DNA of 64,000 bases from positions 1 to 64,000 of the forward strand of contig JAUNVM010000005.1 of assembly GCA_030537635.1 (NCBI GenBank), read 5' to 3'. The translations under genes were made by a program, and so were the position numbers. The first letter of the stretch is position 1, and the number at the start of each line of letters is the position of its first letter. A model generated the notes under the pieces. The model ran no database searches. It was not told where the DNA came from and saw only the letters and a program-made list of their open reading frames with translations. This DNA comes from Flaviflexus sp. (GTDB taxonomy: Bacteria; Actinomycetota; Actinomycetes; Actinomycetales; Actinomycetaceae). Shown piece after piece: positions 1-64,000 of the stretch.

Positions 1-3000
1 CCGGATCCTCGCCGAGAAGGCGGATCCGCACGCCGTCGACCGAGTCCTTGAGGCTGGCCGCATATCCGTGGAACTGCTCTTCATTCTCGACCCGGACGGT
101 CACCCCGGTGGTGGCAAGGAAATCGCCGACCTGACGGGGCAGCGGCAGCGCGGAGGACACCAAGAGTCCCGCGCCGAGAGTGATGGCGGCGGCTGCGGTG
201 GCGATGAGTTCGCCGAGCGGACGCCCTCCTCCATAGCGGATGATGACCTGCGGGAAGCCGATGTACCGGAGGATGTTGATTTCGACTCCGAGATCGGACG
301 GGTCGTGATCGACGCAGAACTCCTCGCGCAGCGCGATGTCCATGCCCCGCAGGACCTCGTCGAGCTTCGTTTGGTCGATGACCGTCATGGTGCGGCCCAC
401 GGCCCGCGCCTCACGCAGCACCGGATCGGTAATCTCCAGGGGCTGGGGCACCTGCCCGGCAAAGTCTGGCCTGGTGTGGCCAAGGGAGAGCAGATAGTTG
501 GGGCCGCCGGCCTTCGTGCCCGCCCCCACGGCGGAGCGCTTCCACCCGCCGAAGGGCTGGCGGCGGACGATGGCGCCGGTGATGGTGCGGTTGACGTACA
601 CGTTGCCGGCCTCAATCGAGTTGAGCCACAGGTCAACCTCGGCCGGATCCAGGGAGTGAATGCCGGCGGTGAGGCCGAATTCGGTGGCGTTTTGCCAGTC
701 GATAGCGGTGGGCAGATCATCGGCCCGCATGACCCCGAGAATCGGCCCGAAGTATTCGGTGAGATGGTAGTCGCTACCCGGCTGAACATTGGTGCGCACC
801 CCCGGGCTCCACAGCTTCTCCCCCAGCTGCTTCGGCTTAATCGCCCAACCCTGGCCGGGCTCGAGGGTGGTGAGGCCGCGCAGGAGCTTGCCCTCGGCCG
901 GAGCCACAATCGGCCCCATCTCCGTGCGCAGATCCGCCGGGTAGCCAATCTGCAGGGATCGCACCGCATCAAGCAGCTGGTCGTGGAAGCGCCGGGAGAA
1001 GCCGACCGATCCGACGAGGATAACGAGGGAGGCGGCCGAGCACTTCTGGCCGGAATGACCAAAGGCGGAGGCGACCACATCCTTGACCGCGAGGTCAATG
1101 TCCGCCTGCGGCGTGACGATGATGGCGTTCTTGCCGGAGGTCTCGGCGAACAGGCGCAGGTCTGGGCGCCAGGACTTAAACCTGCGCGCGGTGTCGATCG
1201 ATCCGGTGAGAATGACCTGGTCGACCCGCTCAACGAGGTGACGGCCGAGATTCTCATCCTCGTCCAGTCCCGCCTCATCCAGGTTGACGAGCGCGAGCAG
1301 GTCTCGGGAAATCCCGGCCTGCCACAGCAGCTCGGCAATGAGGGCGCCGGTGCGCCGGGCCAGGCCGGCCGGCTTGAACAGGACGGCGGAACCGGTGGCA
1401 AGCGCGGCCACCGCGCCGCCGGTGGGAATGGCGATGGCGAAATTCCACGGCGGGGTGATGAGCGTGAGCTCGACCGGCTCGTAGGTGGCGCCCTCAAGCT
1501 CGTCGAGCTCGCGGGCCCGCTCGGAGTAGTAGCGGATGAAGTCGATGGCCTCGGAGACCTCGACATCGGCCTGATCGATGGTCTTGCCGGTCTCGGAAGC
1601 GGCCACCTCGATGAGCTGGGCGCGGTGGTCGGCAAAGATCTGGGCGGCCTTGGCCAGGACGTCGGCCCGGTGCGCGCCACCCCGCTTCGCCCAGTCGCGG
1701 GCCGCGGTGCGGGCCCGGTCCATGAGCCCATCGAGCTTATCCGCGCTCGAGTAGGCGTGACTATCCGCGGTCTCCGTTCCCAGTGTGGAGGTATCGATGG
1801 CCGAGGCGATGCGGCGGGCCCATTCAATGTTGGCCGGTAGCGAGGGATCGGTGTCCGGGGTGTTGGCAAAGCCCTCCTCGATCGGCTCGCCCTCGAGACG
1901 ATTCTGGGTGCGCCGCGGGCCAAAGGCGAGCTCGCCGGAGGCGGCCAGCTTGGCTGCGGAGCGGAACCGGGAGGCCTCGAGTTCGAAGGCCTCCTCGCTG
2001 TAGGGCAGGTCGAAAACATTCGACATGAAGTTCTCGTCGGTGGCATTCTCCTCGAGCCGGCGCACGAGATAGGCGATGGCGACATCGAATTCCTCGGGGC
2101 GCACCACCGGCACGTAGTAGAGCAGCGGGCCCACGTCATCACGGACCGCATGCGCCTGCGGCGTGGCCATGCCCGAGAGCATCTCCACGTCCACCCCCTC
2201 GCCGATGGTCAGTCCCCGGTCGCGGCACAGCAGCACCCCGTAGGCGAGGGTGAAGAGATTCTGCCCGGCAATGCCGATGCCCACGGCATCGATGTTGTCC
2301 TTGGTCAGCGCCTCGTCAAGAATCGTCAGGTAGTTCGCGTCCGAGGCCTCCTTGGAGGGTTGGACCGTGAGCTCCCAGCCGTGCATGAGAGCATCCACCC
2401 GCTCCATGGACAGGTTTGCTCCCTTGACGACGCGGACCTTGATCGGAGCCCCGCCTGCCGCGCGGCGCTTTTTTGCCCACTCGGTGAGTTCGCGCAGTGC
2501 ATCTCGAGCATCGGGCAGGTAGGCCTGCAAAACGATTCCGGCGCGGAAGTCGTGCAGCTCTTCGTGTTCGAGCAGCCGGGTGAACACGTCAATGGTCATG
2601 TGGAGGTCCTTGTATTCCTCCATATCCAGGTTGACGAAGGTGTTTTCTCGCTTCGCCAGGCAGAAAACGGGAAGCAGCTCAGCCACCGCGTGCTCAACCG
2701 CGGCATCGTAGCCGAACGGGCTGTGCGGGCCGATGACGGCGGACACCTTGAGGGAGACGTAGTCAACGTCCTCCCGGCGGATCAGCTCCTCGGTGGCCGC
2801 GATGCGGCGGGCCGCCTCCTCATCCCCCAGCACGGCCTCGCCCAGCAGGTTGAGGTTGAGCCGCGAGCCATCCTCGCGCAGCTTGGCGATTGCCGGCCCC
2901 AGCTTGGTCGGGGTGACATCAATGACGAGGTCGCCGACGAGGGCGGCGAATACCTTGTGCGCGGCAGCCGTCGACAGGCCCGGAACGGCGGGGGCCACCT

Positions 3001-3259
3001 TGCCGCCCACCTTGGCCGGGCCGGACAGGTAGGCCGGTAGGAATGAAGAATTGCGGGAGGACATGGTGGCCAGGTTCTCCGCCGCCACGGCCGGGTCCTC
3101 GGGGCGGATGACGCCATCGACAAATGACACCGTGTAGTCGAGCCCATCCTCGTGCTCGAGTACCTGAGACAGGAGGGTGGCGCTGCGGGGAGCCGGATAG
3201 GCCCGGGAGGCCTCCGTCCACTCCTGTGCTAGGCGAATCGACCGTTCGATCAAGTCCAT
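1..3259 (-). CDS. putA: Bifunctional proline dehydrogenase / L-glutamate gamma-semialdehyde dehydrogenase (3' end beyond window)
   Basis: Oxidises proline to glutamate in two steps: an FAD proline dehydrogenase passes pyrroline-5-carboxylate to an NAD aldehyde dehydrogenase. The frame stays open from the ATG at 3259 to the left edge, about 1086 residues; family members run about 1150, so only the C-terminus is missing. The PRODH part lies roughly at residues 90-480 and contains VKGANLSMERV near residue 275. The aldehyde dehydrogenase part contains AETSGKNA with the general-base Glu near residue 706 and GHSGQKCSAAS with the nucleophile Cys near residue 740, the usual 34-residue spacing. The start has GGAAAGGA just upstream. 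It lies 37 bases behind the DUF3017 gene, so the two may be co-transcribed. The identification is firm. Confidence 0.95.
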   Translation of the reverse strand, partial: MDLIERSIRLAQEWTEASRAYPAPRSATLLSQVLEHEDGLDYTVSFVDGVIRPEDPAVAAENLATMSSRNSSFLPAYLSGPAKVGGKVAPAVPGLSTAAAHKVFAALVGDLVIDVTPTKLGPAIAKLREDGSRLNLNLLGEAVLGDEEAARRIAATEELIRREDVDYVSLKVSAVIGPHSPFGYDAAVEHAVAELLPVFCLAKRENTFVNLDMEEYKDLHMTIDVFTRLLEHEELHDFRAGIVLQAYLPDARDALRELTEWAKKRRAAGGAPIKVRVVKGANLSMERVDALMHGWELTVQPSKEASDANYLTILDEALTKDNIDAVGIGIAGQNLFTLAYGVLLCRDRGLTIGEGVDVEMLSGMATPQAHAVRDDVGPLLYYVPVVRPEEFDVAIAYLVRRLEENATDENFMSNVFDLPYSEEAFELEASRFRSAAKLAASGELAFGPRRTQNRLEGEPIEEGFANTPDTDPSLPANIEWARRIASAIDTSTLGTETADSHAYSSADKLDGLMDRARTAARDWAKRGGAHRADVLAKAAQIFADHRAQLIEVAASETGKTIDQADVEVSEAIDFIRYYSERARELDELEGATYEPVELTLITPPWNFAIAIPTGGAVAALATGSAVLFKPAGLARRTGALIAELLWQAGISRDLLALVNLDEAGLDEDENLGRHLVERVDQVILTGSIDTARRFKSWRPDLRLFAETSGKNAIIVTPQADIDLAVKDVVASAFGHSGQKCSAASLVILVGSVGFSRRFHDQLLDAVRSLQIGYPADLRTEMGPIVAPAEGKLLRGLTTLEPGQGWAIKPKQLGEKLWSPGVRTNVQPGSDYHLTEYFGPILGVMRADDLPTAIDWQNATEFGLTAGIHSLDPAEVDLWLNSIEAGNVYVNRTITGAIVRRQPFGGWKRSAVGAGTKAGGPNYLLSLGHTRPDFAGQVPQPLEITDPVLREARAVGRTMTVIDQTKLDEVLRGMDIALREEFCVDHDPSDLGVEINILRYIGFPQVIIRYGGGRPLGELIATAAAAITLGAGLLVSSALPLPRQVGDFLATTGVTVRVENEEQFHGYAASLKDSVDGVRIRLLGEDP

Positions 3260-3296
3260 GATGTCCTTTCCGAAGGCTCTAAGGCCTCGCCGTTGT

Positions 3297-3569
3297 TTAC
3301 GAAACCAGTGTTGCATTGCCCCAGCTGGCCAGGGCGAGAAGAGCGATACCGAGGGCGGCTAGCGTGGCGGCATCCCAGAATCTCCGTCGAATCTGGGGCA
3401 CCACACCCGCGGGCAAAACCAGCCGGGCAACCGCCAGGCAGATCATCGATCCGCCGAGTGCCGTGGCCGCCCATCGTGCATCCGCGAGCACGGCAATCAC
3501 GGTGACGGCGCAGATCCACAGCGTCATCACCACGAACAGCACGGGTGACGGTACTCGCGTTTCTCCCAT
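3297..3569 (-). CDS. DUF3017 family small membrane protein
   Basis: A protein of about 90 residues with three hydrophobic segments, near residues 10-28, 34-54 and 66-85, separated by a short basic loop (PQIRRRFWD). Small proteins of this kind, annotated DUF3017, occur in actinobacteria near purine and folate genes, which fits the purN-purH neighbours. No biochemical role is known. I chose the ATG at 3569 because AAGG lies 8 bases upstream. A longer start at 3587 (six more residues) would place its ATG over the ATG of the divergent FAD reductase at 3586 and has no ribosome site. The family assignment rests on size, topology and context. Confidence 0.65.
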   Translation of the reverse strand: MGETRVPSPVLFVVMTLWICAVTVIAVLADARWAATALGGSMICLAVARLVLPAGVVPQIRRRFWDAATLAALGIALLALASWGNATLVS

Positions 3570-3574
3570 ACACT

Positions 3575-3580
3575 TAACCT
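3575..3580 (+). promoter_or_regulatory. Putative -10 box of a leaderless FAD reductase gene
   Basis: TAACCT ends 5 bases before the ATG at 3586, and no Shine-Dalgarno sequence precedes that ATG. This fits transcription starting at or near the start codon. An overlapping alternative -10, TACACT, is at 3569-3574. No convincing -35 is visible. Confidence 0.4.
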
Positions 3581-3585
3581 TACTC

Positions 3586-4665
3586 ATGAAGACTCACCAG
3601 ATCATCATTTGCGGCACCGGTTTGGCCGGTCTGCGCACCTGCGCGCATCTGCGCGAGCTCGGCTACACCGGCACCATCACGGCCTTTGGCGCGGAGACCC
3701 ATCCGCCCTATGATCGGCCGCCGCTGTCCAAGCAGATTCTCGGCGACTATCGCCAACCGCTGTCCGCCCAGGGCCTTGGCGAGCTCAGCGAACTTGCCGA
3801 TGAGATCATCATCGAGCCGGTCACCGAGCTACGCCCGGGCGCAGTGCTCGCCGGGGGCAGGTCCTACCCGGCGGACGTCATCGTGGCCGCCACCGGCGCC
3901 GAGCCCCGACAGCTGCGGGAGAACTCCCACGTGCTGCGCACGCGAGCGGATGCCGAGGCGATTCGCGCCCTCCGCGAGGTGGAGATTCTCGGGGCCGGCT
4001 GGATCGGCTGCGAGCTGGCCGCCGCCCTCGCCCGCGGTGGTCGCACCGTCACGCTCACCGAGGTCACCGGCACGGCCCTCCCCGCCCTCGGCCCGGCGGG
4101 CCGTCCCGTGACCGACTATCTGGCTGATCTTGGCGTGACGATTGCTGCGGGCTCGGAGCCAACCACCGGCCTGCCCCTCATCGAGGCCATTGGGGTCCGC
4201 CCGCGCACCCTCGGGGCCGATCTGCGCACCGACCTGTGGGGCCGTACCTCGGTTCCGGGCCGCTACGCGGTGGGTGACTGCGCCACCATCATGGGTGGGC
4301 CGAGGCCGGGGCACTGGAACACCGCTCTGCGCCAGGCCGAGCGGGTGGCCCGAGCAATCATGGCGGACCGCAGCGGCGAGCCCCTACCCGACAAAGCCCC
4401 GCTCATCACCGATGTCTTTTCCACCATTGGCGAGCTCGATCTCCTCTTTATTGGCTCCGCCCACGGCCAGCTTGTCACCGCCGGGGATGATGATCGCTTC
4501 CGCGCCGTGTGGCTCGATAAGGGAACTCTTTCCGGTGCCCTCACCATCAACCGTCCCGCCGACGCGGTGGCGGCGCGAAAGAATCTCGGACGCCCGCTTA
4601 CCGGGGAACTCGCCGGGATCGACCGGCCGCTGAAGAAGCTGCTGCGCGAAGCCGCCCGGGAATAG
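3586..4665 (+). CDS. FAD-dependent pyridine nucleotide oxidoreductase, ferredoxin reductase-like
   Basis: A 359-residue flavoprotein resembling reductases that pass electrons from NAD(P)H to ferredoxins. The N-terminus has the FAD-binding GTGLAG (residues 9-14), followed by PPYDRPPLSK, a motif typical of the ferredoxin/rubredoxin reductase group. A second dinucleotide motif, GAGWIG, near residue 129 would bind NAD(P)H. YAVGDCA near residue 227 is the distal FAD motif. The C-terminal domain is short (family members are usually about 400 residues). No ferredoxin or oxygenase gene is nearby, so the partner is unknown. The in-frame region upstream of 3586 overlaps the opposite-strand gene and is not coding. 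Confidence 0.8.
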   Translation: MKTHQIIICGTGLAGLRTCAHLRELGYTGTITAFGAETHPPYDRPPLSKQILGDYRQPLSAQGLGELSELADEIIIEPVTELRPGAVLAGGRSYPADVIVAATGAEPRQLRENSHVLRTRADAEAIRALREVEILGAGWIGCELAAALARGGRTVTLTEVTGTALPALGPAGRPVTDYLADLGVTIAAGSEPTTGLPLIEAIGVRPRTLGADLRTDLWGRTSVPGRYAVGDCATIMGGPRPGHWNTALRQAERVARAIMADRSGEPLPDKAPLITDVFSTIGELDLLFIGSAHGQLVTAGDDDRFRAVWLDKGTLSGALTINRPADAVAARKNLGRPLTGELAGIDRPLKKLLREAARE

Positions 4666-4667
4666 AA

Positions 4668-4695
4668 GGCGCCGGCGAAAGCGTCCGCCGGCGCC
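4668..4695. terminator. Bidirectional hairpin between the FAD reductase and purH
   Basis: A perfect 10-bp GC stem (GGCGCCGGCG with CGCCGGCGCC) and an 8-base loop lie between two convergent genes, 3 bases after one stop and 17 before the other. There is no U-tract. Confidence 0.7.
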
Positions 4696-4711
4696 CAGCC
4701 ATCTGGCCTTC

Positions 4712-6229
4712 CTAGTGGGCGAAGTGTCGCCTGCCGGTGAAGTACATGGAGATGCCGGCGGCCTTCGCGGCCTCGATCACCTCATCATCGCGGATTGATC
4801 CACCCGGCTGAACGACCGCCGTAACACCCGCCCGGGCGAGCTCCTCGAGCCCATCGGCAAAGGGGAAGAACGCATCGGAGGCGGCCACCGCCCCGCGGGC
4901 CCGCTCTTCGCCCTCGCCGAGCGTGTTCGCTCGCTGAACGGCAAGCCGGCAGGAATCCACCCGGTTGACCTGGCCCATGCCGACGCCGACGGCGGCACCG
5001 CCCGCCGCGAGAAGAATCGCATTGGAGCGCACCGAACGCACCGAACGCCAGGCAAAGTCGAGATCCGCAAGCGTCTCCTCATCGGCCTGCGGACCGGCCA
5101 CGTGGGACCAGCTGGCCGGCTCATCTCCCGCCTCGTAACGGTCGCGGGCCTGGCGGAGGAAACCACCGGAAATGTGGACGAGCTCGTAGGTGTCCCACTC
5201 CGGATCGACCTTGAGGATGCGAAGGTTCTTCTTCTGCTGGAGGATCTCCAGCGCCTCCTCGGTGTAGTCGGGGGCGGCAATGACTTCGGTGAAAATGGGG
5301 CGCACCTGCCTGGCCATCTCCTCCGTCACCGTTCGGTTCGCGGCAATCACCCCGCCGTAGGCGGAGACCGGATCGCAGGCGTGGGCGGACAGATGAGCAT
5401 CGGCAATGCTGTCGGCCGAGGCGATTCCGCACGGATTGCAATGCTTGATGACGGCGACGGTCGGCCGGGCGTGATCGTAGGCGGCTCGCAGCGCCGCATC
5501 GGTGTCCCGGTAGTTGTTGTAGCTCATCTCCTTGCCCCCCAATTGGGTGGCCGCGGCAAGCCCACTACCCGAAGAGATGAGTTCGGCGGCCTGATGCGGG
5601 TTCTCACCGTAGCGCAGAGACCGCGTGGGGGTGAGCGCGGCCTCAAGCGAGCCCGCGGTATCGGCGCCGAGCCAGCTGGCAATCTGGGTGTCGTAGGCGG
5701 CCGTATGTGCGAAGGCCACCCCCGCCATTGATGCCCGCATGGTCGCGTCAATGCTCCCGGAATTGAGAGCTTCGATGATCTCGGGATACTGGGCCGGGCT
5801 CGTGACCACGAGAACCGAATCGTGGTTCTTTGCCGCCGCGCGGATCATCGTTGGCCCACCAATGTCGATCTGCTCAATGCATTCGGCTCGCTCCGCCCCG
5901 CTCGCCACGGTCTGCGAGAACGGGTAGAGATTGCACACGACGATGTCGATGGGGGTGATCTGCCGGTCGGACAGCTCGGCCATGTGCTGCTCCGAGCCCC
6001 GGTTGGCGAGAATGCCGCCGTGAACGATCGGGTGGAGGGTCTTGACCCGCCCGCCGAGGAATTCAGCCGAACCAGTCACCTCTTCCACGCTCGTGACGGT
6101 GAGGCCTTCGTCGGCCAGCAGGCGGCCGGTTGAGCCGGTGGAGATGATGTCATATCCGGCCCGCTCAATCGCGCGAGCGAGATCGGCGACGCCGGTCTTG
6201 TCGTAGACGGAAATGAGGGCGTAGGTCAT
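4712..6229 (-). CDS. purH: Bifunctional AICAR formyltransferase / IMP cyclohydrolase
   Basis: Catalyses the last two steps of de novo IMP synthesis, formylating AICAR (ZMP) with 10-formyl-THF and closing the ring. The 505-residue length matches the family. The cyclohydrolase domain (about 1-190) opens [10 protein letters not shown] and carries STGSTGRLL and GGRVKTLHP. The formyltransferase domain includes [11 protein letters not shown] and KHCNPCG with the catalytic Lys-His pair. The ATG at 6229 follows AAGGA by 6 bases. An open frame continues upstream to 6685 but runs through the riboswitch and is not coding. Upstream lies a ZTP riboswitch, so expression should rise with the enzyme's own substrate. 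Confidence 0.97.
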
Positions 6230-6261
6230 GTGGGGTCCTTCGATGGCTCTCCCACCGCCAT
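6230..6261 (-). promoter_or_regulatory. Ribosome-site region of purH with competing hairpins
   Basis: Two short inverted repeats share this stretch. GTGGG (6251-6255) can pair with CCCAC (6230-6234), enclosing the AAGGA ribosome site at 6236-6240 and ending next to the start codon. ATGGC (6257-6261) can instead pair with GCCAT (6243-6247), leaving the ribosome site free. This looks like the expression platform of the riboswitch. It is inferred from sequence only. Confidence 0.5.
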
Positions 6262-6331
6262 GCCCAGGCGTGCGACGCGATGGTCCCGATCGCTCCCCGG
6301 TGGTTGTCCACCTTCCGCGCCAGTCGCGATC
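6261..6331 (-). ncRNA. ZTP (pfl-type) riboswitch upstream of purH
   Basis: The transcribed strand carries the hallmarks of the ZTP/ZMP-sensing pfl RNA. GATCGC (6326-6331) pairs with GCGATC (6288-6293). The sequence GCGACTGGCG is followed by a GGTGG/CCACC hairpin, then GGGGAGCG, then the conserved 3' block CGCCTGGGCA (6261-6270). GGCG in the upper loop can form a pseudoknot with CGCC of the 3' block. This class is known upstream of purH, folate and one-carbon genes. It ends 31 bases before the purH ATG, so translational control is likely. Confidence 0.88.
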
Positions 6332-6337
6332 ACCGCC

Positions 6338-6343
6338 AGTGTA
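6338..6343 (-). promoter_or_regulatory. Putative -10 box of the purH riboswitch transcript
   Basis: TACACT on the minus strand lies 6 bases before the first paired base of the riboswitch, so a transcript from here would start with the aptamer. The -35 region is poor. Confidence 0.4.
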
Positions 6344-6446
6344 ACGGCAAGCGGGCCCGGTGTGGGAGCGATGTCGCACAGTGACACGCCGATGGGAACT
6401 GCAGCGCAGGTCCGCCCCGGCCGCGCTCTGGCAAAGCCTGGTCGGT

Positions 6447-7079
6447 TCAGGCGCCGGCGGGTCGGGCGCGCCGACCCTCGATGGTCCAGCCCCGCCTGGA
6501 CATCTGCCCCACCTGCTCAACAAGCTGGGCGCGCTCGGATTCCTTGATCCGCTCCAGCAGGCTGTCCTCCGTGTCATCGTCGGCGACCTCAACTGCACAC
6601 TGGGCGATGATCGGACCGGTATCAACCCCGCCGTCAACGATAAACAGGGTGGCCCCGGCGATCCGCACCCCATAGGCCAGAGCATCGGCCGGACCGTGAA
6701 TGCCCGGGAAGGCGGGCAGCAGCGAGTTGTGCGTGTTGATGATCCGGCCTGGGAAGGCCGACAACACCTCGGTGCCGAGCAGCTTGAGGAAGCCGGCCGA
6801 CACCACGAGATCCGGGGCCGCCTGGCCTAAGGTGAGGGCGATCTGACGATCCCAGCTCTCCCGATCCGGATGATCGGCAAGATCAATGACGGCCGTGGGA
6901 ATTCCCGCCCGCCGAGCATGCTCCTCGGCTCCGGTACCCGCCCGATCGGTGAGCACGAGAACCACCTCGGCCCCGTAGGCGGGATCTTCGCAGGCCGCCA
7001 TGAGGGCCGCAGCATTTGATCCACCGCCGGAGGCGAGAACTGCCAGCCGAGCCGGAGCGGAAGGGGCGGGAATTCTCAT
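6447..7079 (-). CDS. purN: Phosphoribosylglycinamide formyltransferase
   Basis: Transfers a formyl group from 10-formyl-THF to GAR in purine synthesis. It is 210 residues, as expected for PurN. The N-terminus has the phosphate-binding LASGGGSN. The active-site block reads [13 protein letters not shown] (N and H kept; the usual HP is HN here), and GGVDTGPII carries the catalytic Asp. The ATG overlaps the perM stop as ATGA, indicating translational coupling. The 217-base gap before purH holds the riboswitch, so purH can be expressed separately from purN. Confidence 0.95.
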
Positions 7080-8842
7080 GGGTTCTCCTTGTCATCCATC
7101 GGCGCGGTAGGGGCGCTCGGCAAGTCCCGCGCCCAGTCATCACTCGGCTCTACTCGCTGGTAGGCCACCTCGGTGTCATCCTCGAGCAAGATGCCATCGG
7201 CGTCATCCTCCTCGATGCCTCCGCCGGGCTCGGGAGCAGGTAGGGCATCTCGGCGCGCCGATTTTGTCCGGTGAGGCCGCTCGGGCGTCTGCCATGCCAG
7301 CGAGGCCTTGAGGGCGGAGAACCAGCCGCGCTTGGGGCGCTCCCCAGCATCCTGCGCGCCATCCGTATCACCTGTGCCATCGCTACCGTCGGCGCCTTCA
7401 GATACCTCCGCGGTCTCGGTGGCCGCATGTGCTCCCGTGGCGGGATGCGAATCCCGCTCGCGGCCGATGGCGGGCGCGATCTCGGAGCCGCTTCCATCGC
7501 CGGCAATGGGAGTATCGGCGGTAGCCTGGCCCCTTGGCGCTACGCCGGCACTCTGGCCGGCGGCGGTCCCGTGATCGACCCCGTCGCGCGGGGACGCGTC
7601 CTGAGACGCAGTCACATCCACATTCGAGCTCTCGTCCTTCGCCCCACCATCGTCGACCCAGTGATCGGTATCGGAATTCTCCGTGCCCTTGTCGCGGCTG
7701 CGATAGTTCGCGTAGATGTCCTTGACCTTGGCGATGGTGACGCGGTTACCCGCCAGCAGGCCGGCCAGCATGGGAATGCCGGCGACGAGTGCGGCGGCGA
7801 GCGCCAGCTTGGGCGGCTCGGGGCCCAGCACCTGCATTCTCTCCGGGCCGACGCTGCCCGAGGCAAGTCCGCCGATGATGGCGAAGATGAGGAAGACGAG
7901 GAGGATGTGCAGGCCACCGGTGGCGCCCGCCTCGTTGAGCGTGGGAAAGGCCCGCGACTTCCGCCATCCCGCCGCAAAGATGATGAGGGCGACGAGCGGA
8001 ATCACCCAGGGCACGGAGACGTGCGGCTGGGGCAGCGCTCCGAGCAGGGGAACCGCCGGCAACGGCGCGGATTCCACCCCGAGGGCGGAGAAGGAAGTGC
8101 CGGACCCGATCGAGAAACCCGCCCCCAGAAGGTAAGCGCCCGCCCAGATCACCATGGTGGGCAGGTAGCACAGCTGGAAGCCCCACAGCAGGATCCAGGC
8201 GAGAATATCGATGACGTAGAAGCCAGCGATGGTGCGGATTTGCGACCAGCCAAGCAGCAGGCCCAGGCCGGCGGTCACCAGGGACAGGACGAGAATAATG
8301 GCGGTGGCGGCCAGGGCGAGCATAAAGCCGTCGTAGAGGACCCGTCCCGCCGGCGTCGTGAAAAAGCCCTGCCCGAACCAGTCGGTGCGATTGCGCGACA
8401 CGACGGCGGATAGCAGCAGGATGATTGCTGCCCCAAGCGCGGCCCGCCAGGCGATGGAGCCATTGGGGGCAAGCTGGCCGAGGAGGCCCACGGTGACAGC
8501 TCCCGAGGCGGCGAGGATCATCAGGTCCCGCCAATCCTTCAAAGGTAGGCGCCGCACGAAACTCCAGGCCACAAGGAACGTGATGATGGTGATGGTGAGT
8601 GGCGGCAGCGTAATCTGCACGCCGCCGAAATGAAGGGTTCCGCCAAAGGCGGTGAGCCACCATCCGGTGGCGATGCGCGCGGCATCCTGCCAGGTCGCAT
8701 CCCCCAGAGCGGGGGAATCGGCCTTGAGGGTAAAGGTGAGGATGGCGAGGGCGGCAACCGTCACCCACCCGTAGAGGAAGGTTTGGACGCCGGCGGCCAC
8801 AAGCCGGGCGGCTGGAACACGTTCGGAGGCACTCATCGCCAT
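7076..8842 (-). CDS. perM: DUF6350 / PerM-like polytopic membrane protein
   Basis: About 588 residues. The first 410 or so form about ten hydrophobic segments. The rest is a long hydrophilic tail rich in Asp, Glu, Gly and Ser, probably cytoplasmic and disordered. In actinobacteria this DUF6350 protein is typically encoded next to purN, and the mycobacterial homologue PerM is reported to act in cell division under stress. The frame is open upstream to 9196 but overlaps sucD there. ATG at 8842 has GGGA upstream; ATG at 8836 (two residues shorter) is the alternative. Its stop overlaps the purN start. Confidence 0.75.
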   Translation of the reverse strand: MAMSASERVPAARLVAAGVQTFLYGWVTVAALAILTFTLKADSPALGDATWQDAARIATGWWLTAFGGTLHFGGVQITLPPLTITIITFLVAWSFVRRLPLKDWRDLMILAASGAVTVGLLGQLAPNGSIAWRAALGAAIILLLSAVVSRNRTDWFGQGFFTTPAGRVLYDGFMLALAATAIILVLSLVTAGLGLLLGWSQIRTIAGFYVIDILAWILLWGFQLCYLPTMVIWAGAYLLGAGFSIGSGTSFSALGVESAPLPAVPLLGALPQPHVSVPWVIPLVALIIFAAGWRKSRAFPTLNEAGATGGLHILLVFLIFAIIGGLASGSVGPERMQVLGPEPPKLALAAALVAGIPMLAGLLAGNRVTIAKVKDIYANYRSRDKGTENSDTDHWVDDGGAKDESSNVDVTASQDASPRDGVDHGTAAGQSAGVAPRGQATADTPIAGDGSGSEIAPAIGRERDSHPATGAHAATETAEVSEGADGSDGTGDTDGAQDAGERPKRGWFSALKASLAWQTPERPHRTKSARRDALPAPEPGGGIEEDDADGILLEDDTEVAYQRVEPSDDWARDLPSAPTAPMDDKENP

Positions 8843-8895
8843 TATCGTCCCAGCAAAGCGCGCCGAAGGCGGCGACGACTCGCCCCAAACGACAA

Positions 8896-8923
8896 ATCGG
8901 GGGCGGATTGCTCCGCCCCCGAT
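8896..8923. terminator. Hairpin downstream of sucD
   Basis: A perfect 12-bp stem (ATCGGGGGCGGA with TCCGCCCCCGAT) and a 4-base loop lie 26 bases past the sucD stop on the minus strand. No U-tract. Confidence 0.7.
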
Positions 8924-8948
8924 CCGATCTACTCGGTCGTGCCGGTGA

Positions 8949-9866
8949 CTACTTCGAGTTGAGAATCTCGCGCGCGAGATTGGCCGTCTCGGTGGGAGTC
9001 TTCCCCACCTTGACGCCCACGGCCTCGAGGGCCTCCTTCTTCGCGGCGGCGGTTCCGGCCGAACCAGAGACAATGGCGCCGGCGTGGCCCATCGTCTTCC
9101 CCTCCGGAGCGGTGAATCCCGCGACGTAGCCGACGACCGGCTTCGTGACGTTCTCCGAAATGAAGGCCGCAGCCCGCTCCTCGGCGTCGCCGCCAATCTC
9201 GCCGATCATGACGATGAGCTCGGTCTCCGGATCCGCCTCGAAGGCCTTGAGGGCGTCGATGTGGGTCGTGCCCACGATCGGGTCGCCGCCAATGCCGATG
9301 CAGGTGGTGAAGCCGATATCGGAGAGCTCGAACATCATCTGGTAGGTGAGCGTTCCGGACTTCGAGACGAGGCCGATCTTGCCCGGGCCGGTGATGTCCG
9401 GCGGGGTGATGCCGACATTGGACTGGCCGGGGGTGATGATGCCGGGGCAGTTGGGGCCGATAAGCTGAACGCCCTTGTCGGCCGCGTAGGAGCGGAACTC
9501 GGCGGTGTCAGCCACGGGCACACCCTCGGTGATGATGACGACCAGTCGCATCCCCGCATCCACCGCCTCGACGACCGCGGCCTTGGTGAAGGCCGGCGGA
9601 ACGAAGATCACCGAGACATCGGCCCCGGTGGCCTCCTTCGCCTCGGCAACCGTGCCGTAGACGGGGATGGAGACGGTGCCGGCCTCGGCATTGCCGGGGC
9701 CCGTGGGCTCCACCTCGAATTCGACGGACTGGCCCGCCTTGCGCGGATTGGTGCCGGCCACGATCTTCGTGCCCGCCCCCAGCATGCGCCGGGTGTGCTT
9801 CTGGCCCTCGGAGCCGGTCATGCCCTGGACGATGACCTTTGCGCTCGCATCAAGAAAAACAGACAT
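8949..9866 (-). CDS. sucD: Succinyl-CoA synthetase, alpha subunit
   Basis: Alpha subunit of the TCA enzyme that converts succinyl-CoA to succinate with NTP formation. It is 305 residues. The CoA-binding N-terminus carries [12 protein letters not shown], and [12 protein letters not shown] near residue 265 includes the phosphohistidine. It follows sucC by 10 bases with a GGAAGG ribosome site in the gap, so the two form one operon. The order sucC-sucD matches other bacteria. Confidence 0.97.
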
Positions 9867-9876
9867 GTTCCCTTCC

Positions 9877-11043
9877 TTACTTGGCAGCCAGCTCGGCGGC
9901 CTTGGCGGCCGCGCCGTCCATCGTGTCCATGATCGTCACCAGCGGATGGTTGGCCTCCTGCAGGATGCGGCGGCCCTCCTCCACGTTGTTGCCATCGAGG
10001 CGAACCACGAGCGGCTTCGTGGCCGATTCCCCGAGGATGTCGAGCGCGTTCACAATGCCATTCGCCACCGCATCGCAAGCCGTGATGCCGCCAAAGACGT
10101 TGACGAAGACGGAGCGGACTTCCTCGTCGCCGAGGATGACATCCAGGCCATTGGCCATGACCTCGGCCGAGGCCCCGCCGCCAATATCGAGGAAGTTTGC
10201 CGGGCCCACGCCGTGCTGCTCGCCCGCGTAGGCGACGACGTCGAGGGTGGACATGACGAGTCCGGCACCGTTACCGATAATGCCAACCTGTCCGCCTTCG
10301 AGCTTGACGTAGTTGAGATTCATCTCCTTGGCCTTGGCCTCCAGCGGGTTCTCCGCCGCCTTATCGACGAATCCGGCGTGATCCTCGTGCCTAAAGGCCG
10401 CATTATCGTCGAGGGTGACCTTGCCGTCGAGGGCAAGAATCGCGCCCTGCTCGGTCTTCACCAGCGGGTTGACCTCGACGAGCGTGGCGTCTTCCTTCCG
10501 GTAGACATCCCACAGCTTGCCGATGACGGAGATGATCTCCTCGTGGTCAGCCTCGGGGAAACCGGCCTGCTCCACGATGGTGCGAGCCACCTCGGGGGTG
10601 AGCCCCTCATTCGGATCGATCGGCACCTTGGCGAGCGCTTCGGGGCGCTCCTTGGCCAGGGTCTCGATCTCCACGCCGCCCTCGACCGAGCACATGGCGA
10701 GATAGCGACGCTCGGAGCGGTCGAGCAGGATCGAGAAGTAGTACTCCTCGGCAATGTCTGCGCCCTCGGCTACCATGATGCGGCGGACCTCGTGGCCCTT
10801 AATATCCATACCCAGGATCTGGCCGGCGAGTTCTTCCGCCTCATCGGCGCTGCGGGCGAGTTTGACGCCGCCCGCCTTGCCGCGGCCGCCGGTTTTCACC
10901 TGGGCTTTGATCACCATGAGATCGGCACCGAGTTGTTCTGCTGCTTGGCGAGCTTCCTCAGGCGTTTCGGCAACCTTGCCTGCCAGCACGGGAACATCGT
11001 GCTTAGCGAAGAGGTCGCGTGCCTGGTACTCGAAGAGGTCCAC
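9877..11043 (-). CDS. sucC: Succinyl-CoA synthetase, beta subunit (ADP-forming type)
   Basis: Beta subunit holding the ATP-grasp nucleotide site. It is 388 residues from the GTG at 11043, matching the family. It begins (V)[18 protein letters not shown], the normal SucC N-terminus, and contains [13 protein letters not shown] and [20 protein letters not shown] lies 9 bases before the GTG. The frame continues to an ATG at 11085, but those 14 residues do not align with SucC and the ribosome site would then lie inside the gene. First gene of the sucCD operon. Confidence 0.96.
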
Positions 11044-11459
11044 GAATGAGATCCTTCCCGTTAGATTCTCTCGACATCGAGACAATCACCAGGGTACCAA
11101 CTGGGGAGAACACTGTGGGCATGAACTCGGCTTTTACCACGATGTACGGACGTTCCGCGCCACCCCTTTCCCACCCCCTCACAGCCTCTAGGCCGGGGGC
11201 TAACGCACTGTCGACTCGCCCCATACCAGGCCGAGACCTTTTGCCCCGGCACTGACTCCCCTCAGCCGCACGGCACGGCTTGACAGGCGCGGGCACGGCA
11301 CCTTCCGGCACACCTGCGCATCATCCCACGCACCTTGCGGTGCCGCTTCGGTCGGGCCTCACCGGGCAGGGGGCATCGTCCGGCCGCGGGCGAGGCAGGA
11401 CTCGGCCAGCACGGGCCCGGCGCGAGACGATCCCGGGCCGCGAGGGATCGGCGGGCTGC
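11044..11459. other. 416-base intergenic region upstream of sucC
   Basis: No gene is supported here; the open frames are short and use atypical codons. It must hold the sucCD promoter on the minus strand, but I see no convincing -35/-10 pair. A 7-bp stem (11428-11434 with 11444-11450) 10-25 bases past the acyltransferase stop is a weak terminator candidate. Confidence 0.5.
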
Positions 11460-13391
11460 CTACTGCTCGGAGTCTGCCGTGGCCGCGTACTCGAACTTGG
11501 CGAAGGTTTCGCGCACCACGTCGGCAAAGACGTGCATGCCATCGAGATCGGGGTGGGTCTGATCCGCCTGGAGAATCGACGGATTCTCCATAACGGCGGC
11601 GTGCCAGTCGGCAAGCCGGACGTTGGGATATTCATCCGCGATCTGCGCGAGCTTCTCATTGGCATCATCAATGAAGGTGGAGGTGCCGTAGAGATTGACG
11701 AGCACGATCATGCGCTCGGGGCCGAGCAGATCGATGGTTTCGCGCACCGTATCCGGATCGGGAACCCCGGCGTTTGTCCCATAGTCAAGGACGACGGCCC
11801 GCCGAATCTCTCCGGAAGCCACCCCGGCCCGCACCAGATCCGGGGCCTGTGCCCACTGCCGGTTGGATTTGGCCACGTAGTTGATGCCGGGGAAGGCATA
11901 GCTGAGTCCATCCCGGGAGGTCACAATAATGGAATCGCCGATCGCGGTGAGCTCCTCACCCGTCGGCATCGTCGCATCGAATGCCCCGCCGGGAGCCTCG
12001 GTTTCGTTCCCGTCGGCCTCGGTTGGCTCGGCGGTGGGCTCGGCAGATTCCGATGGCTCCGGCTCACCCTCGGGCGGTCCGGGCACCTTGGCCGGCCCCC
12101 CGGCGTCTTCCTCTTCAGCGGCCTCGGCAGCCTCGATTGCCTGCTGGACGGAGGACTTGTCGGGAGCGATGGCAATGGCGGCGCCGGTGCCGATGACGCA
12201 CACGCCAGTGGCGACCGCCGCGGCGACTGCCCAGGTGGAGCGGGAGCGCACCCGCTCGGCGCTGATATTGGCCGATTCGATGAATCCCAGCTGGCGGATC
12301 GGGGTTTCCACGTACCGGAAGGAGGCCTCGCAAATAAGGCCGGTGAGGATGATGGCGGCGATGTTGACCGCCCAGAAGCCGGCCGTGCCGCGGGCTTGCG
12401 GGAAGGCGGTCTGAGCCATGATGAGCATGGGCCAGTGCCACAGATACAGGCCGTAAGAGCGGGTTCCGATCCACCGCAGCACCCCATTCTCGCCGATCTG
12501 GGCGAGGCGGGAATCCGGGGCGATAATTCCGACGAGAATGGCGGCGGTCGCGATCGAGGCGAGGAGGATTCCGCCCCGGTAGGCGATCATCGACTGGTCC
12601 GGCATCGTCCCCATGAGCGCGGCAAGCACGATGAGGCCGGCGGGCCCGAGGAAGGGACGGATCCGTTCCACGGTGGGGTGGGCGAGCCAGCTGCCGTGCG
12701 CCGGCGCCCAGGAGAACGCCAGGGCTACGCCGATTGCGAGGCCAAACAGGTGGGTGTCCGTGCCGTAGTAGACGCGGGTGAGATGGGCCGGATCGGCAAG
12801 CACGGCCATGAGAACAGCCGAGATTCCGGCGAGGACGACAGCCGTGGCGATCCGGGACTTCCAACTGCGGGCGAGCACCATGACCAGGAGGAAGCCCAGC
12901 GGCCACAGGAGATAGAACTGTTCCTCAACCGCGAGGGACCAGAAGTTCTTAAACAGCAGCGGCGAGGTCTGGTCGAAGTAGGAGGTGCCGTGCGCAATCT
13001 CTAGCCAGTTCGATGAGAAGGTGAGCGCGCCGAGCACCTGCCGGCCAATGCCGACGAGAAGATCCCGGTTGATGAGTGCGGCCACGGGGACCACGGTGAT
13101 GGTTAACAGGGTGAGGGCCGGGAGCAGGCGCCGGGCTCGACGCAACCAAAAGCCCTTGAGGTTGATACGGCCGGTCTTCCTCATCTCCCGCAGCAGCAGC
13201 GTCGTGATGAGGAATCCGGAGAGGACGAAGAAGACGTCAACGCCCAGGTATCCGCCCGGGATCAGTCCGGGGTGAAGATGGTAGGCGATGACCGCGCCGA
13301 CGGCGATCGCCCGCAGACCATCAAGGCCGGTAATGTATCCCCCTGGATCCGAGGCTCGATGGCGGCGGACCCGTCTCGCTGTTGTACTCAC
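11460..13391 (-). CDS. Acyltransferase-3 / SGNH fusion protein (OatA-like O-acyltransferase)
   Basis: A 643-residue membrane enzyme likely to O-acetylate a cell-surface polymer. Residues about 20-400 form the acyltransferase-3 domain with about ten membrane segments; GLDGLRAIAVGAVIAYH contains the R-X10-H signature near the N-terminus. A Pro/Glu-rich linker (about 420-475) leads to an outer SGNH domain with GDS (about 485), GTN (about 538) and D-QTH (about 610-613), so the catalytic triad looks complete. The OatA-type pairing suggests peptidoglycan or a wall glycan as acceptor, but the substrate cannot be read from sequence. The GTG start has no ribosome site; TTAAAT ends 6 bases upstream, so it is probably leaderless. 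Confidence 0.85.
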   Translation of the reverse strand: MSTTARRVRRHRASDPGGYITGLDGLRAIAVGAVIAYHLHPGLIPGGYLGVDVFFVLSGFLITTLLLREMRKTGRINLKGFWLRRARRLLPALTLLTITVVPVAALINRDLLVGIGRQVLGALTFSSNWLEIAHGTSYFDQTSPLLFKNFWSLAVEEQFYLLWPLGFLLVMVLARSWKSRIATAVVLAGISAVLMAVLADPAHLTRVYYGTDTHLFGLAIGVALAFSWAPAHGSWLAHPTVERIRPFLGPAGLIVLAALMGTMPDQSMIAYRGGILLASIATAAILVGIIAPDSRLAQIGENGVLRWIGTRSYGLYLWHWPMLIMAQTAFPQARGTAGFWAVNIAAIILTGLICEASFRYVETPIRQLGFIESANISAERVRSRSTWAVAAAVATGVCVIGTGAAIAIAPDKSSVQQAIEAAEAAEEEDAGGPAKVPGPPEGEPEPSESAEPTAEPTEADGNETEAPGGAFDATMPTGEELTAIGDSIIVTSRDGLSYAFPGINYVAKSNRQWAQAPDLVRAGVASGEIRRAVVLDYGTNAGVPDPDTVRETIDLLGPERMIVLVNLYGTSTFIDDANEKLAQIADEYPNVRLADWHAAVMENPSILQADQTHPDLDGMHVFADVVRETFAKFEYAATADSEQ

Positions 13392-13397
13392 CCCTTC

Positions 13398-13403
13398 ATT
13401 TAA
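13398..13403 (-). promoter_or_regulatory. Putative -10 box of the acyltransferase gene (leaderless)
   Basis: TTAAAT lies 6 bases before the GTG at 13391, and GTGTCA sits 17 bases further upstream as a -35. The spacing implies a transcript starting at the GTG. Confidence 0.45.
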
Positions 13404-13608
13404 GCCCGCCCGGGCCTCGATGACACGGCTTGCGGTGGCGTGTTGGAGGGAAGTTCAACCCACACAGTCACATTTGCCACACCCTTCACATCTTTTGGCC
13501 CAAGATCCCACCTCAACCGGAACCAGAGGCCACTGACCCCGCCACCACCCCTTTACGGAGAACTCCCAGGTCACAGGGCTACATTAAAGGTGTAACGAAA
13601 GGAGTTTC

Positions 13609-14394
13609 ATGGTCTATAGGTACGATTTTCGCGGCGGGCACGCCTTCGACTCCGAGGGGGTCGACCTGGGAGAGCTCGCCGGAATGTACCGCGACACGAT
13701 CACCGGGGAACCATCGTTTCTCCGCACAGCCGCCGGCAGCTATCTCCCTCTCGAAGGATCCACTGTCGAGGGGGCGAATCTGCACTGCGCATGGTCAGCC
13801 AGCCACATTGACTCCGCTCCCCCGGTGGCCAGCCCTACCACCATCACGACTACCGAGCAGGCCGCACTACGCGCCCACTATGGGCTTGACGGCGAGATTG
13901 CTCCCGCCGGAACGAGCGGCTTAGCGACGAAGCCCGCCGCCTCAGACTCCGATGAAGCTTCCCCAACCGACGAGGCCACCAACGAAGCCACCGGTGAGGA
14001 CGGGCAGGACGGGCAACCCGGAGCCCACGATTCCCTGACCGGACCTCCGCCGACCTCGGCGGATGGGGCGACGCTATCCGATATGCCGGCGGACAATGAT
14101 TCCGTTGGCGGTAAGCAGGAAACCGGGCCGATGAGCGAGCCAGCCGCTTCCGAGCCCGCGGATGATCATCGAGCGAACCGCGGGCAGGTCTTTGCCGATC
14201 CCGTGGAGCCCGCACGGGTGATCCACTCGAGCAACCCGGGCTGTCCGTCGCAATCCGGTATTCCGGTCGCGGGAGGCAATCCGGGGGTACCCTCCACCGG
14301 GGGGCCAACACCGACGGTGGCCAGCCCCGGCATTCCCCCGCACCGCCCCCTCAGCCGCGGTAGCGCCAATCCCGGGCCGGCCGCAACCGCCTAA
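13609..14394 (+). CDS. Hypothetical protein with low-complexity C-terminal two thirds
   Basis: 261 residues, function unknown. The first 95 or so (MVYRYDFRGGHAFDSEGVDL...) look like a small folded domain with many aromatic and acidic residues. The remainder is rich in Ala, Pro, Ser, Thr, Gly, Glu and Asp and reads as disordered. There is no signal peptide or membrane segment. AAAGGAG lies 5 bases before the ATG, a strong ribosome site that supports a real gene. Its TAA overlaps the TAG of the convergent pcrA gene by three bases. Codon use is close to its neighbours. I do not recognise the family. Confidence 0.6.
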   Translation: MVYRYDFRGGHAFDSEGVDLGELAGMYRDTITGEPSFLRTAAGSYLPLEGSTVEGANLHCAWSASHIDSAPPVASPTTITTTEQAALRAHYGLDGEIAPAGTSGLATKPAASDSDEASPTDEATNEATGEDGQDGQPGAHDSLTGPPPTSADGATLSDMPADNDSVGGKQETGPMSEPAASEPADDHRANRGQVFADPVEPARVIHSSNPGCPSQSGIPVAGGNPGVPSTGGPTPTVASPGIPPHRPLSRGSANPGPAATA

Positions 14395-16928
14395 TCGTCT
14401 TGAGGGCCTCCGGCGGTCTCGCCGTCCTGCTCTCCCGGCAGGCTGAGCGGGGCCATGGCGAGCATGAGCCGCTTAGTCTTATCGCCAAACGACACCCGGG
14501 CAACGCGATTGCGCCCCTTGCCCTCGAGACCCTCAACGGTTCCGGAACCGAAGGAGCGGTGAATGACGGTGTCTCCCGGCTTGAGATCAGCGAGCTTGCC
14601 GAGTGCTTCCTCCGCCGCCTTCTCGGCCTCTTCCCGCTTGGCGCGGGCCTCCTCGGCGGCTGCCTTGCGCTGCGCGGCGGAGGCCTCCGCGGCCTTCTTC
14701 TTGGCTTCCTTGGCCTTGCGCAGCTTCTCCTCGTTCTCCTTGGAGAGCCGCGCCCCGGTCGTGCCGAACTTGGCCCCACCATCCAGCCGGCCGGGGCTCA
14801 CCTTGGCAGATCTGCGCTGCGGAATCGCACGCTCGGGGGCGGTGTAGCGGCGCAACACCTCGGAGCTGGAGAAGGCCTGGCGCCACTCGAGCAGCTCCTC
14901 GGGAATCTCATCGAGGAAGCGGGAGGGCGGAAGCTCTTGCGGGGCTCCCCAGGAGGCGCGCACGGCGGCCCGGGACAGGTAGAGGCGCTGCTGGGCGCGG
15001 GTGAGAGCAACATAGGCGAGGCGGCGTTCCTCGGCGAGCTCGGTGGATGATTCGAGGGAGCGAATATGCGGGAAGGTGCCGTCCTCGAGGCCGGTGACAA
15101 AGACGACCGGGAACTCCAGCCCCTTCGCCGTATGCACGGTCATGAGGGTGACTTCGCCCGCTCCATCATCCTCGTCGGGAATCTGGTCGGCATCCGAGAC
15201 GAGGGCGACCCGCTCGAGGAAGTCGCCGAGGCTGCCCTCGGGTTCTTGCTCGGCAAATTCGGTGGCGATGGCGTGCAGCTCGGATAGATTCTCCACCCGT
15301 GCCTCGTCCTGCGGATCGGTCGAGGCACGAAGCTGGGGCAGATAGTCCGAGGCGGTCATGAGTTCATCGAGCAGATCCGCCGGCCTGGCACCCTTCTCGG
15401 ACTTGTCCCGCACCGCCGCGAGCATGTCACGGAAGGCGATGATCGTTGATTCGGCCCGCGCCGTGAGCCCGGTGACCCGGCCGCGCCCCTCGTCCGTTCC
15501 CACGTCATCGAGGGCTGCGCCGAAGGAGATGGAGTGGGCGCGGGCGTGGGAGGCGATGGCCTCCTCGGCCTTGGCGCCGAGGCCGCGCCTCGGGGTGTTG
15601 AAGATCCGCCGCAGGGATACCGTGTCATCGGGATTGTCCACCGCGTGCAGGTAGGCGAGCGCATCCTTGATTTCCCGCCGCTCATAGAATCGAGTTCCCC
15701 CGATGAGACGATAGGGAATCCCGGCCCGCATGAGCCGCTCCTCCAGGGCCCGCGACTGAGCATTGGTCCGGTAGAAGATCGCGACATCGGACCAGGGTCG
15801 GGAGATATTCTGCAGCTCATCGACGATGAAGCGCGCCTCGTCGTGCTCGGAGTCGGCCACGTATCCGATGACCTTCTCCCCGGCCCCAAGATCCGACCAC
15901 AGCTTCTTCGCCCGGCGGTGCGGATTGTTGGCGATCACCGCATTGGCGGCGGTGAGAATGTTCTGGGTGGAGCGGTAGTTCTGCTCGAGCAGAATCGTCT
16001 TCGCATCCGGGAAGTCCTCTTCGAATTCCTCGATGTTGCGAATCGTGGCACCGCGGAAGGCGTAGATCGACTGATCGGCATCACCCACCACGGTGAGCTC
16101 GCCGGCCTCGTCCCCGCTGCCGGTAAGGAGCTTGACCAGGACGTACTGGGCGTGGTTCGTGTCCTGATACTCATCGACGAGGATGTGGCGGAAGCGGCGC
16201 CGATAGTGTTCGGCGATGTGCTCGTGGCCGCGCAGCAGCTCAACCGTGCGCATGATGATGTCGTCGAAGTCGAGCGCATTGGCTTCGGCCAGGCGGCGCT
16301 GATAGATCGCGTAGGCCTTGGCGACGTCGGCATCATCCTCGGACGTGATGGTGGCGGCGAAGCGAGCCGGGGTGATGAGCTCATTCTTGAGATCGGAAAT
16401 GCGGCGGAGGAGGGCCTTGGGTGTGGTGCCGCGCGGATCGATGCCTTCGTCGCGGCACACCTGGCTCATGAGTCGCTGCGAATCGGCCGAATCGTAGATG
16501 GTGAAGCTGGAGCGCAAGTCCAGGGCGCCGTGCTCCTTGCGCAGGATCCGCACGCAGGCGGAGTGGAAGGTGGAGATCCACATGCTGCGCACCCCGGGCA
16601 GCAGCGTGGCGAGGCGCTCGGACATTTCCCGGGCCGCCTTGTTGGTAAAGGTGATGGCGAGGATCTCACCCGGCCGAGCCCGCCCGGTCTCAATGAGATA
16701 GGCGATGCGGTGGGTGAGCACGCGGGTCTTCCCCGAGCCGGCCCCCGCCACAACGAGGAGCGGTCCGCCGGTGTGGGTGACCGCGGCACGCTGCTGCTCA
16801 TTAAGCCCCTCGAGGAGACCCTCCGGGCCGGAGCGTGCGGAAACCGCGGGCTGCGGGGCGGCCTCCCGGGCAGACTGGGCGGCAACCCGGGCCCGGAGCT
16901 GATCGAGAGCGCTGAGGTGCTGATCCAT
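14391..16928 (-). CDS. pcrA: ATP-dependent DNA helicase, UvrD/PcrA type
   Basis: A 3'-5' superfamily 1A helicase for repair and replication. It is 845 residues; family members run 720-850. The N-terminus carries LNEQQRAAVTH and Walker A GAGSGKT (about residues 62-68). Walker B is VDEYQDTNHAQY, followed by VGDADQSIYAFRGA, EQNYRST and, near residue 580, VTLMTVHTAKGLEFPVVFV. The C-terminal 150 residues include a Lys/Ala/Glu-rich, probably coiled-coil stretch and then a Tudor-like end (GDTVIHRSFGSGTVEGLEG) typical of PcrA. The ATG is preceded by TACAGT 8 bases upstream and only a weak AGGGA, so initiation may be nearly leaderless. Confidence 0.95.
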   Translation of the reverse strand: MDQHLSALDQLRARVAAQSAREAAPQPAVSARSGPEGLLEGLNEQQRAAVTHTGGPLLVVAGAGSGKTRVLTHRIAYLIETGRARPGEILAITFTNKAAREMSERLATLLPGVRSMWISTFHSACVRILRKEHGALDLRSSFTIYDSADSQRLMSQVCRDEGIDPRGTTPKALLRRISDLKNELITPARFAATITSEDDADVAKAYAIYQRRLAEANALDFDDIIMRTVELLRGHEHIAEHYRRRFRHILVDEYQDTNHAQYVLVKLLTGSGDEAGELTVVGDADQSIYAFRGATIRNIEEFEEDFPDAKTILLEQNYRSTQNILTAANAVIANNPHRRAKKLWSDLGAGEKVIGYVADSEHDEARFIVDELQNISRPWSDVAIFYRTNAQSRALEERLMRAGIPYRLIGGTRFYERREIKDALAYLHAVDNPDDTVSLRRIFNTPRRGLGAKAEEAIASHARAHSISFGAALDDVGTDEGRGRVTGLTARAESTIIAFRDMLAAVRDKSEKGARPADLLDELMTASDYLPQLRASTDPQDEARVENLSELHAIATEFAEQEPEGSLGDFLERVALVSDADQIPDEDDGAGEVTLMTVHTAKGLEFPVVFVTGLEDGTFPHIRSLESSTELAEERRLAYVALTRAQQRLYLSRAAVRASWGAPQELPPSRFLDEIPEELLEWRQAFSSSEVLRRYTAPERAIPQRRSAKVSPGRLDGGAKFGTTGARLSKENEEKLRKAKEAKKKAAEASAAQRKAAAEEARAKREEAEKAAEEALGKLADLKPGDTVIHRSFGSGTVEGLEGKGRNRVARVSFGDKTKRLMLAMAPLSLPGEQDGETAGGPQDD

Positions 16929-16936
16929 AGTTCCCT

Positions 16937-16942
16937 ACTGTA
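16937..16942 (-). promoter_or_regulatory. Putative -10 box of pcrA
   Basis: TACAGT lies 8 bases before the pcrA ATG. The -35 region is weak. Confidence 0.35.
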
Positions 16943-17046
16943 GGAGGTGCGGCGGACCGAAGATACTCACGCGCGCCGGACGTATGCCACACTTGCCACG
17001 CCGGCCACGCCCGGGCCGCAACGGGTCGAGACGGGCCGAGACGAGT

Positions 17047-17071
17047 GGCGGGCGGGATGATCCCGCCCGCC
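17047..17071. terminator. Hairpin downstream of guaA
   Basis: A perfect 10-bp stem (GGCGGGCGGG with CCCGCCCGCC) around the 5-base loop ATGAT lies 34 bases past the guaA stop. No U-tract. Confidence 0.6.
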
Positions 17072-17105
17072 TCACCGGTAATGCCGGTTGGATGCCCGCC
17101 GGGGG

Positions 17106-18641
17106 CTATTCCCATTCGATGGTGCCCGGCGGCTTGGAGGTGACGTCGAGGACGACGCGATTCACTTCCTCAACCGAGTTCGTAATCTTGGAGGAGATGC
17201 GGGCCAGGACGTCGGCGGGCACGCGGGCCCAGTCGGCGGTCATGGCATCCTCGGAGGTCACCGGGCGCAGGACGATCGGATGCCCGTAGGTCCGACCATC
17301 GCCCTGAACTCCCACCGAGCGAACGTCGGCAAGCAGGACGACCGGGCACTGCCAAATCTCCTCATCCAATCCGGCCGCAGTGAGCTCCTCTCGAACGATA
17401 AGGTCGGCGCGACGTAGCACGTCGAGACGCTCCGCGGTCACCTCGCCAATGATCCGGATGGCGAGGCCGGGGCCGGGGAAGGGCTGGCGGGAGACAATGG
17501 CTTCGGGCAGGCCAAGCTCGCGACCCACCGCCCGCACCTCGTCCTTGAACAGTTCGCGCAGCGGCTCACACAGCTCGAAGGCAAGATCATCGGGCAGCCC
17601 GCCCACATTGTGGTGGGACTTGATGTTGGCGGCTCCCTCACCGCCGCCCGATTCAACGACATCGGGATAGAGCGTTCCCTGGACGAGGAAGCCGGCCTCC
17701 CGGTCGGTGCGGATCTGTCGGGCGGCGCGCTCGAAGGAGCGGATAAATTCGCGGCCGATCGTCTTGCGCTTGGCTTCGGGCTCGCTAATACCGGCGAGAG
17801 CATCGAGGAAGATCTGAGCATCATCACAGGTCACCAGCTTGACGCCGGTGGCCTCAACAAAGTCCCGTTCCACCTGCTCGCGCTCCCCGGCGCGCAGCAG
17901 GCCGTGATCGACAAAGACGCAGGTGAGCTGGTCGCCGACGGCGCGCTGAACGAGAGCTGCCGCAACGGCGGAATCCACTCCCCCGGACAGGCCGCAAATC
18001 ACCGGGGAGTCCCCGATCTGGTCGCGGATGCGGGAGATCTGATCGTCGATGATGTTACCCGCGGTCCACGTGGGCTCCAGGCCGGCACCCTCGACGAGGA
18101 AGCGGCGCAGCATCTCCTGGCCGCCGGGAGTGTGGCGGACCTCGGGATGCCACTGCACGCCGTACAGGCGCCGGGCTCGATCCTCGAAGGCCGCGATGGG
18201 TGAGGAAGCCGAGGAGGCGGTAACGGTGAAACCCTCGGGGGCCCGGGCTACCCGATCCCCGTGGCTCATCCAGACGGTCTGCTCGCCCTCACCGACGATT
18301 CCGCCGGTGGCGGAAATCTCGGTGGATCCATATTCGCGTTCCCCGATGCGTTCCACGCTGCCGCCAAGCGCCGTCGCCATCTGTTGGAATCCGTAGCAGA
18401 TACCGAGCACGGGGATGCCGGCCTCGACGATGGCCGGATCGAGCTGCGGGGCACCCTCCACGTGCACGGAGGCGGGGCCGCCGGACAGGATGATGGCGGC
18501 GGGCTCGCGGGCAATAACCTCGCTCGCCGACATCTTGTGGGAGACGATCTCCGAATAGACTCCCGCTTCGCGCACGCGGCGGGCAATGAGCTGGGCGTAC
18601 TGGGCGCCGTTGTCGACGACGAGCACCGTTTGCTTGGCCAC
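17106..18641 (-). CDS. guaA: GMP synthase (glutamine-hydrolysing)
   Basis: Aminates XMP to GMP. It is 511 residues from the GTG at 18641. The class I glutaminase domain (1-195) has GICYGFQQM with the nucleophile Cys near residue 82 and QWHPEVRH with the catalytic His and Glu. The ATP pyrophosphatase domain has [15 protein letters not shown] near residue 230, and the C-terminal dimerisation domain ends [15 protein letters not shown] lies 5 bases before the GTG, and the product then starts (V)[13 protein letters not shown] as expected; the longer frame to 18752 is not GuaA-like. The DUF3817 gene lies upstream on the same strand, a common actinobacterial pairing. Confidence 0.97.
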
Positions 18642-18790
18642 TCGGCCTCCTTGGTTGACGTTAACGGTGGGGTTGATCCGGAACGAGCCTAGCCCGAGAT
18701 GAGCTTGACTCGCGGTGAGATTGACTCGGTTGAGATGAGATCGAGACGACATCGCCTCGGGGCGGGCGACGGGCTGACAGCCCGGCTCAC

Positions 18791-19261
18791 TCAGTTTGTT
18801 CCCTGCTGATCAGCAAGGCGGGAAATCTGGGCGCGGCGCAGGGAGCGGGCCTCCACCTGATCGAGAACGGCCGGTAGATCCTCATCGAACCAGTGATGGG
18901 CCTTGCGCTCGAGGATGAAGGAGACGACGGGCACGACACCGGCGAGGACGAGGTAGACCATGCGAGACAGGCTCCACCGCATCACCGACCACAGGTTGAA
19001 GACGCTGAGGACGTAGACGACATAGATGATGCCGTGGGCGATGGCGACCCAGCTGCCGAGAACGGAGGCGTGATTGCCGTTGACATCGATGACGTACTTG
19101 AGGATGAGCTCCACGCACAGCAGCAGCAGCCAAATGCCGGTGATGTAGGCCATGATGCGGTAGAACCCGTAGGCACCGCGGGCCTTCTTCTCGGTCTTAT
19201 TGCGTTCCTCGCGAGCCTGGGTGCGCTCGGCGGATGTGGGTTCGGGTAGCGACAAACTCAC
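18791..19261 (-). CDS. DUF3817 family membrane protein
   Basis: A 156-residue protein with a charged N-terminus rich in Glu, Lys and Arg (to about residue 33), then three hydrophobic segments near residues 40-58, 68-90 and 97-115, and a charged C-terminus. The block around HGIIYVVYV and the position next to guaA fit the DUF3817 group of actinobacteria. No function is known. I prefer the GTG at 19261, which has AGAGG 9 bases upstream; an ATG at 19294 would add 11 residues. The 149-base gap to guaA may carry a separate guaA promoter. Confidence 0.7.
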
Positions 19262-19351
19262 GGCGCCATCCTCTCTTTGCCTGGGCGATCTCATCTTGAC
19301 CCTATCCTACGCCCGACACCACCCGGCAAGGCGGGCCTCAGTAGCATCTGA

Positions 19352-19357
19352 TAATCT
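19352..19357 (+). promoter_or_regulatory. Putative -10 box of the ABC exporter operon (leaderless)
   Basis: TAATCT (overlapping GATAAT at 19350) lies 7 bases before the GTG at 19365, and no ribosome site precedes that codon. This supports a leaderless transcript. Confidence 0.45.
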
Positions 19358-19364
19358 CCACATT

Positions 19365-21245
19365 GTGTTTAAGGTGAAGAATCTACGCCTCGATCCGCTC
19401 GCCACTGACACCTCTATTGGCGGGCAGCTTTGGCGCGGATCTCGCCGCTACGTCATCATCGCCACGGCCGCTTATTCAGTGCGTGCGGTGAGCACGGCGC
19501 TCACCCCGCTCGTTATGGGGCGCGTCATTGACGCCGGACTCGAGGCGGGGCTCACCGGCCCGGTGCTGCGCGAACTCGGCCTCCTCACCCTCCTCCTGGC
19601 CACCTTCCTCATCGGCTTCATCATCTCCAAGGCGTGTCAGATGCGGGCCGATATCGGGGCCGGATTTCGGTGCACGACCTCAACCCACTCCCACATCACC
19701 CGCATCGGCGCGGCCGCCGGACAGCGGCATTCCACGGGAGAGATGGTGACTACCATCAGCGCCGACCCGCCCCGCATCGGCGGCCTGTTTCGCATTCTGC
19801 CCGAATTCATCGGCGGTCTCATCGCATTCCTCGTCGTCACCGCGATCGCCTTCAGCTACAGCCCCACCATCGGGCTCACCGTCGCCATCGGCGGGCCCCT
19901 CGTTGCGCTGGTCACCTCGAAGCTCGTCATTCCATTTGAGAAGATGACGGCGGCGGCGCGCGCCGAAGCCGGCATTCTCTCCGCGCTTGGCACGGACACC
20001 GTCACCGGCCTGCGGGTGCTGCGCGGAATCGGCGGGGAAGGCGAGTTCACCGCCTCCTACCGGGCCCAGTCCCAGAAGGTGCGCCGCGCCGGCAACCGAA
20101 TCGCTCGCTATATTTCCTGGCTTGAGGGCCTCGAGCCCGCCCTGTCCGGGGCTTTTATCGTCCTCGTCTCCTACCTCGGGGCCCGGGCCACCCTGGCCGG
20201 GCAGATGACCGCCGGTGACTTTGCCGCCCTCTTTGGTGTGACCGTCTATCTCAAGCTTCCGCTCACCATCATCATCGTCACCCTGCTCAACCGGGCCGGC
20301 TACCGGGTGGGCCTCGCGCGGATGGCGGCCATCATGGCCACCGAACCGGATGCGGGTAGCCGGGCGGAACGGGAGGCCGACGAAGGTCCGGGCAGGGCCA
20401 CCACCTCCGGTCGGGCCTACCGCAGCGAGCCGGATCCGCTTTTCACCGCCGAGCTCACCGATCCGTTCACCGGCGCCACCATCTCCCCCGGCCGCCTCAC
20501 CGGAATCGTCAGCGCCGATCCGGCGCATTCGACCGCCCTGCTCACCCGGCTCGCCCGCCTCGATGACAGCTGCGCGGGCCGCATTGGCGGGCTGAATCTC
20601 GCGGATCTCGAACTCACCCGGGTGCGGGAGAACATTCTCTTTGCCAGCGCCAATGCCGAGTTATTCGCCGGCCAGCTGCGTGCCGTGGTCGATCCCTGGG
20701 GCGGTCACCCGCTACACGTGCCCGAGCACGCCGAGGTGCTGCGGGCGGCCCGCGAGGCTCCGTCCGGCTCCCTCATCGCCCCGTTCCCTCCCGAGGCCGA
20801 GCCGTATATGCGCGACGACCTCATCTTGAGTGCGCTGGCCGATGCCGAGGGGCGCGACATCCTTGACTCCGTGGGCGGCCTCGACGGGCACATCACTGAG
20901 AAGGGACTATCGCTGTCGGGCGGACAGCGCCAGCGCCTCGGCCTGGCCCGCGCCCTGCTCGCCGATCCGCACGTTCTCCTCCTCGCCGATCCCACCTCGG
21001 CTCTGGATTCCCACACCGAGGACCGAATCACCACCCGTCTCGCCCGGCGCCGGGCCGGACGGACCACCGTCGTTGCCAGCTCCTCCCCGCTTGTTCTCGC
21101 CCGCATGGACGACATCATCGTCCTCGGCGAGCGCGATATCATCGCGCGCGGCAGCCACACCGAGCTGCTTGCCCAGGCCCGGGACGGAGAAGCCGGCGCC
21201 ATCACCTACACCAAGATCATCGCCCGGCTAGGCGGTGGCGCCTGA
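19365..21245 (+). CDS. ABC exporter half-transporter with degenerate ATP site (partner 1)
   Basis: 626 residues: a six-helix exporter membrane domain (about 20-330) fused to an ATPase domain. The ATPase domain is heavily altered. The Walker A region reads GIVSADPAHSTALL (about 380-393) with no GK. Walker B reads LLLADPTSALD, with Pro 543 where the catalytic Glu should be, and the switch His is Ser 572. The signature LSGGQRQR (about 517-524) is intact, so this subunit should supply only the signature half of an ATP site. Its stop overlaps the ATG of the next gene by one base, and the two products almost certainly form a heterodimer. The substrate is unknown. The GTG start at 19365 is chosen because the longer frame overlaps the DUF3817 gene. 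Confidence 0.85.
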   Translation: MFKVKNLRLDPLATDTSIGGQLWRGSRRYVIIATAAYSVRAVSTALTPLVMGRVIDAGLEAGLTGPVLRELGLLTLLLATFLIGFIISKACQMRADIGAGFRCTTSTHSHITRIGAAAGQRHSTGEMVTTISADPPRIGGLFRILPEFIGGLIAFLVVTAIAFSYSPTIGLTVAIGGPLVALVTSKLVIPFEKMTAAARAEAGILSALGTDTVTGLRVLRGIGGEGEFTASYRAQSQKVRRAGNRIARYISWLEGLEPALSGAFIVLVSYLGARATLAGQMTAGDFAALFGVTVYLKLPLTIIIVTLLNRAGYRVGLARMAAIMATEPDAGSRAEREADEGPGRATTSGRAYRSEPDPLFTAELTDPFTGATISPGRLTGIVSADPAHSTALLTRLARLDDSCAGRIGGLNLADLELTRVRENILFASANAELFAGQLRAVVDPWGGHPLHVPEHAEVLRAAREAPSGSLIAPFPPEAEPYMRDDLILSALADAEGRDILDSVGGLDGHITEKGLSLSGGQRQRLGLARALLADPHVLLLADPTSALDSHTEDRITTRLARRRAGRTTVVASSSPLVLARMDDIIVLGERDIIARGSHTELLAQARDGEAGAITYTKIIARLGGGA

Positions 21246-22978
21246 TGCTTCCCGTCGCCTCCCTCCGCCAAGGCATGGGCTTCCTGGTCGAGCTGCTTCG
21301 CCCGCGCTGGCGCCGCTTCGCCGCCGTCATTGTGCTGCACGCGCTTGCGGCCGCGAGCGCCCTTGCCGTCCCCTACATCATCGGTCGGGTCATCGACGCA
21401 TTGGGCGCGGGCACCACCCACCGGTTCATTGCGCTCGCGGCGTTGGCCGCCCTGGGTGCCTACCTTGCGGAGGGGCTTCTCGGGAAGATGGTGGCGGTGC
21501 GCACCCGCCTCATTGGCGAGGAGATTTCCGCCCAGGTGCGCGAGGATTTCATCGACCGGGTCACCCACCTGCCGCTGTCGCGGATCGAATCTGCTGGTAC
21601 CGGAGACCTGTTGGCTCGCACGACGCACGACATTTCACTGGTTCAGGAAACTGTTCGCGATGGCGTGCCGCGGCTGCTCATTGGCACGGTCACGACGGTG
21701 ACCACCTACGTGCTGGCCGTCCTCGTGAGCCCGGTTCTCGCCCTCAGCCTGTTCGTCACCCTGCCCATTGTCGTCATGGGGGCGAGGTACTATTTTCGGC
21801 GCTCCCGTCACATCTATCTGTGGCAGACGCAGAGCTATTCGGTGCTCAACACGGTGGCTGCGGAGACCGCGGACTTCGTTGGCACGGTGGATAGTTTGGA
21901 TCTGGGTGCGGCCCGGCGGGACATGATGAACCGGCTGGTGGCCACCCACGTGTTCGAAGGTCAGCATTCGGGTATTCGGCTGCGAATGCGCTACTACTGT
22001 TTCCTGCTGGGCGGGACCTTGCTGCCCACCGTCCTCGTCTTTGCCTGGGGAGCCTATCTGACCGCTCTCGGTCAGGTGAGCGTGGGCGCGATTGTCACCG
22101 TTGCCCTCTATGCCAATCAGGTGCGCTTCCCGATTGCCACCATCATCATGTGGCTCGATTCCTTCCAGGTGGCGGCCGTTGCCTTCGCCCGCATCGTCGG
22201 GGTGCGTCTCGTGGCTCCGGATCGCGAGCCCACCGGCGCCACCCCGTCCGGTTCGGCGATATCCGCGCGCGGAGTCAGCTACGCCTATCGGGAGGGCAGG
22301 CCCGTCCTGCACGATATTGATCTCGATCTTGTTCCCGGGCAGACCCTGGCAATCGTGGGGCCCTCCGGGGCCGGAAAGTCCACCCTGGGCCGCATGCTCG
22401 CCGGCATTCACCCACCCACCGAGGGAACAGTGACGGTGGGCGGGGTTCGACTCATCGATCTCACCGAGGATGAGCTGCACTCTCAGGTCGTTCTCGTCAC
22501 CCAGGAGCATCACGTCTTCGTTGGCTCGCTCGCCTACAATCTGCGCCTGGCCCGGCCCGGTGCCACCGATGAGGAGCTCGCCCGCGCCCTGGCCACGGTC
22601 GGGGCCACCTGGGTCGATGATCTGCCGGAGGGTTTGGACACCAGGGTGGGCTCGGGGGCGCATAAGGTGAGCCCGGGCCAAGCCCAACACATTGCACTCG
22701 CCCGTCTGGTTCTCCTCGACCCGCACACGGTGGTCCTGGACGAGGCAACGAGCATGCTCGATCCGGGTGCAAGCCGCCAGCTGGAGGCCTCCTTGGCACG
22801 GGCCCTGGCCGGGCGCACCGTCGTGGCGATTGCCCACCGGTTGAGCACTGCGGCCAATGCCGACCGGGTGGCGGTCATGGAAGAGGGACGGATCACCGAG
22901 CTCGGCACGCACGATGATCTCGTGGCCAAGGGCGGCACCTATGCCAGCCTGTGGGCCACCTGGAATCGGCAGTCCTAG
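21245..22978 (+). CDS. ABC exporter half-transporter with intact Walker motifs (partner 2)
   Basis: 577 residues: a six-helix exporter membrane domain (about 15-320) followed by an ATPase domain. Walker A GPSGAGKST (Lys about 378), the Q-loop LVTQEHH, Walker B VVLDEATSMLD (Glu about 500) and the H-loop IAHRLS (His about 531) are all present. The signature is VSPGQAQ (about 475-481) rather than LSGGQ. This is the mirror of the defect in partner 1: this subunit supplies the Walker half and partner 1 the signature half of one working site. It overlaps the preceding stop as TGATG. The substrate is unknown; a lipid, peptide or drug is possible. Confidence 0.88.
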   Translation: MLPVASLRQGMGFLVELLRPRWRRFAAVIVLHALAAASALAVPYIIGRVIDALGAGTTHRFIALAALAALGAYLAEGLLGKMVAVRTRLIGEEISAQVREDFIDRVTHLPLSRIESAGTGDLLARTTHDISLVQETVRDGVPRLLIGTVTTVTTYVLAVLVSPVLALSLFVTLPIVVMGARYYFRRSRHIYLWQTQSYSVLNTVAAETADFVGTVDSLDLGAARRDMMNRLVATHVFEGQHSGIRLRMRYYCFLLGGTLLPTVLVFAWGAYLTALGQVSVGAIVTVALYANQVRFPIATIIMWLDSFQVAAVAFARIVGVRLVAPDREPTGATPSGSAISARGVSYAYREGRPVLHDIDLDLVPGQTLAIVGPSGAGKSTLGRMLAGIHPPTEGTVTVGGVRLIDLTEDELHSQVVLVTQEHHVFVGSLAYNLRLARPGATDEELARALATVGATWVDDLPEGLDTRVGSGAHKVSPGQAQHIALARLVLLDPHTVVLDEATSMLDPGASRQLEASLARALAGRTVVAIAHRLSTAANADRVAVMEEGRITELGTHDDLVAKGGTYASLWATWNRQS

Positions 22979-23008
22979 CCGCTGGTCCGCCTTAAAGCGG
23001 CCTGTCCC

Positions 23009-23869
23009 CTACCTCTCGTCGGTGAAGGACGGCTGGTCGGTAAGCTTGTCGGCGATCTCGTCAAGGAGGCGGTCCTCCCTGCGGCGCAACGCCTCGACGC
23101 GTAGCTGGCGCACGTAGAGGAAGGCAAAGAAGCCGGCAAAAATGACCCATTCGGCCGCGTAGGCGGCGTTTTGCAGATTGAAGCCGCCCTCCTCGCCCAC
23201 CCCGGGGGCAGGCAGATGCGGAGGGGGGCCGTCCCTGGTGAGGCGTTCTTCCATCGGAATGTGCAGCGGGAGCCCAGATGCGACCTCATCTTCGTGGCCC
23301 GCGGGCACGGTGAATTGGACGAGGTAGCCGGAGAGAATGGGCCCTCCCCACACGTTGACCAGCTCGGCCGGCGAAATAGCGCTCGCCACCCCGTCCTTCG
23401 GAGTGGCTGACGAGGCCTCCGGGCCGCCAAGATAACCGGCGACCGTCACCTCACCGCCCGGCGGATCGGGCAGCGGGGCGCCGGGCGAAACATAGCCGCG
23501 CACCACCGGAACAACACCCGCGGGGGTATCCAGGCGGGTCAGCACCAGATCGGCATCCTCACCCTCGACCCCGCGGCCGGTCACCCGGAGCTGATCGCCG
23601 AAGGTGCCCACCGCGTAGACGGGCCGAGCAAATTCCGTCCTCGTCATCGTCTCCTGCATCGCCAACACATCGCCGAGCGGAACCACATCGGAGTGGATCT
23701 TCTCCTCGTGTGCCTGGGCAATCCGATCGGCCCCGCGAGACGTTGCGCGCTCAAGTTGCCAGTAGCCAAGCCGCAGACACAGGGCGATCGCGGCAAGCAT
23801 GAGGATCAGGAGGGCAATCATGCGCGGGGTCACGGCCGCACGCATTCCATCCTTAAGCCCACCAGTCAT
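23009..23869 (-). CDS. SURF1 family protein (cytochrome oxidase assembly)
   Basis: 286 residues with a membrane helix near residues 17-35 (MIALLILMLAAIALCLRLG) running straight into GYWQLERA, the SURF1 N-terminal signature. An extracytoplasmic domain and a second helix follow near residue 238. SURF1 proteins help assemble haem-copper cytochrome oxidase. No oxidase genes are in the window. The ATG at 23869 has no ribosome site, but TAGGAT ends 7 bases upstream, so it is probably leaderless. It converges with the ABC exporter. Confidence 0.82.
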   Translation of the reverse strand: MTGGLKDGMRAAVTPRMIALLILMLAAIALCLRLGYWQLERATSRGADRIAQAHEEKIHSDVVPLGDVLAMQETMTRTEFARPVYAVGTFGDQLRVTGRGVEGEDADLVLTRLDTPAGVVPVVRGYVSPGAPLPDPPGGEVTVAGYLGGPEASSATPKDGVASAISPAELVNVWGGPILSGYLVQFTVPAGHEDEVASGLPLHIPMEERLTRDGPPPHLPAPGVGEEGGFNLQNAAYAAEWVIFAGFFAFLYVRQLRVEALRRREDRLLDEIADKLTDQPSFTDER

Positions 23870-23876
23870 GCCTCAA

Positions 23877-23882
23877 ATCCTA
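23877..23882 (-). promoter_or_regulatory. Putative -10 box of the SURF1 gene (leaderless)
   Basis: TAGGAT lies 7 bases before the ATG at 23869. No ribosome site is present. Confidence 0.45.
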
Positions 23883-24187
23883 TCTGCTCCCAGGCACCGC
23901 CGCAGTCGAGCCACCGTCAAGCGCTGTCCTGGGCGCACCGCACTGTACCCGCTGCGGATCTCGCGCACCCCGCCGGACGCCGAGCGCGGGCGGTGGCGGA
24001 CCGCGAAGCCGCGGGCGAATCGAGGGCGGGCAGCGCGATTCCGCCGGGCTGTTCATCCGGTGTGCGGACGAATGTGCGGAGCGGCCTTTACCACTCAATC
24101 GGTTGGTCCGGGAACTATCGCGCGCCAGCTTAATCGTTCATAATGAGAAAGGAGCGTGCGGCGCTCGAAGCTAGTGAAAGGTTCACC
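23883..24187. other. Intergenic region between SURF1 and pta
   Basis: No gene is supported. The right end holds a likely pta -10 box, CATAAT at 24139-24144, which would give a leader of about 37 bases containing the GAAAGG ribosome site. The GC-rich middle shows nothing clear. Confidence 0.5.
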
Positions 24188-25759
24188 GTGACGGATTCCC
24201 TCTACCTTGCCTCTACTGAAGCCGTGGTCGGAGTTATCGATGTTGCTCGAAGCATCATCCCGATCCTCAAGGAACGCTACGAGGAGGTGGGAGTCTTCCG
24301 CCCCTACGTCAACGGCGATCCGGCCAAGGACGTCATCCTCAGCGAGTTCAACGGGCAGCACGGCACGTCCCGCGAGCACTACATTGAGGATGAGCCCTCG
24401 GCCATGGACGCGGTTATTCGGGCCTACCGTCAGTACGCGGTGGGTAAGGATGCCGTCCTCATCATCGGCCACGTTGACGGTGATCCGGTCAACCCGGGCC
24501 TCATTGCCCGCTCGGGCCGCACGGCCGCGAATCTCGGCGCCACCATGGGTCTCATCGTCGAGGGCGGCGGGCGCAGCGCCGAACGCGTGGCCGGCTACGC
24601 CGAATTGGCCGCCCAGGAGCTCGAGGCCAGCCTCGCCCCCGTTTCCATCACCTACGTGCTCAATGCCCCCGAGGGCACGACCGAGGCTATCGGTGCCGAG
24701 CATCCGGGCATGCGGGTGGCGGTGGATGCCGCCTCGCCGGCCGTCCTCGATGCCATTGCCGACTCCCCCGGCGTGACCACCCCGCTCATGTTCGAAACTG
24801 AGCTCACCGAGCGGGCCCGGGCCGACAAGAAGCGGATCGTGCTTCCCGAGCCGGACGATGATCGCATCCTCCAGGCCGCCGCTACCATCCTCGAGGCGGA
24901 CTTCGCCGACCTCATTCTCGTGGGTGATGCTGAGTCAATCTCTGCCCGCGCCGGTGAGCTGGGCCTGGACGTGTCCCGAGCCGACGTCGTCGATCCGACC
25001 GACGCGAGCTACCTGGATCGGTACGCCCCCGAGCTGGCCCGGCTGCGCGCCAAGAAGGGCATGACCGAGGAGCAGGCCCGCGCCAAGCTCGCCGACGTCT
25101 CCTATTTCGCCACCATGATGGTGCACATGGGAGATGCTGACGGCATGGTCTCGGGCGCCACCCACACGACCGCCGAAACCATTCTGCCCTCCTTCCAGAT
25201 CATCAAGACCAAGCCGGAAACCTCCATCGTTTCCTCGGTCTTCCTCATGCTCATGCCCGGCCAGGTGCTCGTCTACGGCGACTGCGCGGTCAATCCGAAT
25301 CCGACTCCCGCCCAGCTCGCTGATATCGCCATCTCCTCGGCCGAAACCGCCGCCCAGTTCGGTGTCGAGCCCCGGGTTGGCATGCTGTCCTATTCGACCG
25401 GCTCCTCCGGCACCGGTGCCGACGTCGAGGCCGTCATCGAGGCTACCCGCCTAGCCAAGGAGAAGCGCCCCGACCTGGCCATCGAAGGGCCGCTCCAGTA
25501 CGACGCCGCCGTTGATCCCGTGGTGGCGAAGAAGAAGCTGCCTGATTCGCCCATCGCCGGGCGGGTTAACGTCTTCATCTTCCCCTCGCTCAACGCCGGC
25601 AACATCGGCTACAAGGCGGTTCAGCGCTCCTCCGGCGCGGTCGCGGTCGGGCCGGTCCTCCAGGGCCTCAATCGCCCCGTCAACGACCTGTCGCGCGGCG
25701 CCCTCGTCGATGACATCATCAATACCGTGGCCATCACGGCCGTCCAGGCCCAGGGCTAA
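24188..25759 (+). CDS. pta: Phosphate acetyltransferase
   Basis: Interconverts acetyl-CoA and acetyl phosphate. It is 523 residues. The C-terminal 320 form the PTA/PTB catalytic domain (KRIVLPEPDDDRILQAA, MVSGATHTTAETILPS, SLNAGNIGYKAVQR). The N-terminal 200 residues match only part of the P-loop/DRTGG region of the roughly 700-residue enterobacterial enzyme; no DRTGG block is seen. The GTG at 24188 follows GAAAGG by 6 bases. An ATG at 24143 would add 15 residues without a ribosome site and overlaps the -10 box. First gene of pta-ackA-(flavoprotein). Confidence 0.94.
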   Translation: MTDSLYLASTEAVVGVIDVARSIIPILKERYEEVGVFRPYVNGDPAKDVILSEFNGQHGTSREHYIEDEPSAMDAVIRAYRQYAVGKDAVLIIGHVDGDPVNPGLIARSGRTAANLGATMGLIVEGGGRSAERVAGYAELAAQELEASLAPVSITYVLNAPEGTTEAIGAEHPGMRVAVDAASPAVLDAIADSPGVTTPLMFETELTERARADKKRIVLPEPDDDRILQAAATILEADFADLILVGDAESISARAGELGLDVSRADVVDPTDASYLDRYAPELARLRAKKGMTEEQARAKLADVSYFATMMVHMGDADGMVSGATHTTAETILPSFQIIKTKPETSIVSSVFLMLMPGQVLVYGDCAVNPNPTPAQLADIAISSAETAAQFGVEPRVGMLSYSTGSSGTGADVEAVIEATRLAKEKRPDLAIEGPLQYDAAVDPVVAKKKLPDSPIAGRVNVFIFPSLNAGNIGYKAVQRSSGAVAVGPVLQGLNRPVNDLSRGALVDDIINTVAITAVQAQG

Positions 25760-25804
25760 GACCTTCCCCCACCCGCGCATCCGCGCCCACAGAAAGGACA
25801 TGAC

Positions 25805-26980
25805 GTGACCGTTCTCGTCATCAACTCCGGCTCCTCCTCCATCAAGTACCAGCTGGTGGAGCCAGTATCCGGGGAAGCCATCGCGGTTGGCCTCGTCGAG
25901 CGCATCGGTGAGGGCACCGGCTACATCACCCATACCTACGACGGCAACACGACCGAGATCACCGCCCCGATTATCGATCACGGGGACGGCCTGTCCAGGG
26001 TGCTTGACCTGTTCAATGAGAAGGGCCCCAGGCTGGCCGACGCCGATATCGAGGTGGTTGGTCATCGTGTCGTCCAGGGCGGCAAGCACTTCGCCGGCCC
26101 CGCGATTATCACCCCCGAGGTTCGCCAGATCATTGAGGACCTGTGCCCGCTCGGCCCGCTGCACAATCCCGCCCACCTCAAGGGCATTGACGTGGCGATG
26201 AAGCTCTTCGACGTCCCGCACGTAGCCGTCTTCGACACCGCGTTTTTCCAGCAGCTGCCCGACGAGGCCGCCGTCTACGCGATCGATAAGAAGGTCGCTC
26301 AGCGTCATGCGATTCGCCGCTACGGCGCCCACGGTACCTCCCACCACTTCGTGTCGACCCAGGTCAGCGAGATTCTCGGCAAGAACAATCTCAAGCAGAT
26401 TGTGCTTCACCTAGGCAATGGCGCCTCCGCCTCCGCTGTCGTGGCCGGCCGGGCGGTAGAAACCTCGATGGGTCTCACCCCGCTCGAGGGCCTCGTCATG
26501 GGCTCTCGCTCTGGCGACATCGATCCGGCCATCATCTTCCACCTGGCCCGCCAGGGGAATATGAGCATCGATGAGCTGGACACGCTGCTTAACAAGCAGT
26601 CTGGCCTGCGCGGCCTCGCCGGGGAGAATGACATGCGCGCGGTGCGGGAGATGGCAGTACATGGAGACGATGGGGCCCAGCTCGCTCTCCACGTCTACAA
26701 GCACCGACTCATCTCCTACATCGGCTCTTACTGGACCCTCATGGGCGGCCTCGACGCCCTCACCTTCACCGCGGGCGTGGGCGAAAATGATGCCCAGCTG
26801 CGCAGCGAGGTCATCAAGCGCCTCTCCCCCTTCGGCGTGAAGATCGACGAAGACAAGAACGCGGTGCGGTCCAAGGAGCCCCGCATCATCTCCACCGAGG
26901 ATTCCTCGGTCACCGTTCTCATCGTCCCCACCAACGAGGAGCTCGCCATCGCCCGACAGGCAATGTCGCTCATTTCCTAG
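25805..26980 (+). CDS. ackA: Acetate kinase
   Basis: Converts acetyl phosphate and ADP to acetate and ATP, completing the pta-ackA route. It is 391 residues with VLVINSGSSSIKYQ at the N-terminus, VFDTAFF, RYGAHGTSHHFVS and LHLGNGASASA, and near the end FTAGVGENDAQLR. The GTG start follows GAAAGGA by 8 bases. Pta lies 45 bases upstream. Confidence 0.96.
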   Translation: MTVLVINSGSSSIKYQLVEPVSGEAIAVGLVERIGEGTGYITHTYDGNTTEITAPIIDHGDGLSRVLDLFNEKGPRLADADIEVVGHRVVQGGKHFAGPAIITPEVRQIIEDLCPLGPLHNPAHLKGIDVAMKLFDVPHVAVFDTAFFQQLPDEAAVYAIDKKVAQRHAIRRYGAHGTSHHFVSTQVSEILGKNNLKQIVLHLGNGASASAVVAGRAVETSMGLTPLEGLVMGSRSGDIDPAIIFHLARQGNMSIDELDTLLNKQSGLRGLAGENDMRAVREMAVHGDDGAQLALHVYKHRLISYIGSYWTLMGGLDALTFTAGVGENDAQLRSEVIKRLSPFGVKIDEDKNAVRSKEPRIISTEDSSVTVLIVPTNEELAIARQAMSLIS

Positions 26981-26992
26981 AAAGGACCACTC

Positions 26993-28132
26993 ATGGCCTT
27001 CATCCCCGACGACATTCTCGACCAGATTCACTCCCGCGCCGCCGACATCGACGAGACCAATACGTTCCCGCATGATGATCTGGCAGACCTGCGAGACTGT
27101 GGATATCTTGCGGCCTTCGTGCCAAAAGAATTCGGCGGGGCAGGCCTGAACACCGAAGAGATCTGCGCGGCCCAGACCAAGCTTGCCGAGGCGGCGCCGG
27201 CCACCGCGCTCGCCATCAACATGCACCACATCATCGTCGGCCTCGGCCGGCATCTCGTGGCCCGGGGGGTGAGCTCCGGCGAGCAGATCCTCACCGGCGC
27301 TGTGGCCGGCGAAATCTACGCCTTCGGCATCTCCGAACCCTCCAATGATCTCGTTCTCTTCGGTTCGACCACCGAGGCGCGCGAGGACGGGGAGGGCGGC
27401 TACACCTTCCACGGAACAAAGATCTTCACCTCGCTGGCCCCGGTGTGGACCAAGCTGCTCACCTTTGGCCGCGAAGACACCGAGGAGGGTTCCCGCTCCG
27501 TCTTCGCGCTCGTGGATCGAGCCGATGGTGGGTTCGACATCAAGGATGACTGGGACACCCTGGGCATGCGAGGCACCCAGTCGAATACCACCGTGCTCGA
27601 GGGGGCCCACGCTCCCGCGAGCGCCGTCCTCCAGAAGGTGGCCCCCGGGCCGTCGCTGGAGCCCGTCGTCTTCGGCATCTTCGCCTACTTCGAGATTCTG
27701 CTCGCCGCCACCTACCTCGGCATCGGCAACCGCGCCATCGCCGTCGCCGCCGAGTCGGTCAAGGCCCGCAGGAGCGTGAAGAACGACGACGTTTACGCCA
27801 ACGATCCCGATATTCGCTGGCGCCTGGCCGATGCCGCCATCGCCATGAACTCCGCCTCCGCCGAGGTCACCCTCCTCGCCCGCGACATCGAGGCTGGGGC
27901 CGAGCGCGGCATGATGTGGCTGCCCCAGCTCTCCAGCGCCAAGAACGCCGCGGCCGAGGCTTCCCGGCACGCCGTCGAGCAAGCGATTCGCGCCTGTGGT
28001 GGCTCCTCCTACTACCGCAGCCACGAGCTCAGCCGCCTCTACCGTGACTGCCTGGCGGGACTCTTCCAGCCCTCCGACCAGGAATCGCTGCATGCGGCCT
28101 GGGCGAATGTTGTCCTCGGGCCCATCGGCTAA
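26993..28132 (+). CDS. Acyl-CoA dehydrogenase-like flavoprotein
   Basis: 379 residues with the three-part acyl-CoA dehydrogenase fold: an N-terminal helical part, a middle beta domain (FGISEPSNDLVLFGS, and the FHGTKIFTS region that binds FAD), and a C-terminal helical part (AIRACGGSSYYRSHELSRLYRD). The C-terminal YEGT-type block that carries the catalytic Glu in most acyl-CoA dehydrogenases is not present; the segment reads LFQPSDQESLH. This is closer to monooxygenase-like members (DszC/SfnB type), so the reaction is uncertain. It starts 12 bases after ackA with AGAAAGGA as ribosome site, so it belongs to that operon. Confidence 0.78.
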   Translation: MAFIPDDILDQIHSRAADIDETNTFPHDDLADLRDCGYLAAFVPKEFGGAGLNTEEICAAQTKLAEAAPATALAINMHHIIVGLGRHLVARGVSSGEQILTGAVAGEIYAFGISEPSNDLVLFGSTTEAREDGEGGYTFHGTKIFTSLAPVWTKLLTFGREDTEEGSRSVFALVDRADGGFDIKDDWDTLGMRGTQSNTTVLEGAHAPASAVLQKVAPGPSLEPVVFGIFAYFEILLAATYLGIGNRAIAVAAESVKARRSVKNDDVYANDPDIRWRLADAAIAMNSASAEVTLLARDIEAGAERGMMWLPQLSSAKNAAAEASRHAVEQAIRACGGSSYYRSHELSRLYRDCLAGLFQPSDQESLHAAWANVVLGPIG

Positions 28133-28146
28133 CACCAATTCCGACT

Positions 28147-28188
28147 GCATGCGGCAGGGGCGCCCCGCGGGGCGCCCCTGCCGCATGC
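28147..28188. terminator. 42-base perfect palindrome after the pta-ackA operon
   Basis: Two 21-base arms, beginning GCATGCGGCAGGGG and ending CCCCTGCCGCATGC, are perfectly complementary with no spacer. It lies 14 bases after the flavoprotein stop and probably ends that transcript as a long GC-rich hairpin. Confidence 0.75.
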
Positions 28189-28269
28189 TCAGCACTCCGC
28201 TGCCCTACCCCTCCTCCACTCCTTCGCCCATCACCTCGCCCCACCTTCTTCCACCGCCAACCCGCCGCA

Positions 28270-28275
28270 TTGACA
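28270..28275 (+). promoter_or_regulatory. Putative -35 box of the GntR-ABC operon
   Basis: A consensus TTGACA lies 54 bases before the regulator's ATG. The best -10 candidate 17-18 bases on is GTTCATT (28293-28299), which is poor. YtrA-type regulators often repress their own operon from such a site. Confidence 0.4.
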
Positions 28276-28323
28276 GCGATACAGGTTCTATGGTTCATTA
28301 GTCATGTAAGGAAGTAGGTGACC

Positions 28324-28698
28324 ATGGAGTTCTCGGATACTACGCCGATCTATCAGCAGATCGCCGACGATATTCGCACCCGGATCATCTCCGGGGTACT
28401 GACTGCTGGCGATCAGCTCATGTCGACTACCGAGTACGCCACGACCTACCGGATCAACCCGGCGACCGCCGCGAAGGCGTTCAGCCAACTCGTCGCCGAG
28501 GGGGTGGCCGAAAAGCGCCGCGGCATCGGCGTCTTCGTCACCGACTCGGCCCGGGAGATTCTCACCACCGCAGGGCGCGCCTCATTTGTCAGCGAGCACC
28601 TCGCCCCCGTCATCGCCGACGGTCTCGCCCTCGGCTTTTCCCCCGACGATCTGCGCGCCGAGGTCAATCGCCTCGTCGGCGAGACCGGCAAGGAGTAG
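28324..28698 (+). CDS. GntR-family regulator, YtrA subfamily
   Basis: 124 residues. The winged helix-turn-helix covers about 8-75 (PIYQQIADDIRTRIISG, then the recognition region YRINPATAAKAFSQL). The short C-terminal helix pair is typical of the YtrA subfamily, which lacks a large ligand domain and usually controls an adjacent ABC transporter. Such a transporter follows 2 bases downstream. ATG at 28324 is used; GTG at 28318 (two residues longer) has AGGA at better spacing and is a real alternative. Confidence 0.88.
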   Translation: MEFSDTTPIYQQIADDIRTRIISGVLTAGDQLMSTTEYATTYRINPATAAKAFSQLVAEGVAEKRRGIGVFVTDSAREILTTAGRASFVSEHLAPVIADGLALGFSPDDLRAEVNRLVGETGKE

Positions 28699-28700
28699 AC

Positions 28701-29411
28701 ATGGACGTTAACATTGCATACCTCACCTACCGGTACAGGTCCAGGACGGCACTGGCCGACATCAGCCTTGTGATCCGCTCCGGCACGATCACCGGGCTGC
28801 TCGGACGCAATGGCGCCGGCAAGTCAACCCTCGCTCAGCTCATTGCCGGTCAGCTGCCGAGCCCACACGTGTCGGTGGCTGGGGAGCAGCCGTGGGACAA
28901 TCCGCGCCTGGCTCACCAGCTCGCCCTTATCACCCCGCACACCCCGGTCTTTGACAAGCGGCCACTCGAGGCGACGGCCCGGCTGTGGGATGAGCTGCGG
29001 CCGAGCTTTGATCCGGCGCTGTTTGCCGATATCACGGGCCGGCTGGGACTCACCGTCAAGGATGAGCCACGCCAGCTCTCGCGGGGCATGCGGGCGGGGT
29101 TCCTCACCGCCCTCGGCATCGCCTCCCGGGCCGCAGTGACCATCTTTGACGAGGCCACGGACGGCATGGACGAGGTGACGAGGGACATCTTCTACCAGGA
29201 GCTACTCGCCGACTACGCCCGCCATCCGCGCACCATCATCATGGCAACCCACCTCATTTCTGAGACCCAGCCGATGATGGAGGATGTCATCATTCTCTCC
29301 CGGGGGCGCCTCGCCGAGACCGGCCCGGTCGATGACGTGCGCGAGCGGCACCGCACCGGCTCCCTGCCCTCGCTGCGCGAGGTGCTTGCCGCCGCGGACG
29401 GGGTGGCCTGA
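28701..29411 (+). CDS. ABC transporter ATP-binding protein
   Basis: 236 residues. Walker A is GRNGAGKST (about 35-43), the signature is LSRGM and Walker B reads VTIFDEATDGMD, followed by MATH as the H-loop. All key residues are present. It starts 2 bases after the regulator stop and is followed by two membrane proteins, matching the YtrABC-type layout of a small transporter for antibiotics or envelope stress signals. The substrate is unknown. Confidence 0.88.
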   Translation: MDVNIAYLTYRYRSRTALADISLVIRSGTITGLLGRNGAGKSTLAQLIAGQLPSPHVSVAGEQPWDNPRLAHQLALITPHTPVFDKRPLEATARLWDELRPSFDPALFADITGRLGLTVKDEPRQLSRGMRAGFLTALGIASRAAVTIFDEATDGMDEVTRDIFYQELLADYARHPRTIIMATHLISETQPMMEDVIILSRGRLAETGPVDDVRERHRTGSLPSLREVLAAADGVA

Positions 29412-29412
29412 G

Positions 29413-30087
29413 ATGTTCAGCCATCACGGATCCTTCCGCTTCCTCGCCCCCGCCACGGTCGTCCTCTTGGCCGGCGTCTACCTGCTGAGCCACGACCAGG
29501 TTAATGCCCCCGTCGAGGCGCGGCCCTGGTTCGGTATTGTGCCCGGGCCAAGCGCTGCGGCGCATGGCGCAAGCTTCCTGACCGGGGCTTGCTATCTCAT
29601 GTTCGCCCTGGGCATCCTCGCCAGCGTGGGCACCGAGGTGCGCCTCGCAGCGGGACTGAGCCGCACGGCGGAATTCACCTCAGTGCTGCGCGGCGCGCTC
29701 GGCTTGACCGTCCTGGCCGGGGCCGGGGCTCTCGCCCAGTTCTTCCTTTCCTCCATCCACGGAGAAAGGGCGGTGATTGCGGGGTCGATTCACCCGCTCC
29801 TCGCGCTGCCCTGGGGCCTAGGCACGGTATTCGTCATGTTCTTCCTCGGCTACGCGATCGCGCTTACCGCCAGAGTTACGGGAGGCCTGAGCATCATCGC
29901 CTTCTGCCTCATTATCTTGCTCTTCGACTATCTGCTCTTCCTCCTGGGCATGCCCCTCATTTTCGGCACGGCAAGCCCCATGAACGCCCCCTCTCACCTG
30001 GGCGGGGTTCTCGCCTGGACCGGCCTTGGCGCCGCCCTCCTTCCCATCTCCCTCACCGGCATCCGCCGCCTCAACCTCAGGAGCTAG
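29413..30087 (+). CDS. Membrane protein of the GntR-ABC operon (permease 1)
   Basis: 224 residues with six hydrophobic segments (about 11-28, 53-73, 95-118, 134-150, 155-175 and 195-215). There is no signal peptide beyond the first helix and no recognised motif. It begins one base after the ATPase stop, so it should be translationally coupled and form the membrane part of that transporter. Confidence 0.75.
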   Translation: MFSHHGSFRFLAPATVVLLAGVYLLSHDQVNAPVEARPWFGIVPGPSAAAHGASFLTGACYLMFALGILASVGTEVRLAAGLSRTAEFTSVLRGALGLTVLAGAGALAQFFLSSIHGERAVIAGSIHPLLALPWGLGTVFVMFFLGYAIALTARVTGGLSIIAFCLIILLFDYLLFLLGMPLIFGTASPMNAPSHLGGVLAWTGLGAALLPISLTGIRRLNLRS

Positions 30088-30089
30088 CC

Positions 30090-30782
30090 ATGCCGACCGT
30101 TCGCCCCAAGATCTTCCTCGCCCACGTCATCATCGCCGCGTTCCTGTGCCTCATCTTCGCCGTGGCCATGAAGGCCGGGCACGTCATCCCCGCCGCCGAG
30201 TACGAGCCCGATGCCATCGGCCTGCGCCCCGGAGCTGGGGCGGTGGGCTGGCGGCAGCTCGATCAGTTTTCCCGCCAGATTGTTTTCGTCACCTTGATCT
30301 GCGGGATGGTCTCCTTCCTCGGCACCCGCCAGCGCATTGCCGCCGGCATGGACAGGGGCGGGGAGCTTCGCGGCCTGCTCACCCTCGGCCTCATTTTCGC
30401 CGCCGTCAGCGCACTCACGTGGATCGTGGGCCTGGCGATCGTCAAGGCCACGGGAGTGCAGCTCGGCGCTCTCGCGGTCGACTCGGACTCCCCCGTTGCC
30501 GCCCTCATCATCCAGTTCCTCTCGGGCCTCGGCGCCTTCCTCGCCGGCCTGTGCATCACCTCCGCAATTTCCACCTACGGCGGGCGCGGGGTCCTCTACC
30601 TCATCCTTCTCGTTATCGCCACCCTCACCGTGTCCGTCATCATCGCCATCGCCGTCTCCCTTGCCTCCGGCAGCGAGGCGGATGGTGAGTGGGCCGCTAA
30701 CTGGGTTGCCCTCGTCGCCGGGCTCGGCTTCGAATACTCCTTCTTGCGCCGTCTCTTCAACAATCTCAACATTGCCACCTAA
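30090..30782 (+). CDS. Membrane protein of the GntR-ABC operon (permease 2)
   Basis: 230 residues with hydrophobic segments near 8-26, 60-75, 93-115, 140-160, 168-190 and 205-220. It starts 2 bases after permease 1 with AGGAG 7 bases upstream of the ATG. Together with permease 1 it would give a heterodimeric membrane unit. I see no specific family motif. Confidence 0.75.
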   Translation: MPTVRPKIFLAHVIIAAFLCLIFAVAMKAGHVIPAAEYEPDAIGLRPGAGAVGWRQLDQFSRQIVFVTLICGMVSFLGTRQRIAAGMDRGGELRGLLTLGLIFAAVSALTWIVGLAIVKATGVQLGALAVDSDSPVAALIIQFLSGLGAFLAGLCITSAISTYGGRGVLYLILLVIATLTVSVIIAIAVSLASGSEADGEWAANWVALVAGLGFEYSFLRRLFNNLNIAT

Positions 30783-30876
30783 GCCCAGGCGGCGAAGAAC
30801 GCGCCTTTTCTCCCGTGCGTGCACCGCGTAGTGTCGGCCCGAAGATGTCACACTGGGAGAAACCGAAAGGACAACC

Positions 30877-31299
30877 ATGATCGAACTTGTGACCGAGACA
30901 AGCGATGAACTCGTCGAGGCGATGAATCGCCTGCTCCCCCAGCTTTCCTCCTCCGCGAAGGAACTGGATGAGAAGCAGGTGCGCGCCCTCGTCGACCAGC
31001 CCAATCTCTACCTGTTCATCTACCGCCACGACGGCGTCATCCGCGGCATGCTCTCGCTAGCCACCTTCGCGATCCCCACCGGCCTGCGCGCCTGGATCGA
31101 AGATGTTGTTGTCGAGGTTGAGGCCCGCGGCCACGGGGCCGGTCAGGCCCTCGTCGAGGCCGCCTGCGCGCACGGCACAAAAATTGGCGCAAAGTCTATC
31201 GACCTCACCTCTCGCCCCTCTCGCGAGGCAGCGAACCGGCTCTACCGCCGCTGCGGCTTTGAAAAGCGAGAAACGAACGTCTACCGCTACGCCGGCTAA
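30877..31299 (+). CDS. GNAT-family N-acetyltransferase
   Basis: 140 residues. The acetyl-CoA site is at EARGHGAGQALVEAAC (about 89-104), and the fold ends with the usual ANRLYRRCGFEKRETNVYRY. The start has GAAAGGA 6 bases upstream. It is a single gene between hairpins, and the acceptor molecule is unknown. Confidence 0.85.
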   Translation: MIELVTETSDELVEAMNRLLPQLSSSAKELDEKQVRALVDQPNLYLFIYRHDGVIRGMLSLATFAIPTGLRAWIEDVVVEVEARGHGAGQALVEAACAHGTKIGAKSIDLTSRPSREAANRLYRRCGFEKRETNVYRYAG

Positions 31300-31310
31300 T
31301 CTTCCCCCCT

Positions 31311-31344
31311 CGCCGCCCCGCCAGGCCCACCCGGCGGGGCGGCG
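31311..31344. terminator. Hairpin downstream of the GNAT gene
   Basis: A perfect 12-bp stem (CGCCGCCCCGCC with GGCGGGGCGGCG) and a 10-base loop lie 11 bases after the stop, followed by a TTTC stretch. Confidence 0.65.
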
Positions 31345-31458
31345 CCGTTTCGCCAGCGGCTTCCCAAAAGCTCCCGCCCGCGCGAAGCGTCGCGAAGACT
31401 CGCACAGGGTTCCTCGGGCGGCCAGGCCGCTAGAGGCACTGGCCCCGGGACGGTGCAC

Positions 31459-32694
31459 CTAGTGGGCGGGGCTGAGCAGATCGAGCACCCGGACGAGGAG
31501 TTCCCGGTCGCCAAAGCCGCCGGACTTCGTGGCCATGAGCAGCCCGGGATGTCCGCCATCGCGGGCAATTGTTAGCGGCACGCCCTCGGCGAGGCCCTGG
31601 GCCACCTGGGTGCGGGTGATACCGAGGATGGAGGTGAGCTCGCGGGCCCCGTCAATGCCGACGGCGAGCACCGAGCCAAAGGGGCGGGCCGCAAGCGCGG
31701 TCAGCGCCAGCTCGGCGAGCCACTTGGCGAAGTCGCGGGCCAGCGTGCCGCGCAGGCCGCCCTCGGCAAGATCGGAGGGATCGACCCGGATGATGAGCGG
31801 GCCGGTGGACTGGGCGGCGAGCTGTTCGAGCTCCCGGTCGGTGCGCTGGCGGCCCTCCTCGGAGAAGAGATCCCGAGCATCGGGAACGAATTGCGCGACT
31901 TCCCGGCCGGCGAGGTATTCATCGACCTGCGCTTGGCTCACCGCGTGGATCGAGGTGGTGACGATGAGCGGCGGATGCGCCGGCGGCAGATCCGGCTGAG
32001 TGGGCTCGCGGTCCGGAGCCGGCAGAGTACGGTGCAGGGCGCGGGCGAGCCCAAGGGAGCCGACCGGAATGACTCGCTCGCCGAGCGTGCGGCAGGCCGC
32101 CGCGATCTGTTCGAGCTCATTCTCCGTGGCGGCATTGCACACGACGATATTCGATCCGGCCATGTCAATCCGCTCGGCAAGATTGCCGCCAACATCAATT
32201 ACTCGACACCCCTCGAGGATCTCCTCGACCTGGGAGGTGGTGGCCGGAGTGAGGCTATCGCGCCCCGCCCAGGCCTCATCGGCCGGCACACCATCCGCGA
32301 GTAGCACCCCGTCCTCGAGGGTGAGGCCGTGTGCCGGGTCGGCCGGGCACACGACGGCAATGGCCTGGGGGTGGGCGGGCCGCCACGCGTGCAGGGCGCC
32401 GTGGATCTGGGAGAAGACCGAGCCGCGCAGCGCGGCGTCAACCTTAAGGTAAAAGGTGTCGATGCCGCCGGCACACGCCCGCTCGATGAGCGCGGTCGTG
32501 TGGGTTTGGGCGCGCGGGCCCTCCCGGCGAGTATCCGCGGGCACGATGAGAATCTCGGAGGATTCCACACGCGGATCGGAGAGAACGGTGGCATCGTGCA
32601 CGAGAGCCGCAGACCGTCCCGCGCCGGCGAGGGCCACCGCCGTCGCATTGGCCCCGGTCAAATCATCCGCGAGGACGAGGATCTGTCGCTGCAC
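31459..32694 (-). CDS. Four-carbon acid sugar kinase family protein (DUF1537)
   Basis: 411 residues. The N-terminus ILVLADDLTGANATAVAL is the family signature, and the C-terminal nucleotide-binding part has GGFGDRELL. Characterised members (OtnK/DtnK) phosphorylate tetronates such as threonate or erythronate. They usually sit with an oxidoreductase, an isomerase or a PdxA-like dehydrogenase; none is here, so the substrate is open. The GTG start has AAGGA 6 bases upstream. Single gene. Confidence 0.8.
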   Translation of the reverse strand: MQRQILVLADDLTGANATAVALAGAGRSAALVHDATVLSDPRVESSEILIVPADTRREGPRAQTHTTALIERACAGGIDTFYLKVDAALRGSVFSQIHGALHAWRPAHPQAIAVVCPADPAHGLTLEDGVLLADGVPADEAWAGRDSLTPATTSQVEEILEGCRVIDVGGNLAERIDMAGSNIVVCNAATENELEQIAAACRTLGERVIPVGSLGLARALHRTLPAPDREPTQPDLPPAHPPLIVTTSIHAVSQAQVDEYLAGREVAQFVPDARDLFSEEGRQRTDRELEQLAAQSTGPLIIRVDPSDLAEGGLRGTLARDFAKWLAELALTALAARPFGSVLAVGIDGARELTSILGITRTQVAQGLAEGVPLTIARDGGHPGLLMATKSGGFGDRELLVRVLDLLSPAH

Positions 32695-32822
32695 TGCGCT
32701 TCCTTACTTTGGCTCTCCCACCCCTCCCCAGTCTAGGCCACGAACTCGCCTCTTCGATAGGGGAGGAGGGCGCCCCCTATCGGCAAAGATCATACCATTG
32801 TGGTCCGGGTGGGCATAGACGC

Positions 32823-32852
32823 AGGTGGGCCCGCCAGAAGGCGGGCCCACCT
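32823..32852. terminator. Hairpin downstream of the dpp operon
   Basis: A perfect 13-bp stem (AGGTGGGCCCGCC with GGCGGGCCCACCT) and an AGAA loop lie 10 bases past the last dpp stop on the minus strand. Confidence 0.75.
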
Positions 32853-32861
32853 CACAGCCCC

Positions 32862-34715
32862 TCAGGCGCCGAGTTCGATATCGCCGCCGGGAATGGCGTC
32901 GCTGAGATTGTGCGTGTACTCCATATTCGGGCTCTCGAAGAGCTGTTCGCACTCCCCGACCTCAACGACCTTGCCATCTTGCATGACGACGACGTCGTTG
33001 GCGATCTGGCGGACCACCGCGAGATCGTGGGTGATGAACAGGTAGGACAGGTCCATCTGCGCCTGAATGTCGGCGAGCAGGTGGAGAATCTGATCCTGGA
33101 CGAGCACGTCGAGTGCGGAAACCGCCTCGTCGAGCACAAGCACCTCCGGGTGGAGGGCGAGCGCTCGGGCGATGGCGACGCGCTGGCGCTGCCCGCCAGA
33201 GAGCTCATTCGGGTAGCGGCGCATGGCCGAGCGGGGCAGGGCCACGAGGTCGAGCAGGTGAGCCACCCGTTCCTCGCGCTCCTTCTTCGTTCCCACCTTG
33301 TGCACTCGCAGCGGCTCCTCGATAGCCCGATAGATCGAGAACATCGGGTCGAGCGAGCCGTACGGGTTCTGGAACACCACCTGCATGTTCCGCCGCATGG
33401 CGAAGCGTTCCTTCTTCGACAGGGTGGACACGTCAACATCATTGACGATGACCTGCCCTTCATCCTGCTCGAGCAGGCCGAGGATGATGTTCGCCGCCGT
33501 TGACTTGCCCGAGCCGGACTCGCCAACCACCGCGAGGGTGGATCCCCGGCGCAGCTGGAAGGACACGTCATCGAGCGCCTTGAAGAACTTCCCACGCTTA
33601 CCGCGGATGGGGAAGGTCTTCGTGAGGTTCTTCGCCTCGACCGCGATATCGGAGGAGGTGGCCCGGCTGGCGAGCTCCTCCTCGGAGGTCTCCCCGTGCT
33701 CGTGCGCGGACTGGATGCGGGCGGAGGCCAGCGAGGGCGCGGCCGCAACCAGGCGCTGAGTGTAGGGATGCTGCGGATCCTGAAGAATCTGCAGGGCTGG
33801 ACCCGATTCGACAACCCGGCCTCGGTGCATGACAACGAGGTGGCTGGCGCGCTCGGCGGCCAGGCCCAGATCGTGGGTGATAAAGAGAACGGCCGTGCCG
33901 AGCTCCTTTGTCAATCCTTCGAGGTGGTCGAGGATCCGGCGCTGCACCGTGACATCGAGAGCCGAGGTCGGCTCGTCGGCAATGAGCAGCTGAGGCCGCG
34001 CCGCAAGACCGATGGCGATCAGGGCGCGCTGGCGCATGCCGCCGGAGAACTCGTGCGGATACTGCTTAGACAGGCGCTCCGGATCGGGCAGGCCGGCCTC
34101 GGTGAGGAGCTGCTCGACCTGGGCCTGAACCTCTGAGCCCTTGACGACATTATTCGCCTTGAGCGCCTCCTTGACCTGGTAGCCGATCTTCCACACGGGA
34201 TTGAGATTCGACATGGGGTCCTGGGGCACGAGACCAATCTTCGTTCCTCGAATCGCCTCCATGGCCTTGCGGGACTTGCCAACCAGTTCCTCGCCCATGA
34301 GCTTGATCGACCCGCCGGTGATCCGGCCGGTGCCGGGCAGCAGGTTGATGATGGCGTGGGCGGTGGTCGACTTGCCGGAGCCGGATTCCCCGACGATGGC
34401 AATGGACTGACCCGGATAGATCGTGAGATTGGCCTTGCGCACGGCGGGAACCATGCCGGTTGAGGACTGGAAGGCGACCTCGAGATCGGTGATCTCAAGA
34501 AGCGGATCCAATCCCTCCTCCGTCGTGGTGTGCGCCTCGGCGTGCGTGTCCGGTTCGGCGCGATGCTTCGCACCGGTGTCCTCGTAGCGGTCCTCGACGG
34601 TGTCGGCGGCCCGCTGCGCGGCGGGTTCGGCGTGGTCGTCGCGACCCACCGAGCCCAGGGCGTCGGCGGCGGAAACCTCGTGGTGTCCGGTGAATGGCCG
34701 GTTGTCTTCTGGCAT
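32862..34715 (-). CDS. Peptide ABC transporter, fused ATP-binding protein (DppD-DppF type)
   Basis: 617 residues with two complete ATPase domains in one chain. The N-terminal 70 or so residues are an acidic, His-rich, probably disordered extension. ATPase 1 has GESGSGKST, FSGGMRQRALIA and IADEPTSALD; ATPase 2 has GESGSGKST again, LSGGQRQRVAIA and LVLDEAVSALD. It energises the DppB/DppC channel. The ATG at 34715 has AAGGA 4 bases upstream. An in-frame ATG at 34727, overlapping the dppC stop as TAATG, is the alternative. Last gene of the operon. Confidence 0.92.
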   Translation of the reverse strand: MPEDNRPFTGHHEVSAADALGSVGRDDHAEPAAQRAADTVEDRYEDTGAKHRAEPDTHAEAHTTTEEGLDPLLEITDLEVAFQSSTGMVPAVRKANLTIYPGQSIAIVGESGSGKSTTAHAIINLLPGTGRITGGSIKLMGEELVGKSRKAMEAIRGTKIGLVPQDPMSNLNPVWKIGYQVKEALKANNVVKGSEVQAQVEQLLTEAGLPDPERLSKQYPHEFSGGMRQRALIAIGLAARPQLLIADEPTSALDVTVQRRILDHLEGLTKELGTAVLFITHDLGLAAERASHLVVMHRGRVVESGPALQILQDPQHPYTQRLVAAAPSLASARIQSAHEHGETSEEELASRATSSDIAVEAKNLTKTFPIRGKRGKFFKALDDVSFQLRRGSTLAVVGESGSGKSTAANIILGLLEQDEGQVIVNDVDVSTLSKKERFAMRRNMQVVFQNPYGSLDPMFSIYRAIEEPLRVHKVGTKKEREERVAHLLDLVALPRSAMRRYPNELSGGQRQRVAIARALALHPEVLVLDEAVSALDVLVQDQILHLLADIQAQMDLSYLFITHDLAVVRQIANDVVVMQDGKVVEVGECEQLFESPNMEYTHNLSDAIPGGDIELGA

Positions 34716-34726
34716 GTTGTCCTTCA

Positions 34727-35674
34727 TTACCGCTTCCTCGCCTTCGGATCGAGAGCATCGCGCACCGCATCACCCATCATGATGAAGGAGAGCACGGTGA
34801 TCGCGAGCGCACCAGCGGGATAGAACAGCACGGAGGGCTGGGCCCGCAGGGCGGTCTGAGCGCGGGAAATATCCCCGCCCCAGGACACGACGTCCGGGGG
34901 CAGGCCGACGCCGAGGAAGGACAGCGTCGCCTCGGCGACGATGAACGTGCCCAGGGCAACCGTGCCGTAGACGATGATCGGGGCTGCGGCATTGGGCAGG
35001 ATGTGGCGGGCAAGAATCTTCCACTGGGACTCGCCCAGGGCCTTCGCCGCCGTCACGAATTCCTCGTTTTTCACGCTCATGACCGCGCCGCGGGTGATGC
35101 GGGCAATCTGTGGCCATCCAAAAATCGCGAGCACCATGACCACGGTCCAGGTTGAGCGCTGATCGCGGAACATCTGCATGACGACGATCGCGGCGAGCAG
35201 GAAGGGGATGGCGAACACGACATCGGTGATGCGGGAGAGCAGAGCATCGAGCAGTCCGCCAAAATAGCCGGCCAGGGCGCCGAACAGGGCGCCGATGATG
35301 ACGACAACCGCGGTGGTAAACACGCCGACCACGACCGAGGCTCGGGCCCCGTAGATCGTGCGGGCGAAGATATCGCAGCCCTGGCGGTCGAAGCCGAAGC
35401 GGTGACCGGGCGACGGCGGCTCCATCGAATTGCCGAGCTCGCAGAACTTGGGATCGACGGAGGTAAAGAGCGACGGGAAGGCGGCCATGACCAGCGCCAG
35501 CACGATGATGAAGGCGGCGACCCAGAACAGCACCCGCTTGCGCAGGACCTTCCAGGCCTCACCCCACATTGAGCTGGGCGCCGAGTCATCGGCAACGGCG
35601 TCAACCGCACCGAGGCCGGTCTCGTCGGTGTCGCACACGTAGTGCTCTTGTCCGGGCAGAATCTTCTCACTCAT
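34727..35674 (-). CDS. dppC: Peptide ABC transporter permease, DppC type
   Basis: 315 residues with a cytoplasmic N-terminus of about 45 residues, one helix, an outer loop, and then the five-helix core. The loop GESQWKILARHILPNAAAPIIVY is the cytoplasmic EAA-type motif that contacts the ATPases. FGFDRQGCDIFARTIYGAR is typical of DppC. Its start overlaps the dppB stop by 8 bases. Confidence 0.93.
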   Translation of the reverse strand: MSEKILPGQEHYVCDTDETGLGAVDAVADDSAPSSMWGEAWKVLRKRVLFWVAAFIIVLALVMAAFPSLFTSVDPKFCELGNSMEPPSPGHRFGFDRQGCDIFARTIYGARASVVVGVFTTAVVVIIGALFGALAGYFGGLLDALLSRITDVVFAIPFLLAAIVVMQMFRDQRSTWTVVMVLAIFGWPQIARITRGAVMSVKNEEFVTAAKALGESQWKILARHILPNAAAPIIVYGTVALGTFIVAEATLSFLGVGLPPDVVSWGGDISRAQTALRAQPSVLFYPAGALAITVLSFIMMGDAVRDALDPKARKR

Positions 35675-36593
35675 AGCGAATCCTCGGATCGAGTGCGGCG
35701 TACAGCAGGTCAACGAGCAGGTTCGCAACAATGTAGACGAGGACGAGCACCGTGGTGAACGAGACGACGGTGGCCGGCTCGCCCTTGATGATGGCCTGGT
35801 ACATGTTGCCGCCCACGCCGTTGATGGCGAAGATGCCCTCGGTGACGATGGCGCCGCCAATGAGGGCGCCAAGATCGGCTCCGAGGAAGGTCACCACGGG
35901 GATGAGCGAATTACGCAGCACGTGATTGCGCAGCACCTGCTTGCGGGGAAGCCCCTTAGCATGCGCGGTGCGCACGTGATCGGAGGTCACCGTCTCGGAC
36001 ACGGACTGGCGGGTCAGGCGCAGCACGTAGGCGAAGGAGACAGCGCCGAGCACCGTGGCCGGCATGAGCAGGGCCATGAATGAGGTGTTAGCGCCGACCG
36101 TTGTCGGCAACCACCCCATTTTCACGCCTATGAAGAACTGCAGCACAAAGCCGATGACGAAGGTCGGAACGGCGATGACGAACAGGGAGAGAAGCAGCAC
36201 CGTGGCATCGAAGAAACCGCCGCGGCGAAGGCCGGCAATCAGGCCGAAAATGATGCCGAAGACGGCCTCAAAGAACAGGGCCATGAGGGCGAGCTTAATC
36301 GTGACCGGGAAGGCCTCCGCCATGACGTCGGTGACGTCGCGTCCCGAGAAGGTGGTGCCAAAATCGAAGGTGGCAATGCCCTTGAGGTAGAGCAAATACT
36401 GAATAAAGAACGGCTTGTCCATGTTGTAGCGCGCGCGGATCTGGTCCGCCACCTCGGGCGGCAGGCCGCGGTCTCCGCCCAGGGCCTCAATGGCGTCACC
36501 GGGCATGAGGAACACGAGCGCAAAAATAAGGAAGGTAGCCCCGAAGAACACGGGGATCATCTGGAGTAGCCGGCGTCCAATGTAGTGGAGCAT
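35667..36593 (-). CDS. dppB: Peptide ABC transporter permease, DppB type
   Basis: 308 residues with six membrane segments. The N-terminus IGRRLLQMIPVFFGATFL is typical of DppB, followed by FLMPGD. RTAHAKGLPRKQVLRNHVLRN is the EAA loop, and DPRIRYE ends the chain. The ATG at 36593 has AAGGAG 6 bases upstream; the longer frame to 36650 lacks DppB-like sequence. The substrate-binding protein gene lies 75 bases upstream, with a hairpin in the gap. Confidence 0.93.
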   Translation of the reverse strand: MLHYIGRRLLQMIPVFFGATFLIFALVFLMPGDAIEALGGDRGLPPEVADQIRARYNMDKPFFIQYLLYLKGIATFDFGTTFSGRDVTDVMAEAFPVTIKLALMALFFEAVFGIIFGLIAGLRRGGFFDATVLLLSLFVIAVPTFVIGFVLQFFIGVKMGWLPTTVGANTSFMALLMPATVLGAVSFAYVLRLTRQSVSETVTSDHVRTAHAKGLPRKQVLRNHVLRNSLIPVVTFLGADLGALIGGAIVTEGIFAINGVGGNMYQAIIKGEPATVVSFTTVLVLVYIVANLLVDLLYAALDPRIRYE

Positions 36594-36615
36594 ATGGGTC
36601 TCCTTCACACTGGGC

Positions 36616-36644
36616 TCGGGGAGGGCGCCGTGCGCCCTCCCCGA
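36616..36644 (-). terminator. Intercistronic hairpin between dppA and dppB
   Basis: A perfect 13-bp stem (TCGGGGAGGGCGC with GCGCCCTCCCCGA) and a 3-base loop lie 24 bases past the dppA stop. It may reduce read-through or stabilise the upstream mRNA so that the binding protein is made in excess. Confidence 0.65.
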
Positions 36645-36668
36645 ACTCAATGGGTTACGGCATTGCCG

Positions 36669-38339
36669 TTACTTGGTGATGTTGTAGAACAGCGGAACCG
36701 AATTCCAGCCGAACTCGACGTTGTTCACGCCCTCGGCGTAGCCGCCATTGACATTCGAGTACCACAGCGGGATGGCGGGCAGATCCTCGAAGAGGATGCC
36801 CTGGGCCTGCTGGTAGAGCTCATTGGCTTCCTCGGCGCTGGAGGCGCCGGCAGCCTGATCGAGCAGGTCATCGAACTCCTGCGAGGAGTAGTCGCCGTCG
36901 TTCGAGCCGGCACCGGTGCCGTACAGCGGGCCGAGGAAGTTGCTCAGCGCCGGGTAGTCGGCGAGCCAGCCGGAGCGGAACGGCGTTTCGATCTTGCGGT
37001 CCGTGATCTCGGTACGGAAGGACTTGAAGTCCGGGTAGGGCTTGCCCACCGCGTCGATACCGAGGTTGTTCTTCAGCTGGTTAGCCACGGCGTCGACCCA
37101 GGCCTGGTGGCCACCGTCGGCGTTGTAGGCGAGCTCGAAGGTGCCCTCCCACGGGGAGATCTCATCGGCCTGGGCCCACAGTTCCTTCGCCTTCTCAGGA
37201 TCGAAGGAGAGGACCTCGTTGCCGGCAACATTCTCGTCGTAGCCGTCAATCACCGGGGAGGTGAAGTCCTTGGCCGGGGTACGGGTACCCTGGAAGATCT
37301 TGTCGGTGACCTCGTCGCGGTCAATCGCCATCGACAGCGCCTGGCGACGCAGCTTGCCTTCCTCACCGTCAAAGTGCGGGAGGCGGGCGGGAATGGTGAA
37401 GGACTGGAAGACGGCGGTCGCCTGGTTGATCGAGCGACCATCGAGCTCCTGCTCGAAGGTGGCGAAGGCCGAATCCGGCACGGTGTCGGCAACATCGAGG
37501 TTGCCGGCGAGCAGGTCATTGTAGGCCGCATCCGGGTTGGCGTAGAACTTGATCGTCACGCCGCCGTTCTTCGGCTGACGCGGACCGGTGTAATCCGGGT
37601 TGGGAACGAGGTCAATCGACTCGTTGTGACGCCAGGCGTCCTCCCCGGCCAGCATGTACGGGCCGTTACCGATCGGGTTCTCGCCGAATTCCTTCTGCAC
37701 GGCCTCATCGCCAAGGCCGGCCTCGGGCAGCGGGTAGAAAGCCGAGTAGCCCAGGCGGAGCGGGAAGTCAGCCTCCGGCTGCATGAGCTCAACGGTGAAG
37801 GTGTAGTCATCAACGACCTTGAGGCCCTCCATGGCCTCCACCTTCTCTTCGCCCTCCGGGTAGCCCTTGATGGGCTCGTAGAAGTAGCGCAGCAGATGAC
37901 CATCGCGCACGCCCTGGTTCCAGGCGTCCACGAACGAGGAGGCCTTCACCTCAGAGCCATCAGTGAACTTCTGGCCTTCCTTAATGGTGATGGTCCACAG
38001 CTGATTGTCATCAGACTCGATAGACTCGGCGATCTCGTTGACCGGAGCGCCGGAGGCATCGTAGTAGATAAGGCCGGCAAAGGTGAGCTCGAGGATCTTG
38101 CCACCGCCGGTCTCATTGGTGTTCGAGGGGACAAGGGGGTTCTGGGGCTCAGAACCGTTCGTGGTGATAACAGCGTCGGTAGTCTCGCCGCCGCCATCAC
38201 CTTCCTCGGCCGCAGCCGAGGTCTCCTCGCTCGAGGATTCGTTGTTTTCTTCGTCGCCGTCGCCGCTGCTAGAGCAGCCCGACAGTGCCAGCGCGGCTGC
38301 TCCAAAGACAGCCGCAAGCTTCGCGAAGGATCGTGACAT
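36669..38339 (-). CDS. dppA: Peptide ABC transporter substrate-binding lipoprotein
   Basis: 556 residues, family 5 extracellular solute-binding protein. The signal peptide ends with the lipobox LALSGC (lipidated Cys 22), followed by an acidic Ser/Glu linker to about residue 55. The body contains ILELTFAGLIYYDASGAP and the family block ENPIGNGPYMLAG. It binds oligopeptides or similar ligands outside the cell. The ATG at 38339 has GGAGGA 4 bases upstream; the longer frame to 38423 has no ribosome site. Confidence 0.93.
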   Translation of the reverse strand: MSRSFAKLAAVFGAAALALSGCSSSGDGDEENNESSSEETSAAAEEGDGGGETTDAVITTNGSEPQNPLVPSNTNETGGGKILELTFAGLIYYDASGAPVNEIAESIESDDNQLWTITIKEGQKFTDGSEVKASSFVDAWNQGVRDGHLLRYFYEPIKGYPEGEEKVEAMEGLKVVDDYTFTVELMQPEADFPLRLGYSAFYPLPEAGLGDEAVQKEFGENPIGNGPYMLAGEDAWRHNESIDLVPNPDYTGPRQPKNGGVTIKFYANPDAAYNDLLAGNLDVADTVPDSAFATFEQELDGRSINQATAVFQSFTIPARLPHFDGEEGKLRRQALSMAIDRDEVTDKIFQGTRTPAKDFTSPVIDGYDENVAGNEVLSFDPEKAKELWAQADEISPWEGTFELAYNADGGHQAWVDAVANQLKNNLGIDAVGKPYPDFKSFRTEITDRKIETPFRSGWLADYPALSNFLGPLYGTGAGSNDGDYSSQEFDDLLDQAAGASSAEEANELYQQAQGILFEDLPAIPLWYSNVNGGYAEGVNNVEFGWNSVPLFYNITK

Positions 38340-38913
38340 GGGTCCTCCAAGTGGTGGTGGGGGGTGGACCGGCTTGTCAGGCCAGTCCGGGTTGTTGTGA
38401 ACGGTAGCACCTTCGGGGCCCACAATGGAGGGTAAATCGGACAGAACCAGGAGCGGTCATCCGGGAAGCTTGCATGAACAAGAAATTTTTGGGGAGCTAC
38501 CAGGGATTTTTTGGATGTCACAATTTGATAACAATTCGGAGTTTCGTATACTCGGAACCGGCCGTCTCAATATCTGGATTGGTCGAATCGGACGAACAAA
38601 CCTGATCGATTGACCGTTGGCAGGCAGTGACGCTTGACGACCCTCCCACACGCGACGATCCCTGCTAGGGCGGGGTCTCGGTATGAATAGATTCGCCACT
38701 TCCCCACCCAAGGTGGACTCACGCGGGTCATCCACCACAGTGAGTGGCCTTGGGCATCAGTTCACCAAGGAAGGATGCGTCGTGGAGCCCTTGATGAACG
38801 CGACAGAGCTAGCGTTTCCGAATCGACAACAATGCGGGCGGCCAGATGATGGGCATGATCGGCGGCGACATCCTTGTGCTTGTCTCCGGCGACTTGTCGA
38901 GGCATCCCTCGGC
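38340..38913. other. Regulatory and remnant region upstream of dppA
   Basis: A 574-base stretch without an intact gene. The part at about 38475-38620 is markedly richer in A and T than its surroundings. A candidate minus-strand promoter is TTGTTA (38529-38534) with AAAAAT (38506-38511) at 17-base spacing. An imperfect palindrome, GTTTCGTATACTCGGAAC (38541-38558), lies just upstream and could be an operator. The segment 38700-38913 may be the decayed 3' part of the GntR remnant. Confidence 0.45.
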
Positions 38914-39129
38914 TCAAAGCACCTCGAGGGCTTGCCGGACCACGGAGCGCGAGACCCCGAAATCCCTCTGCAATGCAGCCTCAGGCGGCATGACTCCGCC
39001 AAGCTCGCCAGAGAGAATTTGAGAGCGCAGGGTGTTGGCAACCTGAGAACACAGCGGCTTCTTTGTCACCTGTCTAGCCTGTCGCGGCACCATCACCATT
39101 CCCTCAAACAAATCGTGGCGAGCAGGCAC
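38914..39129 (-). pseudogene. GntR/FadR-type regulator remnant, truncated after the DNA-binding domain
   Basis: A 71-codon frame whose last 50 residues (TKKPLCSQVANTLRSQILSG..., then DFGVSRSVVRQALEVL) are a GntR winged helix. A stop follows exactly where the FCD ligand domain should begin. About 200-350 bases of non-coding sequence follow, in which no frame restores the domain. It lies directly after the DUF456 stop and upstream of the dpp operon. I read it as a decayed regulator. A deliberate DNA-binding-only protein is less likely but possible. Confidence 0.5.
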
Positions 39130-39615
39130 TCACACGTGAATAATGAGGGCGGCGATCAGCCAAGTGATCGCCGCGATGAGGCCCGCAGCGAACTCAATGG
39201 CGATGGACAGGCCCACCCCGCGGACCGCAATTTTCGTGCGTTCCACCGCCTCGGCGTGCGGATGAACCATGATCTCGCGGGCGTAGACGCCGAGGAGGAA
39301 ACCGATCGGCAGGCCGATAATTGGCAACACGAAGAAGCCAACCGCGCCCGCCGCGGCACCGATAAGAAGGGTCGTTGTGGAGACCCCGCGCGATCGCATA
39401 CGCCGAGCGGGAATGAGGAACTTTGCAATCGTCGCCCCGGCAGTGACCACCGCAGCCAGGGCGAAAGCAATCCAGCCGGCTGCCACACCCTCGATGAAGG
39501 CCCATACGCCCATGGTGGCGAGGATGACCAGGGAGCCGGGATAAAGCTGGATGATGCAGCCGACCAAGCCAAAGGCGATGATGACACCGCAGGCAACAAG
39601 TCCGCCAACACTCAT
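39130..39615 (-). CDS. DUF456 family membrane protein
   Basis: 161 residues, mostly hydrophobic, with about four membrane segments. The Gly-rich block VLPIIGLPIGFLLGVYAREI (about 94-113) is characteristic of DUF456. No function is established. The ATG at 39615 has AAGGAG 8 bases upstream. It has the same orientation as the GntR remnant that follows. Confidence 0.75.
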   Translation of the reverse strand: MSVGGLVACGVIIAFGLVGCIIQLYPGSLVILATMGVWAFIEGVAAGWIAFALAAVVTAGATIAKFLIPARRMRSRGVSTTTLLIGAAAGAVGFFVLPIIGLPIGFLLGVYAREIMVHPHAEAVERTKIAVRGVGLSIAIEFAAGLIAAITWLIAALIIHV

Positions 39616-39681
39616 GATTCTCCTTCGTCACATCCCGCGGAGAGGCGCGCGGGACCGTCCGCGGGCCGGGCGGGCAATAAG

Positions 39682-39710
39682 GAGGGAGGGGCGCCGAGCA
39701 CCCCTCCCTC
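39682..39710. terminator. Hairpin downstream of fumC
   Basis: A perfect 10-bp stem (GAGGGAGGGG with CCCCTCCCTC) and a 9-base loop lie 12 bases past the fumC stop. Confidence 0.7.
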
Positions 39711-39721
39711 ACTCGTGTTCC

Positions 39722-41119
39722 TTAGGCCTCCTTGGGGCGGGTCATAGAGGCGACGTCAAGCGCCTCGTCGAGCTGCTCCTCGGTGATGTCGCCGCGCTCG
39801 ACGTAGCCGAGATCGACAACGGCTTCGCGGATCGTCATATTTTCCTTGACGGAGTGCTTGGCGATCTTCGCGGCGGCCTCGTACCCAATGATCCGGTTGA
39901 GCGGGGTGACGATCGAAGGCGAGGACTCGGCGAGCTCCTTGCATCGATCGGCATTGGCAACAATACCGTCGACGCACTTGACGGCGAGGGTCTCGGAGAC
40001 GTTGGCGATGATCGACATGGACTCGAGCAGGTTCTGCGCCATGACGGGCAGCATGACGAGCAGGTCGAAGTTGCCCTGGGCCCCCGCAAAGGCGATGGCC
40101 GCATCGTTGCCGATGACCTGGGCAGCCACCATAACGGTTGCCTCGGGCAGAACTGGGTTGATCTTGCCCGGCATGATCGAGGAGCCCGGCTGGAGATCGG
40201 GCAGGGTGATCTCGCCGATGCCGGCGCGGGGGCCGGAGGAAGCCCAACGCAGATCGTTAGCAATCTTGGTCAGAGAGACGGCCACGGTGCGCAGGGCACC
40301 GGAGGTCTCGACGAGGGAATCCTGGGCGGCCTGGGCCTCAAAGTGGTTGGGGGCCTCCTTGAGCGGCAGGCCGGTGTGCTCGGCGATGAGCTCGATGACT
40401 CGGGCGGAGAATCCGGCGGGGGTGTTGATGCCGGTGCCGACCGCGGTGCCGCCGAGCGGCAGCTCGCCGAGATGCTCAATGGTCGCCTCGACTCGGGCAA
40501 TGCCATTGCGGATCTGCTGGGCATAGCCGGAGAACTCCTGGCCGAGCATGATTGGGGTGGCATCCATGAGGTGGGTGCGCCCGGACTTGACAACGTCCTT
40601 AAATTCTTCGGCCTTGGCCTCGAGAGACTTCGCGAGCACCTCGAGCTTGGGAATGACGAGGTTGATCGCGGCCTCGGTGGCGGCGATGTGAATCGAGGAG
40701 GGGAAGACATCGTTGGAGGACTGGGAGGCATTGACGTGGTCGTTGGGGTGAACCTCCAGGCCGGAGGCCTTCGAGGCGATCGTCGAGATGACCTCGTTGG
40801 TGTTCATGTTCGACGAGGTGCCTGAGCCCGTCTGGAACACGTCAATGGGGAACTGATCATCGTGCTCCCCGGCGATCACCTCATCGGCGGCGGCGACGAT
40901 GGCGCTGGACAGCTCATCGGAGATGACGCCGAGCTCCTTGTTGGCAATCGCGGCGGCCCGCTTGACCTGGCCGAGAGCGTGGATGTGATGCGGGGTGAGG
41001 GTCTTACCCGAGATCGGGAAATTCTCCACCGCCCGCTGGGTCTGGGCCCGGTAGAGGGCGGATGCGGGAACCCGCACCTCACCCATGGTGTCGTGTTCGA
41101 TGCGGTACTCTTCGCTCAC
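39722..41119 (-). CDS. fumC: Fumarate hydratase, class II
   Basis: Interconverts fumarate and malate. It is 465 residues, the normal length for the iron-free class. It contains [41 protein letters not shown] and the superfamily signature [16 protein letters not shown]. The GTG at 41119 follows AAGGAGAC by 3-4 bases. The frame extends to 41233 without FumC-like sequence. Confidence 0.96.
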
Positions 41120-41323
41120 TGTGTCTCCTTTGCCGGTGGCGGTATATCCGCCTCCCATTATCGCCGATCTACCCCCGGCTCGGGGCGCAAAGGTCCCATT
41201 GCACACGGTGCCAGGCCGGCAACGCCGTGCCAACCGCCATCAAAGCCGGGTCCGCGGGGCCAAAGCTGGCCCTCTTCTCGCTCTCGGCGAAGCGGCCCCG
41301 CGATGATTCCTGACGACGAGAGT

Positions 41324-42439
41324 CTATGACTCCTGGACGACAATGCCGACCCGCTGGAACTCCTTGACCTCGGAGTAGCCAGAGGAGGCCAGGGCGTGGC
41401 GCAGGGCCCCGATGAGATTGAGTTTGCCCTCCGCGGTGTGGGCCGGACCGAAGAGAATCTGCTCCATCGTTCCGGCCGTGCCCACGTGCACGCGTTCACC
41501 TCGCGGCAGGCGGGGATGCCGGGCCTCCGCACCCCAATGCCAGCCTTGACCGGGAGCCTCGGCCGCCCGGGCCAATGCGGTCCCGAGCATGACGCCGTCG
41601 GCGCCGCAGGCGAGCGCCTTAACGATGTCTCCGGAGGTGGATACCGCTCCATCGGCAATGACGTGGACATAGCGCCCGGAGGATTCATCGAGGTAGTCAC
41701 GCCGAGCCGCCGCAATGTCCGCGACGATCGTGGCCATCGGAGCCGATACACCGATGGTGCGGCGGTTGGCCGAAGAAGCGCCACCGCCATAGCCCGCGAG
41801 CACGCCGGCGGCACCGGTCCGCATAAGGTGGAGAGCCGCAGTGTAGGTCACGGCGCCACCGACAATAACCGGCACATCGAGCTCGTAGATGAAGCGCTTG
41901 AGGTTGAGCGGCTCACGATTGGAGGAGACATGCTCGGCGGATACGGTGGTGCCCCGGATGACAAAGAGATCGCATCCGGCCTCGACGACCGTGCGCCAAT
42001 GCTCCTGGGTGCGCTGCGGGGACAGGGCCCCGGCCACCGTCACCCCGGCATCGCGAATCTCCTCGAGGCGGGCGGTGATGAGTTCCGGGCGGATCGGGGC
42101 GCGGTAGATGTCCTGCATCCGCCTGCCCGCCTCATCCGGTGCCAGCTGGGCGATCTCATCGAGAAGCGTCGAGGGATCCTCATAGCGGGTCCACACACCC
42201 TCCAGATCGAGCACCCCCACCCCGCCCAGGCGCCCCATCTCAATTGCCGTCGCCGGACTGGACACCGAGTCCATCGGCGCCGCCATCACCGGGATGTCGA
42301 GATAGTAGGCATCAATCTGCCAGCCGGTTGACACGTCCGCAGCATCGCGGGTGCGCCTGGACGGCACAATGGCAATATCGTCAAAGGAATAAGCGACTCG
42401 CGCGCGCTTGCCGCGACCAATTTCCACCTCGTTGCTCAT
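41324..42439 (-). CDS. guaB3: GuaB3-family IMP dehydrogenase-related protein
   Basis: 371 residues forming a TIM barrel without the CBS domains of GuaB. It opens VEIGRGKRARVAYSFDDIAIVPSR, typical of actinobacterial GuaB3. The loop that holds the catalytic Cys in IMP dehydrogenase (GSICTTR) is replaced by RGTTVSAEHVSS, so ordinary IMP dehydrogenase activity is doubtful. A GMP reductase role has been proposed for some GuaB3 proteins. The ATG at 42439 has no ribosome site; TAGACT ends 6 bases upstream. Confidence 0.88.
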   Translation of the reverse strand: MSNEVEIGRGKRARVAYSFDDIAIVPSRRTRDAADVSTGWQIDAYYLDIPVMAAPMDSVSSPATAIEMGRLGGVGVLDLEGVWTRYEDPSTLLDEIAQLAPDEAGRRMQDIYRAPIRPELITARLEEIRDAGVTVAGALSPQRTQEHWRTVVEAGCDLFVIRGTTVSAEHVSSNREPLNLKRFIYELDVPVIVGGAVTYTAALHLMRTGAAGVLAGYGGGASSANRRTIGVSAPMATIVADIAAARRDYLDESSGRYVHVIADGAVSTSGDIVKALACGADGVMLGTALARAAEAPGQGWHWGAEARHPRLPRGERVHVGTAGTMEQILFGPAHTAEGKLNLIGALRHALASSGYSEVKEFQRVGIVVQES

Positions 42440-42445
42440 GCCGCC

Positions 42446-42451
42446 AGTCTA
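42446..42451 (-). promoter_or_regulatory. Putative -10 box of guaB3 (leaderless)
   Basis: TAGACT lies 6 bases before the guaB3 ATG. It shares a 53-base divergent region with the exonuclease promoter. Confidence 0.5.
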
Positions 42452-42480
42452 TCCCCATGTGATCTATCCCCCGAACCGGC

Positions 42481-42486
42481 TACGAT
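42481..42486 (+). promoter_or_regulatory. Putative -10 box of the exonuclease gene (leaderless)
   Basis: TACGAT lies 6 bases before the exonuclease ATG at 42493. No ribosome site is present. Confidence 0.5.
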
Positions 42487-42492
42487 GGGGGC

Positions 42493-43209
42493 ATGGTCCA
42501 GCGGCTCAACGATATTGACATTCTCGGCTTTGACACCGAGACCACCGGCGTGAGCCCGCACCACTCCCGGCTCGTGACCGCAGCGATCGTCGAGTCCGGC
42601 CCGGAGGAGGTCTCGGCCACCTGGCTCGCCAATCCGGGCGTCGACATCCCCTCGGCGGCTCGCGAGGTTCACGGCATCTCCACCGAGCACGCCCGGGAAC
42701 ATGGCCGCCCGGCCGATGAGGTACTGCTCGAGGTACGCGATTATCTGCTCCGCGGACTGCGCGAGGGCAAGGCCATCTTGGCCTTTAACGCCTCCTTCGA
42801 CCTCACCTTGCTCGAATCCGAGCTCACCCGTCACGGTCTGGCCACGATGACCGAGCTGCTCGGCACCGAGCCCGCCCCCATCATCGACCCGCTCGTTCTC
42901 GACCGCATGCTCGCACCCCGGCGGCGCGGACCGCGCCGGCTGGAGAACCTGTGCCAGGTCTACGGGGTCACCGCCTCGGGATTCCACGATGCTCGCGCGG
43001 ACGTCGTCGCCTCGCTGCGCCTCTTCGAGGCCATGAAGACCCAGCACGCCATCCTCGCTCCCCTCACCGTCGACAAGGCGCATGAGCTGCAGCGGGCCAG
43101 CCACCGGGACTGGGCGCGCAGCTTCAATCGCTGGCTCGCCTCCAAGGGCCGCACCCCCGATGTCGCCGAAGCCTGGCCCCTGCTGCCGCCTCGCGGCGAG
43201 GGCGCCTAG
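42493..43209 (+). CDS. 3'-5' exonuclease, DnaQ/DEDDh type
   Basis: 238 residues. The exonuclease residues are visible: GFDTETTG (Exo I, about 12-19), FNASFDLTLLE (Exo II) and FHDARADV (Exo III, the H-D pair about 165-169). It is a stand-alone nuclease with no polymerase or helicase fusion; a DNA polymerase III epsilon-like or RNase T-like role are both possible. It is divergent from guaB3 and probably leaderless. The last 40 residues are Arg- and Trp-rich. Confidence 0.88.
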   Translation: MVQRLNDIDILGFDTETTGVSPHHSRLVTAAIVESGPEEVSATWLANPGVDIPSAAREVHGISTEHAREHGRPADEVLLEVRDYLLRGLREGKAILAFNASFDLTLLESELTRHGLATMTELLGTEPAPIIDPLVLDRMLAPRRRGPRRLENLCQVYGVTASGFHDARADVVASLRLFEAMKTQHAILAPLTVDKAHELQRASHRDWARSFNRWLASKGRTPDVAEAWPLLPPRGEGA

Positions 43210-43422
43210 CGCTCCGGTTCCGTCGCGCCCTCAAACTCTGTTTCTCCATCCACGTCCCGTTCCACATCCCACCTCCGATGTCCTCCCACGCCCGCGGGGT
43301 TCTCTGCCTTTTGCTGCGAGATCCCTCACGCCAACGGGGTCATTTAACGAAAGTTATCCCTATATACCGGGCCTGTCTTCTTGGGCTTGGGACCTTAAAA
43401 CCGCAGGTCAAAGCTTTGTTTG

Positions 43423-43441
43423 TTTATTATTGAACAATAAA
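43423..43441. promoter_or_regulatory. Palindromic operator candidate upstream of the unknown-protein/GntR operon
   Basis: TTTATTATTGAACAATAAA is a 19-base palindrome with 8 of 9 pairs matching around G43432. It lies 13 bases before the GTG at 43455 in an AT-rich strip. It is a natural site for the GntR protein encoded 600 bases downstream. Confidence 0.5.
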
Positions 43442-43454
43442 GAAAGGAGCAAAG

Positions 43455-44057
43455 GTGCCCCCGATTTCTGAGCCTCGTTACATGGCCAGTACTAACGGCA
43501 TTGGGTTTTTCCCGCGCCTTGACGTGCGCAAGCATGCGGCCTTGCTTGCGGCGGGCCTCCTGGACCTCAATTTCGCGGGCAATGTTACCTTCTCACCTGA
43601 CGAGGTGGCCTCGACCGGGATGCGGGGCGGAGATCTTCCGCTTGCACCGGCGACTACACTCCTCAGTCAGCCGCGACCCTTCTGGTTTCTCCTCATTGCT
43701 TTGCGGCGCACCCTGTCCACGGTGATGGGCACCGCTCTCATGCGGCGAGCCGAGGCCGATCAGGCCTCCTCTGTCATCCTGGACCGTCACCGCCCCGCGA
43801 TGCGCGTTCCGGTCCGCCGGCGGGTGCGCGCCACGATCGCCGCCCTGCTGGGTGGACGGGCCAGCCGGTCCGAGGACATCGTCCTCGGCCGCCTGACCCA
43901 TCACTATCGAATCCTCGATTCAGACCGTTTTCGTCCCCGGCACCACCGGGGTGCCGAGCCCCGCCAAGCGGGCTCGGCGGATCTTGTTCTCGACCACATC
44001 ATCACCGGCATCGGGTGCTCCACGGCTCTTGCGTCGCCGGATATGCCGAAGGAGTGA
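43455..44057 (+). CDS. Hypothetical protein, first gene of a GntR/D-cysteine desulfhydrase operon
   Basis: 200 residues, not recognised. The N-terminal half has a moderately hydrophobic stretch (KHAALLAAGLLDLNF) and a second near residues 75-90 (FWFLLIALRRTL). The second half is very Arg-rich (RVPVRRRVRATIAALLGGRASR) and ends in LVLDHIITGIGCST. There is no clear signal peptide. AAAGGAG lies 8 bases before the GTG, and the codon positions show the same GC bias as neighbouring genes, so it is probably translated. Its stop is 4 bases before the GntR gene. No enzymatic motif is visible. Confidence 0.55.
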   Translation: MPPISEPRYMASTNGIGFFPRLDVRKHAALLAAGLLDLNFAGNVTFSPDEVASTGMRGGDLPLAPATTLLSQPRPFWFLLIALRRTLSTVMGTALMRRAEADQASSVILDRHRPAMRVPVRRRVRATIAALLGGRASRSEDIVLGRLTHHYRILDSDRFRPRHHRGAEPRQAGSADLVLDHIITGIGCSTALASPDMPKE

Positions 44058-44061
44058 CCGC

Positions 44062-44727
44062 ATGACCCCTCGTGCCGCCAGCCTCACCGACAAGGCCTAC
44101 CGCCACATCCGCGACATCGTGCTCGCGGGACAGATCCCTCCCGGGGAGCGATTGACCGTTCGGCCAATTGCCGAGGAGTTAGCCCTCTCCCCCACGCCGG
44201 TGAACACGGCCCTGAGCATGCTGGCGCGTGAGGGTATTGTCGAGGCTCGCATGCATCGCGGATATTTCGTGCCGGTGATCTCGGTGCGGGACATGACGGA
44301 GATCTACGAGGTGCGCCTCGGCCTGGATCTCATCGCCATTCGCCGCGCCTGCCAGGCCGAGGATCACCGAGATATTGCCGCCACCCTCCTTGAGCAGTGC
44401 GGCGAGCAGGAGCACAAGATCGCGAAATTAGACGTGGATGGTTTCATCGACCTGGACATCACCTTTCACGAGATGATCTGGAAGCTGTGCGGCAATCACC
44501 GGCTGCATCACACCGGGAGGTATCTGCTCGACCGGATGAGGATGGGCAGTAGGGTGTCGCTGCACCGCACCAACCGGCTCTCCGAATCCCTTGCCGAGCA
44601 CCGAAACATCGTGCGCGCCATCGAGGCCGGCGATCTCCGGGATGGCGAGGAGGCGGTCACCGCCCACCTGTCGCTGACCAAGGCCGCGTACTCCGCCGCC
44701 ATCTCCCAGGTGCGCACCACCTACTAG
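44062..44727 (+). CDS. GntR-family regulator, FadR/FCD type
   Basis: 221 residues. The winged helix (SLTDKAYRHIRDIVLAGQIPPGERL, recognition helix SPTPVNTALSMLAREG) covers about 7-75. The FCD ligand domain follows, with the metal-binding pattern D-x3-H in LDITFHEMIW and later histidines in LAEHRNIVRAIEAGD and VTAHLSL. Such regulators bind small carboxylic acids. AAGGAG lies 8 bases before the ATG. It sits between the unknown 200-residue protein and D-cysteine desulfhydrase, which it may control. Confidence 0.9.
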   Translation: MTPRAASLTDKAYRHIRDIVLAGQIPPGERLTVRPIAEELALSPTPVNTALSMLAREGIVEARMHRGYFVPVISVRDMTEIYEVRLGLDLIAIRRACQAEDHRDIAATLLEQCGEQEHKIAKLDVDGFIDLDITFHEMIWKLCGNHRLHHTGRYLLDRMRMGSRVSLHRTNRLSESLAEHRNIVRAIEAGDLRDGEEAVTAHLSLTKAAYSAAISQVRTTY

Positions 44728-44798
44728 CCGGAGCGCAGTACCCAAACCCGTCCTCTTCCCGTCCGCACCATTTATCATCAAAGCGGGAAGGAGAAGTC

Positions 44799-45794
44799 AT
44801 GGACCTGTCACGTTTTCCTCGCCGCCACTACACTCCCGGGCCGACCCCGCTGCAGCCCCTGCCCAGGCTGAGCAAGGAGTTAGGCGCAACCATCTACATC
44901 AAGCGCGATGATCTCCTCGGGCTCACCGCCGGGGGTAACAAGACCCGCAAACTGGAGTTTTTGATGGCGGAGGCGCTGGCCAGCGGCGCCACGGATATCA
45001 TCACCACCGGGGCGGTACAGTCCAATCACTGCCGTCTCACCCTGGCGGCCGCCGTCACCGAGGGTTGTGCGGCGCACCTGCTCCTTCACGAGCGCGTTCC
45101 CGGCACCTATTCGCCCGAGGCCGGGGGAAACAATCTCCTCTACCGCCTGCTTGGCGCCGCCACCATCGAGGTGGCGCCCGCAACGGCGGACCTGGGGGCC
45201 CGGATGGCGGAGATGGCCGAGGAGCTGCGCGCGGCCGGGCGCACCCCCTATATCATCCCCGGCGGCGGATCGGTTGCCCTGGGGGCCCTCGGCTACGCCG
45301 CGGCCGCCCAGGAGATTCTCGCCCAAAGCTTTGCCGCCGGCCTGCCCATCGATCACATTGTCACTCCGTCGGTGTCGGGCGGCACCCATGCCGGCCTGGT
45401 CGCCGGATCCATCGGTCTCGGCGCCTCGTGGACGATCACCGGAATCTCGGCCGATGAGCCGGCCGCCGATCAGGAAGCCAAGGTGCTTCAGCTCGCCCGC
45501 GACGCAGCTGTTTTGGCCGGGATCGATCGGGAGATTCCCGAGTCGGCGGTCACCGTGCGCGAGGAGTTCATTGGGCCCGGCTATTCGCTTCCCAGCCCGG
45601 CCATGACCGAGGCGGTGCAGCTCTTTGCCCGCACCGAGGGAATCCTCCTCGACCCGGTCTACTCAGGGAAGGCGGCCTCCGGCCTCATCGCCATGGCCCG
45701 CGCCGGCGAATTCGACGGGGGCACCGCCCTGTTCCTCCACACCGGCGGCAGCCCCGCCACCTACCACTACCGCAGCCAGGTGCTGCCGAGCTGA
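44799..45794 (+). CDS. dcyD: D-cysteine desulfhydrase / ACC deaminase-like PLP enzyme
   Basis: 331 residues. The PLP lysine is in TAGGNKTRKLE (about residue 50), followed by the substrate loop TTGAVQSNHCR. The phosphate-binding Gly run is near TPSVSGGTHAG, and FLHTGGSPATYHY closes the domain. This subgroup is annotated as D-cysteine desulfhydrase (D-cysteine to pyruvate, H2S and ammonia); ACC deaminase is the close relative and cannot be excluded. AAGGAGAAGTC precedes the ATG. It lies 71 bases after the GntR gene. Confidence 0.85.
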   Translation: MDLSRFPRRHYTPGPTPLQPLPRLSKELGATIYIKRDDLLGLTAGGNKTRKLEFLMAEALASGATDIITTGAVQSNHCRLTLAAAVTEGCAAHLLLHERVPGTYSPEAGGNNLLYRLLGAATIEVAPATADLGARMAEMAEELRAAGRTPYIIPGGGSVALGALGYAAAAQEILAQSFAAGLPIDHIVTPSVSGGTHAGLVAGSIGLGASWTITGISADEPAADQEAKVLQLARDAAVLAGIDREIPESAVTVREEFIGPGYSLPSPAMTEAVQLFARTEGILLDPVYSGKAASGLIAMARAGEFDGGTALFLHTGGSPATYHYRSQVLPS

Positions 45795-45798
45795 TGTG

Positions 45799-45826
45799 CA
45801 TGGGCGGCCCCGAGGGGCCGCCCATG
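45799..45826. terminator. Bidirectional hairpin between dcyD and guaB
   Basis: A perfect 13-bp stem (CATGGGCGGCCCC with GGGGCCGCCCATG) with GA at the tip lies between convergent stops, 4 bases after dcyD and 20 before the guaB end. Confidence 0.75.
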
Positions 45827-45846
45827 ACAGCTGTCAGTAGCCTGAC

Positions 45847-47544
<1,698 letters not shown>

Positions 47545-47555
47545 CTATTGCCTTA

Positions 47556-47561
47556 TTGACA
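47556..47561 (+). promoter_or_regulatory. Putative whiB promoter, -35 box
   Basis: A perfect TTGACA is followed 18 bases later by GAGAAT (47580-47585) as -10. The transcript would have a leader of about 50 bases containing GAGAGGAG. Confidence 0.55.
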
Positions 47562-47643
47562 ATGAATTTCAGGTGTGACGAGAATAATAGGATCCCGCAC
47601 CCCCACCGTCAGGTGCCGAGTTTGAGGAGAGGAGCGTGATGAC

Positions 47644-47937
47644 GTGGCGAGCATTCGAACCCTACCCGGCCCACAGCCGATCCACTGGGAATGGCAGCAC
47701 CACGGACGTTGCCGCACCAAAGACCCCGACCTCTTTTTTCACCCCGAGGGGGAGAGAGGAGGACCGCGAAAACGCCGAGTCGAGGCCGCCAAGAAGATCT
47801 GCTTGAGCTGCCCCGTCCTCACTCAGTGCCGTGATCACGCCCTCCGGGTTGGCGAGCCCTATGGCATCTGGGGCGGCATGAGTGAAGAAGAGCGCCACAA
47901 CTATCTCTCTCGCCGCCGAATTCGCCGAGTATCTTAG
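47644..47937 (+). CDS. WhiB-family iron-sulfur transcription factor
   Basis: 97 residues. The four cluster cysteines are C23, C53, C56 and C62 (CLSCPVLTQC). The GIWGG turn at 74-78 and the basic tail NYLSRRRIRRVS that binds DNA are present. The family senses redox or nitric oxide through a [4Fe-4S] cluster and works with the primary sigma factor. The length and tail resemble WhiB1/WhiB2-type members; the exact class is not certain. GTG at 47644 has GGAG 10 bases upstream; the nearer ATG is out of frame. Confidence 0.92.
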   Translation: MASIRTLPGPQPIHWEWQHHGRCRTKDPDLFFHPEGERGGPRKRRVEAAKKICLSCPVLTQCRDHALRVGEPYGIWGGMSEEERHNYLSRRRIRRVS

Positions 47938-48093
47938 TTCGATATCACCCGCAACCACATCCAAAGAGCCGTCCCTCCCCCTGATCGTCCTCGCCGGTGC
48001 GGCAGCGCGGCCCCACCGCCACGACCCGAGGGCGCTGGTACGCGGGAGAATAAGCGGCCGCCCGGTAGCGGCGGCACATGGTGGGACATACGC

Positions 48094-48119
48094 GGGTGGG
48101 CGGCCGAAGCCGCCCACCC
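48094..48119. terminator. Hairpin downstream of groES
   Basis: A perfect 11-bp stem (GGGTGGGCGGC with GCCGCCCACCC) and a CGAA loop lie 17 bases past the groES stop. It separates groES from whiB, which is convergent. Confidence 0.75.
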
Positions 48120-48135
48120 ACAAACGCTGAGGTTA

Positions 48136-48432
48136 CTACTTCTCGACCACGGCGAGGACGTCGCGGGCCGAGAGGATGAGGTACTCCTCTGCGCCGTACT
48201 TGACCTCGGTGCCGCCGTACTTGGAGTAGATGACGGTGTCGCCAACCTTGACGTCGACGGGAACCCGGTTGCCCTTGTCGTCAATGCGGCCGGGGCCGAC
48301 GGCGACAACGGAGCCCTCCTGGGGCTTCTCCTTGGCGGTGTCCGGGATAACGAGACCAGAGGCGGTGGTCGTCTCGGCTTCGAGCTGCTGGATAACGATC
48401 CGGTCCTCGAGGGGCTTAATGGAGACCGACAC
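48136..48432 (-). CDS. groES: Co-chaperonin GroES (Hsp10)
   Basis: Forms the heptameric lid of the GroEL chaperonin. It is 98 residues with [12 protein letters not shown], the mobile loop [20 protein letters not shown] and the C-terminal [15 protein letters not shown]. The GTG at 48432 follows GGGAGG by 6 bases; the frame open to 48555 has no GroES sequence. No groEL follows; a terminator hairpin ends the transcript, so GroEL must be encoded elsewhere. A CIRCE element lies 117 bases upstream. Confidence 0.96.
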
Positions 48433-48533
48433 TGCGGACCCTCCCTTTCCTTGGAATAAGAAAATATGGACTGCGCCCCGGGCCGCCGTCGCGGGGGTCG
48501 GCCGATGCGCCGGTTCCGAAGAACCACATGACA

Positions 48534-48563
48534 AGGCTAAGGCAGCCGTTAGCACTCGGTCAA
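48534..48563 (-). promoter_or_regulatory. groES promoter overlapping CIRCE
   Basis: On the minus strand TTGACC (48558-48563) is followed after 18 bases by TAGCCT (48534-48539). The -35 lies in the spacer of CIRCE, so HrcA binding should block the polymerase. Confidence 0.6.
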
Positions 48564-48575
48564 GACGAGTGCCAA
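48549..48575. promoter_or_regulatory. CIRCE element (HrcA operator)
   Basis: TTAGCACTC (48549-48557), a 9-base spacer and GAGTGCCAA (48567-48575). This matches the CIRCE consensus at 17 of 18 arm positions. It represses groES until heat shock inactivates HrcA. It also lies 40 bases upstream of the divergent methyltransferase gene. Confidence 0.92.
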
Positions 48576-48602
48576 TTGTTCTCCGGAAGCGTGAGCAAGT
48601 GC

Positions 48603-48608
48603 CACAAT
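48603..48608 (+). promoter_or_regulatory. Putative -10 box of the methyltransferase gene (leaderless)
   Basis: CACAAT lies 6 bases before the GTG at 48615. No ribosome site is present. Confidence 0.35.
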
Positions 48609-48614
48609 GGTCTC

Positions 48615-49745
48615 GTGCCCGTCGATCAGCGGCTGCTTGAGCTGCTTGACAATCTTCCAGCCGGCGAAGATCCGCTGGTGATCTCGGCGCGCCTGCGCTC
48701 GGCCGGACACGAACCCCAGCTCATTGCCCAGGCTCTCACCCAGGCGCGGCTGCGACAGCGGGCGCGGGCCAAGTTTGGCGAGGCGGCGGGCGGCCTGCTG
48801 CTCACCGATGAGGCCCTCCAGCAGGCCTCGCGAATGGCCGCAGCCCGGCATCACGCCGAAACCTTCGCCAATCTGGGCAGCCGGGAACTGCGCGAGGTGG
48901 GCTGCGGGATTGGCGCCGACACCTTGGCCTTTGCCGAGGCCGGGCTCACCGTGCACGCCAGGGAACTTGACCGCGAGCGCGCTGAGTATGCCGCCTACAA
49001 TCTGCGCCATTATCCCAATGTGACGGTGGAGCTGGCCGACGGACTCGCCGATGTCACCGAGCCGGGCCTGTGGGCCGATCCTGCTCGCCGAGGCCCCACC
49101 GGCCGTATTGCCCATCCGGAGGGGTGGGCACCCGCCTTGTCCGCGGTGGTGGCGGCCGGGGCCTCCTGCCGCCTCGCGGGCATCAAAATTGCCCCTGGTA
49201 TCGATCACCGCTACCTAGGCTCTAGCCACACCGAGTGGATCTCGGCGGAGGGGGACCTCCTTGAGGCCGTCATGTGGCGCGGGGAGATCACACCGGGGCG
49301 CAGCGCCGTCCTCCTGGGGGTGGGACGCCTCGATCTTCCCGGTGACCCCTCTCGCCCTCCCGAGCAGGTCGCTCCCGGCCCGCTTCGCCGCTACCTTTTC
49401 GAACCGGATCCGGCCGTTATTCGCGCCGGCGGAATCGCCCACCTGTGCCGCGAATTCGATCTTGCTCCCATCGCCGCCTCGCTCGCCTATCTCAGCGGAG
49501 ATACCGAGGTGTCCTCTCCGTTCCTCACGGGCTTTGAGATCCGCGACGTTGTCAAGATCAAGCGCCTGCCGGCCGCCCTTCGGGCCGCAGACATCGGGCG
49601 CGTGGAGATCAAGAAGCGCGGCATGGACACGACGCCGGAGCAGCTGAGGTCCCGGCTGGGTAAGCTCACCGGTTCAAAATCCGCCACGGTATTTCTCGCC
49701 CCCACTGTGGAGGGCCGCCGCGCCATTATCGCCCGCCGCCTCTAG
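48615..49745 (+). CDS. THUMP-like / class I SAM-dependent methyltransferase
   Basis: 376 residues. A Rossmann-type methyltransferase core is seen at [28 protein letters not shown] (motif I with GxGxG, about 90-115), and WADPARRG supplies a DP-type motif IV. The C-terminal 90 residues ([26 protein letters not shown]...) match the THUMP-like tail of actinobacterial proteins of this group. The substrate is unknown; an RNA substrate is likely from the tail. GTG at 48615 is used; an in-frame GTG at 48591 is an alternative. It is divergent from groES across CIRCE. Confidence 0.75.
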
Positions 49746-49778
49746 CGGGCCCCGTGGGGTTCGCTCTCCATGGTCCGA

Positions 49779-50831
49779 TCAGGCCCGGTCGGGGGCGAGG
49801 TAGATCTGGTTGAGCGGCATGTGCGTGTTGACGGTGATGTCGAGGCCCGATGGTGCGGCCCCGGCGCGGGCAAGCGCGGAGCCGATGGCGGCGATCATGG
49901 CGCCGTTGTCGGTGCAGTAGCGGATCGGCGGGATTCGCACGGTGACTCCGTGGGCCTCGGCTCGCTCGGCAATGAGCTCGCGCAGCCGCGAGTTCGCGGA
50001 GAATCCGCCGCCGATGACGAGGGTCTCGGTGTCCTGGTACTGGCAGGCAGCCACGGCCTTGGCCGAGAGCACATCGGCCACGGATTCGGAAAAGCCGGCC
50101 GCAATATCGGCCTTCTTCTCCTGGGCCTCCTGCTCGCCGATGCCCTCAATGTAGCGGGCCACCGCGGTCTTGAGCCCGGAGAAGGAGAAGTCGTATTGGT
50201 GGCGCACCTTGTCCTTGCCCGCGGACAGGCCGCGCGGGAAACGAATCGCGGTGCGGTCCCCGGTGCGGGCCAGCGTATCGATGTGTGGGCCGCCCGGATA
50301 GGGCAGGCCGAGCAGGCGGCCCACCTTGTCAAAGGCCTCCCCCGCAGCATCGTCCAGTGTTGAGCCGAGCTCGGTGACGTCGCTGGCCAGATCGTTGATC
50401 TTGAGGAGGGAGGAATGCCCGCCGGAGACCACGAGGCCCACACACGGCGGCAGCTCGCCATGGACGAGCTCATCGACGGCAATGTGACCGATGATGTGGT
50501 TGACCCCGTACAGCGGCTTATTGAGAGCGAGGGCGAGGGACTTGGCCGCGCACACCCCCACGGTGAGGGATCCGATGAGCCCGGGGCCGGCGGTCACCGC
50601 GATCGCGTCCACATCCGCCAGCGACACCTCAGCCCGCGACAGCGCCTCATCCAGGGTGGGCACGAAGGCCTCGAGGTGGGCGCGGGAGGCGATTTCGGGG
50701 ATGATGCCGCCGTAGCGGGCATGCTCATCCATCGAGGAGGCCGTGACGTCGGTGAGCAGCTCGCGCCCGCGCACAAGCGCCACGCCGGTCTCATCGCAGG
50801 AGGTTTCGATGCCGAGTACGAGTGGATCCAT
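49779..50831 (-). CDS. tsaD: tRNA t6A37 threonylcarbamoyltransferase subunit TsaD
   Basis: Transfers threonylcarbamoyl to A37 of ANN-decoding tRNAs together with TsaB and TsaE. It is 350 residues. It begins VLGIETSCDETGVALV and has the iron-binding HIIGH (H112, H116) and VVSGGHSSLL. The ATG at 50831 has only a weak GGGCGG upstream, but TAGACT ends 7 bases before it, so it is probably leaderless with its own promoter. Usually it follows rimI; here sdhCAB lies between. Confidence 0.96.
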   Translation of the reverse strand: MDPLVLGIETSCDETGVALVRGRELLTDVTASSMDEHARYGGIIPEIASRAHLEAFVPTLDEALSRAEVSLADVDAIAVTAGPGLIGSLTVGVCAAKSLALALNKPLYGVNHIIGHIAVDELVHGELPPCVGLVVSGGHSSLLKINDLASDVTELGSTLDDAAGEAFDKVGRLLGLPYPGGPHIDTLARTGDRTAIRFPRGLSAGKDKVRHQYDFSFSGLKTAVARYIEGIGEQEAQEKKADIAAGFSESVADVLSAKAVAACQYQDTETLVIGGGFSANSRLRELIAERAEAHGVTVRIPPIRYCTDNGAMIAAIGSALARAGAAPSGLDITVNTHMPLNQIYLAPDRA

Positions 50832-50838
50832 GCCGCCC

Positions 50839-50844
50839 AGTCTA
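50839..50844 (-). promoter_or_regulatory. Putative -10 box of tsaD (leaderless)
   Basis: TAGACT lies 7 bases before the tsaD ATG, the same hexamer and spacing seen at guaB3. Confidence 0.5.
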
Positions 50845-50920
50845 CTCGCCCGCCGGCCGGGGCCCACCCGCACGCCGCACACTGGGGGCGTGCACCGTCC
50901 CACGAATCCCGGGCAGCGAA

Positions 50921-50946
50921 CAGGGGCGCCCCGAAGGGCGCCCCTG
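50921..50946. terminator. Hairpin downstream of sdhB
   Basis: A perfect 11-bp stem (CAGGGGCGCCC with GGGCGCCCCTG) and a CGAA loop lie 13 bases past the sdhB stop. Confidence 0.75.
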
Positions 50947-50958
50947 ACTGGCTCACTG

Positions 50959-51699
50959 TTAGGCGTGCGAGGTGGAGTTGCGCAGATCCTTGTTGAGCAT
51001 GGAGATGACCTCCAGCGGAATCTGCTTGGGGCACACCGCCGCGCATTCACCGATGTTCGTGCAGCCGCCGAAGCCTTCGGCGTCGTGCTGGCGAATCATG
51101 TTGAGCGCGCGGGTCTTGCGCTCCGGCTGGCCCTGGGGAAGCAGTCCGAGGTGGACCACCTTCGCCGAGGTGAACAGCATGCCCGAGCCATTGGGGCAGG
51201 CCGCCACGCAGGCGCCGCAGCCAATGCAGGCGGCCGCCTCGAAGGCGCGATCCGCATTGTCCTTGGGTACGGGCACCGCATGAGCATCCGGGGCCGCGCC
51301 GGTGTTGACGGAAATGTAGCCGCCGGCGGAAATGATCCGGTCGAAGGCCGAACGGTCGACAACCAGGTCCTTAATGACCGGGAATCCCTTCGAACGCCAG
51401 GGCTCGATGGTGATCTTGTCGCCGTCCTTGTAGTGCCGCATGTGGAGCTGACAGGTGGTGGTCACCTGCGGGCCGTGCGGGTCGCCGTTAATGACGAGGC
51501 CGCACTGACCGCAAATGCCCTCGCGGCAATCGGAGTCGAATGCCACCGGCTCCTTGCCCTCCGCGAACAGCTCCTCGTTGAGGACGTCGAGCATCTCCAG
51601 GAAGGAGGCATGCTCATCGACGTTCTCAAGGGTATGCGTCTCGAAATGCCCGGGGTCAGACGGGCCGTTCTGTCGCCAAAATTCGAGTGTAATTCTCAC
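50959..51699 (-). CDS. sdhB: Succinate dehydrogenase iron-sulfur subunit
   Basis: 246 residues carrying three clusters. The [2Fe-2S] ligands are in [10 protein letters not shown] plus the later [17 protein letters not shown] and [12 protein letters not shown] hold the [4Fe-4S] and [3Fe-4S] clusters. It passes electrons from SdhA to the quinone site at SdhC. The GTG start overlaps the sdhA stop as GTGA. Last gene of sdhCAB. Confidence 0.96.
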
Positions 51700-53660
51700 T
51701 TGTAGCTCCGCTGCTTCATCTCGACGAATTCGTAGTTGAGGGCTTCCTTGTGCAGGGTCGGCGCGCCGTTCTCGCCACCATACTCCCAGGCCGCGACGTA
51801 TGCGTATTCATCGTCGTGGCGCAGGGCCTCGCCCTCTTCGGTCTGCGACTCGGCGCGGAAGTGGCCGCCGCAGGATTCGCAGCGGTGCAACGCGTCGATA
51901 CACATGAGTTCACCGAGCTCGAGGAAGTCCGCCACGCGGCCGGCCTTCTCGAGGGACTGGTTGAGTCCCTCGGCGGATCCGGGAACGTTGACGTTCTTCC
52001 AGAAGTCCTCGCGCAGGGCGCGGATCTGGCCAATAGCCTTCTTCAGGCCCTCCTCGGTCCGCTCCATGCCGCACTCTTCCCACATGATGTGGCCGAGTTC
52101 CTTGTGGTAGGAGTCCACCGAGCGGTTGCCCTTGAGCTCCATGAAGTGCGCGATGCGATCCTCGACGTTCTTCTTTGCTTCCGCCACCTCCGGGGCGTCA
52201 TCCACCTTCTCGAACGGGCCATTGGCCAGATAGTCGTTGATGGTGTTGGGAAGCACGAAGTAACCATCGGCCAGGCCCTGCATGAGGGCGGAGGCACCAA
52301 GGCGGTTCGCTCCATGATCGGAGAAGTTCGCCTCGCCGGCCACGAACAGGCCGGGGATGGAGGATTCGAGATCGTAGTCCACCCACAGGCCGCCCATGGT
52401 GTAGTGCACGGCCGGGTAGATGCGCATGGGGATCTCGTACGGATTATCGCCGGTGATCTGCTCGTACATGTCGAACAGGTTGCCGTACTTGGCGGACACC
52501 GCATCCTTGCCCATGCGCTCGATCGCCTCGGCGAAGTCGAGGTAAACGCCGCGGGCAACGCCGCCGATCTCCGGGCCGACTCCGCGACCCTCGTCGCACA
52601 TGTTCTTCGCCTGGCGCGACGCGATATCGCGCGGTACGAGGTTACCGAAGGCCGGGTAGATGCGCTCGAGGTAGTAGTCGCGATCTTCCTCGGGAATCTC
52701 GCGAGGATCCTTCTGGCAGTCCTCCGCCTTCTTCGGCACCCAGATGCGGCCGTCGTTACGCAGCGACTCCGACATGAGGGTCAGCTTCGACTGGTACTCG
52801 CCGTGCTGGGGAATACACGTGGGGTGAATCTGCGTGTAGCAGGGATTCGCAAAGTAGGCACCCTTGCGGTGGGCGCGCCACACAGCCGTGCCATTGCATC
52901 CCATGGCGTTCGTCGACAGGAAGAAGACGTTGCCGTAGCCGCCGGTGGCCAGCACCACCGCGTCAGCCAGGTGGGTTTCCACCTCGCCGGTTGCCATGTC
53001 CCGGGCGACGATGCCGCGGGCGCGTCCGCCGGAGACGATCAGCTCGAGCATCTCGTGGCGGGGATGCGGGGTGACGGTTCCAGCCGCCACCTGGCGCTGC
53101 AGGGCCTGGTAGGCGCCGATGAGCAGCTGCTGGCCGGTCTGGCCGCGAGCGTAGAACGTACGGGCCACCTGGACGCCACCGAAGGAACGGTTGTCGAGCA
53201 GACCACCGTATTCGCGGGCGAAGGGAACTCCCTGGGCCACGCACTGGTCGATGATGTTGGCACTGACCTCGGCTAGCCGGTAGACATTCGTTTCCCGCGA
53301 GCGGTAGTCGCCGCCCTTAACGGTGTCGTAGAACAGCCGGTAGGTCGAGTCGTTATCGTTTCGATAGTTCTTTGCCGCGTTGATGCCGCCCTGGGCGGCA
53401 ATCGAGTGGGCACGACGGGCCGAGTCCTGATAGAAGAACGTCTTGACGTTGTAGCCCATCTCGCCGAGCGAAGCGGCAGCGGCGCCGCCGGCCAGGCCGG
53501 TGCCCACGACGATGATGGAAAGCTTGCGGCGGTTGGCCGGGTTGACGAGCTTCGCTTCGAACTTGCGGGTTTCCCACTTGTTCTCCAGCGGCCCGCCCGG
53601 CGCCTTGGTGTCCGCGATCGGTTCGCCCTCGCGGTAGAGGCCGTCAATGAGATCAGTCAT
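51696..53660 (-). CDS. sdhA: Succinate dehydrogenase flavoprotein subunit
   Basis: 654 residues. FAD site: [16 protein letters not shown]. The FAD-linked His is in [16 protein letters not shown]. Substrate-site residues appear in [15 protein letters not shown] and around the capping domain, and [23 protein letters not shown] is the second FAD motif. The layout and length fit the B. subtilis/Wolinella-like enzymes. ATG at 53660 (AAGG 4 bases upstream) is used; GTG at 53678, overlapping the sdhC stop, is an alternative with six extra residues. Confidence 0.95.
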
Positions 53661-53674
53661 GTCACCTTGTCCAA

Positions 53675-54394
53675 TCACGGGATGAGGCCGACGAGAATCG
53701 ACGTCGGCGGGGCCATAAAGCCGATGAACAGCGCGGCGGCGGCGAGCATGGAGATGAGGTTAAAGACCGGCTCGCGGTAGCGGTTGGACCAGCCGAGCGT
53801 AGCCAGGGCCGACCAAACGCCGTGCCGCACGTGCATGGCGAGCAGGAAAATGACAATGAAATAGATCGCGTACGACCACCAGACCTCGGGCTGGAAGCCC
53901 GCGATCATCCGGTCGTAGGGAGTCATCGTGGAGTAGTCGTCCGCGCCCACCGAAATCGCGAGAACGGTGAACTGGAGGATGTGGTACACGATGAAGGAAA
54001 AGATGATCACGCCGCCCCATCGCATGGTGCGCGATGCGTAGGTCTGCTGATCCTTGTTGCCACGCTTCACCTTGTATGCGGTGCCGCGAGCGGCATTGCC
54101 CCGCTTCCAAAGAATGAACGCGGCATGCATGTGGAGAACAAGGGAGACGAGCAGGACGATCCGCAGGATCCACAGCAGGCCCCCATACGGCAGGTACGGT
54201 TCGCCAACCTCACGTAAGTGCTCGGCGTAGGTGTTGTAAACCTCCGCACCTCCGAACATCTTGAGGTTGCCGTACATGTGCATGAGTACGAAGCCCACAA
54301 AGATGATGCCGGTAACCGCCATCTGGATCTTCAGACCCACCGACGTAAACAACTTGCCAACTTTTTTTGGCGCAGTCTGTGTTGTGGTAGCCAT
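53675..54394 (-). CDS. sdhC: Succinate dehydrogenase cytochrome b subunit
   Basis: 239 residues with five membrane helices. It is the single haem-bearing anchor of the type B complex, so no separate sdhD is expected or seen. Conserved histidines lie in [13 protein letters not shown] and [14 protein letters not shown] and in helix 4 (VYHILQF). The ATG has GGAG just upstream. First gene of the operon; its promoter must lie in 54395-54578. Confidence 0.93.
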
Positions 54395-54578
54395 GTCTCC
54401 ATCGTAGTGGCGAGCCGTTCATACCGGACAGACCTTGGTACCGCACGTACCCCAGGTGAGGCTTTTACCGGCCGCGGAGGCGGCCCGCATGCGCTGCGGG
54501 TACGGCTTTTTCGTTGCTAGCGCGCGGAAAGCTTTTTCTTGACCGAAGGCTCAAGGCCGCTAAAGGAGACCGAGGGAA
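54395..54578. other. Intergenic region upstream of sdhC
   Basis: 184 bases between rimI and sdhC. It should contain the sdhCAB promoter on the minus strand and possibly the terminator for the long glmS-rimI operon. No strong pair of promoter boxes is visible. A CCGCA/TGCGG hairpin (54486-54501) is followed by TTTTT on the plus strand, where no gene ends. Confidence 0.4.
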
Positions 54579-55070
54579 TTACGTATGTGGACGTTTGCCA
54601 AATTGGCGGCGCATGAGTAGTCCGTCATCATCGCCGTAATATCCGCGCCGAATGCCCACCTCGGTGAAGCCGGCGCGCCGGTAAAGGGCCTGTGCGCCGC
54701 GGTCTGCGGCCCGCACCTCAAGAAAGCACACCTCGGCTCCTTGCCGCTCGGCCTCGGCCAGTAGGGCGGACAGCAGCGCGGTGGCCAATCCGCGTCGGCG
54801 CCACGGTTCGCGCACCGCAATTGTCATGAGATCAGATTCCACCCCGCAGGTGATGACGCCGCAGGCGGCGAGCCTGTCAGGCGGCTGCTCGGGGTCGAGC
54901 TCGCGGGCGTCGATGCCCAGGCAGGTCACCCAGGGCAGCAGGAACTGATTGTCGAACATGTCCGGCGGCCAGGCGTCCTTGCCGAACACCTCTCGATCCA
55001 GCTCCGCCATCTCCCCAGCATCGCTCGCACGCAGGCGGCGAATTGGCGGATCGGTGGCCCCCTCAACCAT
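54579..55070 (-). CDS. rimI: Ribosomal-protein-alanine N-acetyltransferase
   Basis: 163 residues, GNAT fold. The acetyl-CoA loop is EPWRRRGLATALLSALL (about 90-106), and the end has ALYRRAGFTEVGIRRGYY as in RimI. It acetylates the N-terminus of a ribosomal protein (S18 in E. coli). The ATG overlaps the tsaB stop by 8 bases. Last gene of the glmS-to-rimI operon. Confidence 0.9.
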   Translation of the reverse strand: MVEGATDPPIRRLRASDAGEMAELDREVFGKDAWPPDMFDNQFLLPWVTCLGIDARELDPEQPPDRLAACGVITCGVESDLMTIAVREPWRRRGLATALLSALLAEAERQGAEVCFLEVRAADRGAQALYRRAGFTEVGIRRGYYGDDDGLLMRRQFGKRPHT

Positions 55071-55656
55071 GAATATCGGGCCGGCGCAGGTATTGCGGTT
55101 CGGTGCCGAGATCGACGCCGGCGCGCTGCCGGGCCACCGCGAGGGCGACCATGGCCTCGGGGTCGATGTCGAGGGCGGTTCCCCCGAGCACATCGGCGTA
55201 GGCGACCGCTCCGGGACCGACGAAGGGGCCCTCCCGTTCGGCGAGCTTGGCGGGGGCGAGCACCTCCGGCCCCCATTCGGCGACAACGTCATCGTCCCGC
55301 CGGGTAAACCGGGCGGCGTAGACCTCGCGGCGGCGGGCGTCAAGAACCGTGGTCACCGGGAACTCTCCCGGATAGCTCACGGCAAGCGCATCCAGTGAGC
55401 CAATCCCCCACACCGGCACCGACCAGGCCCGCCCGAGCGTACGTGCGGTCACGAGGCCGGCGCGCAGGCCGGTGAACGCGGCCGGTCCCGTGCCGGCCAC
55501 GATGACCTCGGGAACCTCCCCGGCCAGGACCTCCCGCGCCATCGGTGCCAGGGTCTCGACGTGGTGTCGAGCATCCGCACTTCGCAGGACCTCCACCTGT
55601 TCGGCCACGAAGGCAACCGTGGACAGGCTTGAGGTGTCAATGACGAGTGCGCGCAT
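55063..55656 (-). CDS. tsaB: t6A biosynthesis protein TsaB
   Basis: 197 residues. It begins ALVIDTSSLSTVAFV, then GTGPAAFTGLRAGLVTARTLG, the classic TsaB block. It partners TsaD in t6A synthesis. AGGAG lies 6 bases before the ATG. Its start lies inside the 3' end of the preceding gene (20-base overlap). Confidence 0.93.
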   Translation of the reverse strand: MRALVIDTSSLSTVAFVAEQVEVLRSADARHHVETLAPMAREVLAGEVPEVIVAGTGPAAFTGLRAGLVTARTLGRAWSVPVWGIGSLDALAVSYPGEFPVTTVLDARRREVYAARFTRRDDDVVAEWGPEVLAPAKLAEREGPFVGPGAVAYADVLGGTALDIDPEAMVALAVARQRAGVDLGTEPQYLRRPDIHG

Positions 55657-56374
55657 GAGTGTCTCCTCGACGGTAGATACGGACATGGCGGGCCGGGCGC
55701 GGCTCGGTCCGCTCTTCGGGGGTGGGGCTGTGCCGCAACCAGATGACAATGATGAGGGCGAGCAGGGCGGCGACGATGACGAGGACGGCGATCCACACCG
55801 GAGCGCTGGCCTCATCGGCGGGAACCGTGGGCTTGGGTTTGTCGGCTAGCAGCTCGGCTCGTAGCTCAAGGAAATTCGCGAAGGGCACCTCGCCGGCCAG
55901 ATAGTCGCCGGCCGAGGCCGAGGCGGGGCTGATAAGACCATCCCCGAGAAGGAAGAAAACCTCGAGCAGAGGATCGTACACCACTTGTTCGCTGCCGCCT
56001 AGGTCCTCGATGATCCCGGCCAGCTGAACATCATCGGTGACGTCGACCGTGCGGTCCCCGCCCTCGCGATAGGTGAGCAGCGTTCCCACCGGATCATCCT
56101 CAAGGAGCACGGGGGCGATCCAGCGGTCCCAGGAGATCACCCTCGGAGCGGGCTCCTTGGTCAGCCGGGCGAGCCGCTCGGGGCGACCGACAAACAGCTT
56201 CTCCCGGTCGGCGGGCTTGACGTCGGGGAACGCCGTGTCAACGTACGCTCCCAGGGCGTCATTGGCCTCGCTGAGAAACCAGGCGGGCTCGTCCTCCGCA
56301 TCTTTCGCTGCGGCGGCGGTGCCAAGGCCCGATAAGAGGAGGGCCAGGGCGAGCAGTCGGGTAAGCCACCTCAC
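55637..56374 (-). CDS. Membrane-anchored protein of unknown function between tsaE and tsaB
   Basis: 245 residues. An N-terminal signal-like helix (LTRLLALALLLSGLGTAAAA) is followed by an outer domain of about 165 residues rich in Asp, Glu and Pro, a single membrane helix near 195-215 (VWIAVLVIVAALLALIIVIW), and a short Arg-rich cytoplasmic tail. The GTG start overlaps the tsaE stop by 3 bases and its 3' end overlaps tsaB by 20. No catalytic motif is recognised. Placement in the t6A operon may only reflect shared expression. Confidence 0.7.
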   Translation of the reverse strand: MRWLTRLLALALLLSGLGTAAAAKDAEDEPAWFLSEANDALGAYVDTAFPDVKPADREKLFVGRPERLARLTKEPAPRVISWDRWIAPVLLEDDPVGTLLTYREGGDRTVDVTDDVQLAGIIEDLGGSEQVVYDPLLEVFFLLGDGLISPASASAGDYLAGEVPFANFLELRAELLADKPKPTVPADEASAPVWIAVLVIVAALLALIIVIWLRHSPTPEERTEPRPARHVRIYRRGDTHARTRH

Positions 56375-56847
56375 GCGAGCGCCTCGGCAATGGCGCGCGA
56401 TCGCTTCCCGGTTCCCGAGATGGTGACCTCACGCGGCTCATCCCCGGCCAAATCCACCGGTTCGAGGCCGGCGCTGCCGGTGGGGCGGACGATGTCGATG
56501 AGGAGGCGATCTGCGGACAGGGAATCAGTTTTCCCGGCGCCCCACTCGATAATCGTGACCGAATCATCGAGGGAGGCATCGAGGTCGAGAGCATCAACGT
56601 CCTCGATCCGCTCGAGCCGGTAGGCGTCGACGTGGACGAGGTCGACCTCGCCCTCGTGAACATGGGCGATGACGAAGGTGGGCGAGGTAACCCGGCCCGC
56701 CACATTCATGCCCCGAGCCAGGCCCTGAACAAGGGTGGTTTTGCCGGCGCCGAGCTCACCGGACAGCGTGATGAGATCCCCGGCGCTCACGTACTGTGCG
56801 AGCCGTTCGCCCAGCGCCCGCATGGCATCAGAACTATCGATTCTCAT
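56371..56847 (-). CDS. tsaE: t6A biosynthesis ATPase TsaE
   Basis: 158 residues. Walker A GELGAGKTT is near residues 30-38, followed by VTSPTFVIAHVHEG and VDAYRLE, as in TsaE. It drives turnover of the TsaBD complex. The ATG at 56847 lies inside the alr 3' end; an in-frame ATG at 56823 is possible. The C-terminal 40 residues are longer than in the shortest members. Confidence 0.93.
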   Translation of the reverse strand: MRIDSSDAMRALGERLAQYVSAGDLITLSGELGAGKTTLVQGLARGMNVAGRVTSPTFVIAHVHEGEVDLVHVDAYRLERIEDVDALDLDASLDDSVTIIEWGAGKTDSLSADRLLIDIVRPTGSAGLEPVDLAGDEPREVTISGTGKRSRAIAEALA

Positions 56848-57958
56848 GGCTGCCTTTCGAGTAGCGGCGCGGCACGCGCGGACCGATCCGGGTGGTGATC
56901 TCATAGCCGATGGTGCCACAGTGGGCGGCCCACTCATCCGCGCTCGGCGCGTCCGCCCCAAACAGGCGCACGCAATCCCCCGCCTCCAGGTCCTCCCCCT
57001 CGATAACGAATTGGTCCATGCACACGGTGCCAATGATCTTGCGCCGCCGGCCCGCAACCACCTCGGCCCGCCGCGAGGCAGCCCGGGGAATCCCATCGGC
57101 ATATCCCAGCGGAACGGTGGCGAGCCGGCACGGCCCAACCTGCTCGGTGTGATTGTAGGAAACCCCGGTGCCCGCCGGCACCTCGCGGACGGACACAACG
57201 GGGGCCTCGAGGCTCATGACGGGGCGCAGGCCGAGCTGCTCGGCGCTCGCCACCGCCGGATTCGGGCTCAGCCCGTAGAGCGCGATTCCCGGCCGCACCA
57301 TGTCCAGATGGGTGGCCTCGTGCCACAGCAGGCCCGCCGAATTAGCCAGGTGCCGAATCGGATGGAGCCCGAGGTTGGCAACGGTTTCACCGGCCTCGAT
57401 GAGCTGGCGAGTCTGCTGCGCGGTGAGGGGGTGATCGGGCTCGTCGGCCCGCACGAGATGAGACCACAGACCGACCACCTCCGTGGCCCTGCCCTCGAGC
57501 TCTGCCAGACGCTCGGCGGCGCCGCCCAGCTGGGCGGCGGTGAGCCCGCCGCGCGACATTCCGGTGTCGATCTCGAGGTGGATGCGCGCCGGCGTACCGG
57601 CCGTCTCGGCGGCGCTTGCAATCTCCTCAATCGCCCAGGGGGCGGGAACCGATATCTCGATTCCCGCCTCAATCGCGGCGACGAGATCGGCACCCGGAGG
57701 ATAAATCCAGCTGAGGATCGGAGCCTGAGGCAGCGCCTCGCGCAGGGTGAAGGCCTCGGCGAGCTGGGCAACCCCCAGGTAGGCGACCCCGCAGTCAAGG
57801 AGGGTGGCCCCCACTTCGGCGAGACCGTGGCCGTACGCATCGGCCTTGACCACGCCAATCATGGGTCGGCCCTGGGCCCGCTCAGCCAGAACGGCATGAT
57901 TGTGCGCCAGCGCCTCGAGGTCAATCCGGGCGGTGGAGGGAAAGCGCGCGGCGCTCAC
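56834..57958 (-). CDS. alr: Alanine racemase
   Basis: Supplies D-alanine for peptidoglycan. It is 374 residues. The PLP lysine is K38 in VVKADAYGHG. The catalytic Tyr is in GTGVSYNHTE, and CMDQFVIE and GPRVPRRYSKG lie in the C-terminal domain. The GTG start overlaps the nnr stop as GTGA. Confidence 0.95.
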   Translation of the reverse strand: MSAARFPSTARIDLEALAHNHAVLAERAQGRPMIGVVKADAYGHGLAEVGATLLDCGVAYLGVAQLAEAFTLREALPQAPILSWIYPPGADLVAAIEAGIEISVPAPWAIEEIASAAETAGTPARIHLEIDTGMSRGGLTAAQLGGAAERLAELEGRATEVVGLWSHLVRADEPDHPLTAQQTRQLIEAGETVANLGLHPIRHLANSAGLLWHEATHLDMVRPGIALYGLSPNPAVASAEQLGLRPVMSLEAPVVSVREVPAGTGVSYNHTEQVGPCRLATVPLGYADGIPRAASRRAEVVAGRRRKIIGTVCMDQFVIEGEDLEAGDCVRLFGADAPSADEWAAHCGTIGYEITTRIGPRVPRRYSKGSHENR

Positions 57959-59433
57959 AGAACCTCCTCGAGGGTCTGCGGCAGACGCTGGGCGATCTCG
58001 TGGGCGGTGATTCCCACCCGGTCGGCGGCTCGCCCGTGCAGAAAACAGGCAGCGGCGGCGAGCAGGGCGGGGCGGCCGTGACCGCGCCCGGCCATCTTGA
58101 TCTCCTCACCGCGAGTGGCAAGCAGGGCCCCGATAAGGCCGGCGAGGACGTCCCCGGCTCCCGCGGTGGCCCGCCAGTGGGAGGGTGCCGGCTGGGCGTA
58201 GACCGGGCCGTCCGGACCGGCAATAACGTCGGTGGCACCCTTGAGCACGACGGTGGCGCCGGTGATTGCTGCGGCAAGTCTGGCCGCCCGGGCCGGATTG
58301 GCGGAAATCTCATCGCGGCTCATCGGCTCACCGCGCGCGTGCAGAAGGGTGGAGAGTTCGCCCGGATGTGGGGTGAGCACGCAGGTGGATGGCAGATCCT
58401 CGTATCCATCGGCTAGCAGGCCGAGCGCCCCGGCATCCAACACCAGCGGATAACCATCGGCCAGGGCTCGGTTGGCGAGCGGTCGCAGGTGCTCCGGATC
58501 ATCCACCCCGCTACCGAGGACGGTGGCCTGGGCGTGTCCGGTCTGGCAGACCACCTCGGGATGGGCAGCAAGGACCAGGTCTTCGACCCGGCGAGGGGCC
58601 ACGAGGCGAACCATGCCGGCGCCGCCGCGCAGTGCCCCCGAGGCGGCGAGGATAGCGGCCCCCGGATAGGTTGTCGAGCCAACGCCAAGGAGGACGACAC
58701 CGCGCGAATACTTGTGATCGCCCGGACCGGGCGGGGTCAGCAGATCGGAGACGTCCGCACCGGTGAGGGTTGCGGCAGCCGGGTGGCCCGGCTGGGGCAA
58801 GCCGATGTCGGCGAGCTCGATTCGCCCGCAGGCCCGGTGGGCCGGGGGCAGCAGCAGGCCCGGCTTCATGAGGCCCATGGTGACGGTGACGGAGGCTTGC
58901 AGATACGGGCCCGGCAGGGTGCCATCATCGACCCCGATGCCGCTCGGGCAATCCACCGCGATGATGATGGGGCTGTCCGGGCTGGCCCGGCGCTCAGCCT
59001 CGAGTAGGCGCACCGCCTCGGCCATGGGGCCGTTCAGCGGTGGGCGGGCCCCGATGCCGAGCAGCCCGTCGATCCACACCCCGCTTGCGTTGGCGAGCGC
59101 CCGAAGATCGGCGCTGCGAGCATCGTGCATGCGCACGCCGGCGGCCTCGGCCGCCTTCCGGCCCTCCTCGTGCGGGGTGCCGAAGGTGAGGGCGGTGATC
59201 TGCGCGCCGCGCCGGGCGAGTAGCGCACCGGCGAACAGGGCATCCCCGCCATTATTCCCCGGGCCGACGAGGGCGAGGACCTGGGATCCGGTCACCCGGT
59301 GTTCGCGCGCCCCGAGGCTGCGCGCCACCTGCGTGGCAATGGCGAAGGCGGCTCGCTCCATAAGCGGCTCGCCCCGGGACAGGGCCGGTTCCTCGGCCGC
59401 CCGGACATCCGCGCTTCGATAGGCTCTCAGCAT
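57955..59433 (-). CDS. nnr: Bifunctional NAD(P)H-hydrate epimerase / ADP-dependent dehydratase
   Basis: 492 residues. The N-terminal epimerase part (about 1-215) has MERAAFAIA and VGPGNNGGDALF. The C-terminal dehydratase part has GVVLLGVGSTTYPGAA, LTPHPGEL and WRATAGAGDVLAG. It repairs damaged NAD(P)H. The ATG overlaps the glmS stop as TAATG. Confidence 0.94.
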   Translation of the reverse strand: MLRAYRSADVRAAEEPALSRGEPLMERAAFAIATQVARSLGAREHRVTGSQVLALVGPGNNGGDALFAGALLARRGAQITALTFGTPHEEGRKAAEAAGVRMHDARSADLRALANASGVWIDGLLGIGARPPLNGPMAEAVRLLEAERRASPDSPIIIAVDCPSGIGVDDGTLPGPYLQASVTVTMGLMKPGLLLPPAHRACGRIELADIGLPQPGHPAAATLTGADVSDLLTPPGPGDHKYSRGVVLLGVGSTTYPGAAILAASGALRGGAGMVRLVAPRRVEDLVLAAHPEVVCQTGHAQATVLGSGVDDPEHLRPLANRALADGYPLVLDAGALGLLADGYEDLPSTCVLTPHPGELSTLLHARGEPMSRDEISANPARAARLAAAITGATVVLKGATDVIAGPDGPVYAQPAPSHWRATAGAGDVLAGLIGALLATRGEEIKMAGRGHGRPALLAAAACFLHGRAADRVGITAHEIAQRLPQTLEEVL

Positions 59434-61283
59434 TATTCCACCGTCACCGCTTTCGCCAGATTTCGTGGCTTGTCGACATTGAGGCCCTTGGCCTCGGCCA
59501 GGGCGCAGGCAAAGATCTGCAGGGGCACCACGGTGAGCAGGGGATGCATGAGCGTGGGCGCCTGCGGAACCGTAATGAGATGATCGGCCGCGCGGGCCGC
59601 CGCCTCGTCCCCCTCTTCGGCAATGCACATGACGGAGGCACCGCGAGCGCGAATCTCCTCGATGTTGGAAATGACCTTGTTGTGCAGGAGGGGCCGGCGC
59701 GGGGTCGGGCAGATGACGAAGACCGGCTGACCGGACTCGATGAGGGCGATTGGCCCGTGTTTGAGCTCGCCCGCGGCAAAACCCTCGGCGTGAATGTAGG
59801 CGAGTTCCTTAAGCTTGAGCGCTCCCTCCATGGCGATCGGGTAGCCCACGTGGCGGCCGAGGAAGAGCACCGAGGTGGCGTCCTTGAGGCTGCGGGCCAG
59901 ATCCGCGATCTCGTCTTCCTTCTCCAGGATCTGCGCGATCTTCCCGGGCATCCGACCCAGCTGATCGAGGTAGCCGGAGATTTCGTCAATGTACTTGTTG
60001 CCGCGCAGCTGGGCGAGGTAGAGGCCGAGAATGTAGCAGGCGGTGATCTGCGCGACGAAGGCCTTCGTCGAGGCCACCGCCACCTCCGGGCCGGCGTGCG
60101 TATACAGCACCGCATCGGATTCTCGGGCGATCGTCGACCCGTGGGTGTTGACGATGGCGAGGACCTTGGCGCCCTGTTCGCGGGCGTGCCGCACCGCCAT
60201 GAGAGTATCCATCGTCTCGCCCGACTGGGAGATGGCGACGATGAGGGTTTTTTCGGAGACCACCGGGTCGCGGTAGCGGAATTCGTGGGCGAGCTCGATT
60301 TCGACGGGAATCCGGCACCAGTGCTCAATCGCGTATTTGGCGACGTGTCCGGCGTAGGCGGCGGTGCCGCAGGCGATGACGACGATCTTGTCGACCTGGC
60401 GCAAGATGGCGGGGTCGATGCGCAGCTCGTCGAGGTGGAGATGGCCGGTGTCATCGGTGCGGGCGAGCAGCGTGTCGGCAACGGCGGCCGGCTCGTCGTG
60501 GATCTCCTTCTCCATGAAGGTGGGATATCCGCCCTTGACCGCCGCATCGGCGTCCCAGTCAACCTCGTAGGTGGTGCCCTCAACCGGCTCGCCATCAAAG
60601 GTGCGGATGGAAACCTCGGTGCCGGTGAGCTCGACGATCTGATCCTGGCCAAGCTCGATGGCGGTGCGGGTCTGGTCAACAAAGGCCGCCACATCTGAGC
60701 CTACGTAGTTCTCGCCGTCGCCAAGGCCCACGACAAGCGGGGAGTTGCGCCGGGCGGCCAGCAGACGCTGGGGATCATCGGGGGTGAAGGCAACGAGGGT
60801 GAAGGAACCCTCGAGGCGGGTCACGACGTCGCCCATGGCGGCCGAGAGATCTCCCGTCTTCGCGTAGGCGAGGGCCAGGTGGTGGCAGACCACCTCGGAA
60901 TCGGTCTCCGAGGAGAGCGCGATGTGCCGGGCGGCGAGTTCTTCGCGCAGCTCGGCCACGTTTTCGATGATGCCGTTGTGGACGAGAGCGATCTTGGAAT
61001 CGAAGGAGACGTGCGGGTGGGCGTTCGCGTCCGAGGGGGCGCCGTGGGTGGCCCAGCGGGTGTGCCCGATTGCGCAGCTGTGCTCGGGCAGCGGATGGGC
61101 CGCCAGCTCATCGAGCAGGGCTTGCAGCGGGCCGGCCTTTTTCACCAGGGCGAAGCTGTCGCCGGCCACGGCGATTCCGGCGGAATCATAGCCGCGGTAC
61201 TCGAGCCGGGCCAGGCCGCCGGCTACCACCTCCGAGCCTCGTAGGGACGTCTCGGTGGCAACATAGCCGACGATTCCGCACAT
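59433..61283 (-). CDS. glmS: Glutamine-fructose-6-phosphate aminotransferase (isomerising)
   Basis: Makes glucosamine-6-phosphate for peptidoglycan. It is 616 residues. After Met removal the nucleophile Cys leads CGIVGYVATE. The glutaminase domain holds HTRWATHGAPSDANAHPH, and two SIS domains follow (VIACGTAAYAGH, ISQSGETMDT, FLGRHVGYPIAMEGALKLKE). The C-terminus ends NLAKAVTVE. AGGAG lies 6 bases before the ATG. First gene of a seven-gene overlapping operon. No glmS ribozyme was seen upstream. Confidence 0.97.
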   Translation of the reverse strand: MCGIVGYVATETSLRGSEVVAGGLARLEYRGYDSAGIAVAGDSFALVKKAGPLQALLDELAAHPLPEHSCAIGHTRWATHGAPSDANAHPHVSFDSKIALVHNGIIENVAELREELAARHIALSSETDSEVVCHHLALAYAKTGDLSAAMGDVVTRLEGSFTLVAFTPDDPQRLLAARRNSPLVVGLGDGENYVGSDVAAFVDQTRTAIELGQDQIVELTGTEVSIRTFDGEPVEGTTYEVDWDADAAVKGGYPTFMEKEIHDEPAAVADTLLARTDDTGHLHLDELRIDPAILRQVDKIVVIACGTAAYAGHVAKYAIEHWCRIPVEIELAHEFRYRDPVVSEKTLIVAISQSGETMDTLMAVRHAREQGAKVLAIVNTHGSTIARESDAVLYTHAGPEVAVASTKAFVAQITACYILGLYLAQLRGNKYIDEISGYLDQLGRMPGKIAQILEKEDEIADLARSLKDATSVLFLGRHVGYPIAMEGALKLKELAYIHAEGFAAGELKHGPIALIESGQPVFVICPTPRRPLLHNKVISNIEEIRARGASVMCIAEEGDEAAARAADHLITVPQAPTLMHPLLTVVPLQIFACALAEAKGLNVDKPRNLAKAVTVE

Positions 61284-61507
61284 CAACAGCTCCTCTTCTC
61301 GGGGCCCGGTGGCCCTCGGGTACTAGGTCCATCTTACCCGCGCACCCCGCCAGACCCACAGACATCCCGGCGTGCCCGCATCACTCCCACGCGAGTCCCG
61401 TTCCACCCCCGATCGATCCCCGCCCGGCGCGGTCGGGGTAGTCGGGACGGCCGTTCACCCGGTGGTTGGCGGGACCATTTGATGGGCTGGCCGGCCAGGA
61501 CCGTGTC

Positions 61508-62473
61508 ATGATGGATGTCATGTTCACGTGCCCGGCCTCCACCCCACTCGACCCCTTTGTGCACCTGAGCCGGGAGCATTGGGAGTCGCTCGCCCAGACC
61601 ACTCCCCTACCGCTCACCGATGACGACGTCGCACATCTGCGCGCGCTTGGCGATCCCATCGACCTTGCCGAGGTTGACGCGATCTATCGTCCGCTGTCCG
61701 CCTTCATCGCCATGCACGCCGAGGTCGAGCTGGATCTGCACCGCAGGGCGAGCGAGTTCATTGGGGTGCCGGCTAGGCCCACCCCCTTCGTCATCGCCAT
61801 CGCCGGCTCCGTCGCGGTCGGCAAGTCCTCCGCGGCCCGCGTGCTCCGGGAGCTGCTCGCCCGCTGGCCCACCCTGCCCCGGGTCGACTTGGTGACAACC
61901 GATGGCTTCCTCTACCCCAATGAGGTGCTCGCCAATCGCGGCATCATGGCCCGCAAGGGCTTTCCTGAATCCTATGACCGCCGCTCCTTCATCCGGTTCA
62001 TGCGGGCGATTAAGTCCGGGGAAAAGCGGGTTGAGGCCCCGCTCTATGATCACCTTGCCTACGACATTCTTCCCGACGAGGTGCAGGTCGTCTCCTGCCC
62101 CGACATCCTCATCATCGAGGGCCTCAATGTTCTCCAGCCGGCCCGCATCGGCTCCTCGGGGCAAATGTCGGCCGTTTCCGACTACTTCGATCTGTCCATC
62201 TACGTTGACGCCGACGTTGCTGACATCGAGCGGTGGTACGTCGAACGGTTCCTCACCCTGAAGAACACCGCCTTCCACAAACCCGAATCCTACTTTCAGC
62301 GCTATGCCAGCCTCGGTGAGGAGGAGGCCCGCCAGGTGGCAAGGGCGATTTGGCGGCGCGTCAACGCGCCCAATCTGCTGGAGAACATCGAGCCGACCCG
62401 CTCCCGCGCCACGGTGATCTTGCGCAAGGGCTCCGATCACCGGATGGAATCGGTCTACCTACGAGCCGGTTAG
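61508..62473 (+). CDS. coaA: Pantothenate kinase, type I
   Basis: Phosphorylates pantothenate, the first step of CoA synthesis. It is 321 residues. Walker A is GSVAVGKSS (about 99-107). TTDGFLYPN and [12 protein letters not shown] follow, with the phosphopantothenate-binding block near IEGLNVLQ. The ATG at 61508 has AGGA 7 bases upstream; ATGs at 61511 and 61520 are also in frame. It is divergent from glmS. Confidence 0.95.
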
Positions 62474-62642
62474 TCCGCCCAAGGCCACGGTCGCGGTCAA
62501 GCGCGTGATCTGAGAACCGCCCGCGGCAAGTGAGCACAGCGGACGAGGCAGCTGGTTGCGCGGCTGGTGGGCGCTCCGGGCCGGGGCTCAACGCTGGGCG
62601 CCGCCGCGAATAGCTCGAGCGGCCGGTGAGGGCTGACGCGGC

Positions 62643-63449
62643 TTATCGATCGCGCGAGCGGCGCCTCTTGCGGCGCGCCTTTGCCGATTCCCGCTTGCGG
62701 GCCTGAGCGCGGCGCTTTTTCCTGGCCCGCTCATGGCGCTTGGCGGCACGCTCGGCGAGCCCGCCGCGGCGGCGCTCGAGCTCCTTAGCGTGCTCGGCCA
62801 TCCACTCATCGGCCGCCTGCTCTGCCTTGAGCAGGGAGGCGGGGAAGAACCACTTTTGTACGAGGGTGACGAGCTGGTTGACGACGACGCCGAGAAGAAA
62901 GCCACCGACAATGCCAAGGATCATTGAGGCCAGCGGATGGCCCTCCAGCACATATCCGGCGCCAAGGCCGATGCCGATGGCGTAGGAGGCCCAGATGACG
63001 CAGGCTATGGCGTCGACAATGGAGAAGGTCAGCCTGCGGTAGCGCACCGATCCGGCGCACATGTTGACAGCGATGCGACCGATGGGAACGAAGCGAGCCG
63101 CAATCAAGAAGAGCGGCCCGTACTGCATGAGCCAGGCACCCGCGCGAGCATAAGCGCGCGCTCCCCGGCCGTGGTTGAGAAAGGAAATACGCTCAACGGG
63201 GATGCGCTGGCCGATCGAGTAGGCAATCTGGTCGCCAATCCAGGCGCCGACCGAGGCGAGGGCGAGCAGAACAATGAGATTGGGGCCCGCATCCTGGCTC
63301 GTGAGCGACGCTAGGGCGATGATGACCGATTCGGAGGGCAGCGGCGGGAAGAAGCCGTCCAGCATGGACAGGCAGGCAACCGCAAGAAGAGCCCAGGGGG
63401 ACCCGCCGACCGAAACGATCCAGTCTTGGATCGCGCTGAAAACGCTCAC
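62643..63449 (-). CDS. DedA-family membrane protein with basic tail
   Basis: 268 residues. Residues 1-205 form the DedA fold, with [15 protein letters not shown] and an R-x3-P-type motif ([14 protein letters not shown]). The family scrambles or moves undecaprenyl phosphate and other lipids. The last 60 residues are almost entirely Arg, Lys, Ala and Glu and probably lie in the cytoplasm, where they could bind lipid or nucleic acid. The GTG start overlaps the glmM stop as GTGA. Confidence 0.88.
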
Positions 63450-64000
63450 CCGAGGGCCAGGCGCTCGGCAACAACCTCGGCGAGCCGGTGGGCCACCTTA
63501 TCAGCCTCGGCCTGGGTGGCGGCCTCAACCATGACGCGGACAAGCGGCTCGGTACCCGAGGGACGCAGCAGTACTCGGCCCGTGTCCCCCAGTTCGGCCT
63601 CGGCCAGCGCAACCGCCTCGGCCAGCCCTTCATCATCGCCCGCCCGTTCCTTATCCACGCCGGGAACGTTGATGAGAATCTGCGGCAGGCGAGTGACGAT
63701 GCCGGCGAGATCGGCGAGCGTGCGCCCGGTGCGGGCCACCTCCTGGGCGAGCAGCAAGGCCGTGAGCACCCCGTCGCCGGTGGTGGCGAACTGGGAGGCG
63801 ATGACGTGGCCGGACTGTTCCCCGCCAAGGGTGTAGCCGCCCGCGCGCATTTCCTCCAGCACGTAGCGGTCCCCGACACCGGTCTGCTTGATGGCGATGC
63901 CGGCTTCCTTCATGGCGATGAGCAGGCCGAGATTCGACATGACGGTGACGACGAGGGTATCGGAGGCGAGGGTGCCGTGCCGCTTCATTCCCGACGCGAG
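63446..64000 (-). CDS. glmM: Phosphoglucosamine mutase, C-terminal part (start beyond window)
   Basis: About 185 residues of GlmM, entering from the right edge. It has [26 protein letters not shown] and the phosphate-binding [16 protein letters not shown] of domain 4. It makes glucosamine-1-phosphate. The catalytic Ser and Mg site lie outside the window. Translationally coupled to dedA. Confidence 0.93.

Follow-up and report, generated by a model that had tools for sequence, protein, structure and literature searches.

A candidate translational ON switch of the ZMP/ZTP class before purH in an actinobacterium

Judged by its sequence, the minus-strand element at 6337-6255 of the window (the whole stretch of 64,000 nucleotides that was analysed) is a real and ordinary ZTP riboswitch, a predicted sensor of ZMP/ZTP. 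The folding models point to a switch that probably turns the translation of purH on: P3 and its extension P3b, locked by the ligand, would break a hairpin that covers the start site. What the relatives have kept is this lengthened stem of the aptamer itself, not a pair of hairpins downstream. I also propose, tentatively and with slightly less than even confidence, that the genus carries a variant of the ZTP class. The bulged 7-bp extension of P3 would be the switching strand of the platform. The aptamer and the translational platform would then merge into a single uninterrupted stem, leaving the OFF hairpin free to shift its register from one species to the next. Such a compact translational switch on purH in an actinobacterium is of interest beside the open literature consulted, which treats transcriptional ZTP switches; a search of the paper library gave no paper naming both the ZTP riboswitch and Actinobacteria.

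The aptamer, its target gene and the predicted transcript start

A reading of the sequence alone had recognised a pfl/ZTP aptamer here and had proposed a covariance-model check of the minus strand. In a search of the 64 kb, the Rfam model RF01750 (ZMP/ZTP, pfl) matched 6337-6255 over its full length (model positions 1-86) with 52.7 bits, above the gathering threshold of 39 (E 1e-5). It is the single copy in the 2.15-Mb genome. The helices P1, P2 and P3 are retained in six genus members, with 100% of the cells paired. P1 (6331-6326 with 6293-6288) has four of its six pairs changed on both sides, and some pairs of P2 (6312-6308 with 6303-6299) are also changed on both sides. The inner pairs of P3 (6276-6274 with 6264-6262, from the Rfam alignment) are invariant in the genus. 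The J1/2-L3 pseudoknot, whose letters were verified as GGCG (6321-6318) with CGCC (6270-6267), shows no covariation because it is invariant in the six members.

The gene that follows at 6229-4712 (minus strand) is purH, encoding AICAR formyltransferase / IMP cyclohydrolase. It matches TIGR00355 with 534.9 bits (cut-off 528) and NF002049 with 679.3 bits (cut-off 402), which confirms the target named in the sequence-only reading, and the start at 6229. The AAGGA ribosome-binding site that this reading had noted is present at 6240-6236, 6 nt 5′ of the ATG, and 25 nt lie between the end of the aptamer and the purH start. Upstream on the same strand is purN (6447-7079; TIGR00639, 190.3 bits), whose stop codon lies about 110 nt before the aptamer. 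Of 213 family genomes, 177 have an RF01750 match. All six genus members examined have one too, and in each of them it is followed by purH. Other named relatives with the aptamer in front of purH include Cellulomonas, Terrabacter and Pseudactinotalea. Since its discovery, purH has been among the commonest targets of the motif, and activation by the ligand was predicted there (Weinberg et al. 2010, PMC2864571). Thus, the class and the target gene are ordinary.

Two genera of the family (g2 and g4) have no RF01750 match in 8 of 8 genomes, although one or two matches per genome are usual in the family. One genome (G080, locus L038) has two near-identical ZTP aptamers in tandem before purH (G080:C75 38988-39067 and 38811-38890). 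They are split by a run of N; the pair may be a genuine tandem switch or an artefact of the assembly. In another genome (G059, locus L039), only about 14 nt lie between the conserved aptamer GGGC and the purH start; therefore, a ribosome site of any kind would have to lie at least partly within the P3 region.

A -10-like element, TACACT, is found at 6343-6338 on the minus strand. In the genus, TANNNT ends 6-7 nt 5′ of P1, and it occurs in the same short interval, at matching spacing, in 50 of 52 leaders with an aptamer hit, against a background of 3.8%. A scan for the two-hexamer sigma-70 consensus gave no promoter match for the purH leader. Because the element sits just before P1, the transcript probably starts at or beside the first base of P1, near 6331. 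In the five other genus members (L031, L032, L034, L035 and L036), the place of purN upstream of the riboswitch is taken by a gene for a repeat-rich protein with a terminal LPxTG-like sorting signal. The stop codon of this gene, TAG or TAA, doubles as the first three bases of the -10 element.

A conserved extension of P3

P3 is extended by a 7-bp helix, P3b, formed by 6283-6277 (CCAUCGC) with 6258-6252 (GCGGUGG) and separated from P3 by a 3-nt bulge (AUG, 6261-6259). Six leaders of the genus were aligned; no gap occurs between P1 and a point 9 nt beyond the aptamer. In this alignment P3b occupies columns 63-69 and 88-94, and the bulge occupies columns 85-87 with variable letters. Pairing is kept in 41 of 42 cells (97.6%), with compensatory changes on both sides at four of the seven pairs. 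The strands are CUACCGC/GCGGUAG in G096, CCGCUGC/GCAGCGG in G098, CCGCUGC/GCAGUGG in G100 and CUGCCGU/ACGGUGG in G099, and there is one mismatch in G097. The covariation score is 0.562 against 0.371 in shuffled alignments, and only 1 of 500 shuffles reaches 0.562. When the partner strand was slid, the score was at most 0.257 and pairing fell from 97.6% to 62% or less. RNAalifold recovered P3b from the six leaders with no structure supplied. Tested singly, the pairing energy is significant against shuffles (p < 0.05) in one of the six sequences only. Over these six related sequences, P3b is a conserved helix, while 6258-6252 is the proposed switching strand. This 3′ strand holds most of the 5′ arm (6255-6251) of a predicted hairpin over the ribosome site.

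A model that includes P3b scores 102-109 bits inside the genus and at most 58 bits outside it. Among the genomes searched, the 7-bp P3b with its 3-nt bulge is, by sequence, confined to the genus. The matches of this model in other genera were rejected as further cases of P3b, since their alignments cover the aptamer only. Other genera lengthen P3 in their own ways (L047, L059, L042).

The predicted start-site hairpin and the readings of the switch

Since no terminator-like site was found in 6100-6500, control of translation is suggested, and the position of the platform and this absence both support the translational platform of the earlier reading. In the proposed mechanism, ZMP or ZTP would stabilise the pseudoknot and P3, as is known for the class. 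P3/P3b would then hold 6258-6252 and the start region would be open. When the ligand is absent, the same strand would pair with 6234-6230 in a helix that is predicted to continue over the start codon and to enclose AAGGA and the AUG; the invading strand downstream would here be 6234-6230 together with the first codons. PurH consumes ZMP, so purH would be made when its substrate accumulates. This is the ON logic that the sequence-only reading had proposed for purH, and it is supported.

The core of the proposed OFF state is hairpin B (6255-6251 with 6234-6230), which is predicted to reach across the start codon and on into the first codons. In folding ensembles, whose model leaves out the pseudoknot and the ligand, hairpin B has a probability of about 0.97 when P1 and P2 are formed and P3 is open. 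When P3 is formed, hairpin B drops to 0.12 and P3b takes 0.72-0.75. For the U of the AUG, the unpaired probability rises from 0.29 to 0.83, and for the G from 0.12 to 0.59. The model keeps both G of AAGGA mostly paired whether P3 is open or forced to form, so the predicted change lies mainly at the AUG. Either the model or the claim is weak at this point. Computed again without pseudoknot and ligand, the local ON stem has -12.5 to -14.0 kcal/mol, against -15.7 kcal/mol for the OFF segment. The two energies are close enough that the ligand could decide between them.

For this sequence, folding agrees with ligand activation through competition with P3. The register of the sequestering hairpin, however, varies between the six species of the genus and is not conserved. 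In G098, the AUG is mostly paired in every modelled state. Complementarity between the switching strand and the start region was rejected as proof of the OFF state, since across the genus it does not exceed that of shuffled sequences (mean z -0.34; p 0.30 for the window). The OFF half of the mechanism is a prediction because the register differs among the six species and the strength does not exceed that of shuffles.

In sister genera, the 3′ strand of P3 itself may pair with the start region, sometimes strikingly: the pairing spans 10 bp in L018, and in L037 it spans 7 bp. In L018 and L016, this strand and the bases that follow (GGCGUCAAGC in L018) show 10 bp of complementarity with the start region GCUUGAUGUC. 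Read from the letters, this pairing is a very plain translational ZTP platform.

Two other explanations are unlikely, to about the same degree. The first is an anti-sequestor formed by a third hairpin, C, a 6-bp stem of 6257-6252 (CGGUGG) with 6246-6241 (CCAUCG). It would exclude hairpin B through shared bases, leave AAGGA free and form first during transcription. Hairpin C is the most stable local hairpin (-7.2 kcal/mol), and for transcripts that end at 6230-6225 its probability is 0.98-0.99. In contrast, it dominates only for ends at about 6230-6220 and gives way to hairpin B once the first codons are transcribed, and inspection of the genus leaders by eye showed no equivalent. It also excludes P3b, so the ligand would oppose it. 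Hairpin C is best seen as a transient of the time when the leader is made. The second is control of transcription: an open P3 would expose the leader to termination, Rho-dependent or of another kind. The switches of the ZTP class described in PMC7337938 and PMC10085676 do act on transcription, but in addition to the lack of a terminator-like site there is no U tract after the hairpins, and the distance from the aptamer to the AUG is short.

The sequence-only reading had placed two competing 5-bp hairpins at the start site: hairpin A (6261-6257 with 6247-6243), which would leave the ribosome site free, and hairpin B, which would close around it, with the ligand choosing between them. Both Watson-Crick arms of each exist, and hairpin B is populated in folding. 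When the 32-nt stretch was shuffled around a fixed AAGGA, 27% of the shuffles have some 5-bp hairpin, 17% have one closing around the site and 0.6% have a site-closing hairpin with one upstream, the last figure being biased because the test was chosen after the pattern had been seen. On the other hand, A and B share no base, so they are not exclusive in that sense. The 5′ arm of B lies in the loop of A and its 3′ arm lies outside, so the two cross and exclude each other only as nested helices; loop lengths permit that they could in principle coexist as an H-type pseudoknot. Hairpin A has a probability of 0.01 or less in every ensemble and is outcompeted locally by hairpin C (-7.2 against -5.3 kcal/mol). 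It is paired in 48% of the genus cells against 97.6% for P3b, and in G097 the predicted partner of the equivalent arm is the start codon itself. Hairpin A was thus ruled out as the ON state and judged non-functional, and a choice between A and B, to which little ties the ligand, is very improbable. From the earlier platform, the arms and hairpin B as the OFF core stand, while the conserved competitor of B is P3/P3b, so that the preferred contest is P3/P3b against the extended hairpin B.

Comparison with known ZTP switches

The purH leader shares all helices, the letters of the pseudoknot and the purH target with the RF01750 class. It differs in the lack of an intrinsic terminator and in the 7 bp by which P3 continues past a 3-nt bulge in this genus. 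In the ZTP class, the ligand stabilises the pseudoknot and P3 and stops a downstream strand from opening P3 (PMC7337938, PMC10085676). The transcriptional switches of Clostridium beijerinckii pfl and Thermosinus carboxydivorans likewise set a downstream strand against P3, with invasion blocked by the ligand (PMC10085676, PMC7337938). They form a terminator, whereas the competing hairpin in the purH leader is predicted to cover the translation start, and their P3 is described as short, unlike P3/P3b here. The same aptamer is found in ZTP leaders of sister genera and of further Actinobacteria (for example Cellulomonas, Terrabacter and Pseudactinotalea), where it precedes purH or another gene. 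Several of them extend P3 or pair its 3′ strand with the start region, but they do so without the bulged 7-bp P3b.
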